This document shows positions 1-31,672 of a stretch of DNA of 31,672 nt, one piece after another (positions within the stretch are counted from its first letter, which is position 1; each line of letters starts with the position of its first letter). The stretch is from positions 1-31,672 of IMG/VR virus record IMGVR_UViG_3300013132_003858; one strand, written 5' to 3'. The stretch is from a virus. The translations under genes and the position numbers were made by a program. The notes below the pieces were generated by a model. That model had not been told where the DNA came from. It did no database searches and saw only the letters and a program-made list of their open reading frames with translations.

Positions 1-3000
1 ATCCATGAATTATCAGAAAACATTGCCGGATCAAAAGAATTTTTAAATTCCGATATACTATTTCCCAATAAAGAAAGAGAATTAAATGATTCTGCTGCGG
101 TTCGAATTCTATCATTTGGCATACCTTCCATGCGAGATATAACCTCAGACATTCCAATAAATGCTGGACCAATCCAAGCAACATCTGTTATATTTGCGTC
201 TTCAAGTACTTCTTTTAATTCTGCAAAACCTCTTATTACTGGAGATAGCGCGCTCATTGATCTGGCTGCTGCTGACATTATTCTTGGATTAAATCTCGCT
301 CCAGAATATTCCGCTAAAATTGTAGGCAAATTTCTTCCCCCGTAATTATCTTCCGTAAGAGCTAATATTGCAAAGATAATTGGTTCAATTATCTCTGCTA
401 TATTTGTGCGGTTCTCTCCTGTTAGATTTGCAGTAGTTGTTTTTAAAGAAACTACACTAGTTGCAATTGATGATAATGTACCTAATGTAGTACTTAATTT
501 ACTTAAAACTGTTGTATCTATGTTTTCAGCTTTAAATTTAGTTAACCATTGATTAAATTTTAAACCTGGCGCACTTGTTGCACCAGATGGTGAATAAGTT
601 TGATCGGAAACAGAATAAATTATTGCAACTAACGGATTAAAAATTTCTTGAACTTGTGCCGCTGTCATCATAGATGATGCTCCCCCTTCAGTACCTGCAA
701 CTGTAAAAGCAGATTTCATTGCCGTGACAGATTCTGAAATTGTTCCAAGTAATTCCATTACGTTTTTTAGTTTTTTTACATGTTCTACATTAATTCCAGC
801 AACTTTGCGTAAACCCCTATTATCTATTAGATGTGTTTTAACTCCATCTAATATTGCATCTAAGATAGTAAAAAAGCTAAGTGGTCCCGTAAATAAATTC
901 CTAAAATTATCAATTATTATTGGAGTAAGTCCACCAGCAGTGCCTCCATCACCTTTAGCATTACGAACCATCCAATAAAATTGATTAACGGCATTTAAAA
1001 CACTTGTTATTAATTCAAAAACAGGAGCTAAATTTTTTGCTCTTGTACGTAATGACGAAGTATCAACACCGCGCAGTGATGCATTTAAATTAGTTATTAA
1101 TGTAGGTAAAAAATCTCGCAGGGCACCAAAAATACCTGTAAACATTGTGCCTAAATTAGTTATAGTGGCTGGATCGATTGTTCCGCCGCCGGAAGCACTA
1201 CTAACTAAACCACCGCCTACCAAAGATAATGATTTTGAAATCTCTCCTAAACTAGTAAAAAATGGACCTATAAATTTTGTTACAGGTTCTATTTTTTTAA
1301 CGTCTTCTTCTGATACGTCTTTTGCAAAATCTACTAAACTAGTTAGCAATGTTTTAATTGCTCCTCCAAATATTCCGCCGCCTTCACCTCCAACTAATGC
1401 GTCTGCTGTATTTGTAATAAATTGTCTTAAATTCGTTAAGGAACCATTATCATTTGATTCAAGCCCTTTTCCAGCACTAGCTACATTACTAACAAAATTT
1501 CCTATTGAAGTTAAAATATCACCATATGCCTTAGCTAAGGTTGCAATTTGCTCAGGAGGAGCAGTAATACCACTTAATATATTAATAATTCTAGTAGCTA
1601 TAACTCTGATTCCGGGATTTTCATTTGTTCCGTCTCCTATAATAACATCCAATATTCTCTTAGTGTCTCTTATAAAATCATCCATTGCCTCAGCAGTTGA
1701 TTCGTACCAGGAAGCTCTTTCGTGTACACCTTTTACTATGTCCGTAATCGCTGAGACAAATGTTATTACAGAACTCAAAATTGAAGTTACAGCCTCTATG
1801 TTTTTTAATTGACCTGGAGGAATTCCAGTTGCTATTGTTACTACTTGACTTAAAAAGTCTTTTGTCCTAGTCAATAATCCATTTCGTCCACCAATAAAAT
1901 TATTTATTTTAGTTAAAGTTGTCGTTAAAATTCCTCCATTTCCTTCTACGTCGCCAGAAGGACGAGCTAAACTAATTAAATCTGTAAATGCATTAATAAA
2001 ATCAACTAATATTTCAAATATTCTCAATATAATATTAACTTTATTTTCAGTTTCGGAATTCATTTCAATTCCTCTGGCTGCTGTTATTATAAGAGCTGCT
2101 GCTCCTAAAGCAGCAGCAACTGTAGCTCCAATAGCTATAAAAGCTACAGCTAAAAGACCACCAGCAATAAGAGCTTGAGGACCAGATAATGCCGCACCAA
2201 GAGCCATTGCAGCTATTGTTAAGGGAATTGACTGCCACATAAATTCACTAACTACGCTAATAAGATTTGCTAAAGATTGTACTTCTGCGCCCGACATTCC
2301 AGCCGTTGTCAATCTCATTATTCCAGTCAAAATAGCCATTATTCCGCCTAGAGCTAATATAAAACCTCCTACGGGAGCTAATCCGGCTGTTCCTGCTGCG
2401 GCAAATGCAGAAATTGCTATTGTTGCTAAAGCTAATCCACCAGCAACAACAAAGAATTCAGACATTGTTATCATTAAATCATGTATAATTTGTACCTGTT
2501 CAGGAGTTACACCTGTTGCTTGAACAAGCATAATAAATGCTCCAATTTCAACAAATGCAATAGCACCTAAAGCTGCAATAAATACTGCTATATTAGTCAA
2601 AGCTTTTTCTGCCCTTTTAACATTTCCTACTTGCGCTAAAGCTTTAGCCATGTAACCTACAGCAAGAACAATTGCAGCAGCTTCAGCTACCATTGCTCCT
2701 GCTAATGCAATACTGGTTGCAGATATTCCTAATCGTTGAATTCCAAACGCAAGCAATCCTATTTCTAGTAATAATGGAAGTAAACCAACAGCAATCATTA
2801 CTCCTATTTTTAAAGCATTTTCAGTAGCTTTACCCCATTTTACATTTAAATCGGCAATAGCTTTTGCTCCTTCTGCTAAAGATTGTAAAAATCCCTTAGA
2901 TGGAACTGGAGCAGCATCTGTTGGTGTAGGAGCTTTGGCAACAGCAGTTCCAATGCCAGCTATTCGTTTGAAAAAGTTACCAATTGTTCCGCTTAACGCC

Positions 3001-5252
3001 CCACCAGTAACTAAATTTCCTAAACCTAATCCAATTGATTTAAGAAAAAAACTACTAATTGCTCCAGCAAAAGCTCCCACTAGTGCTGGACCAAAAAAAT
3101 ATAATCCCATATAGAACATAATATCATTGCCATATTCTTCCCAATATGGTTCTAATGCTTTTATAGCTGCATCAATTGCAACATTAAATAATTCTACTAT
3201 AGCATCTTTTAATTGCGGAGCCATCTCAACTAACATTTCCCACAATGGACCAAATATCTCTATTATAGTACCCATAAACCCATCAGCAGCTTCAGTAATT
3301 CCTAAATCTGTTGGATTTTTAATATATCTAACTAATGCTTTAATACCATCAATTAATCCCTGAATAGCTACTCGACCTAATTGAGTTATAATACCTATTA
3401 TTGCTTTAAAGAAATTTTTTAAACCATTTAAAACTCCAATTCCCTCTGCGGAACTATTACTAAACCAATTTAAGAAATTATCTTTCAATGAATCTAAAAA
3501 TTTTTGAACTCCTTGTTGCGGATCTTTTGTAATATCACTAAAGAATTGGAAGAAGGTCTGTTTTACGCCAGCCAACATTTCTCTAAATCGATTTCTATCA
3601 AAAATGCGAGCGATTCCACCGAAGAATTGTTTAACTCCAGGAAATACATCTACGAACATTCGTCCAACTTGTGCGCCTGCCCAAAATGTATCTCTTAAAG
3701 CTCGCTGGATTGCCCAAAACATTTCTCGGAATTCTTTACTTCGCCGTATACCCCTTTCAAAGCCAGCTAAGAAATGCTGAATAAATCCACCTTGCAATTG
3801 GCTGCCAGATTTAATTAATCTTTCAATAGAATTGGCAAGTTTTTGCATTGCCTCTTCTTGAGTTAATTGTTTTTTAGAAGCTCCATCAGCAGCTTTTTGA
3901 ACTTGATCATAACTCATTGCTTGATTTTTAGAAGCAAAACCTAATTGAACAGCTTCAGCAGTAAGACCCGTTTGTGCAGCTAAAAGAGCACGTTCTTGTC
4001 TTGTCATTGATTCTACTGATTTACCAGTTGCAAAAAATGCTCGCCGCAAAGTTTCAAACCGTGCAGCCGGATCCTCTTCCCGTATCATTTGCATAGCATC
4101 AATATTCATACCAAATGCTTGCGATAACTGTGCAGCACCTTCAGCAGCTTTATCAAAATTATCAAATGCTTCTATTGTGCCAAGTATTGCTTTGAATTCA
4201 AGACCAAGTTTTCTTGTAAAAACTGCTGCTTGAGTCATTTCTTTGACTGTAATATTTCCAAAATTGGCAACATCACCGATCATTTCTCCAACATCAGCAC
4301 TTATTTGTCTTCCATTTATACCAAACGCCTCGCCCACCTGGAATGCAAAGGTAGTTATTTCTCTGCCTATTTCATTTACTGTGGTACCAAGAGCAACTGC
4401 TCGCTCACCAACGCCTTTAATACCAGCGTCCGACATTCCTAAGCCTTTCATATAGGCAGCAAATCGTTCAGTTTCATTAGCACTAGATGCAATACTTTTA
4501 CTTAAAACATTAAATGTTGCACCTAATTTTGTTGCATATTCTCTTAAAGTATTTAATTGTTCTGCTCTGTTACCAAATATTCGATAGGTACTAAGACCAG
4601 TTTCCGCTATAGCTCCATTTAAATTTTTCTCCATCTTTAAAAGATCGGCCGCAGAATTTTTAGTTAAATCACCAAATGCTTTTCTAACTTCTTCTAATGC
4701 TTGTCGCCATTCATTGCTTCCGCTTGTTTGCATATTTAAAAATGCATCCCATATCCGGAATGGAAGAGATAAAATAGCTGCACCTATTTGAAATATACTT
4801 CCCACCAAAGAAGTAACAAGAGAACCTGCACTTTTTAACAAATTAAAACTGAAAGCAAATCCTTGCATGGCACCCTTGGCAGCCATTAATCCAACAGAAA
4901 ATTTTGAAAAATGCTGGATATTTCCTAAAACCTTTTTCCCCATTTCAGATATTTTGGCATTTAGAACACCGCCTAATGTATAAAAATCTTGACCGGCTCT
5001 TGAGGCTCTGTCAAAACCACTAGATAGATCATCTCCAAGATCTTCTCCATTTTCTCGCATTTGTCGAATTACATCATTTAGTTGTGTCATCCCTTCGACT
5101 TGATCTTTTGGATTTATTTTTTGCATTGAAGTAACAAGTTGAGCCATTAAAGCAGATTGAACTTTGAGATTTTTAGATTGCGCTTCCCAAAGTTGATTTT
5201 GCCTCTCCAAAAGCTCATTCATTTGCTTTTGCTGATCAAGATTATTAGCCAA
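1..5252 (-). CDS. Tail tape measure protein (partial, C-terminus beyond left edge)
   Basis: The minus-strand frame is open from the left edge to 5252, at least 1750 codons, and I found no stop in the part I read codon by codon. The protein starts MANNLDQQKQMNELLERQNQ, a glutamine-rich coiled-coil-like N-terminus. An amphipathic helical region follows, then a long Ala/Ile/Gly/Leu-rich hydrophobic stretch at roughly residues 820-1070, then more helical sequence. That pattern and size fit a tape measure protein, which sets tail length and can insert in the host membrane. I chose the TTG at 5252-5250 because AAGAGGT lies about 8 nt upstream. The ATG at 5259 hits TAA after four codons, and the in-frame ATG at 5222 lacks a ribosome binding site. 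No lysozyme or peptidase domain was recognised in the visible part. Plus-strand ORFs here are shadows. It is divergent from the next gene across about 140 AT-rich bases. Confidence 0.88.
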   Translation of the reverse strand, partial: MANNLDQQKQMNELLERQNQLWEAQSKNLKVQSALMAQLVTSMQKINPKDQVEGMTQLNDVIRQMRENGEDLGDDLSSGFDRASRAGQDFYTLGGVLNAKISEMGKKVLGNIQHFSKFSVGLMAAKGAMQGFAFSFNLLKSAGSLVTSLVGSIFQIGAAILSLPFRIWDAFLNMQTSGSNEWRQALEEVRKAFGDLTKNSAADLLKMEKNLNGAIAETGLSTYRIFGNRAEQLNTLREYATKLGATFNVLSKSIASSANETERFAAYMKGLGMSDAGIKGVGERAVALGTTVNEIGREITTFAFQVGEAFGINGRQISADVGEMIGDVANFGNITVKEMTQAAVFTRKLGLEFKAILGTIEAFDNFDKAAEGAAQLSQAFGMNIDAMQMIREEDPAARFETLRRAFFATGKSVESMTRQERALLAAQTGLTAEAVQLGFASKNQAMSYDQVQKAADGASKKQLTQEEAMQKLANSIERLIKSGSQLQGGFIQHFLAGFERGIRRSKEFREMFWAIQRALRDTFWAGAQVGRMFVDVFPGVKQFFGGIARIFDRNRFREMLAGVKQTFFQFFSDITKDPQQGVQKFLDSLKDNFLNWFSNSSAEGIGVLNGLKNFFKAIIGIITQLGRVAIQGLIDGIKALVRYIKNPTDLGITEAADGFMGTIIEIFGPLWEMLVEMAPQLKDAIVELFNVAIDAAIKALEPYWEEYGNDIMFYMGLYFFGPALVGAFAGAISSFFLKSIGLGLGNLVTGGALSGTIGNFFKRIAGIGTAVAKAPTPTDAAPVPSKGFLQSLAEGAKAIADLNVKWGKATENALKIGVMIAVGLLPLLLEIGLLAFGIQRLGISATSIALAGAMVAEAAAIVLAVGYMAKALAQVGNVKRAEKALTNIAVFIAALGAIAFVEIGAFIMLVQATGVTPEQVQIIHDLMITMSEFFVVAGGLALATIAISAFAAAGTAGLAPVGGFILALGGIMAILTGIMRLTTAGMSGAEVQSLANLISVVSEFMWQSIPLTIAAMALGAALSGPQALIAGGLLAVAFIAIGATVAAALGAAALIITAARGIEMNSETENKVNIILRIFEILVDFINAFTDLISLARPSGDVEGNGGILTTTLTKINNFIGGRNGLLTRTKDFLSQVVTIATGIPPGQLKNIEAVTSILSSVITFVSAITDIVKGVHERASWYESTAEAMDDFIRDTKRILDVIIGDGTNENPGIRVIATRIINILSGITAPPEQIATLAKAYGDILTSIGNFVSNVASAGKGLESNDNGSLTNLRQFITNTADALVGGEGGGIFGGAIKTLLTSLVDFAKDVSEEDVKKIEPVTKFIGPFFTSLGEISKSLSLVGGGLVSSASGGGTIDPATITNLGTMFTGIFGALRDFLPTLITNLNASLRGVDTSSLRTRAKNLAPVFELITSVLNAVNQFYWMVRNAKGDGGTAGGLTPIIIDNFRNLFTGPLSFFTILDAILDGVKTHLIDNRGLRKVAGINVEHVKKLKNVMELLGTISESVTAMKSAFTVAGTEGGASSMMTAAQVQEIFNPLVAIIYSVSDQTYSPSGATSAPGLKFNQWLTKFKAENIDTTVLSKLSTTLGTLSSIATSVVSLKTTTANLTGENRTNIAEIIEPIIFAILALTEDNYGGRNLPTILAEYSGARFNPRIMSAAARSMSALSPVIRGFAELKEVLEDANITDVAWIGPAFIGMSEVISRMEGMPNDRIRTAAESFNSLSLLGNSISEFKNSFDPAMFSDNSW

Positions 5253-5389
5253 AAAACATTACCTCTTAACTCTTTTTAATTAGAATCTTTTTTCATTTTT
5301 AAAACAAAAATATTTTTTGAATTATTATTTTTAATATTTTTATTTGTCAATTGAGATACATAATATTATTTATTAAAAAAAGAGAATTT

Positions 5390-6079
5390 ATGTCAAAAAC
5401 AAATTTAAAATTATTAATTGAGTCCGTGGTAAAAGAAGAAAGAATAAAATACCTTCTAGAATCTGAAATTCTTTTTTCTGATCCAGATGCAGAAAAAATC
5501 TTTGATGAAATGAAAAAACTTTCTTCATTAAGAGATGAAATAGATTTAGAAACAATTAAAAATGAAATCAAAAAAAATATCCATAATTTTTCGGAACTAA
5601 AACCAAAAAAAGCACAAGAATTAGAAAACAGAGAAAAACAAGAAGGCAAACCAAAGACTGCGTTGCAAAAATTGCTAGCATTTTTAAATCCAGACAAAGA
5701 AGAAACCTTGTCAACTGAAGAAGAAAATATTTCTGAAGATTGGGAGAAATCTGTTGAGCGAGCCGCAGAAGCAATTATGGTAGCTAATTTATTGTCTCCT
5801 CATGAACAAGATCTTGATTATAATATCAAAATAAATGAAGCAAAATATAAAGGTCGTACCGTTCCACTTAATAAACCAATGCAAGGAGATGTTAAAAAAT
5901 TTAAAGTCTACGTAAAAAACCCAAAAACTGGGAATGTTAAAAAGGTTAACTTTGGCGATCCAAATATGAGAATCAAAAAAAGTAATCCAAAACGTAGAAA
6001 ATCATTTCGTGCTAGACATAAATGCGCCACAGCAAAAGATAAGACAACGGCTCGATATTGGAGTTGTCGTAAGTGGTGA
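5390..6079 (+). CDS. Phage protein with conserved basic C-terminal module
   Basis: A 229-residue protein. The first ~150 residues are acidic and helical (KIFDEMKKLSSLRDEIDLET and onward). The last ~75 residues form a compact basic module containing KFKVYVKNPKTGNVKKVNFG, FRARHKC and ARYWSCRKW at the extreme C-terminus. I recall this C-terminal pattern from many T4-like and other large environmental phages, where it is annotated only as hypothetical; its two cysteines and the ending are strongly conserved there. The function is unknown. I chose the ATG at 5390, after an AGAGAA-type ribosome binding site, over the TTG 39 nt upstream. The end nearly touches the NUDIX gene, so the two are probably co-transcribed. 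Confidence 0.8.
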   Translation: MSKTNLKLLIESVVKEERIKYLLESEILFSDPDAEKIFDEMKKLSSLRDEIDLETIKNEIKKNIHNFSELKPKKAQELENREKQEGKPKTALQKLLAFLNPDKEETLSTEEENISEDWEKSVERAAEAIMVANLLSPHEQDLDYNIKINEAKYKGRTVPLNKPMQGDVKKFKVYVKNPKTGNVKKVNFGDPNMRIKKSNPKRRKSFRARHKCATAKDKTTARYWSCRKW

Positions 6080-6081
6080 TC

Positions 6082-6627
6082 ATGAAAAAATTAAAAGAAA
6101 AAAAATATAAATTTCGTCACACCCCTTCTGGATATAAAAAGAAAATAACTGAAAAAACCTTTCTCCTGCCAAATGGAGAAACTTATACCAGTTTTATCGA
6201 TAATCAAGAAGATAGCGTAAATATATTTGCTATAACAGAAGATGAAAAAGTTATCCTAGTAAAACAATTTCGTCCAGGTACGGAAAAAATAGAATATGAA
6301 TTCGCCGGAGGCATGATAGATCCAGGAGAAGAGCCTATTGAATCAGCTAAAAGAGAATTACTAGAAGAAACTGCTCACGCTGGTAAAATGATGTATTTAG
6401 GAAACAGATCATATTCTCCTTATTCATCTGGGAAACGTCACATATTTGCCGCAACAAAATGTAAAAAAGTTGCAAAGAATTTAGATCTAGACCCAAATGA
6501 ATTTTTAGAAGTTATTTATGTCGATGTTCCTACTCTCGAAAAAATGCTTTTTGATTGTAAAATAAGAAATCCAGATTGTGCCTATATGGCATTACATCAT
6601 ATGGGTTATTTAAAATTCAATATGTAA
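6082..6627 (+). CDS. NUDIX hydrolase (ADP-ribose pyrophosphatase-like)
   Basis: A 181-residue NUDIX-fold enzyme. The Nudix box is visible at about residues 77-100 as GMIDPGEEPIESAKRELLEE followed by TAHAG. It matches G-x5-E-x7-R-E-U-x-E-E, with Ala in place of the usual late Gly. The preceding VKQFRPG and EYEFAGG segments are typical of ADP-ribose/nucleoside-diphosphate-sugar pyrophosphatases, so the substrate is probably a nucleotide-sugar or ADP-ribose. Phage NUDIX proteins are usually linked to nucleotide or NAD metabolism. The start is the ATG at 6082; two in-frame GTGs at 6073 and 6076 would overlap the previous gene's stop. The fold is clear and the substrate is inference. Confidence 0.88.
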   Translation: MKKLKEKKYKFRHTPSGYKKKITEKTFLLPNGETYTSFIDNQEDSVNIFAITEDEKVILVKQFRPGTEKIEYEFAGGMIDPGEEPIESAKRELLEETAHAGKMMYLGNRSYSPYSSGKRHIFAATKCKKVAKNLDLDPNEFLEVIYVDVPTLEKMLFDCKIRNPDCAYMALHHMGYLKFNM

Positions 6628-6634
6628 TCTCAAT

Positions 6635-7423
6635 ATGAAATCTTTATTAAAAGAATATATAGATACAATTGTTTCACAAGTAATACTTGAAACAATAGAA
6701 GAAGTTATTGTAGAGCCAAAAAGAATAAATCCTCTTGGTCTTTCTAAATTAAATCTATCTTCTAATGATGGAATAAATAACATAAAAACAGTTTATAATC
6801 AAGCTACCCCTGAAGAAAAAGAATATTGGGGAAGATGGTATTATCATGCCAAAGATGACGTAACAGATTTGGCTAATACTCACAATATTCCTTTTGAAAA
6901 GATGGCAGCAATTGTTGCTGTGCTATCTCCAGGAAACAAATGGAAAGGCAATTTACTGGCAGCAGAACGTGTTATGCAGGGCAGTCCAAAAGTAAATGCC
7001 TATCCTATATCTCTTGCAAAAGCAAATAAAATAAAAGACTCTGGTGACGTTTCTTTAGTTACAGGTCCAAAAGTTACAGTCTTTTATCAATCTTTACTAG
7101 ATCCAAAAAGCGTTGAAAATAATCTTGTTCTCGATGGTCATGCTATCAACATTTGGCGTGGAGAAAAAAGGGCATTAAAAGGATTAAAGAAGCCTTCTAA
7201 AGAAACCAGGCAAAAAATGGTAGATGATTATTTAAAAGCCGCTAAAGAATTAGATGTTCCAGTTCAATCTGTTCAAGCTGTCACCTGGTACATATGGAAA
7301 TACACGCCAGATGATATTCCAAAAACAACTTCAAATCCAACATTACATGCTCCAACAATAAAAAATCCAGAAGCAGAAACTCCTGAAGTTATCAGGAATC
7401 AAGATAAATCAGAAAATATATAA
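6635..7423 (+). CDS. Conserved phage protein of unknown function
   Basis: A 262-residue soluble protein. After an N-terminal helix comes a conserved-looking core with EKEYWGRWYYHAKDD, MAAIVAVLSPGNKWKGNL, LVTGPKVTVFYQSLL, LVLDGHAINIWRGEKRALKG and VQAVTWYIWKY. The tail is Pro/Thr/Glu-rich and looks disordered. I recall this core from other large phages, but no function is established to my knowledge. The short helical segments with a Gly-rich turn could suggest a helix-hairpin-helix or glycosylase-like all-helical fold, which is only a guess. It follows the NUDIX gene by 7 nt and continues the same plus-strand operon. Confidence 0.75.
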   Translation: MKSLLKEYIDTIVSQVILETIEEVIVEPKRINPLGLSKLNLSSNDGINNIKTVYNQATPEEKEYWGRWYYHAKDDVTDLANTHNIPFEKMAAIVAVLSPGNKWKGNLLAAERVMQGSPKVNAYPISLAKANKIKDSGDVSLVTGPKVTVFYQSLLDPKSVENNLVLDGHAINIWRGEKRALKGLKKPSKETRQKMVDDYLKAAKELDVPVQSVQAVTWYIWKYTPDDIPKTTSNPTLHAPTIKNPEAETPEVIRNQDKSENI

Positions 7424-7445
7424 AATACTTTTAAAATAAATTTGC

Positions 7446-7451
7446 CATAAT
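7446..7451 (+). promoter_or_regulatory. -10-like CATAAT just before the zinc-ribbon gene
   Basis: CATAAT lies six bases before the ATG at 7458, and there is no Shine-Dalgarno sequence between them. A transcript from this box would start at or next to the ATG, that is, leaderless. The same arrangement occurs before 13645, 16849 and 26673. No convincing -35 box is visible here. Confidence 0.35.
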
Positions 7452-7457
7452 TCCATT

Positions 7458-7751
7458 ATGGAAAAAGAAATTTTGACTTATTCAAATGGTAAAGTAGTCG
7501 TTGTAAAACATAAAGACAATTCAACAACAGTTCCATTATTTTGTAAAATCTGTGAATTTCCCATGAAAACAATGGAAGATTCTATCTCCTATAGAAAACA
7601 TGGAGTCTGTTCTCATTGTGACAATAGATGGACAAATACAAGGGGGGTGGACTGGACGAGTGGAACCCTACCCTATAAAGAATCAGAAGACTGGAATGAA
7701 TATATAAACTTAAGATTTATTTCCTCAAAACCAATAATTAATTTTAAATGA
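7458..7751 (+). CDS. Small zinc-ribbon phage protein
   Basis: A 97-residue protein. Two Cys pairs, CKIC (about residues 29-32) and CSHC (about 51-54), frame a KTMEDSISYRKHGV linker, a typical zinc-ribbon arrangement. It ends NLRFISSKPIINFK, with the aromatic WNEYINLRF segment just before. Such small zinc ribbons near terminase genes are common in large phages, and the function is unknown (nucleic-acid binding or assembly are both possible). There is no ribosome binding site upstream of the ATG, only a -10-like CATAAT, so its message may be leaderless. Confidence 0.75.
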   Translation: MEKEILTYSNGKVVVVKHKDNSTTVPLFCKICEFPMKTMEDSISYRKHGVCSHCDNRWTNTRGVDWTSGTLPYKESEDWNEYINLRFISSKPIINFK

Positions 7752-7771
7752 TCGGTAATCGGTAAAATATT

Positions 7772-8173
7772 ATGCTAGTAAAAGATTATAAAAAATTTGT
7801 AAACTTATCCAGACTCCTTAATAGCTCTTTTGGTTCTTCTGGAATGAATCATTCCCGTTTTGGTACCCATTCCCTAAAATATGAACTCCTAGACGATGGA
7901 TTCCTTAAAGTTCTCTGCCTTACAACTGTTTCTTTCCCTTCTGAAACTATGATGAGAGAATCAAGAAAACGTTATGAAAAAGAAGGTATGGCTATTATCG
8001 AAGCCGCTTTAAAAGATCTAACAGAAAGATATAAGACAGAATTTAATCAGGATATCTCTTGCAAAATTATGGAAGAAAGTTTTAATGATTCTTTTGAATT
8101 TTTAAACTATTCCCTATACAATCCAATGAAAAGAGCTTTATATAGAGTTGGAGTATTTGTTGAAATAGATTGA
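7772..8173 (+). CDS. Conserved hypothetical phage protein upstream of terL
   Basis: A 133-residue protein beginning MLVKDYKKFVNLSRLLNSSF. It has an N-terminal helix, a beta-rich middle (HSLKYELLDDGFLKVLCLTT) and a long C-terminal helix (EGMAIIEAALKDLTERYKTE), ending VGVFVEID. No catalytic motif is visible. It lies 4 nt upstream of the terminase start in the same operon. Position and compact alpha/beta look suggest a packaging or head-assembly accessory, but this is inference from position only. Confidence 0.7.
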   Translation: MLVKDYKKFVNLSRLLNSSFGSSGMNHSRFGTHSLKYELLDDGFLKVLCLTTVSFPSETMMRESRKRYEKEGMAIIEAALKDLTERYKTEFNQDISCKIMEESFNDSFEFLNYSLYNPMKRALYRVGVFVEID

Positions 8174-8177
8174 TCTA

Positions 8178-8789
8178 ATGTCAAGAATAAAGAAACCTAC
8201 AACGTCTGGTGTTGTTCCAAATAAAACAGAACAAATTAAAGAAATTATAAAATGTGGCGGAGATGCTTCCTACTTTATCTCAAGGTATGTAAAAATTTCT
8301 CACCCAACCAAAGGTACATTACCATTTAAAACTTTCCCATATCAAGATAATTGTCTCACCGCTTTCCAAAAGCATCGTTTCGTTATTACAAACAAAAGCC
8401 GTCAGTTAGGTCTATCTACTCTCTCTGCGGCTTATTCACTTTGGATGGCTGTATTTCAAAAAGATAAAAATATTCTTGTTATTGCTACCCGTCTTGAAGT
8501 TGCAAAGAACTTTATTAAGAAGGTCAATAGCATGTATAGCAACTTACCTAAGTGGCTTGTAATGCCACAGGTTAAGGCTCAATCTGTTCGTTATCTTGAA
8601 TTCTCTAATGGTTCTAAAATTCAAGCCGTTCCAACTGGAAAAGATGCAGGACGTTCGGAGGGATTATCTTTATTAATCATAGACGAATGTACATCTCCTT
8701 CTACCTGTGTTATACTAAGAAATAAAGAAACAGGAGAAGAACGTGCCGAAAGCATTGGAAATTTGTTTTATTCCGACGAATACCGCTAA
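8178..8789 (+). CDS. terL: Terminase large subunit, N-terminal part fused to split-intein N half
   Basis: Residues 1-170 are the N-terminal ATPase half of a phage DNA-packaging terminase. ITNKSRQLGLSTLSAAYS is the deviant Walker A region and SLLIIDE is Walker B. Immediately after the catalytic Glu comes Cys (8688), opening a 33-residue intein N-fragment that reads CTSPSTCVILRNKETGEERA and ends SIGNLFYSDEYR before the TAA at 8787. The remainder of TerL lies in the gene starting at 10689. If both inteins are removed, the reading IIDE|CAHVEGIDELW restores the normal terminase motif. The protein alone cannot be a full ATPase and needs trans-splicing. Its 3' end overlaps the endonuclease gene in another frame. 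Confidence 0.9.
   Translation: MSRIKKPTTSGVVPNKTEQIKEIIKCGGDASYFISRYVKISHPTKGTLPFKTFPYQDNCLTAFQKHRFVITNKSRQLGLSTLSAAYSLWMAVFQKDKNILVIATRLEVAKNFIKKVNSMYSNLPKWLVMPQVKAQSVRYLEFSNGSKIQAVPTGKDAGRSEGLSLLIIDECTSPSTCVILRNKETGEERAESIGNLFYSDEYR
8688..8786 (+). other. Split intein N-fragment (IntN) in TerL
   Basis: These are 33 codons beginning with the catalytic Cys1 directly after the Walker B DE of TerL. The sequence follows intein block A (Cys, a valine strand, RNKETGE turn, SIGNLF helix). A usual split intein N half is about 100 residues, so this split point is unusually early, as in the known AceL-type TerL inteins. The fragment ends in a true stop. It pairs with the C-fragment encoded at 10689-11078. 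Confidence 0.85.
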
Positions 8790-10620
8790 AAGTCATTATA
8801 TATGTTTACTTTGTAAACATGAACAACCTATAGAAAAAGGTTATTCAGGATTTTGTAATCATGTTACATATAAACATATAAAATCTGGTGAGACAACAAT
8901 AGAGGAATATTTTAATAAACAACTAAATTTCTTTCCAAAAGAATATGGTTCTAGTTTTAGAAGCCCTTCTTGTAAAGAATGTTCTAAACCTACAAAATTC
9001 AAATCAATAGCTGCTGGATATGTAAGATTTTGCTCATTTAAATGTTCACAAAAAAATTCTGACACAAAAAAATTAAAATATGAACGAACTAAAGAATCTT
9101 TAATATTAAAATATGGAGTAGAAAATGCGTCTCAGATAAAAGACGTTCCAGAAAAAGTTAAAAATACAAAAAAACTCCGTTATGGGGATGAAAATTATGT
9201 TAATCGTGCCAAAGCAATTGAAACAAATCTTATTAGGCATGGCGTTGAAAATTATACTCAAACAGATGAATATAAAAAACAAACAAGGCAAACCAGTTTT
9301 TCTAAATATGGGGTAGAGCACTTTACTCAAGCTAAAGAAATTAAAGAAAAAGCAATCAAAACAAATCTTATAAAATATGGGGTTTCGTATCCAATGCAAT
9401 CTGAAGATGTAAAAAGAAAAGTAAAAGAAACAGTTGCAAATAATGGTGGATGGGCACTCCTTTTACCAGAAAATAGAGAAAAATCTAAACAAAAAATTAA
9501 ACAAAAAGTAATTGATCGAATTAAAAAATATAATATAACATTTGAAAATGTTGAGTTGCTATCATTAGATAATAAAACGTTTAAATGTAAAATTTGTAAT
9601 CATTCATTTGTAATGAATTCTTTTGGCACAGCCAAATCTAAACCAAGATCATATCCTCGCTGCCATACTTGTTTTCCTATCGGAAAACAAAATAAATGTT
9701 CTCTATTTCATCAAGAGTTTTTAGCATTTCTTGTTGAAGAATTAAAAATAAACTTAGATTCTATTAAACAAAATGATACAACAATATTGTGTAACATCAA
9801 TAAAGAAATTGATTTTTATTTACAAGATTATAATATCGCTATTGAATTAAATGGAAATATATGGCATACAGAAATATTTGGTGGCAAAGATAAAAGATAT
9901 CATCTGCAAAAAACTATCGAATGTGAAAAAAAACAAATTCAATTATTACATATATTTGAAGATGAATGGGATGCTAAAAAAGATTTAATCAAACAAAAAG
10001 TTTCTCATATTCTTGGATTGAGAAATCAAACAACTTCTGTATATGCAAGAAAATGCACCATAAAAGAAATTAGTCCTAAAAATTGTAATGATTTTCTAGA
10101 AAAAAATCATTTTCAAGGAGCAGAAACTAATTCTAAAATTCGTTTTGGTGCTTTCTTTAAAGAAGAATTGATTGCTGTTATGACTTTTGGAAAACCTAGA
10201 TTAAATCTGTCTGGAAAAAATGAAGAAGGTACATATGAATTAATAAGATTTGCGACGGATTATTCAATAAAAGGAGTTGGAATAGCATCAAAATTATTTA
10301 ACTATTTTATTAAAATATATATGCCATTTAAAGTTTATTCATATGCTGACAGAAGATGGACATCTACAATTAAAGAAAATGTATATATAAAATCTGGATT
10401 TGATTTAACTTCTTACTCTGAGCCAAATTATTTTTATGTAAATCCAAAAACTTCATTTAAATTAAGAGAAAACCGATTTAAATACAGAAAAACAGAAATA
10501 AAAAAACTATTTTCTAATTATGATGAAAATCTTACAGAATGGGAAAATATGAGATTAAATAAATATGATCGAATCTGGGATTGCGGTACAATCAAATATA
10601 CTTGGTTAAGAACCAAATAA
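8743..10620 (+). CDS. Free-standing homing endonuclease (Vsr/EDxHD-like) between split-intein halves
   Basis: A 625-residue multidomain nuclease. In order: Cys/His zinc-binding motifs (CLLC near residue 21, CKEC near 77, FCSFKC near 97); about five copies of a short repeat, KYGVENASQ, RYGDENYVN, RHGVENYTQ, KYGVEHFTQ and KYGVSYPMQ (residues ~123-219); another zinc motif (CKIC...CHTC, ~282-310). The catalytic core is at ~320-425, with EIDFYL, IAIELNGNIWH and HIFEDEW resembling the Vsr-like split-intein endonuclease family. A C-terminal GNAT-like region with FGKPR and YADRRW follows. The GTG start at 8743 has AGGAG 6 nt upstream, inside the IntN coding sequence in another frame. A nuclease gene between intein halves is the 'fractured gene' arrangement described for environmental phages. 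It presumably spreads the insertion into intein-less terL alleles. Confidence 0.85.
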   Translation: MPKALEICFIPTNTAKSHYICLLCKHEQPIEKGYSGFCNHVTYKHIKSGETTIEEYFNKQLNFFPKEYGSSFRSPSCKECSKPTKFKSIAAGYVRFCSFKCSQKNSDTKKLKYERTKESLILKYGVENASQIKDVPEKVKNTKKLRYGDENYVNRAKAIETNLIRHGVENYTQTDEYKKQTRQTSFSKYGVEHFTQAKEIKEKAIKTNLIKYGVSYPMQSEDVKRKVKETVANNGGWALLLPENREKSKQKIKQKVIDRIKKYNITFENVELLSLDNKTFKCKICNHSFVMNSFGTAKSKPRSYPRCHTCFPIGKQNKCSLFHQEFLAFLVEELKINLDSIKQNDTTILCNINKEIDFYLQDYNIAIELNGNIWHTEIFGGKDKRYHLQKTIECEKKQIQLLHIFEDEWDAKKDLIKQKVSHILGLRNQTTSVYARKCTIKEISPKNCNDFLEKNHFQGAETNSKIRFGAFFKEELIAVMTFGKPRLNLSGKNEEGTYELIRFATDYSIKGVGIASKLFNYFIKIYMPFKVYSYADRRWTSTIKENVYIKSGFDLTSYSEPNYFYVNPKTSFKLRENRFKYRKTEIKKLFSNYDENLTEWENMRLNKYDRIWDCGTIKYTWLRTK

Positions 10621-10640
10621 AGTCGGTCATTACCTTAATG

Positions 10641-10678
10641 TTTAATTATAAAATTAAAAATAAATGCTTATAATTAAA
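10641..10678. repeat. Perfect 11-bp inverted repeat before the IntC gene
   Basis: TTTAATTATAA (10641-10651) and TTATAATTAAA (10668-10678) are perfect reverse complements with a 16-nt loop. They lie in the 68-nt gap between the endonuclease stop and the IntC-TerL start. The right arm contains TATAAT, so this may be a hairpin, a promoter for the downstream gene, or both. No Shine-Dalgarno sequence precedes the ATG at 10689. Confidence 0.6.
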
Positions 10679-10688
10679 AAATATAACA

Positions 10689-11078
10689 ATGAGCAAAACC
10701 GATAAAGAAGAAAAAATAAAAAAAATATCTGAATGGCAGGTATTAACTCCTGATGGATTCAAAGATTTTGAAGGTGTAAAAAAAGTAAAAAAAGATTATG
10801 TACTTAAAATTACACTTGAAAATGATCAGCAAATAATTTGTTCTGGCGGTCATCAATTATTTGTAAAGCAAAAAAAACAAGATATTCTTGAAGAAGATAC
10901 TGAAGGATTTTTATTTGCTGATTTAATTCAACCATTTGAAATGTTTGTTAAGACAAGAAATGATGTATATCAAACGGTATTATGTGTTGAAAAAATCTGT
11001 AAATCACAAGATATGTTTGATCTTGTAAATGTAAAAGATGGATATCGATACTATACAAATGATATATTAAGTCATAAC
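10689..11078 (+). other. Split intein C-fragment (IntC) in TerL
   Basis: These are 130 codons. A charged leader (MSKTDKEEKIKKISEWQ) precedes the HINT-fold body LTPDGFKDFEG, block B SGGHQLFV (the usual TxxH is GxxH here), and blocks F/G MFDLVNVKDGYRYYTNDILS followed by HN. The splice nucleophile after Asn is Cys (11079-11081), giving an IIDE|C junction. It complements the 33-residue IntN at 8688-8786. Confidence 0.87.
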
Positions 11079-13595
11079 TGTGCTCACGTTGAAGGTATTG
11101 ATGAATTATGGCTTGGTTTGTGGCCAACTTTATCTTGTCTTGTTGGAAACACTAAGGTCTTTACTGACAAGGGTATATTTTCAATTGAAGATTTTCACAA
11201 AAATAGATTTATTGGTGAATACTTTGAAATCAATAATTGGAAAGTCTACGGAAAAAATGGACTTGAGCCAATTTCACACGGTTATGTTTCTCCAGAAAGC
11301 GATACAATTAAATTAACAACAAAACATGGATATAACTTAGAAGGAACATTAAAGCATCCATTATGGATTCTTGATTCTAATGGTGGGTCCATGAAACAAA
11401 TCCAGCATATAAAACATGGAGATTATCTTCGTATTCAAATTGGTATGAATTGTTACGGAACAGAGGAATTAGATCCAGATCTTGCTTATATGCTTGGTGG
11501 ATATTCAGCAGAAGGCTGTATTAAAAAAAGAATAAGAAATAAAAATAAAAGAATAGAACATACAGGAATACAAATTACAAATGCAGATAATGAATTTCGA
11601 GATGTATTTTTAACAAAAGCAAAAAATACGATATTTGAAAAAAATTTTAAAGCTTATGGAAAATATAATCTTACTTTGTTTTCGGTTTCGGCTGTTAAAA
11701 AATTAATTGAACTTGGTGTTTCGTCTGAACAACTATCGTATAGTAAAACTGTACCAAATATAATTTGGACTAGCACTAAACAAACACAACAAAATTATTT
11801 ATCTGGTTTATTTGATGGGGATGGCACGGCATATAAAAGTTTTGCAAAAATTGAATTAACATCTGAGCAAATGATCAAAGATATTCAACTTTTATTATTG
11901 AATATGGGATTTCACCCAAATGTTAATAAAAAGAAATCACGTACAAAACTAACAAACACACGTTCAGCCAGAACGAGTTGGGTTTTAGAAATTCCAAAAA
12001 GTGAATCTAAAAAATTTGCAGAAGAAATAGGGTTTAGGATACAAAGAAAACAGAAACAAATGCTTCTTGTAGACAATAAGAAACATAGTGATCTAAATCG
12101 TTGCCCAATATCAATTATTAACAAAACACTAAATGAGATTATTAAAAAAAGTAATAAATCAAAATGGTGGTTTCATCAAAATGGTTTAAGAACAAATCTT
12201 TTAAATGGAAACGATTCTAATCGACTCGTTAGCAACACTTGGTTGAATAAATTTAAAAGTCTTGTTTATACAGCAAATCCATCATTATGCAACGATCAAA
12301 ATATTACAGAATTTTTCAATAATGTAATTGGTGATTTCTTTTGGGATCCTGTTACAGAAACTCAATCTGGCAAAGCTAAAACTTATGATTTTACAGTACC
12401 ACGTAGTCACACCTTTCTACAGAATGGAATTTTAGGCTCAAACACTGGCGGAAGTGCTATTTTAATTAGTTCTCCGAGTGGTGTTGGAACTTTATTTCAT
12501 AAGATTTGGTTAGGGGCTAAAGAAGGCGAAGATGGAGAAGGGAAGCAAAATCCAGGGCAAGGTACGAATAATTTTTATCGTATTGAACTTCCCTGGACCG
12601 TTCATCCGGAAAGAGATCAACAATGGTTTGAAGAACAGAGAGCAGAGATTGTATCTGCAAAAGGTGAACGTGGAGTAAATCAGGAACTTTTGTGTGCATT
12701 TAATTCAAGTGGTGATACGTTCTTAAAAACAGAATTTTTAGATGCTCTTGAGAACAATTGTTGCAAACCAGTTGCATACTATGGACCCTCTGGAAATGTC
12801 TGGATATGGAAATATGCTGAACCAGAACACAAGTATTTAATTACGGCAGATATAGCTAGAGGGGATGCGGGAGACTTTAGTACGATTCAAGTAATTGATA
12901 CTACAAAAGACGAACAAGCCGCAGAATTCCAAGGTAAGATTCCCCCAGATGAATTGGCAGATTTAATGATAGATCTTGGATTCAAATATAATCAAGCTCT
13001 TCTATGTCCAGAATTAAATTCATTTGGTCTTATGACTGCAACTGCTCTTAAAAAGAGCAATTATAAAAATCTTTTTTATGAGAAATTTTCAAGAAATGTT
13101 TTCATAACTCCTGTTAATGATGAAATAAAAGATGAGATGCCTGGTCTTACTACAAGTGCAAGAACTCGTGAAGAAATGTTAGCAAAGTTAGAGGGAGTAT
13201 TACGAAATCAAAAAATTAGATTATATTCTGTTCGCTTGATCAATGAGATCAAAACATTTATCTGGAAAAATAATAAAGCTCAAGCAATGAAGGGCTATAA
13301 TGATGACTTAATAATGTCATTAGCTATTGCTTGTAATCTTTACGAGGCTGCCGGTACTACCGCATATGATTCACTTGAAGTAGCAATATCAATGTTGCAA
13401 GGTATGTCTAGAAATACTCAGTTTATGGGAAAGAATGGCGAATGGGGGCAGAAAAATACATATATGCCACCGATTATTCCAACAAATGCAAGTGTGCTTC
13501 AGCCTCATGAAAAAATGAGAAATGCTTCTATAACCAAAAGTCAAAATATGAATGATCCTATTTTAAGAAATTTTAAATGGATCATGGATGAATGA
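10689..13595 (+). CDS. terL: Split-intein C half + terminase large subunit C-terminal part with a second, complete intein
   Basis: A 968-residue precursor. Residues 1-130 are the intein C-fragment (block B SGGHQLF, ending YYTNDILSHN). The next 19 residues are CAHVEGIDELWLGLWPTLS, the terminase segment after Walker B. Residues ~150-585 are a second intein. The rest, from TGGSAILISSPSGVG, is the terminase coupling motif and the RNase H-like nuclease: DIARGD, CPELNSFG and GYNDDLIMSLAIA carry the expected acidic residues. After both splicing events the mature TerL would be about 170+19+383 residues, normal for a phage large terminase. It cuts and translocates concatemeric DNA into proheads. Any failure of either splicing step would block packaging. 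Confidence 0.92.
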   Translation: MSKTDKEEKIKKISEWQVLTPDGFKDFEGVKKVKKDYVLKITLENDQQIICSGGHQLFVKQKKQDILEEDTEGFLFADLIQPFEMFVKTRNDVYQTVLCVEKICKSQDMFDLVNVKDGYRYYTNDILSHNCAHVEGIDELWLGLWPTLSCLVGNTKVFTDKGIFSIEDFHKNRFIGEYFEINNWKVYGKNGLEPISHGYVSPESDTIKLTTKHGYNLEGTLKHPLWILDSNGGSMKQIQHIKHGDYLRIQIGMNCYGTEELDPDLAYMLGGYSAEGCIKKRIRNKNKRIEHTGIQITNADNEFRDVFLTKAKNTIFEKNFKAYGKYNLTLFSVSAVKKLIELGVSSEQLSYSKTVPNIIWTSTKQTQQNYLSGLFDGDGTAYKSFAKIELTSEQMIKDIQLLLLNMGFHPNVNKKKSRTKLTNTRSARTSWVLEIPKSESKKFAEEIGFRIQRKQKQMLLVDNKKHSDLNRCPISIINKTLNEIIKKSNKSKWWFHQNGLRTNLLNGNDSNRLVSNTWLNKFKSLVYTANPSLCNDQNITEFFNNVIGDFFWDPVTETQSGKAKTYDFTVPRSHTFLQNGILGSNTGGSAILISSPSGVGTLFHKIWLGAKEGEDGEGKQNPGQGTNNFYRIELPWTVHPERDQQWFEEQRAEIVSAKGERGVNQELLCAFNSSGDTFLKTEFLDALENNCCKPVAYYGPSGNVWIWKYAEPEHKYLITADIARGDAGDFSTIQVIDTTKDEQAAEFQGKIPPDELADLMIDLGFKYNQALLCPELNSFGLMTATALKKSNYKNLFYEKFSRNVFITPVNDEIKDEMPGLTTSARTREEMLAKLEGVLRNQKIRLYSVRLINEIKTFIWKNNKAQAMKGYNDDLIMSLAIACNLYEAAGTTAYDSLEVAISMLQGMSRNTQFMGKNGEWGQKNTYMPPIIPTNASVLQPHEKMRNASITKSQNMNDPILRNFKWIMDE
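11136..12443 (+). other. Complete LAGLIDADG intein inserted in TerL
   Basis: A 436-residue intein. Block A is CLVGNTKVFTDKGIFSIEDF with Cys1. Block B is GTLKHPLWIL. The two LAGLIDADG helices are LGGYSAEG and LSGLFDGDG, each with an acidic residue, so the nuclease may be active. The C-terminal blocks are YDFTVPRSHTFLQNGILGSN, with the conserved final His replaced by Ser before Asn. The +1 residue is Thr (TGGSAIL). The insertion point, WPTLS|TGGSA, lies in the conserved terminase segment between Walker B and the coupling motif, 19 residues from the first intein. Confidence 0.92.
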
Positions 13596-13610
13596 TTCTT
13601 GTTTAGAGGT

Positions 13611-13638
13611 TTAAACTTGCGATACATTATGCTATATT
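13611..13638 (+). promoter_or_regulatory. Candidate promoter for the deaminase gene (leaderless)
   Basis: TTAAAC (13611-13616), 16-nt spacer, TATATT (13633-13638). The ATG at 13645 is only 6 nt past the -10, so the transcript would begin at or near the start codon. No Shine-Dalgarno sequence is present. Confidence 0.45.
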
Positions 13639-13644
13639 CTTTAT

Positions 13645-14136
13645 ATGCACAAGTATTTAAAGATGGCTACTTCTTATGCTGATAGTCACAATTATCATCA
13701 TAACATTGATTATTATTTGGCTGCTGTAATCATTAAGGGAGGTAAGCCAATTAGCATCGGCTATAACAAGCACAATACAAATGCCTTTGTTGAGCATTAT
13801 GCTGATATTGCCCGAGGAGCAGGAAGAGATTTTTGTCTTTCTACTCATGCAGAGATGGATGCTGTGTTAAAGATTCGTGGCAAGATTGATTTGCGTGGAA
13901 CAAAGATCTTTGTTGCTCGTAGAAAGAAGATGGGATGTGTCGGTATGGCACGACCTTGTACTATTTGTCAACATGTTTTATACAATTATGGCATTCGTAA
14001 GGCTTACTATACTATTGACAATAATACCTTTGGTGTTATGCGTATTGTAAATCCCGCAAAGTGTTATAATGATGCTGCTATCAACCCTAATGACGAAATT
14101 CACACAACTATGGACGATTATGAGCATCAAGATTAA
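13645..14136 (+). CDS. Cytidine/deoxycytidylate deaminase-like enzyme
   Basis: A 163-residue zinc-dependent deaminase. The two family motifs are visible: THAEMDAV (residues 67-74, zinc His and catalytic Glu) and ARPCTICQHVL (~102-112, the PCxxC zinc cysteines). The IVKGG/IGYN-like N-terminal strand (AAVIIKGGKPISIGYN) fits the CDA fold. In phages this family usually supplies dUMP for dTTP synthesis (dCMP deaminase), which fits the thymidine kinase at 27940. A nucleoside or tRNA-type deaminase cannot be excluded. Composition is slightly richer in G+C than the flanking genes. There is no Shine-Dalgarno sequence before the ATG, and a promoter-like box sits directly upstream. The end overlaps the HNH gene by 17 nt. 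Confidence 0.8.
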   Translation: MHKYLKMATSYADSHNYHHNIDYYLAAVIIKGGKPISIGYNKHNTNAFVEHYADIARGAGRDFCLSTHAEMDAVLKIRGKIDLRGTKIFVARRKKMGCVGMARPCTICQHVLYNYGIRKAYYTIDNNTFGVMRIVNPAKCYNDAAINPNDEIHTTMDDYEHQD

Positions 14137-14611
14137 TAGATATTTTATTAATAAAAGCGAATTCAAAGATCGATGTCAATTGTGTTCTAGTTTCTTGGAA
14201 AAAAATCCATGGGCTTCAGAAGAGTATGGTGATTTAATTTGCCGTAATTGTGCCTTTGCAGAAAGAGCTAGAATTAGAAACAATAATAAAAGAAAAAGAA
14301 ATAAGAGAAATCCAACTGGAAGAATTTATTTTTCTGAATGGATGACTGTTCTTAAAGAACATAACTTTTCCTGCGCCGATTGTGGTAAAAAAAATAGAAA
14401 AATTTTAACTATTGATCACATTGTTCCATTAGTAAATGGAGGAAGTAATCATCATACAAATATTCAGCCGCTATGTAATTCTTGCCATGAAATAAAAGAC
14501 GGCTATAAACCAACATTCATTTCTATTAGAAATCGATATGTTAAAAAAATAAGAAAATTTGTTTGGGAAAAATTTGGAATTTCGCTCAAATATTATAAAA
14601 AGAATAAATGA
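14120..14611 (+). CDS. HNH endonuclease
   Basis: A 163-residue protein. The N-terminal zinc-finger-like segment is CQLC...CRNC, followed by a very basic linker (RARIRNNNKRKRNKRNPTGR). The HNH nuclease module is CADCGKKNRKILTIDHIVP, GGSNHHTNIQPLCNSCH, with the catalytic His in DHIVP and two CxxC zinc pairs. I chose the ATG at 14120 because upstream in-frame codons lie inside the deaminase gene. It is probably a free-standing homing endonuclease; it sits immediately before the tmRNA gene, a plausible target or neighbour. A phage packaging-type HNH is less likely given its distance from terL and its basic linker. Confidence 0.8.
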   Translation: MSIKINRYFINKSEFKDRCQLCSSFLEKNPWASEEYGDLICRNCAFAERARIRNNNKRKRNKRNPTGRIYFSEWMTVLKEHNFSCADCGKKNRKILTIDHIVPLVNGGSNHHTNIQPLCNSCHEIKDGYKPTFISIRNRYVKKIRKFVWEKFGISLKYYKKNK

Positions 14612-14637
14612 AGTTTAAATCATTAATATTTAAACTT
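14611..14637. repeat. 10-bp inverted repeat between HNH gene and tmRNA
   Basis: AAGTTTAAAT and ATTTAAACTT are perfect reverse complements around a 7-nt loop (CATTAAT). The hairpin begins at the last base of the HNH stop codon and ends 4 nt before the tmRNA 5' end. It may end HNH transcription or guide 5' processing of the tmRNA. Confidence 0.65.
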
Positions 14638-14641
14638 GAAA

Positions 14642-14995
14642 GGGGATAAATTGGTTTCGACGGAGATTTGAGATATTAAATGCGTAGTAACGGGTGTTTA
14701 TAACCGTTTAAAACTATAAACAAATAATGTAAGCCAACGATAGTTCTTACGCTCTTGCAGCCTGATAGCAGCAAGCAATTATATGAAACGCATGTTTGAG
14801 CCGATTATATAGTTGTCATTTGATCAAACTGGACCATGTATATTGTTTTCTTTTCCATGGTTGACATATAGAAAACTAAATATATTAAAACCTGCTCTTT
14901 GGTGTTCTTATATTGAAATCTAAATAAAGAAGCTAGATTACGTAGACTTTAATTTTTGATTGTTTCCGGACGCAGTTCGACTCTGCATATCTCCA
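14642..14995 (+). ncRNA. ssrA: tmRNA (transfer-messenger RNA)
   Basis: The 5' end GGGGATA pairs with TATCTCC (14988-14994) to form the acceptor stem. The tmRNA signature GGTTTCGAC follows at the 5' side. The 3' T arm reads GCAG TTCGACT CTGC. The tag reading frame is at 14733-14765: GCC AAC GAT AGT TCT TAC GCT CTT GCA GCC TGA, i.e. ANDSSYALAA, a standard degradation tag with the protease-recognised LAA-type end. CCA is not encoded after the discriminator A. Its role is to rescue stalled ribosomes and tag the nascent peptide. It is intact-looking and lies with tRNAs in this phage. Confidence 0.93.
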
Positions 14996-15005
14996 TAAAA
15001 TTATC

Positions 15006-15173
15006 ATGCAAGACCATTGGCAAATAGAAGCTTGTATCCAAGCAATTCGACAAAGAATGAGATATGGAATGACTAAACAACAGTTAATCATGAACATGTC
15101 AAAATTCTTCCCTCAAGAAATTATATTTCTTTGTTATAATGCCGCTGTTCTTTTAGAAAAAGATTCTAAATAG
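15006..15173 (+). CDS. Small conserved-looking phage protein (55 aa)
   Basis: The ATG at 15006 opens a 55-codon frame, MQDHWQIEACIQAIRQRMRY onward, then GMTKQQLIMNMSKFFPQEII and FLCYNAAVLLEKDSK. It is an all-helical, amphipathic small protein. It begins 10 nt after the tmRNA, with no clear Shine-Dalgarno sequence. The MSKFFPQE turn between two helices resembles short phage proteins I have seen beside tRNA genes, but no function is known. Confidence 0.6.
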   Translation: MQDHWQIEACIQAIRQRMRYGMTKQQLIMNMSKFFPQEIIFLCYNAAVLLEKDSK

Positions 15174-15431
15174 TATAAACTTTAATTTATAGCTGATATA
15201 TATTATATAAGTTATTCAAAGTAAGAGCAATCATATTTTGAGTATGTTCTTTATATGTTATTATATGATTTTCCTGTGACTTTGATAAATTGTCGTTGCG
15301 GGTGTGTTAGAATTAAAACTTTTAACACGTAATTAATTTAGTGAATTTATCACACTTTAAAAGGTTTGATTTAGCTTAGTCAAAGTGTTTTATAATTTTT
15401 ATATTGTAAATCTCCCTCGCAAGAGGGGTTA
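15174..15431 (+). ncRNA. Non-coding stretch with nested hairpins before tRNA-Ala
   Basis: There is no gene here. Visible helices: TGATAAATT (15283-15291) with AATTTATCA (15344-15352). Enclosed by it is an 11-pair hairpin, GTGTGTTAGAA (15302-15312) with TTTTAACACGT (15320-15330). Next, ACACTTT (15352-15358) with AAAGTGT (15382-15388) is followed by a T-rich run, like a terminator. Last is a GCAA-tetraloop hairpin, CCCTC/GAGGG (15414-15427). The last two flank TATAAT (15391-15396), a likely -10 for the tRNA. The region may be a small structured RNA plus promoter. No known class was recognised. Confidence 0.4.
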
Positions 15432-15504
15432 GGGCGTGTAGCTCAATTGGGAGAGCACCGGCTTTGCAAGCCGGGGGTTGTCGGATCGTACCCGATCATG
15501 TCCA
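15432..15504 (+). tRNA. tRNA-Ala (anticodon TGC)
   Basis: A 73-nt cloverleaf. Acceptor GGGCGTG/CATGTCC, D arm GCTC...GAGC, anticodon arm CCGGC TTTGCAA GCCGG with anticodon TGC, T arm GTCGG ATCGTAC CCGAT, discriminator A. The T loop begins with A instead of the usual T, which is slightly unusual. CCA is not encoded. Confidence 0.92.
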
Positions 15505-15528
15505 ATTTGGTTAAACTATATCTAATAT

Positions 15529-16314
15529 ATGAAAATTATTTGTGAATGGTGTCTTTCTTTAAAAGAAAATTCTAAGAATCGTTTCTGCTCAATTCTCTGT
15601 AAAAATAGATTTATTAGTAGTAAAAACAACTATAAAAAAATATCAGAAAAATTAAAAAAATCTGATTTGCAAAAAAATTGCAAACAATGCAATGAACAAT
15701 TCTTAACAAAAGATAAGAGGAAGATATTCTGTTCACAAAGTTGTTCCGTAACATGGAATAATTTACATAGAAATAAATCTATTTATAAAAAACATAGTCA
15801 ATCTTTAAAACAAAAATTTTTGTCTGGCGATTTGATATTGCCAAATACCTTAAAAGAAAAAATAAAAATTTCTTGTTTAAAATGCAAAAAAGATTTTTAT
15901 ATAAATCCTTGTTTATTCAAAACAAGAAAATACTGTTCTTTAAACTGTTATCAAAAAATTACGCCAAAATATGATGAAAATTCAACATATGAATATTCTC
16001 TAGACGAATATAGAAAATTATGTCAATTCAAATTTTCATTGAATGATTATCCTAAAGAATTTGATTTTACCTTAATTGAAAAATTAGGCTGGTATAGTCC
16101 TTCTAATAAAAAAAATAATTTAAATGGTGCAAGTAGAGATCACATGTATTCCGTAAGAGATGGTTGGATTAACAAAATTGATCCTAAAATCATTTCCCAT
16201 CCTGCAAATTGTAGAATTATAAAACATACTGAAAATATAAGTAAAAATTATAATTCAATTCTATCTTTAGAAGAATTACTATCTAAGATAGATTCTTGGA
16301 ATCAAAAATATTGA
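15529..16314 (+). CDS. HNH-type homing endonuclease with zinc-finger N-terminus
   Basis: A 261-residue protein. Three Cys-rich zinc modules occupy the first ~145 residues (CEWC...FCSILC; CKQC...FCSQSC; CLKC...YCSLNC). The nuclease end reads GASRDHMYSVRDGWINKIDP, then SHPANCRIIKHTENISKN. The DHMYS His and HPANC form the HNH-like centre I recall from free-standing phage endonucleases next to tRNA genes. It follows tRNA-Ala by 24 nt. The ATG lacks a clear Shine-Dalgarno sequence. Homing into a tRNA or neighbouring locus is inferred. Confidence 0.8.
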   Translation: MKIICEWCLSLKENSKNRFCSILCKNRFISSKNNYKKISEKLKKSDLQKNCKQCNEQFLTKDKRKIFCSQSCSVTWNNLHRNKSIYKKHSQSLKQKFLSGDLILPNTLKEKIKISCLKCKKDFYINPCLFKTRKYCSLNCYQKITPKYDENSTYEYSLDEYRKLCQFKFSLNDYPKEFDFTLIEKLGWYSPSNKKNNLNGASRDHMYSVRDGWINKIDPKIISHPANCRIIKHTENISKNYNSILSLEELLSKIDSWNQKY

Positions 16315-16362
16315 TTTTATTTGATCAAAATATTGATATTTTTATTTTTTTCTATCTCAGAT

Positions 16363-16382
16363 TTATTATAAAAATATAATAA
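16363..16382. repeat. AT-rich 8-bp inverted repeat upstream of the nuclease gene
   Basis: TTATTATA and TATAATAA around AAAA, 36 nt before the ATG at 16418. It contains -10-like boxes and could be a promoter region or a weak operator. Just upstream, AAAAATAT...ATATTTTT followed by T-runs may end the endonuclease transcript. Confidence 0.4.
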
Positions 16383-16417
16383 TCTTTATCCTTCTTATTT
16401 AAATTTAAGGGGGATTT

Positions 16418-16819
16418 ATGACAATAAAATCTGATATAGTATATTATTATAAGGCTAAAGTTAATCGTGTAGTCGATGGAGATACTTTAGATTTATCAAT
16501 AGATCTTGGTTTTGATTTAGCTTTAAATGTAAGAGCCCGATTGCAAGGTATCAATGCACCAGAAATATCTCGTCCAAAAAACAAAGACGAATTACAGCGA
16601 GGTCTTGCAACAAAAGCTCGTGTCCAAAAATGGATTGATGAAAATTCTAAAGATGGATATATTATTGTTAAAAGTCATAATGGTAAACAATTAAAGCAAG
16701 AGAAATATGGTCGTTGGCTTGTAGAAGTTTATTCCTTCAATTATCAAGAAGGTCAAAAACCTTTAAACGATATCTTACTTGAAGAGAACATGGCTACCTC
16801 TTTCATGAGAAATTATTGA
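16418..16819 (+). CDS. Staphylococcal-nuclease-like (thermonuclease) protein
   Basis: A 133-residue SNase-fold protein without a signal peptide. Motifs: VNRVVDGDTLDLSIDLGF (residues 15-32, metal-binding Asp), VRARLQGINAPE (~38-49, catalytic Arg and Glu), KYGRWLVEVY (~96-105, second catalytic Arg), LNDILLEENMA (~116-126). All active-site residues expected for the family are present. It would degrade DNA or RNA in the cytoplasm, perhaps host DNA for nucleotide recycling. AAGGGGG lies ~8 nt before the ATG, the strongest ribosome binding site in this region. Confidence 0.87.
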   Translation: MTIKSDIVYYYKAKVNRVVDGDTLDLSIDLGFDLALNVRARLQGINAPEISRPKNKDELQRGLATKARVQKWIDENSKDGYIIVKSHNGKQLKQEKYGRWLVEVYSFNYQEGQKPLNDILLEENMATSFMRNY

Positions 16820-16848
16820 TTTAACTGTTTAAACATCATATTCTATTC

Positions 16849-17886
16849 ATGTATGCTTTAAGCATGAATAATAATATTAAAATTGATGTTGTAATAGATT
16901 TGGCACATGGAGACAGCGGAAAAGGTAAAGTATCTCATGCTTTACTCGCTAAACGTGCCTATACTCATTGTTTAAGATTTGGTGGAGGTGGTAATGCTGG
17001 TCATACCATATATCATGAAGGAAAGAAATTTGTAACTCATCTTATTCCTTCTGGGGTATTTCATGGTATACGTTCTGTTATTGGACCCGGCTGTGTTTTG
17101 AATACAAATAAATTTCTTGAAGAAGTAGATTATCTCCAAGATAATCTTGGTAAGAAAATTAATATTGGAATTGCAAAAAACACTCATCTTGTTACAGAAG
17201 AACATTTAATTGAGGATAGCGGCGATACACGTATTGGTACAACCAAGACCGGAAATGGTCCTGCCTATTCTTCAAAATATTCTCGTAAGGGTAGAAGAGC
17301 GGAGGGAGATGAAAAACTTAAACCTTTTTTAACCGATATGTATGGAGAGTTTTATAATTCTGATATGCCTATTAAAATTCTTGCAGAAGGGGCACAGAGT
17401 TTTAATCTAGATATAGATTGGGGAGATTATCCATATGTTACGAGCAGTCATTGTGGAATTGGAGGAGTCCTCAACAATGGGTTTCACCATAGGCATATAG
17501 GGAGCGTATATGGCGTCGTAAAGGCTTATGACACCTATGTAGGTGCCAAGCAGTTCCAACCATCTGGAGAGGTTTTTAACCGCATCCAGGAGGCAGGACA
17601 GGAGTTTGGAGCGACTACAGGAAGAAGGCGTCAAGTTAATTGGCTTAACTGGGATATTATTCAGCGCGGTATTCAGATGAATGGTGTTAATACTTTAATT
17701 GTTAACAAGGGCGATATTTTGGAAAAAGTAGGTGCGTGGGGCATATATAAGCATAATACTTTAATAGAATTCTCTAGCAAAAAATATTTTGAAAATTGGC
17801 TTGTACATGAGGCTAGGGAAAGAAATAATATTAATGTAGTTTTTTCGGAAGGTGCAGATGATATGACTTTTATAAATCATCTGTAA
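16849..17886 (+). CDS. purA: Adenylosuccinate synthetase family (PurA/PurZ-like)
   Basis: A 345-residue, short-form enzyme. Motifs: HGDSGKGK (residues ~20-27, P-loop with the catalytic Asp kept), GGGNAGHTI (46-54), THLIPSGV, IGTTKTGNGPAY, AEGAQSFNLDIDWG, YPYVTSS, and FGATTGRRR (the Arg for aspartate/IMP binding). PurA joins IMP and aspartate using GTP. The phage relative PurZ uses dGMP for 2-aminoadenine genomes and, as I recall, has lost this Asp, so PurA is the better call. No PurZ partners (MazZ, DatZ) are in the window. The 17430-17640 stretch is visibly richer in G+C than its surroundings. A second ATG lies at 16864; neither has a Shine-Dalgarno sequence, but CATATT sits 6 nt before the first. 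Confidence 0.85.
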   Translation: MYALSMNNNIKIDVVIDLAHGDSGKGKVSHALLAKRAYTHCLRFGGGGNAGHTIYHEGKKFVTHLIPSGVFHGIRSVIGPGCVLNTNKFLEEVDYLQDNLGKKINIGIAKNTHLVTEEHLIEDSGDTRIGTTKTGNGPAYSSKYSRKGRRAEGDEKLKPFLTDMYGEFYNSDMPIKILAEGAQSFNLDIDWGDYPYVTSSHCGIGGVLNNGFHHRHIGSVYGVVKAYDTYVGAKQFQPSGEVFNRIQEAGQEFGATTGRRRQVNWLNWDIIQRGIQMNGVNTLIVNKGDILEKVGAWGIYKHNTLIEFSSKKYFENWLVHEARERNNINVVFSEGADDMTFINHL

Positions 17887-17898
17887 TAACTCAGAGGT

Positions 17899-18267
17899 AT
17901 GGCTAAAACAAAAGAAATAAAAACAGAAGTAACGGTTGTAAGAGAAGAAAGACCTTGGGGTTGGTTTGAAACAATCCAAGAAGGAGAAAAATACAAAGTA
18001 AAAAAACTCTTTATAAAAAAGGGTTGTAGAATTTCTTTACAATCACATGAACAACGAGATGAACATTGGGTCATTGTTTCTGGATTTGGAACTGTTAAAA
18101 TTGAAGATACAGAGCGTTTTATAGGGACTGGTGGTCATATATTTGTTCCTAAAAAACATAAACATAGAATTACTGCAACAAAAGATATAGAATTGATTGA
18201 AGTTCAAATGGGCGTTTGTGATGAAAAAGATATCACAAGATTTGAAGATGATTACAATAGAGTTTGA
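17899..18267 (+). CDS. Cupin, mannose-6-phosphate isomerase type II-like
   Basis: A 122-residue single cupin. RPWGWFETIQEG (18-29) and the core SLQSHEQRDEHWVIVSGFG (46-64) carry the Gln/His/Glu/His metal ligands of the GMP-PMI (ManC C-terminal) family; FVPKKHKHRI supplies the second cupin motif. The family interconverts fructose-6-P and mannose-6-P. The bacterial enzyme is usually fused to a mannose-1-P guanylyltransferase, which is absent here. A phosphomannomutase at 28605 would use its product. AGAGGT lies 3 nt before the ATG, and the gene starts 12 nt after purA, so the two are co-transcribed. Confidence 0.82.
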   Translation: MAKTKEIKTEVTVVREERPWGWFETIQEGEKYKVKKLFIKKGCRISLQSHEQRDEHWVIVSGFGTVKIEDTERFIGTGGHIFVPKKHKHRITATKDIELIEVQMGVCDEKDITRFEDDYNRV

Positions 18268-18313
18268 TACAAATTAATTTTTCATATTATACTATTTAAT
18301 GTAGGCATCTTAG

Positions 18314-18319
18314 TATAAT
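18314..18319 (+). promoter_or_regulatory. -10 box of tRNA-Met
   Basis: TATAAT ends 6 nt before the tRNA-Met 5' end, placing the transcription start almost exactly at the tRNA. No clear -35 sequence is seen. Confidence 0.4.
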
Positions 18320-18325
18320 GAATGA

Positions 18326-18397
18326 TGCGGGTTGGAGAAGTAGTATCTCGTTGCGCTCATAACGCAAAGATCGGTGGTGCAAATCCATCACCCGTTA
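18326..18397 (+). tRNA. tRNA with CAT anticodon (Met, or Ile2 if modified)
   Basis: A 72-nt cloverleaf. Acceptor TGCGGGT/ACCCGTT with an unpaired T:T at the first position; D arm GAGA...TCTC; anticodon arm TTGCG CTCATAA CGCAA; T arm GGTGG TGCAAAT CCATC; discriminator A. The anticodon stem lacks the three G:C pairs of an initiator, so elongator Met or lysidine-modified Ile is expected. The first-pair mismatch is initiator-like and the D loop lacks the usual GG. Confidence 0.85.
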
Positions 18398-18416
18398 TTT
18401 TCAAAATTAAAAACAG

Positions 18417-18445
18417 TTTACATTCTCAATTCTGTATGATATACA
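18417..18445 (+). promoter_or_regulatory. Candidate promoter reading antisense through the HNH gene
   Basis: TTTACA (18417-18422), 17-nt spacer, TATACA (18440-18445). It points rightwards into the 3' end of the minus-strand HNH gene, toward the tRNA-like gene at 19038. The same TTTACA-17 spacing recurs at 20737 and 26636. The HNH gene may have been inserted between this promoter and its tRNA. Confidence 0.45.
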
Positions 18446-18470
18446 TGAACTTACTGAGTAACTGAAGAAA

Positions 18471-19031
18471 TTATTCCTTCCTTGAAGGAATATCTTTTAA
18501 AGATAAAACATTGTTATCTAATTCCCAATGATGATTGGGGCAAAGTACCAAAATATTTTTAGGAGAATTAATCTCTCCTAAAGTTGATTCTGCATTCCAA
18601 TTAGAAATTGGAATGATATGTGCAAGTTCAATATGTGTTTTATAGTTACATACTTGACACGATAATTTTGTTAATTCTTTATTCCATGTTCTATTGAAAT
18701 TTCTTATCTGTGAATGTTTCCAAGATGGATGTTTATTTTTTAACGATTCTCTTTCGACATATTCTTTATATGTTAATTTTTTAAACAAATCAGAACGTTC
18801 TAATTTTTTTATTTTACAATTTTTGCAAAAAATTTTACTTCTATGTTCCATATCTCTACAGTAACTTATACAACAATATTTACAAATAATTTTAATAGGT
18901 TTATTTTTTTGTTTTCCTTTGTTATTGTAAGTAGCTGAACAAGAACGAGAGCAAAAATGATTTGGATGTTTGCGAGTTTGAGATTTATTTTTATTAAAAA
19001 TAGTTTGACAATTTAAACAAGTTACTATCAT
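18471..19031 (-). CDS. HNH endonuclease (antisense to the tRNA cluster)
   Basis: A 186-residue protein on the minus strand, opposite to all nearby RNA genes. The N-terminal zinc modules are CLNC...FCSRSC and CKYC...CKNC. The HNH module near the C-terminus is CQVCNYKTHIELAHIIPISN, then NILVLCPNHHWELDN, with catalytic His in AHIIP and two CxxC-type zinc pairs. I chose the ATG at 19031; the frame stays open a further 114 nt upstream, but only because it reads backwards across the tRNA-like gene, and MIVTCLNC is the natural zinc-module start. It is a free-standing homing endonuclease by type, beginning 7 nt from the tRNA-like acceptor. Confidence 0.8.
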   Translation of the reverse strand: MIVTCLNCQTIFNKNKSQTRKHPNHFCSRSCSATYNNKGKQKNKPIKIICKYCCISYCRDMEHRSKIFCKNCKIKKLERSDLFKKLTYKEYVERESLKNKHPSWKHSQIRNFNRTWNKELTKLSCQVCNYKTHIELAHIIPISNWNAESTLGEINSPKNILVLCPNHHWELDNNVLSLKDIPSRKE

Positions 19032-19037
19032 AAATTT

Positions 19038-19116
19038 CTGGGTGTAGACGAGGAAGCCTTCTAAGCTTTTATCCGTAAATGGATCTGAAAATATTGGTTC
19101 GAATCCAATCATCCAG
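19038..19116 (+). tRNA. Aberrant tRNA-like gene, probable Arg (TCT), lacking a D arm
   Basis: Acceptor CTGGGTG/CATCCAG (7 pairs, one G:T), T arm ATTGG TTCGAAT CCAAT (perfect), anticodon arm GAAGC CTTCTAA GCTTT giving anticodon TCT. Only six bases (GACGAG) lie where the D arm should be, while the variable region is 23 nt with its own small hairpin ATCC/GGAT. It may be a decayed tRNA-Arg, or a truly D-arm-less tRNA. CCA is not encoded; the base after the acceptor is G. Confidence 0.55.
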
Positions 19117-19234
19117 GTTCCGCATATAAATATGGATTTGAACATTAAAAATTAGTTTAAAATAAACTTGATGTTCAAGTCTTTCCAGGGACGAATTAAT
19201 ATATGCAATTAGAAATAAATTTAATATGTAAAAA

Positions 19235-20008
19235 ATGTCAAACTTCTTTTCTGTTTTTGGAAAAAAGAATATTAAAACATTTTGCAGTAGAAAATGTGCA
19301 AACGGTAGAGTATGGACAGAAGAACAAAAAAGAAAAGTTTCTCAAACAGCTAAAAATAGCAAAAAAGTTTTAGAAGCAAATCGCAATAGATTATCAAAAA
19401 TAATAGATAAAATATGTTTATGTAATAAAACTTTTCAAGTTTCCGCATCGAAAAAAAATAGAAAATTTTGTTCTAAATCATGCTGTGAAAAATTTAAAGT
19501 AAAAGCTGGGGGAGGATATAGAGAACGTTCTGGAAGAAGTAAATCAGGATATTATAAAGGTATATATTGTGGTTCAACTTATGAACTTTGCTGGGTGATC
19601 TATAATCTAGATCACAATATTTTATTTCAACGTTTTTCTGGGTTTATAGCTAACGAACAAATAAAATATTATCCAGATTTTTTGATTAATGAAAAACAAA
19701 TTATAGAAATAAAAGGATATGAAAATCTAGAAAAAGTACAATCTAAATGTGAATTGGCAAAAGAAAAAGGATATGATATAAAAGTTTTATACAAAAATGA
19801 TTTAAAATCTTATTTTGAATATGTAAAGTTAAAGTATAAAACAGATAAATTTCATACTTTATATGATGGATATAAACCTGCATATACATATGAATGTGGT
19901 ATATGCAAAAAACAATTCAGTAAAGATAAAAAAAGAAAAACAGAAAATGTATTTTGCGGCAGATCTTGCGCTTTAAAATTTAATCGTTTAAAATATTTTA
20001 ATTCTTAA
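19235..20008 (+). CDS. PD-(D/E)XK homing endonuclease, N-terminus broken by a frameshift
   Basis: A 257-residue frame. The nuclease core is GIYCGSTYELCWVIYNLDHN, then YYPDFLINEKQIIEIKGYEN: the PD...EIK signature of restriction-fold homing enzymes such as the I-Ssp6803I type. LKVLYK-like DIKVLYKNDLKSYFEYV follows, and a zinc module CGICKKQF...CGRSC closes the protein. The N-terminal zinc ribbon has only its second half (FCSRKCANGRVW) in this frame. The matching first half, MQLEINLICKKCQTSF, lies in another frame from an ATG at 19203. One inserted or deleted base in the T/A runs near 19240-19270 would join them. So the gene is either decayed, programmed to shift, or mis-sequenced. It lies between two tRNA genes. 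Confidence 0.78.
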   Translation: MSNFFSVFGKKNIKTFCSRKCANGRVWTEEQKRKVSQTAKNSKKVLEANRNRLSKIIDKICLCNKTFQVSASKKNRKFCSKSCCEKFKVKAGGGYRERSGRSKSGYYKGIYCGSTYELCWVIYNLDHNILFQRFSGFIANEQIKYYPDFLINEKQIIEIKGYENLEKVQSKCELAKEKGYDIKVLYKNDLKSYFEYVKLKYKTDKFHTLYDGYKPAYTYECGICKKQFSKDKKRKTENVFCGRSCALKFNRLKYFNS

Positions 20009-20012
20009 AAAT

Positions 20013-20085
20013 GGCTCTATCGTCTAATGGTTAGGACTCAAGATTTTCACTCTTGCTATCGTGGATTCGAATTCCCGTAGGGTCA
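20013..20085 (+). tRNA. tRNA-Glu (anticodon TTC)
   Basis: A 73-nt gene. Acceptor GGCTCTA/TAGGGTC, D arm GTC...GAC around TAATGGTTAG, anticodon arm CAAGA TTTTCAC TCTTG, T arm GTGGA TTCGAAT TCCCG, discriminator A. Only three of the five T-stem pairs are Watson-Crick; the other two are mismatches, so the gene is slightly degenerate. Confidence 0.83.
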
Positions 20086-20112
20086 TTGTTATATTTGTTA
20101 TCAATTATTCTT

Positions 20113-20244
20113 ATGTTTATAACTTTTCCATTTGCTTGGATTGGTTCGCATTTAATGAATTCGAGATATAGCAAGATGCGTTTATTTGGATTTTGTTTAT
20201 TATATCCATTCTGCATTGTATCCTTGCTTGGGTTTAATGAATGA
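20113..20244 (+). CDS. Small membrane protein
   Basis: A 43-residue frame starting MFITFPFAWIGSHLMN, with two hydrophobic segments (FITFPFAWIG and FGFCLLYPFCIVSLLGF) and a basic middle. The start could also be the TTG at 20086, adding nine hydrophobic residues. Its stop overlaps the ATG of the next gene (ATGA-type overlap), which supports real translation. No Shine-Dalgarno sequence is seen. Function unknown. Confidence 0.5.
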   Translation: MFITFPFAWIGSHLMNSRYSKMRLFGFCLLYPFCIVSLLGFNE

Positions 20245-20723
20245 AATTAAAAATTAAGCAATTGACAGCAGCAATGACAGAGCATCCACAGAACAAAAAG
20301 AAATCTCATAAGAAAATAGAATATCTGGAGCATATTCCAGGTGGCAAGAGATTTTGGAGAGTTGGCAACCTTTATGAATTAAAAAAGGGGATACAACTTT
20401 CTTTCCATAATTTTGGAATAGAGAAAGTTTCTGCACGGGAACATAAAATTTATAACAATAATTGGCGGGAAAGAAATAAAAACAATCCATTTCTTTCTCT
20501 TGCTAAGGATTGGATATCTCTTCAGAAGGGTTCTATAGTTATGTTAATAGAAAAACCTGACTATAAGACAGTTCTTGCCGAAGAGCAGAATAGTATGTAT
20601 TTTCTTTTTAATACTCCCCTTGTTAATTCATATCAAATTAAGGTATTTTACCAAAATAAAATTGGTTGGATTCTTTTGAATAAAGATATTAGTCCAAGAG
20701 TTTTTTTTGATCCGATTAAATAA
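20241..20723 (+). CDS. Hypothetical protein (160 aa)
   Basis: A basic protein starting MKLKIKQLTAAMTEHPQNKK. It has a Lys-rich N-terminus, then YLEHIPGGKRFWRVGNLYEL, a probable beta-rich body (SIVMLIEKPDYKTVLAEEQN, YFLFNTPLVNSYQIKVFYQN) and ends VFFDPIK. No catalytic motif was recognised. It overlaps the preceding membrane protein gene by 4 nt, so the two are translationally coupled. The beta-strand pattern resembles a small barrel domain, but this is only visual. Confidence 0.6.
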   Translation: MKLKIKQLTAAMTEHPQNKKKSHKKIEYLEHIPGGKRFWRVGNLYELKKGIQLSFHNFGIEKVSAREHKIYNNNWRERNKNNPFLSLAKDWISLQKGSIVMLIEKPDYKTVLAEEQNSMYFLFNTPLVNSYQIKVFYQNKIGWILLNKDISPRVFFDPIK

Positions 20724-20736
20724 AAATTTTATATGA

Positions 20737-20765
20737 TTTACATTTTATAAGAAACTATGTATATA
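20737..20765 (+). promoter_or_regulatory. Promoter of the structured RNA region
   Basis: TTTACA (20737-20742), 17-nt spacer, TATATA (20760-20765). The start would be near 20772, directly at a hairpin (CTCAATT GAAT AATTGAG, 20775-20792). The box is followed by about 430 nt without a gene but full of helices. Confidence 0.6.
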
Positions 20766-20771
20766 TACTAT

Positions 20772-21160
20772 ATGCTCAATTGAATAATTGAGTTGTTAAT
20801 TGAAAACTTAATATATAAGAAATCCTGTTCTATGGACCGTTCATCATCTTAGAGGTTCCGACAAAGTAATAGGATTAAGAAAGCCGTAAGTAGTTGTTGC
20901 ATAAAGTCTTACTAATAGTAGCAATGACGAAAGAAAAACAAGAGTTTACTCTTGGGAGTCGGTTACATTATATGTATTCTTTAATATGATGATTAAAGAT
21001 GGGCAGAGGCGACCTGTCTAACCGGAAAGATGTAGTACTTTCTTCTTCATTAATTTGGTGACAAAGCCCCTTCTCGGGAAAGAGATCGTGGATAGAACGA
21101 TAAGCGAGAAATTCTTTAGTCTTGTAAAACTGGGAAACTCGTACTATCAAAAATTTCAAA
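20772..21160 (+). ncRNA. Candidate large structured non-coding RNA (unassigned class)
   Basis: A 478-nt stretch (20724-21201) without a credible gene. Helices seen: 20775-20781/20786-20792 (7 bp); AATCCT 20821-20826 with AGGATT 20871-20876; CCGAC 20858-20862 with GTCGG 20958-20962; GTAAG 20886-20890 with CTTAC 20908-20912, interleaved with TTGTTGC 20894-20900 pairing GTAGCAA 20918-20924, i.e. a pseudoknot; CAAGAG/CTCTTG 20939-20954; GGCAG/CTGTC 21002-21018; GTAGTAC 21032-21038 with GTACTAT 21141-21147 enclosing TTCTCG/CGAGAA (21071-21110) and ATCGT/ACGAT (21085-21101). It is purine-rich in loops and has a promoter at the front. Context (phage, beside tRNAs) resembles that of the GOLLD and ROOL classes, but I cannot confirm a match. 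RNase P and group I signatures were looked for and not found. Confidence 0.55.
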
Positions 21161-21201
21161 TCTAGTACACATTCAATAAAAATATGTTATATTAGATTTA
21201 T

Positions 21202-21339
21202 ATTGGCAGAAAGATCGATTGGGATCAGATTGATTTGCCTCAATTGTTGAAAACACTATCGATAGTAAAAATAGCAGAAAAATTAGGTTGTTCAGATGTT
21301 GCTGTACATAAGAGATTAAAGAAGTTAAATTTGAAATAA
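21202..21339 (+). CDS. Tiny HTH DNA-binding protein (45 aa), apparent ATT start
   Basis: The frame reads (I/M)GRKIDWDQIDLPQLLKTLS followed by IVKIAEKLGCSDVAVHKRLK and KLNLK, a helix-turn-helix of the kind found at the end of phage HNH endonucleases and in small regulators. A stop lies just upstream and there is no ATG, GTG or CTG before the conserved start, so initiation would be at ATT (21202) or at the later TTG 12 codons in. A promoter-like TACACA...TATATT lies just upstream. It could equally be a remnant of an endonuclease whose body was lost. Confidence 0.5.
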   Translation: MGRKIDWDQIDLPQLLKTLSIVKIAEKLGCSDVAVHKRLKKLNLK

Positions 21340-21352
21340 TTTGTTTGCGTAT

Positions 21353-21632
21353 TCCATTTTAGCTCAGTTGGTAGAGCGTTCGGCTGTCAGTTGGCAGCTT
21401 CATCAAGAAACTGGTGAATGATAAATTGCCCAAATTCGGGGAACTCTTAACAGGTAAAGCTGATGACAATCCCGAGCCAAGCCCGAAAGGGAAGGTGTAG
21501 AGACTAGAGGGGCAATACCCTAACGAGAAAGACGAGGGTAATGGGATAGTCCAGACCACAAACCGAAAGGGTAGTGAAAATTATAGTGGTAAAGTAACCG
21601 AATGGTCCCTGGTTCGAGCCCAGGAAATGGAG
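21353..21632 (+). tRNA. tRNA-Asn (anticodon GTT) interrupted by a group I intron
   Basis: Exons are 21353-21387 and 21595-21632. Joined, they give acceptor TCCATTT/AAATGGA, D arm GCTC...GAGC, anticodon arm TTCGG CTGTTAA CCGAA, T arm CCTGG TTCGAGC CCAGG, discriminator G: a canonical tRNA-Asn. The unspliced sequence looks like a GTC anticodon, but the spliced loop CTGTTAA is the normal Asn one. The intron falls between the second and third anticodon bases. Confidence 0.9.
21388..21594 (+). ncRNA. Self-splicing group I intron (207 nt, ORF-less) in tRNA-Asn
   Basis: P1: exon GCTGT (21383-21387) pairs with GCAGC (21394-21398), giving the required U:G at the splice site. P10: intron GTTG (21390-21393) pairs with exon-2 TAAC. 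P2: TTCATC/GGTGAA. P4: TCGGG/CCCGA. P6: CCC GAAA GGG. P7: GACTA (21502-21506) with TAGTC (21547-21551). P8: ACCCT/AGGGT. The last intron base is G (21594). Small size and the P7 region resemble the tRNA introns of subgroup IC3. It carries no endonuclease. Confidence 0.9.
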
Positions 21633-21803
21633 AATGACGTGCCAAATAGCTAATGGCTAGTAAGGTTAGTTTCCTTATGATTGAAGCAGGGTTGCTCCTG
21701 TAATAAAAACTCCAAAGCCTGGAAGGCTCGTTGTGATAGCAGCGAAGTAGAAACCGATGGAGGGAAACCTGAGATATTAGGACTACACTATCTTCTTTTT
21801 AAG
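21633..21803 (+). ncRNA. Structured leader-like RNA between tRNA-Asn and the terminator
   Basis: No gene. Helices: TAAGG/CCTTA (21661-21677), CAGG/CCTG (21687-21700), AGCCT GGA AGGCT (21716-21728), the latter enclosed by CTCCA (21710-21714) with TGGAG (21758-21762). Purine-rich loops (GCGAAG, GGGAAACC) and a following terminator suggest a stable RNA processed from the tRNA-Asn transcript. Unassigned; it may belong to the same transcript as the 20772 RNA. Confidence 0.45.
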
Positions 21804-21838
21804 AACCCTGATGTTTGATCGCATTAGGGTTTTATTTT
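21804..21838 (+). terminator. Rho-independent terminator (plus strand)
   Basis: AACCCTGATG (21804-21813) and CATTAGGGTT (21822-21831) form a 10-pair stem with one G:T, followed by TTATTTTTT. It ends the tRNA/ncRNA transcript. Confidence 0.85.
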
Positions 21839-21854
21839 TTATTTATTAAAAATA

Positions 21855-21883
21855 AAATGCCGTTCTTTTTAGGAACGGCATTT
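21855..21883 (-). terminator. Terminator between convergent transcripts
   Basis: AAATGCCGTTC and GAACGGCATTT, an 11-bp perfect stem around TTTTTAG. A/T runs on both sides let it work for either strand. It lies 24 nt past the stop of the minus-strand adhesin gene, so it should end that operon. Confidence 0.85.
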
Positions 21884-21906
21884 ATTATTTACAAGTTGAT
21901 AAAAAA

Positions 21907-22416
21907 TCAGATACCTAGTGTATTTGGATTAAAGAGGCTTAAGCTGGTGAGATTAGAAGTAACCGGCAAGGATGGGCTGGAAACAGAAAGACTAATATTT
22001 CCTGGACCAAGACCATTTCCAACTTGAATACGGAATGCATAAATTTGCCCAGCAGTTAATGCAACAGTATTTGAAACCGTATTAACATCTGTTGCAATAA
22101 AAGCATTTCCAGCAGCGAAAGTGCCTTGTAGTGCGTTAGTTCCAAGCCAAAAAAAACCTTTATCATCACTTGTCATACTGAAAGTAAAAGTTTCTGAATA
22201 TGGAGCTTTAAAATATCCAAGGAATTGATAACTTGTATTAATAGGAATGCTATCATCATTTATTGAGCCAACAATTTTATTTGTTGCAGTTAATGTTGCA
22301 GTAGCAAACCATGTGGTAACTCCGTTGTAGTTGCCAGTATATGTTCTTTTGTAAACGCCTGGTTGATAACCTGCGTTAATGCCTGGAATTAATCTTGCTT
22401 GAAATGAACTTAACAT
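21907..22416 (-). CDS. PA14/GLEYA-like adhesin or tail protein
   Basis: A 169-residue all-beta protein. YQFLGYFKAPYSETFTFSMT, SDDKGFFWLGTNALQG and GQIYAFRIQVGNG follow the PA14/GLEYA carbohydrate-binding pattern (paired aspartates in the SDD loop, WLG strand). It begins MLSSFQARLIPGINAGYQPG. A GATAGGTGAT-type ribosome binding site precedes the ATG. It is last in the minus-strand structural operon. Host-surface sugar binding is inferred from fold and position. The product is likely part of the tail fibre or baseplate-tip apparatus. Confidence 0.72.
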   Translation of the reverse strand: MLSSFQARLIPGINAGYQPGVYKRTYTGNYNGVTTWFATATLTATNKIVGSINDDSIPINTSYQFLGYFKAPYSETFTFSMTSDDKGFFWLGTNALQGTFAAGNAFIATDVNTVSNTVALTAGQIYAFRIQVGNGLGPGNISLSVSSPSLPVTSNLTSLSLFNPNTLGI

Positions 22417-22426
22417 ATATCACCTA

Positions 22427-22942
22427 TCAGAAGGAAACAAGTTGTCCAAGAACTTTATATGTTCCGCCAACATTAAGAATGCTGAATGAGACAACATCTT
22501 GACGATTTGCTGTTCCGGATGGGACAACATTTCCTTGCCAATTTAATGTTTGTGCTGCTCCGCCGATTTGAACTGCGGTTGGGATATAAGCTGTAGCTCC
22601 TTGAATGATTACAAGGGTAACGCTTGTGGCATATCCGCTAGCAAGGTTTAGATTTGTTAGATTAACTGTCCAGTTTGCATCGGGGCTTGTGTGATAGAAT
22701 ACATGACCATTTGTGCAATCATGGGCTACAACACCTGTAGCGTCTTCTAGTTCAATAAATGCTTCGGAAACAGCTTCTAGGCTGCTTGAACCATTAACGG
22801 TTACATTTCCATTTAAAGTTATATCATCAATATCTAGCGATACGCTATCAACATTTGCTGAAATGGTAGAATCGATATCGTCGCCAATTTTAACTTGGTT
22901 AAAACCTGTATTTCTATCAAAGATAAATCTTGCTTTTGTCAT
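22427..22942 (-). CDS. Virion/tail-fibre protein with MTKARFIF N-terminal module
   Basis: A 171-residue beta-rich protein beginning MTKARFIFDRNTGFNQVKIG. This N-terminal module is shared with the large fibre gene (TRAKFIFNRQTGFNQIRSGE at 26552 downward), so it probably anchors both to the same virion site. The C-terminal half (GHVFYHTSPDANWTVNLTNL, TLVIIQGATAYIPTAVQIGG) matches a repeat domain common in phage structural proteins. GGAG precedes the ATG. It sits 10 nt upstream of the PA14-like gene. Confidence 0.7.
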   Translation of the reverse strand: MTKARFIFDRNTGFNQVKIGDDIDSTISANVDSVSLDIDDITLNGNVTVNGSSSLEAVSEAFIELEDATGVVAHDCTNGHVFYHTSPDANWTVNLTNLNLASGYATSVTLVIIQGATAYIPTAVQIGGAAQTLNWQGNVVPSGTANRQDVVSFSILNVGGTYKVLGQLVSF

Positions 22943-22965
22943 TTAAAACTCCGTTTTATATTTTT

Positions 22966-22996
22966 GTTTATCAGATTTATTTTATATTTGATAAAC
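22966..22996. repeat. Intergenic inverted repeat
   Basis: GTTTATCA and TGATAAAC, 8-bp perfect arms with a 15-nt AT-rich loop, between two minus-strand genes. No T-run follows on the minus strand, so it is more a potential RNA hairpin than a terminator. Confidence 0.4.
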
Positions 22997-23010
22997 TTCG
23001 TATTGAAAAA

Positions 23011-23832
23011 TCAAACTTTAACTTTTTCAATTTTTAATATAGCTTCTTTTGGAATATCTGAGAAGGTATAGTAAGCTCCTTGGGCACCACCGAATTCAGG
23101 ATCTCTATAAAATTTTGTACCTTTTTTAAGGTTCTCTGCATTGATAGAAATGACACTCATATCCAATGTTTTTGTTAACATAGGATTCCAGGAGCCGCCT
23201 TCTTTGTGCGCTTCGATATTTTGTTCAATTTGCTGGTTTAATAAATTTTTATCTGCAAAAAGATATACTCTAGAACCATAAATTCGTTCTTGTTTTGAAG
23301 AACTTTTTGATTTTAATCCTTTTTTTTCTATTGACGGGATATTGATTGTATCTGTTAGATGATATAAAACATTAGGAATATCTTTTAATCGCTCAGTTTT
23401 TTCTGGCATTATTTGTATTTGTAGAGTTTCTCCTCTGCCTGAAAGATTCCAAGAGAAAACATACCATCCTCTATTACTCATGTATTGTTTAATATAATTT
23501 AGAATATCTTTTATTTCCGTTTCAGATGGGAGTTGATTTTCAAATACATTTCCCAAATGCAAACCAAAATGGAAGCTATCTCCATCTTGGAGTATTTCTG
23601 GATGTTTCGTCCATATTTTTTTTAAAGTAAATGGCAATATTTCTTCCCCCGCTCTGAGTGTTATATGATTTATATCAGGAAATTTATTTCTAAGATCTTT
23701 TGGTAATCTTTCTATAGAATTCCTAATTTCATCAGAAGAAATTGTATTTTGTCTACTTTCTAAAAGTTTGATAACTACATCGTGTGTAATAGATTCTAAT
23801 AAATTACTAAACTTTATATTATTTTTATTCAT
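23011..23832 (-). CDS. ADP-ribosyltransferase/RNA 2'-phosphotransferase-fold-like protein
   Basis: A 273-residue protein. The N-terminal half is helical. The C-terminal ~115 residues read LYHLTDTINIPSIEKKGLKS (156-175), YGSRVYLFADKN (185-196), SVISINAENLKKGTKFYRD (226-244) and GAYYTFSDIPKEAI (252-265). The YHxT...I..I...GL opening and R-x-Y strand are the layout of ART-like domains (KptA/DarT-type). The catalytic Glu cannot be assigned with confidence. It lies in a tail-fibre operon and overlaps the lectin-like gene by 4 nt (ATGA). It could be an injected effector or virion protein, but this is inference. Many phages carry this domain unnamed. Confidence 0.55.
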   Translation of the reverse strand: MNKNNIKFSNLLESITHDVVIKLLESRQNTISSDEIRNSIERLPKDLRNKFPDINHITLRAGEEILPFTLKKIWTKHPEILQDGDSFHFGLHLGNVFENQLPSETEIKDILNYIKQYMSNRGWYVFSWNLSGRGETLQIQIMPEKTERLKDIPNVLYHLTDTINIPSIEKKGLKSKSSSKQERIYGSRVYLFADKNLLNQQIEQNIEAHKEGGSWNPMLTKTLDMSVISINAENLKKGTKFYRDPEFGGAQGAYYTFSDIPKEAILKIEKVKV

Positions 23833-24623
23833 AGACCAAATCTAGTTTTTGTAGAATTGTAATTTTGCAATATTTGAGTATCTGTTAGAGCTGCATTATA
23901 AACTTGAAAGCTACCAAACTTCATATTTGCATATGAAGCAACTCCCATGTTAGTTGCAGTTGAAGAACCTATAGAGAAATAGAAATTTTGACCAGAATTA
24001 TATGGTGCCAATCTGTTTAATGCAACTGAGCCAACTGAAATTCCATTTACATATCCGGTTAATGTGGTGCCATCATATGTCCACCCGGCATAATACCAGT
24101 TATTAAATGTTTGAGATGAGGTGACACGGGAAATAAGACTGCCATGCCAAGCGGAAAACCGAAATTGTGCAGCACCAGCAACATTAACAACGTCGATATC
24201 GCTATTAAACCACCCAGCATCACTTAAACCAGCATTATCACGTTCTACAATTATATTTCCTTGTGAGATTGGATATATCCAGGTGAATATTGATTGAGCT
24301 TCGGATTTAGTTGGAGAAGTTCCTGGGAAAAGTGAGTTTAATGAGGTGTTTGTATAGATTCCTTGATTAACACCATTAAATGTTAATATACCTCCACTAT
24401 CAGAAGTGTAAGTTGGTGAGTTAACAAGAGTTCCATTACTATTTCCTTGTAAATCTATTATATTTGTGCCACTTCCTCCATAGGAGGCTGAAATGGATAT
24501 GTCATAAGATAATATTAAACTAGATATTGTTGGTTCAAACACTTCTGGTGGGCACATGTCAAAATTGAATCCATCTGTACCAACAAATTTATAATATTTT
24601 CCATTTTTAGATACATGAAACAT
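23829..24623 (-). CDS. LamG/concanavalin A-like lectin tail protein
   Basis: A 264-residue protein. After MFHVSKNGKYYKFVGTDGFN and an N-terminal stretch, the body has FTWIYPISQGNIIVERDN, WYYAGWTYDGTTLTGYVNG, FYFSIGSSTATNMGVASYAN and FGSFQVYNAALTDTQILQNY, the LamG (concanavalin A-like) sandwich pattern. It ends STKTRFGL. Such domains in phages bind host-surface glycans. It overlaps the downstream ART-like gene. No Shine-Dalgarno sequence is obvious before the ATG. Confidence 0.75.
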   Translation of the reverse strand: MFHVSKNGKYYKFVGTDGFNFDMCPPEVFEPTISSLILSYDISISASYGGSGTNIIDLQGNSNGTLVNSPTYTSDSGGILTFNGVNQGIYTNTSLNSLFPGTSPTKSEAQSIFTWIYPISQGNIIVERDNAGLSDAGWFNSDIDVVNVAGAAQFRFSAWHGSLISRVTSSQTFNNWYYAGWTYDGTTLTGYVNGISVGSVALNRLAPYNSGQNFYFSIGSSTATNMGVASYANMKFGSFQVYNAALTDTQILQNYNSTKTRFGL

Positions 24624-24691
24624 ACTATTTTAAATATAGCTTATATTATAATACGGCTTAAAATATATCTTAATATTCAAATCAGCTTAAG

Positions 24692-24781
24692 TTATGGAAC
24701 AATTGGAGGAGGATTTTCTCTAGGTGGGGATGGGGGAGAAGGTTCTAGTGGAATAGGTGTTGGTAATCTTTTTTGTGACAT
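24692..24781 (-). CDS. Proline-rich microprotein (29 aa)
   Basis: The ATG at 24781 opens MSQKRLPTPIPLEPSPPSPP then RENPPPIVP and stop. A good ribosome binding site (AAGGAAT) lies about 8 nt upstream, just after the fibre gene stop. Proline-rich repeats suggest an extended linker or binding peptide. It is short, so it could be an unused ORF. Confidence 0.4.
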   Translation of the reverse strand: MSQKRLPTPIPLEPSPPSPPRENPPPIVP

Positions 24782-24794
24782 AATGTATTCCTTT

Positions 24795-26555
24795 TCAAAC
24801 TATAGTTCCAGCAGCATTAATCCAATTTGTTCCATTGAACCATATTGGAATTCCTAATGTAGTATCAAAAAATCTTTGTCCAGTTACAGGTCCAGAAGGA
24901 CGAGATCCCGTAGAACCAGTTGGAAATAAATCTGCATACTTTGCTGTTGCTGCATCGCTTCCAGTAACCGGAGTTCCAAGATTTCTAATTAGAGAACCAG
25001 AAGCATCAATCTGTCTTGCATTTAATATTATAGCGCCTCTAGAACCGGTTCCAGACGTAGCAGCAGTTTCAAGTATTATATTGCCACCATTCACATTTGC
25101 ATTTAATCCATATCCGTCTGGCAATAACCATATGTCTCTTCCGGTATTACTAGTTCCAAATGTAGATGGCATTGTTATAATATACATTTCTGTACCGGTA
25201 CTTCCGTATACATTTGCAAAATTAAAAAGCCATTGTTTTCCAAAATCACCATTATAACGAATATTTGTTACATCTGGTACTAAATTTGCATTAATTGCTG
25301 TTGGATTTGTTAGATTACTTAATGTACGGGTAACAGCAGTTCTTATAGGAACAAATGTTCCACCATTAAGTGTTGTTGGATCGGCGGTAGCCAATGAACT
25401 TTCTGTTGCATCCACATAGCTGGAAGGACCGTCAATAGTTAAGGTACCTGCCCAGAAAGAATAGAAGAAACATGCACACCGACGATTAAAATCACTTACC
25501 GTTGTAGTTACCGTTGTCGTAGATGCGCCGCCGCCATTAGCATTTAAAATTGTTGGTAAAGAAGGATGCTGATTTAAGTTAACAGCACCATAATGAATAT
25601 TTCCTTGATGGGTTCCTGCATTAATTCCGGAATTTGTCCAACTTCCAAAGAATAAACAGTTTGATGTTGCCATCTGTGCGATTGCATTGTTATGTCCAGT
25701 AAAACTAACATTGCTATTAAAGCTACAATTTTGAAAAAACAATTTTCCGGCAGATGATGTTACTGTTGCCCAATTGAAATCACAAGCACCGCTAAGTGTG
25801 CAATTGCTAAATCCAGAACGATTATCTATAGCAGCGGAGCCACTAAAATCGGGATTTAAAGCAAAAGAGGTTGGAGTTATTCTAACCGTATTTCTGTCCA
25901 ATCCATTGATAAAAACGTTAGCTTTTAATTCAAATACACCGGTTTCTGTATATACACCTGGATTAACATTTATAATATATCTTTTAGATGGAGAAGCATC
26001 GTTAATTGATGCCATGGCACCAGATATCGTAAGGAATGGTTTGTTTAAAGTTCCATCTGCTATACTATTATTTCCATTTTTAGCTACAAATATAGCTTGT
26101 TGCCAAGAAAACTCAGCATTAGTTGCATATGAGGCACTTAATGCCGAAGATGCAAAAGATGCACTTGCAGCATTAGTTGCATAACTTGCAGTTCCAACTA
26201 AATCACCTAGGAAAGAGCCGGTAACAAATACATCTCCACCAACAAATCTAATCTTTGATGCGCCGCCAAAAGTTGTGGCGTTTACTTTATATTGTATATC
26301 ACCATTAGCTCCACCAGGTGAGCCACCACCTCCACCGCCAGATCCACTTCCAGCAGCAAGATAATCTACCGCCTGAACAAGATTAGTAGGAACTGTTGAC
26401 CATTGAGAAGGATCTTCTGGATAGTATTCAATTATTGAACCAGATGTTAATCTTATTGCATCGACATCAAATTCTACAACAGATTCATCTTGTTCTCCAC
26501 TTCTAATTTGATTGAAACCAGTTTGTCTATTGAATATAAATTTTGCTCTTGTTAT
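24795..26555 (-). CDS. Large tail fibre protein, probable ATA start
   Basis: The open frame covers 26555-24795 (586 residues). The only ATG is internal (26015, MASINDASPS). The residues upstream, TRAKFIFNRQTGFNQIRSGE, match the MTKARFIF module of the gene at 22942, so I place the start at the codon before them, which is ATA (26555-26553), with AGG 8 nt upstream. The sequence continues with a Gly-rich linker (SGSGGGGGG), an Ala/Ser region (ASYATNAASASFASS), a beta-helix-like stretch (VNPGVYTETGVFELKANVFI, NTVRI) and ends RPSGPVTGQRFFDTTLGIPI, WFNGTNWINAAGTIV, a typical phage fibre C-terminus. Confidence 0.72.
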   Translation of the reverse strand: MTRAKFIFNRQTGFNQIRSGEQDESVVEFDVDAIRLTSGSIIEYYPEDPSQWSTVPTNLVQAVDYLAAGSGSGGGGGGSPGGANGDIQYKVNATTFGGASKIRFVGGDVFVTGSFLGDLVGTASYATNAASASFASSALSASYATNAEFSWQQAIFVAKNGNNSIADGTLNKPFLTISGAMASINDASPSKRYIINVNPGVYTETGVFELKANVFINGLDRNTVRITPTSFALNPDFSGSAAIDNRSGFSNCTLSGACDFNWATVTSSAGKLFFQNCSFNSNVSFTGHNNAIAQMATSNCLFFGSWTNSGINAGTHQGNIHYGAVNLNQHPSLPTILNANGGGASTTTVTTTVSDFNRRCACFFYSFWAGTLTIDGPSSYVDATESSLATADPTTLNGGTFVPIRTAVTRTLSNLTNPTAINANLVPDVTNIRYNGDFGKQWLFNFANVYGSTGTEMYIITMPSTFGTSNTGRDIWLLPDGYGLNANVNGGNIILETAATSGTGSRGAIILNARQIDASGSLIRNLGTPVTGSDAATAKYADLFPTGSTGSRPSGPVTGQRFFDTTLGIPIWFNGTNWINAAGTIV

Positions 26556-26635
26556 ATAGAAACCTAAAATAATTTATTATAAGTAGTCATGATTTATTTT
26601 AATAATATTTCAATAAATTTTTTAAATTTATTTAA

Positions 26636-26664
26636 TTTACAAATATAAATCTAACTTGCATAAT
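26636..26664 (+). promoter_or_regulatory. Promoter of the isocitrate lyase gene
   Basis: TTTACA (26636-26641), 17-nt spacer, CATAAT (26659-26664). The ATG at 26673 follows 8 nt later with no Shine-Dalgarno sequence, so the message would have almost no leader. It lies in the divergent gap between the fibre and aceA genes. Confidence 0.6.
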
Positions 26665-26672
26665 GGTTTCAT

Positions 26673-27938
26673 ATGACTTACGATAAAGAAACCATTGAGA
26701 AAGATTGGAAAGAGAACCCACGTTGGAATGGCATTGTCCGTCCATATACCGCCGAAGATGTTTTAAAGCTTCGTGGTAAGGTTGTAATAGAACACTCCCT
26801 TGCCCGTCTTGGAGCAAATAAACTTTGGAGGCGTCTTAACAATCAATCATATGTCGCCGCCCTTGGCGCTCTAACCGGTAATCAAGCTATTCAAGAAGTG
26901 GCTGCTGGATTAGAAGCAATCTATTTGAGCGGGTGGCAAGTAGCAGCAGATGCAAATCTTGCAGGACATATGTATCCAGATCAATCTCTTTATCCTATTG
27001 ATAGCGTTCCAGCCGTTGTTAAAAAAATCAACAATGCTCTCTTGCGTTGCGAACAGATTGATAGTGTAAATGGGGATAATAGTAAAGATTGGATGCAGCC
27101 AATAGTAGCCGATGCAGAAGCCGGCTTTGGTGGTAATCTAAATGCTTATGAGTTAATGAAGATGATGATTGAAGCGGGTGCTGCTGGTGTTCATTTTGAA
27201 GATCAACTATCCAGCGCAAAGAAGTGTGGTCATTTAGGCGGCAAGGTTCTTGTTCCAACAAGTGAGGCTATCGCTAAACTTATTGCAGCTAGATTAGCCG
27301 CTGACGTAATGAACGTTCCTACTCTTGTAGTTGCCAGAACAGATGCCGAGGCTGCAAATCTTATAACAAGCGATATAGATTTAAGAGATCGTCCATTTGT
27401 CACCGGAGAAAGAACCGGAGAAGGCTTCTATCGTATCCGTAATGGATTGGAGAGCTGTATAGCCCGTGGATTGGCTTATGCTCATTATGCTGACCTTCTA
27501 TGGATGGAGACAAGCAAACCCGATTTAGAGGTTGCTAGAGCCTTTGCAGAGGGTATCCACAAGGTATATCCAGGCAAGCTACTTGCTTATAACTGTTCAC
27601 CAAGTTTCAATTGGTCAAAGTATTTGGATCGTGGACAGATGCAAACGTTTAGAGAAGAGTTGGCTGCTATGGGATATCGTTTCCAGTTTATAACTCTTGC
27701 CGGCTTTCATTCTCTTAATACGTCTATGTTTGAGTTAAGCAAGGCTTATAAGAAAAATGGTATGTTAGGTTTCTCTGAGTTGCAGCAGAGAGAGTTTGCA
27801 ATGCAGGATGAGGGTTTTCGAGCAGTTAAGCATCAAAGCTTTGTAGGAACCGGATATTTTGATTATGTTCAAAATACGGTTCAAAATGGTGCTTCAACAG
27901 TTGCGTTGAAAGATAGTACAGAAGCGGAGCAATTTTGA
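26673..27938 (+). CDS. aceA: Isocitrate lyase
   Basis: A 421-residue protein, close to the usual bacterial length. Motifs: catalytic KKCGH (183-187, Cys185), ADAEAGFGG (147-155, Mg-binding Asp), [40 protein letters not shown] and [12 protein letters not shown]. All core residues are present, so it should be active. It splits isocitrate to succinate and glyoxylate, the first step of the glyoxylate shunt. No malate synthase is in the window. Composition is richer in G+C than most neighbours and host-like (CGC, GGC, CTT codons), pointing to recent transfer. The gene is followed 1 nt later by thymidine kinase, a probable operon. Confidence 0.93.
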
Positions 27939-27939
27939 T

Positions 27940-28506
27940 ATGGAATATGGAAAATTAACTATAATAACTGGTCCCATGTTTAGTGGCAAAACTTCTCACC
28001 TAATTGGCGAAATAGGTAATGCCTTATCTATTGGTTTAAAACCATTGATTATTAAACCAGCAATTGATAATCGTTATTCTGTAGAAGACATCATTACTCA
28101 CGATGAAGTTTCATTAAAAAATATGACTGGTTTGCCTGTAATGAAATTGCATCCAGATGATTTTCCATCTTTAAATCAACTAAACGGAGTTGATGTTTTA
28201 TTTATAGATGAAGTTCAATTTTTTAATAAAATCGGTAACGTAGTAGATGCTTATCTTAATTTAGGAATTGATGTTGTTGCTGTTGGCTTGGATATGGATA
28301 GTGATGGTAAAGCTTTTGGTTCTATGCCTTTATTGTTAATAAAAGCTGATAATGTAATAAAATTAAAAGCAAAATGTTCTGTTTGTGGCAAAGAAGCAAC
28401 AAGAACATATAGAAAAAAGACAACAGATTCAAAAGAGCAAATTTTAATTGGAGGCGGAGATATTTATGAAGCCAGATGCTATAAGCATTGGAGAGATGGA
28501 GTTTAA
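27940..28506 (+). CDS. tdk: Thymidine kinase (type II)
   Basis: A 188-residue enzyme. P-loop GPMFSGKTSH (11-20), FIDEVQFF (88-95, DExQFF), LDMDSDGKAFG (lasso-side segment), and the zinc site CSVCG (146-150) with C180-YKH183. This is the standard type II TK fold; it phosphorylates thymidine for phage DNA synthesis. It is paired in function with the deaminase at 13645. The start follows the isocitrate lyase stop by 1 nt, so the two are co-transcribed and probably coupled. Confidence 0.92.
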   Translation: MEYGKLTIITGPMFSGKTSHLIGEIGNALSIGLKPLIIKPAIDNRYSVEDIITHDEVSLKNMTGLPVMKLHPDDFPSLNQLNGVDVLFIDEVQFFNKIGNVVDAYLNLGIDVVAVGLDMDSDGKAFGSMPLLLIKADNVIKLKAKCSVCGKEATRTYRKKTTDSKEQILIGGGDIYEARCYKHWRDGV

Positions 28507-28509
28507 TAA

Positions 28510-28608
28510 ATGTCAGCAATAGGATATTTCCAAAAAATTTGGATGGAAGCTTTAGCAAAGGCTAAACAAGAAAACAAAGAAAATGAATTGAAAAAAGAAA
28601 AAAAATGA
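28510..28608 (+). CDS. Microprotein (32 aa), coupled to the phosphomannomutase gene
   Basis: MSAIGYFQKIWMEALAKAKQ followed by a Lys/Glu/Asn-rich tail (ENKENELKKEKK). It starts 3 nt after the thymidine kinase stop. Its stop overlaps the next ATG as ATGA, so translation coupling supports it. It is amphipathic and highly charged. Function unknown. Confidence 0.5.
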   Translation: MSAIGYFQKIWMEALAKAKQENKENELKKEKK

Positions 28609-29363
28609 AAAAAATAGTTCTTTTTGACATGGATGGAACATTAACTCCTGCTCGCAAACAGATGGAATCTAATGTTTTAGAAAGTTTAAAAACCCTTTAT
28701 TCAAAAGGTTATGAGATAGGAATTGTCTCTGGTTCTGATTTTGATTATATCAAGGAACAATGTAAAATACTATTTGATTCTGATCTTAAAAAGAAGATTC
28801 ATTGGCTTCCGTGCAATGGAACAAAATACTATTCTTTAGAAGAAGGAGATAGTGCAAAATTTGAAATTAATATGATTCAAGAACTAGGACAGGAACATTA
28901 CAATAAATTAATAAAATTCTGCATACAATCTCAGCTACATATACTAAATCAATATCCAGAGCTACCATTAACTGGTAATTTTTTTCAATATCGTGGTTCT
29001 ATGTTAAATTGGTGTCCGATTGGTAGATCAGCAAATCTTCATCAAAGAGAAATATGGGAACGGTTAGATAAAGACAATTCAATACGTCTTCCTCTATTAT
29101 GCATTGCTCGTGATGAATTTATTAAATTAGGTTTAGAAAATCTTGTTATAAATCTTGGCGGCGAAACAAGTTTTGATATTTATCCAAAAGGCTGGGATAA
29201 AACTTATTCCCTAAGATATTTTCAACAATATCAAGTCTTCTTTATAGGAGATAGATGTCAAATAAATGGTAACGATCATACAATATATGAAGCTTGTCGT
29301 CCTAATTCTTGGCAAACAAAAAATCCTGAACAAACCATTTCTATTATAGAAAATTTTTATTGA
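28605..29363 (+). CDS. Phosphomannomutase, eukaryote-type (HAD fold)
   Basis: A 252-residue protein. FDMDGTLTPAR (residues 7-17) carries the HAD nucleophile Asp and acid-base Asp. GNFFQYRGSMLNWCPIGRSA matches the PMM2 signature around its R-x-GM-LN-x-SPIGR motif; SFDIYPKGWDKTYSLRYF and FIGDRCQINGNDHTIYEA complete the family. The eukaryotic-type enzyme converts mannose-6-P to mannose-1-P, unlike the bacterial alpha-D-phosphohexomutase type. It would take the product of the cupin at 17899. No mannose-1-P guanylyltransferase is visible here. It is coupled to a small upstream ORF. Confidence 0.88.
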   Translation: MKKIVLFDMDGTLTPARKQMESNVLESLKTLYSKGYEIGIVSGSDFDYIKEQCKILFDSDLKKKIHWLPCNGTKYYSLEEGDSAKFEINMIQELGQEHYNKLIKFCIQSQLHILNQYPELPLTGNFFQYRGSMLNWCPIGRSANLHQREIWERLDKDNSIRLPLLCIARDEFIKLGLENLVINLGGETSFDIYPKGWDKTYSLRYFQQYQVFFIGDRCQINGNDHTIYEACRPNSWQTKNPEQTISIIENFY

Positions 29364-29388
29364 TTGAAGATTATTTTTATATTTGTTT

Positions 29389-29420
29389 ATATTCTATTAT
29401 TTTGATGATATTCTATTATT
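29389..29420 (+). repeat. 13-bp direct repeat before the membrane protein gene
   Basis: ATATTCTATTATT occurs at 29389-29401 and 29408-29420, separated by 6 nt. A related ATATTCTATT lies just before purA (16838) and ATATTCTTTAT before the deaminase (13634). It may be a promoter or regulator site. Confidence 0.5.
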
Positions 29421-29444
29421 ATCAAAGAAAGGAACATAAAACAA

Positions 29445-29789
29445 ATGAGTTATCTACTAATGATCTTGCTGGCAATTTTCCTTTATTTCTTCTCTAAAGG
29501 AATTGTATTTTATCATTCTTTCTTCGCTATTTCAAGGCGAGCATATTATATTGCTAATATCGATCCTATAAGGAATAGATTCTTTTCAAGAATGATTGAG
29601 TATTGCATCATTCTTATTTCTTCTCCGTTAGTTGGATTTTCTACTTTGCATTTAGAGAACGCAAATGAAATGATGTTGGCAGCCTTTAGGAATACTGCTG
29701 ACAAGTTTTCTAGTAGAGAAAATGCAAAAAATTTTCTTAGAGCAGCAGAAGAAATTTGGGAAGAGGAAATGAAAAAGGAAAAGTCATGA
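29445..29789 (+). CDS. Small membrane protein (114 aa)
   Basis: One strong N-terminal membrane segment (MSYLLMILLAIFLYFFSKGI) and a second hydrophobic segment (MIEYCIILISSPLVGFSTL), then a charged C-terminal helix (NAKNFLRAAEEIWEEEMKKE). AAAGGAA lies ~14 nt before the ATG. No family was recognised; it could sit in the host inner membrane. A terminator-like hairpin follows. Confidence 0.7.
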   Translation: MSYLLMILLAIFLYFFSKGIVFYHSFFAISRRAYYIANIDPIRNRFFSRMIEYCIILISSPLVGFSTLHLENANEMMLAAFRNTADKFSSRENAKNFLRAAEEIWEEEMKKEKS

Positions 29790-29793
29790 TTAG

Positions 29794-29832
29794 AAGACCC
29801 ATAATTAATGTTATGGGTCTTAAATGTTTTTT
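29794..29832 (+). terminator. Rho-independent terminator
   Basis: AAGACCCATAA and TTATGGGTCTT form an 11-bp perfect stem around TTAATG, followed by AAATGTTTTTT. It ends the aceA-tdk-PMM transcript block. Confidence 0.8.
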
Positions 29833-29961
29833 AAACAAATAAAAAACTTTTATCGTTCTATACGAGATATTTTAAATCATTGGTTTATTTTTTTTGAAAT
29901 TGTTATTTATGGTTTAATTTTAGCATTTTTAACATTTCTTTATATTTTTTTTAAAAATTAA
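29824..29961 (+). CDS. Possible small membrane protein (45 aa)
   Basis: MFFKQIKNFYRSIRDILNHW then FIFFEIVIYGLILAFLTFLY and IFFKN: a basic N-terminus and one membrane helix. The ATG sits in the terminator's T-run, and no Shine-Dalgarno sequence is visible, so the call is uncertain. Confidence 0.35.
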   Translation: MFFKQIKNFYRSIRDILNHWFIFFEIVIYGLILAFLTFLYIFFKN

Positions 29962-30008
29962 AATATATTATTCTAAAAAATACAAAAATTTGTTTTATAT
30001 TTAGATGT

Positions 30009-30605
30009 ATGTATTTTTATTCTGAATTTATAACTCATGATAAATTCTTAAATAAAGATTGGTATATTACAAATAATAAACTCTGGTATTATCATACTCC
30101 AAAAAAAAATTTTTCTAAGCCGAAAAAAAAAGTTTTATTAAAAACTGTTGATCCTTTCTTGAAAAAGATATTTTTATTATTCCAAAATTTGAATATAAAA
30201 ACATATCCAAGTTGTCAAGGACATTTTTATAAAAAACAAAAAATAAAAAAAATTTGGAATCATTTAATAAATGATGAACAAAAAATAAAAACTGGAATTA
30301 TTTTTTCTAATGTCGAAAACGGAAAAAAATATTTTTATATAAATAAAAACTATGTCTTACCATGGCAAGATTATAAAAGTTTTTTTATAGATATTAAAAA
30401 AAATGCTAAAAATGGTTATTTTGCATTTGAATCTAATCATTTAATTGATTTTAAAAATTTAAAAAAACTAAATAATAATAAAATTAATGTTAAATTAAAA
30501 GATAAAAATATTATAGAAATATGGGTTTTTGGCTCTTCATATAAAGAGCAAAAAATTATATGGCATTATATATTTAAATTCTTAAAGAAAGAAATAATGA
30601 TATGA
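30009..30605 (+). CDS. Hypothetical phage protein with PSCQGHF motif
   Basis: A 198-residue very basic (Lys/Asn/Phe-rich) protein. The one conserved-looking motif is IKTYPSCQGHFYKK (residues ~63-76), reminiscent of short Cys/His motifs in phage hypotheticals. The rest is alternating strands and helices (KYFYINKNYVLPWQDYKSFF). No enzyme motif is seen. Extreme A+T content contrasts with aceA. Its end overlaps the next gene by 4 nt. Confidence 0.6.
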   Translation: MYFYSEFITHDKFLNKDWYITNNKLWYYHTPKKNFSKPKKKVLLKTVDPFLKKIFLLFQNLNIKTYPSCQGHFYKKQKIKKIWNHLINDEQKIKTGIIFSNVENGKKYFYINKNYVLPWQDYKSFFIDIKKNAKNGYFAFESNHLIDFKNLKKLNNNKINVKLKDKNIIEIWVFGSSYKEQKIIWHYIFKFLKKEIMI

Positions 30606-31273
30606 AAATATTAGGAATTAGTACAACAACACACAAAGAAGAAGACGCTGCTTCGGTAGCAGTTTTAAAAAAAGTTCTTGATATTTTTGAAAAATTAGGA
30701 CATAGCATAAAATTTATCAATGCAAACGATCTTCATATTGTAGAAAATCTTTCATGTTATTCTGGTGGTGCAAAGAATTGTGCCAGTTATGATGCGGGGA
30801 AATATCGCTGTTGGGCACATTATAATTCAGTTGAGGAACCAGAGAAATATGGCGGAGTAGACGAAATGCCTGTTATTTATGATGCTATATTTGAATCTGA
30901 CATAATCATTTTCTCAACTTCAAACCGTTGGATGAATCATTCTGCTCTTTTACAAAAAATAATTGAACGTATGAATACTCTAGAAAATAGAGTTGTTGTC
31001 TATAAAGAAAAAAGTCCTTTACAGGGTAAAGTTTGTGGAGTAATCGTAACAGGTCAGCATTACCAAGCACAAGAAGTAGCTTCAAGATTATTAGAAGTTT
31101 TTTCTTTATTTGGGTTTGATGCTCCATTAAATGCAATGTTTACTTGGCAAAAAACATTTAATATGAATAAAGAACAAGGAAACACAAGTAACAAAGAATT
31201 CGTAGAGAAATATTTAAATTCTTCTTCTGGCGAAACACAGATTAAAGATTTTATAACCGCTTTATTTCGATAA
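30602..31273 (+). CDS. Flavodoxin-fold NAD(P)H-dependent oxidoreductase
   Basis: A 223-residue protein. It begins MKILGISTTTHKEEDAASVA (FMN-phosphate loop), then KLGHSIKFINANDLHI, a Cys-rich segment CYSGGAKNCASYDAGKYRCW, ESDIIIFSTSNRWMNHSALL (the typical 'STP-x-W' flavin segment), KVCGVIVTGQHYQAQE. This is the NADPH-dependent FMN reductase/iron-sulfur-flavoprotein-like fold. The cysteines might bind a cluster or act in redox. The substrate is unknown. It overlaps the previous gene (ATGATATGA). Confidence 0.75.
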   Translation: MKILGISTTTHKEEDAASVAVLKKVLDIFEKLGHSIKFINANDLHIVENLSCYSGGAKNCASYDAGKYRCWAHYNSVEEPEKYGGVDEMPVIYDAIFESDIIIFSTSNRWMNHSALLQKIIERMNTLENRVVVYKEKSPLQGKVCGVIVTGQHYQAQEVASRLLEVFSLFGFDAPLNAMFTWQKTFNMNKEQGNTSNKEFVEKYLNSSSGETQIKDFITALFR

Positions 31274-31286
31274 AATATACACAACC

Positions 31287-31672
31287 ATGAAAACAACAGA
31301 AGAAATATTTGAGAATTGGCGTAGATATGCGAATGTTCATTCTGCTAGATTAAATGGGAAGAATATACGATTACATTTTTTAACAAGGAGTTCGGAGCAT
31401 GAGAAGGGATTCATGCATGAGCCGGAACCTGAAGATGATTATGGGAAGTTTTTTATTTATCCTGGGAAGATGAATTTAGGATTTTGGATGAAGGATGTTC
31501 CATATGATTTAGATTTGATCGCTCTTGATAATGAGATGCGTGTAATGGAGATGCATCGTTTAAGAGCAAATGATGAAGAGACTACCTTTGTTAATAGTCC
31601 ATGTATGTATGCAATTGAGTTAAGGAGCGGTTGGGCTGAGAGGAATGGTTTAGAGTTAGGTTGTAAATTAGA
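31287..31672 (+). CDS. DUF192 (UPF0127) family protein, partial at right edge
   Basis: The frame is open from the ATG at 31287 to the window end. GFMHEPEPEDDYGKFFIYPG, NLGFWMKDVPYDLDLIALDN and CMYAIELRSGWAERNGLELG are the DUF192 signature (the usual MxF...FWMKDT...DIIF...VLE pattern). Function of the family is unsettled. No signal peptide is seen, unlike many cellular members. C-terminus missing. Confidence 0.85.
   Translation, partial: MKTTEEIFENWRRYANVHSARLNGKNIRLHFLTRSSEHEKGFMHEPEPEDDYGKFFIYPGKMNLGFWMKDVPYDLDLIALDNEMRVMEMHRLRANDEETTFVNSPCMYAIELRSGWAERNGLELGCKL

What the first reader, a model, noticed from the sequence alone, without database searches (positions are those of the whole stretch)
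20737..21160. Large structured RNA of unknown class with its own promoter and pseudoknot
About 430 bases have no gene but many complementary helices, including an interleaved pair (20886-20924) and a three-level nest at 21032-21147. It has a promoter and sits among tRNAs in a large phage, as the GOLLD and ROOL RNAs do. I could not match its motifs to a known class, RNase P or group I. It is the best candidate for something undescribed in this window.
Basis: partly seen in the sequence, partly recalled or inferred. Interest (0 to 1): 0.75.

Follow-up and report, generated by a model that had tools for sequence, protein, structure and literature searches.

The report
Undescribed pseudoknotted RNA in phage tRNA cluster
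A large phage and six relatives found in metagenomes carry, in their tRNA gene cluster, a 330-base RNA whose intricate, repeatedly knotted fold has been preserved by compensating mutations and matches no catalogued RNA family, so it is probably a new class of viral RNA whose job is unknown.

Summary
The 430-base gap holds a real, conserved structured RNA ("RNA1", core 20822-21149, + strand). Independent sequence motifs retrieve the same six other IMG/VR phage contigs (L002-L006, L019). RNA1 aligns over its whole length in all seven (62-92% identity). Comparison gives eleven helical elements and four long-range pairings (one of them weaker). The best, PK4 (20877-20883 with 21038-21044), is rewritten by compensatory changes in L004 and partly in the window. 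An exhaustive search finds 18 covarying five-pair windows, all in these elements, against 0.4 expected. No Rfam family matches credibly, even at E = 10; GOLLD, ROOL, RNase P and introns are among those not matched.

RNA1 lies between tRNA-Ala and tRNA-Asn in a block of translation genes. It persists whether tRNA-Asn is 3 or about 720 bases away, and after tRNA-Ala is lost. I therefore read it as an autonomous RNA cut out of a tRNA transcript and acting in trans, probably in phage translation or RNA processing. Function is inferred, not shown. A group I intron and a second conserved RNA lie just downstream.

The parts
20822..21149 (+). RNA1 core: conserved pseudoknotted non-coding RNA, about 330 nt
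   Evidence: Homologues in six IMG/VR contigs, 62-92% identical; 28 pairs with changes on both sides against 12.9 in shuffles and 5-14 in slid structures
20822..20875 (+). 5' domain: P1 (20822-20828/20869-20875) closing hairpin P2 (20834-20838/20854-20859)
   Evidence: P1 fully paired with C-G to U-A in L004; P2 compensated in L002 and L019
20841..20992 (+). PK1: P2 loop 20841-20847 (UCAUCAU) with P6 loop 20986-20992 (AUGAUGA)
   Evidence: 7 pairs, 48 of 49 cells paired; C-G in L004 for U-A elsewhere, A-U/G-U at pair 6
20858..20962 (+). PK2: 20860-20862 (GAC, up to CCGAC from 20858) with 20958-20962 (GUCGG)
   Evidence: kept in all 7; C-G, U-A and U-G seen at the variable pair; short, two Cs shared with P2, so the weakest of the four
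20877..21044 (+). PK4: joining strand 20877-20883 (AAGAAAG) with P8 loop 21038-21044 (CUUUCUU)
   Evidence: 5 covarying pairs per 5-pair window, no broken cell; UCAAUC/GGUUGA in L004, AAGGA/UCCUU in five others; null maximum 2
20884..20892 (+). Invariant single-stranded CCGUAAGUA
   Evidence: identical in all 7
20893..20928 (+). P3 (20893-20900/20921-20928), loop of variable length
   Evidence: all 5 inner pairs covary
20939..20954 (+). P4 hairpin
   Evidence: CAAG/CUUG, GAAC/GUUC, AUAA/UUAU, GCAU/AUGC in different members
20979..20998 (+). P6 hairpin, loop YRUGAUGA
   Evidence: 3 covarying pairs, none broken
21000..21020 (+). P7 hairpin, conserved loop ending GCGAC
   Evidence: 4 covarying pairs
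21021..21059 (+). P8: outer 21021-21025/21055-21059, inner 21030-21035/21045-21050
   Evidence: outer pairs 1-2 and inner pairs 1-5 covary
21060..21084 (+). Most conserved stretch: GACAAAGC-CCC-UUCUC-GGG-AAAGAG with P9 (21067-21069/21076-21078)
   Evidence: invariant apart from the 5' GAC in L019; P9 never varies, so it is not tested by covariation
21085..21101 (+). P10 hairpin, loop with GAUAG
   Evidence: two compensated pairs in the window against the relatives
21091..21148 (+). PK3: P10 loop 21091-21095 (GAUAG) with 3' tail 21144-21148 (CUAUC)
   Evidence: 5 pairs invariant; sixth pair A-U in five, U-A in L019, mismatched in the window
21104..21142 (+). P11 (21104-21108/21138-21142)
   Evidence: G-C in four, A-U in three members at the variable pair
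21159..21199 (+). Imperfect AU-rich hairpin 3' of the core (P12), probably not part of it
   Evidence: covarying hairpin in the consensus fold; missing in L004, where tRNA-Asn follows at once
21802..21833 (+). Intrinsic-terminator-like hairpin; the first + strand one found downstream of RNA1

Best explanation
RNA1 is an example of an undescribed RNA class, confined so far to one clade of large phages. Shown: the region is non-coding and conserved, and it has a fold of eleven helical elements with four long-range pairings that tie its 5' third to its middle and its 3' tail to the P10 loop. Inferred: it is made as part of a tRNA-cluster transcript (tRNA-Ala, RNA1, tRNA-Asn, RNA2, terminator). 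Its ends are freed by tRNA maturation (3' processing of tRNA-Ala upstream, RNase P at the 5' end of tRNA-Asn downstream). The compact body then persists as a stable RNA acting in trans, through its invariant loops and single strands (CCGUAAGUA; GACAAAGCCCCUUCUCGGGAAAGAG; GCGAC), on a ribosomal, tRNA-maturation or RNA partner during infection. Confidence per step: real folded RNA 0.97; new class 0.9; autonomous and trans-acting 0.65; link to translation or RNA processing 0.4.
For: Homologues found by several independent motifs that converge on the same six contigs. Compensatory changes across helices and long-range pairings: 18 covarying 5-pair windows, all in the model, against a null of 0.44; PK4 has 5 covarying pairs, null maximum 2. 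No credible Rfam match at E <= 10 for the window, L005 or L019. tRNA-Ala upstream in the relatives and tRNA-Asn downstream; the tRNA-Asn 5' end follows RNA1 by about 3 nt in L004. RNA1 persists when the gap to tRNA-Asn grows to roughly 54 (L006), 200 (window), 480 (L003, L005) and 720 nt (L019) and when tRNA-Ala is lost (window), which argues for autonomy. Neighbours include tmRNA, a class II (D/K/N-type) aminoacyl-tRNA synthetase and a CCA-adding/poly(A)-polymerase-type enzyme.
Against: No expression data. All seven members come from one phage clade with shared synteny, so the neighbourhood is not independent evidence of function. Only seven sequences: several invariant elements (P9, most of PK1 and PK3, the 25-base core) cannot be tested by covariation. 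Single-sequence folding energy is ordinary.
Confidence: 0.62

Rival explanations
1. An RNA of the GOLLD/ROOL type in the functional sense: an ornate phage RNA that assembles with copies of itself, the loop-loop pairings (PK1, PK4) being between molecules.
For: Same niche (phage tRNA islands), elaborate fold with loop-loop contacts and unknown function; ROOL and GOLLD form RNA-only cages, ROOL through quaternary kissing loops (PMC12286853, read).
Against: About 330 nt against 659 nt and more than 800 nt; no covariance match to either family. Nothing here tells intra- from intermolecular pairing.
Confidence: 0.2
2. A ribozyme or RNase-P-like catalytic RNA that processes the tRNA transcript it sits in.
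For: Multiply pseudoknotted core with invariant single strands, as catalytic RNAs have; location inside a tRNA cluster.
Against: No match to RNase P, group I, group II or any ribozyme family at E <= 10. The spacing to tRNA-Asn is free, so no fixed cleavage site is evident.
Confidence: 0.12
3. A cis-acting leader or spacer that controls transcription or maturation of the downstream tRNA-Asn.
For: Between tRNA-Ala (where present) and tRNA-Asn; in L004 it abuts tRNA-Asn.
Against: A gap of 3 to about 720 nt, including an inserted HNH gene, leaves RNA1 intact. No + strand terminator in it. Far larger and more conserved than a processing spacer needs.
Confidence: 0.13
4. A chance open stretch or a decayed gene or intron with no function.
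For: Single-sequence folding energy is ordinary; a homing-endonuclease remnant lies next to it.
Against: Compensatory evolution over seven sequences; invariant 20-nt motifs although most members are only 62-72% identical; intact HNH genes in relatives lie outside RNA1.
Confidence: 0.01

Closest known systems
ROOL RNA (Rfam; cryo-EM in PMC12286853)
   Same: Encoded by phages and prophages near tRNA islands, complex fold with several pseudoknots, no known function
   Different: 659 nt in the solved example; no covariance match to RNA1; RNA1 oligomerisation untested
GOLLD RNA (Rfam; PMC12286853)
   Same: Phage-encoded, near or containing tRNAs, first found in metagenomes
   Different: More than 800 nt in many members; no covariance match; RNA1 has no tRNA inside it
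Bacterial RNase P RNA and group I/II introns
   Same: Pseudoknotted RNAs; a group I intron lies about 230 nt downstream in tRNA-Asn
   Different: No match in RNA1 at E <= 10; their catalytic core sequences are not seen
tmRNA
   Same: Phage-encoded translation-related RNA with pseudoknots; this phage has one at 14642-14998
   Different: RNA1 shows no tRNA-like domain or conserved reading frame and no match to the tmRNA model

Membership tests
GOLLD | Match to the Rfam covariance model | tested here: not met
   No hit at gathering threshold or at E <= 10 in the window, L005 or L019
GOLLD | Length over 800 nt in many members, conserved 3' and variable 5' part | tested here: not met
   RNA1 is 320-349 nt in all seven, conserved end to end apart from the P3 loop
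ROOL | Match to the Rfam covariance model | tested here: not met
ROOL/GOLLD | Location in phage tRNA islands | tested here: met
   tRNA-Ala and tRNA-Asn as neighbours
ROOL/GOLLD | RNA-only oligomer | not testable with these tools
   Loop pairings exist (PK1, PK4) but intra- or intermolecular cannot be told
RNase P RNA | Match to any RNase P covariance model | tested here: not met
   no hit at E <= 10
Group I intron | Match to Intron_gpI and an interrupted gene | tested here: not met
   RNA1 no hit; the nearby 21378-21575 does match (62 bits) and is a separate element
tmRNA | tRNA-like domain and match to the tmRNA model | tested here: not met
   the only tmRNA hit in the window is 14642-14998
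any Rfam family | Match to one of 4227 families | tested here: not met
   in RNA1 only sub-threshold chance matches to eukaryotic families at E 0.9-10
RNA1 family (proposed) | Shared helices and long-range pairings with compensatory changes | tested here: met
   a 132-position 3' model finds all seven at 133-162 bits and nothing convincing in six named large phages, though the seven were used to build the model

The most novel reading that the evidence does not exclude
RNA1 is the founding member of a new class of phage RNA machine: a compact, multiply pseudoknotted RNA excised from tRNA transcripts that acts in trans (as a catalyst, an RNA-only assembly or an RNP) on translation or tRNA maturation during infection by large phages.
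Probability: 0.45. Interest if true: 0.85.

Novelty: categorically new. Interest (0 to 1): 0.7.

Why it matters
Large RNAs of unknown function in phage tRNA islands (GOLLD, ROOL) are an open problem. RNA1 is another, apparently unrelated and much smaller class in the same niche, and its fold is now specified well enough for mutational tests, for example breaking and restoring PK4. It offers a tractable size for structure determination and a direct way to ask why phages keep ornate RNAs beside their tRNAs. 'Categorically new' here refers to the RNA class (sequence and fold); whether the function is new is unknown.

Tried and rejected
Single-sequence folding as evidence (z -0.25): uninformative. 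Motif hits L007-L018, L020-L029 and L050-L087, and GTDB hits L030-L043: inspected, chance matches in unrelated sequence. Blastn against phage and plasmid collections with the window and L019 sequences: no RNA1 match; L005 matched only outside RNA1, mostly through its HNH gene. Two GTDB genome pattern scans: none. Covariance search of six named large phages: none (Salicola phage SCTP-2 E = 0.36, not significant). A covariance search of prokaryote genomes could not be run for a virus record. Literature search for core motifs as text: none. A C/D-box reading of UGAUGA was dropped: the sequence is a loop explained by PK1. A P5 hairpin (about 20963-20976) is AU-rich and was left out of the statistics. 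In the control on the plain MAFFT alignment P2, P3, P4 and P8 are misplaced in some members; the structure-guided alignment restores them but leans towards the structure, which is why both are reported.

Full report
Starting point. The window is the whole of an IMG/VR virus record of 31,672 bases. Rfam at gathering thresholds reports only a tmRNA and four tRNAs in it. With thresholds opened to E = 10 the stretch 20737-21160 has no credible hit on either strand, while a group I intron at 21378-21575 appears (62 bits). Folded alone, the stretch is no more stable than shuffled sequence (z -0.25). From the window alone the finding could not be told from chance.

Relatives. The 25-mer GACAAAGCCCCTTCTCGGGAAAGAG occurs exactly in five other IMG/VR phage contigs, L002-L006, which align with the window over 160-340 nt at 69-73% identity. 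A motif from the middle of the RNA (TGATGA..CAGANGCGACCTG) retrieved these five and a sixth, more divergent member, L019. Patterns from the 5' domain, from P10 and from the P9 region return only these contigs and chance matches. Separate modules therefore travel together: it is one element, here called RNA1. It is 320-349 nt long with 62-92% pairwise identity. It was not found in the phage, plasmid or GTDB collections at the sensitivity of those searches.

Structure. A structure-guided alignment of the seven gives helices P1-P4 and P6-P11, P8 having an outer and an inner part (P5 is too AU-rich to test). Compensatory changes occur in all of them except P9, which never varies. Four long-range pairings follow. 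PK1 joins the P2 loop to the P6 loop (UCAUCAU/AUGAUGA; C-G in L004 for U-A). PK2 joins GAY after P2 to RUC (C-G, U-A, U-G). PK3 joins the P10 loop GAUAG(A/U) to the tail (U/A)CUAUC (A-U becomes U-A in L019). PK4 joins the strand after P1 to the P8 loop (AAGGA/UCCUU in five members, AGAAA/UUUCU in the window, CAAUC/GGUUG in L004). I first proposed PK1-PK3 by eye. PK4 came out of an unbiased scan of all 5-pair windows on the plain MAFFT alignment, where it ranked first. On the refined alignment the scan gives 18 covarying windows, every one in the proposed helices (one reaches a base beyond P1) or the four long-range pairings. The mean is 0.44 in 100 column permutations (maximum 5, never with more than 2 covarying pairs in a window). 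A count on the MAFFT alignment gives 28 pairs with changes on both sides against 12.9 +/- 2.5 when partners are shuffled and 5-14 when the structure is slid. The seven share ancestry, so these counts are not probabilities; but PK4 differs in two separate members, L004 and the window.

Only P10 and part of P3 survive. GUAAG/CUUAC, GUAGUAC/GUACUAU and CUUCUCG/CGAGAAA lack compensatory change and are broken in relatives. A promoter is not indicated.

Context. The relatives form one phage clade with shared gene order. Upstream of RNA1 lies tRNA-Ala(TGC): whole in L002, L004, L005 and L006, cut by the contig end in L003, and by my reading of the sequence degenerate in L019. The window lacks it there, together with a 280-aa gene that neighbours it in relatives. 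Downstream lies tRNA-Asn(GTT), intact in L004, split by a group I intron in the window, L003 and L019, and carrying a 48-nt insert at the same anticodon-loop site in L005 and L006. L003, L005 and L019 have an HNH-type homing endonuclease gene between RNA1 and tRNA-Asn, preceded by what reads as a broken tRNA 5' half; the window keeps only its C-terminal helix-turn-helix (21196-21339). After tRNA-Asn comes a second conserved non-coding RNA and then a terminator. Elsewhere in the held loci, in different members, are tmRNA, a class II (D/K/N-type) aminoacyl-tRNA synthetase and a CCA-adding/poly(A)-polymerase-type enzyme.

Mechanism. The gap from RNA1 to tRNA-Asn runs from about 3 to about 720 nt, and tRNA-Ala can be missing, without loss of RNA1. 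That speaks for an autonomous RNA rather than a cis-acting spacer. No terminator-like site on the + strand separates it from the tRNA-Asn in the window. The simplest route is co-transcription and release by tRNA maturation: RNase P cutting at tRNA-Asn would fix the 3' end in L004 to within a few bases of PK3. This step is inference. What the mature RNA does is not shown; the invariant single strands and loops are the likely contact or active sites. A link to translation or RNA processing is favoured by the neighbours, but in a single clade neighbours are weak evidence.

Comparison. GOLLD and ROOL share the niche and the ornate, pseudoknotted character (PMC12286853), but their models do not match and both are at least about twice as long. 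RNase P, group I, group II and tmRNA models do not match. RNA1 resembles the ornate phage RNAs in kind, but is not a member of a described family.

Verdict. The object is real and, within the resources searched, undescribed. Confidence: 0.97 that it is a folded RNA, 0.9 that it is a new class, 0.65 that it acts in trans.

Noticed in passing
window 21637-21840 (also L003, L006, L019): A second conserved non-coding RNA (about 160 nt plus terminator) directly after tRNA-Asn, 84-91% identical in the BLAST matches, with compensated pairs (9 of 57 in 4 sequences) and no Rfam match; missing in the close relative L005.
   Followed up: partly
window 21357-21640: tRNA-Asn(GTT) split by a group I intron (21378-21575 in the Rfam match) inside the anticodon; ARAGORN misses it. 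Same in L003 and L019.
   Followed up: partly
L005 6144-6264 and L006 867-987: A 48-nt insert at the same anticodon-loop site of tRNA-Asn where relatives carry the group I intron; not a group I intron by Rfam. Either a broken tRNA or an unusual mini-intron.
   Followed up: no
window 21196-21339; L003 11367-11729, L005 5764-6153, L019 7037-7600: HNH homing-endonuclease genes inserted at tRNA-Asn with a duplicated or broken tRNA 5' half upstream; only the C-terminal HTH remains in the window. Related genes flank tRNA-Asn in named jumbo phages such as Klebsiella phage Muenster and Xanthomonas phage XbC2.
   Followed up: partly
window 19037-19118 and L019 1444-1525: A tRNA-like gene called with a four-base anticodon (ttta), in both the window and L019: possible expanded anticodon loop.
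   Followed up: no
window 14642-14998; L004 1-355: Phage-encoded tmRNA.
   Followed up: no
window 10689-13595: Terminase large subunit interrupted by a LAGLIDADG intein.
   Followed up: no
window 16849-17886, 8743-10620, 26673-27938: Adenylosuccinate synthetase (PurZ-like PHROG), a protein with a weak Mom-like DNA-modification match, and an isocitrate lyase family enzyme: unusual metabolic and DNA-modification genes for a phage.
   Followed up: no
L004 2137-3453, L005 1317-2630: Class II (D/K/N) aminoacyl-tRNA synthetase a few kb from tRNA-Asn: a possible phage-encoded asparaginyl-tRNA synthetase.
   Followed up: no
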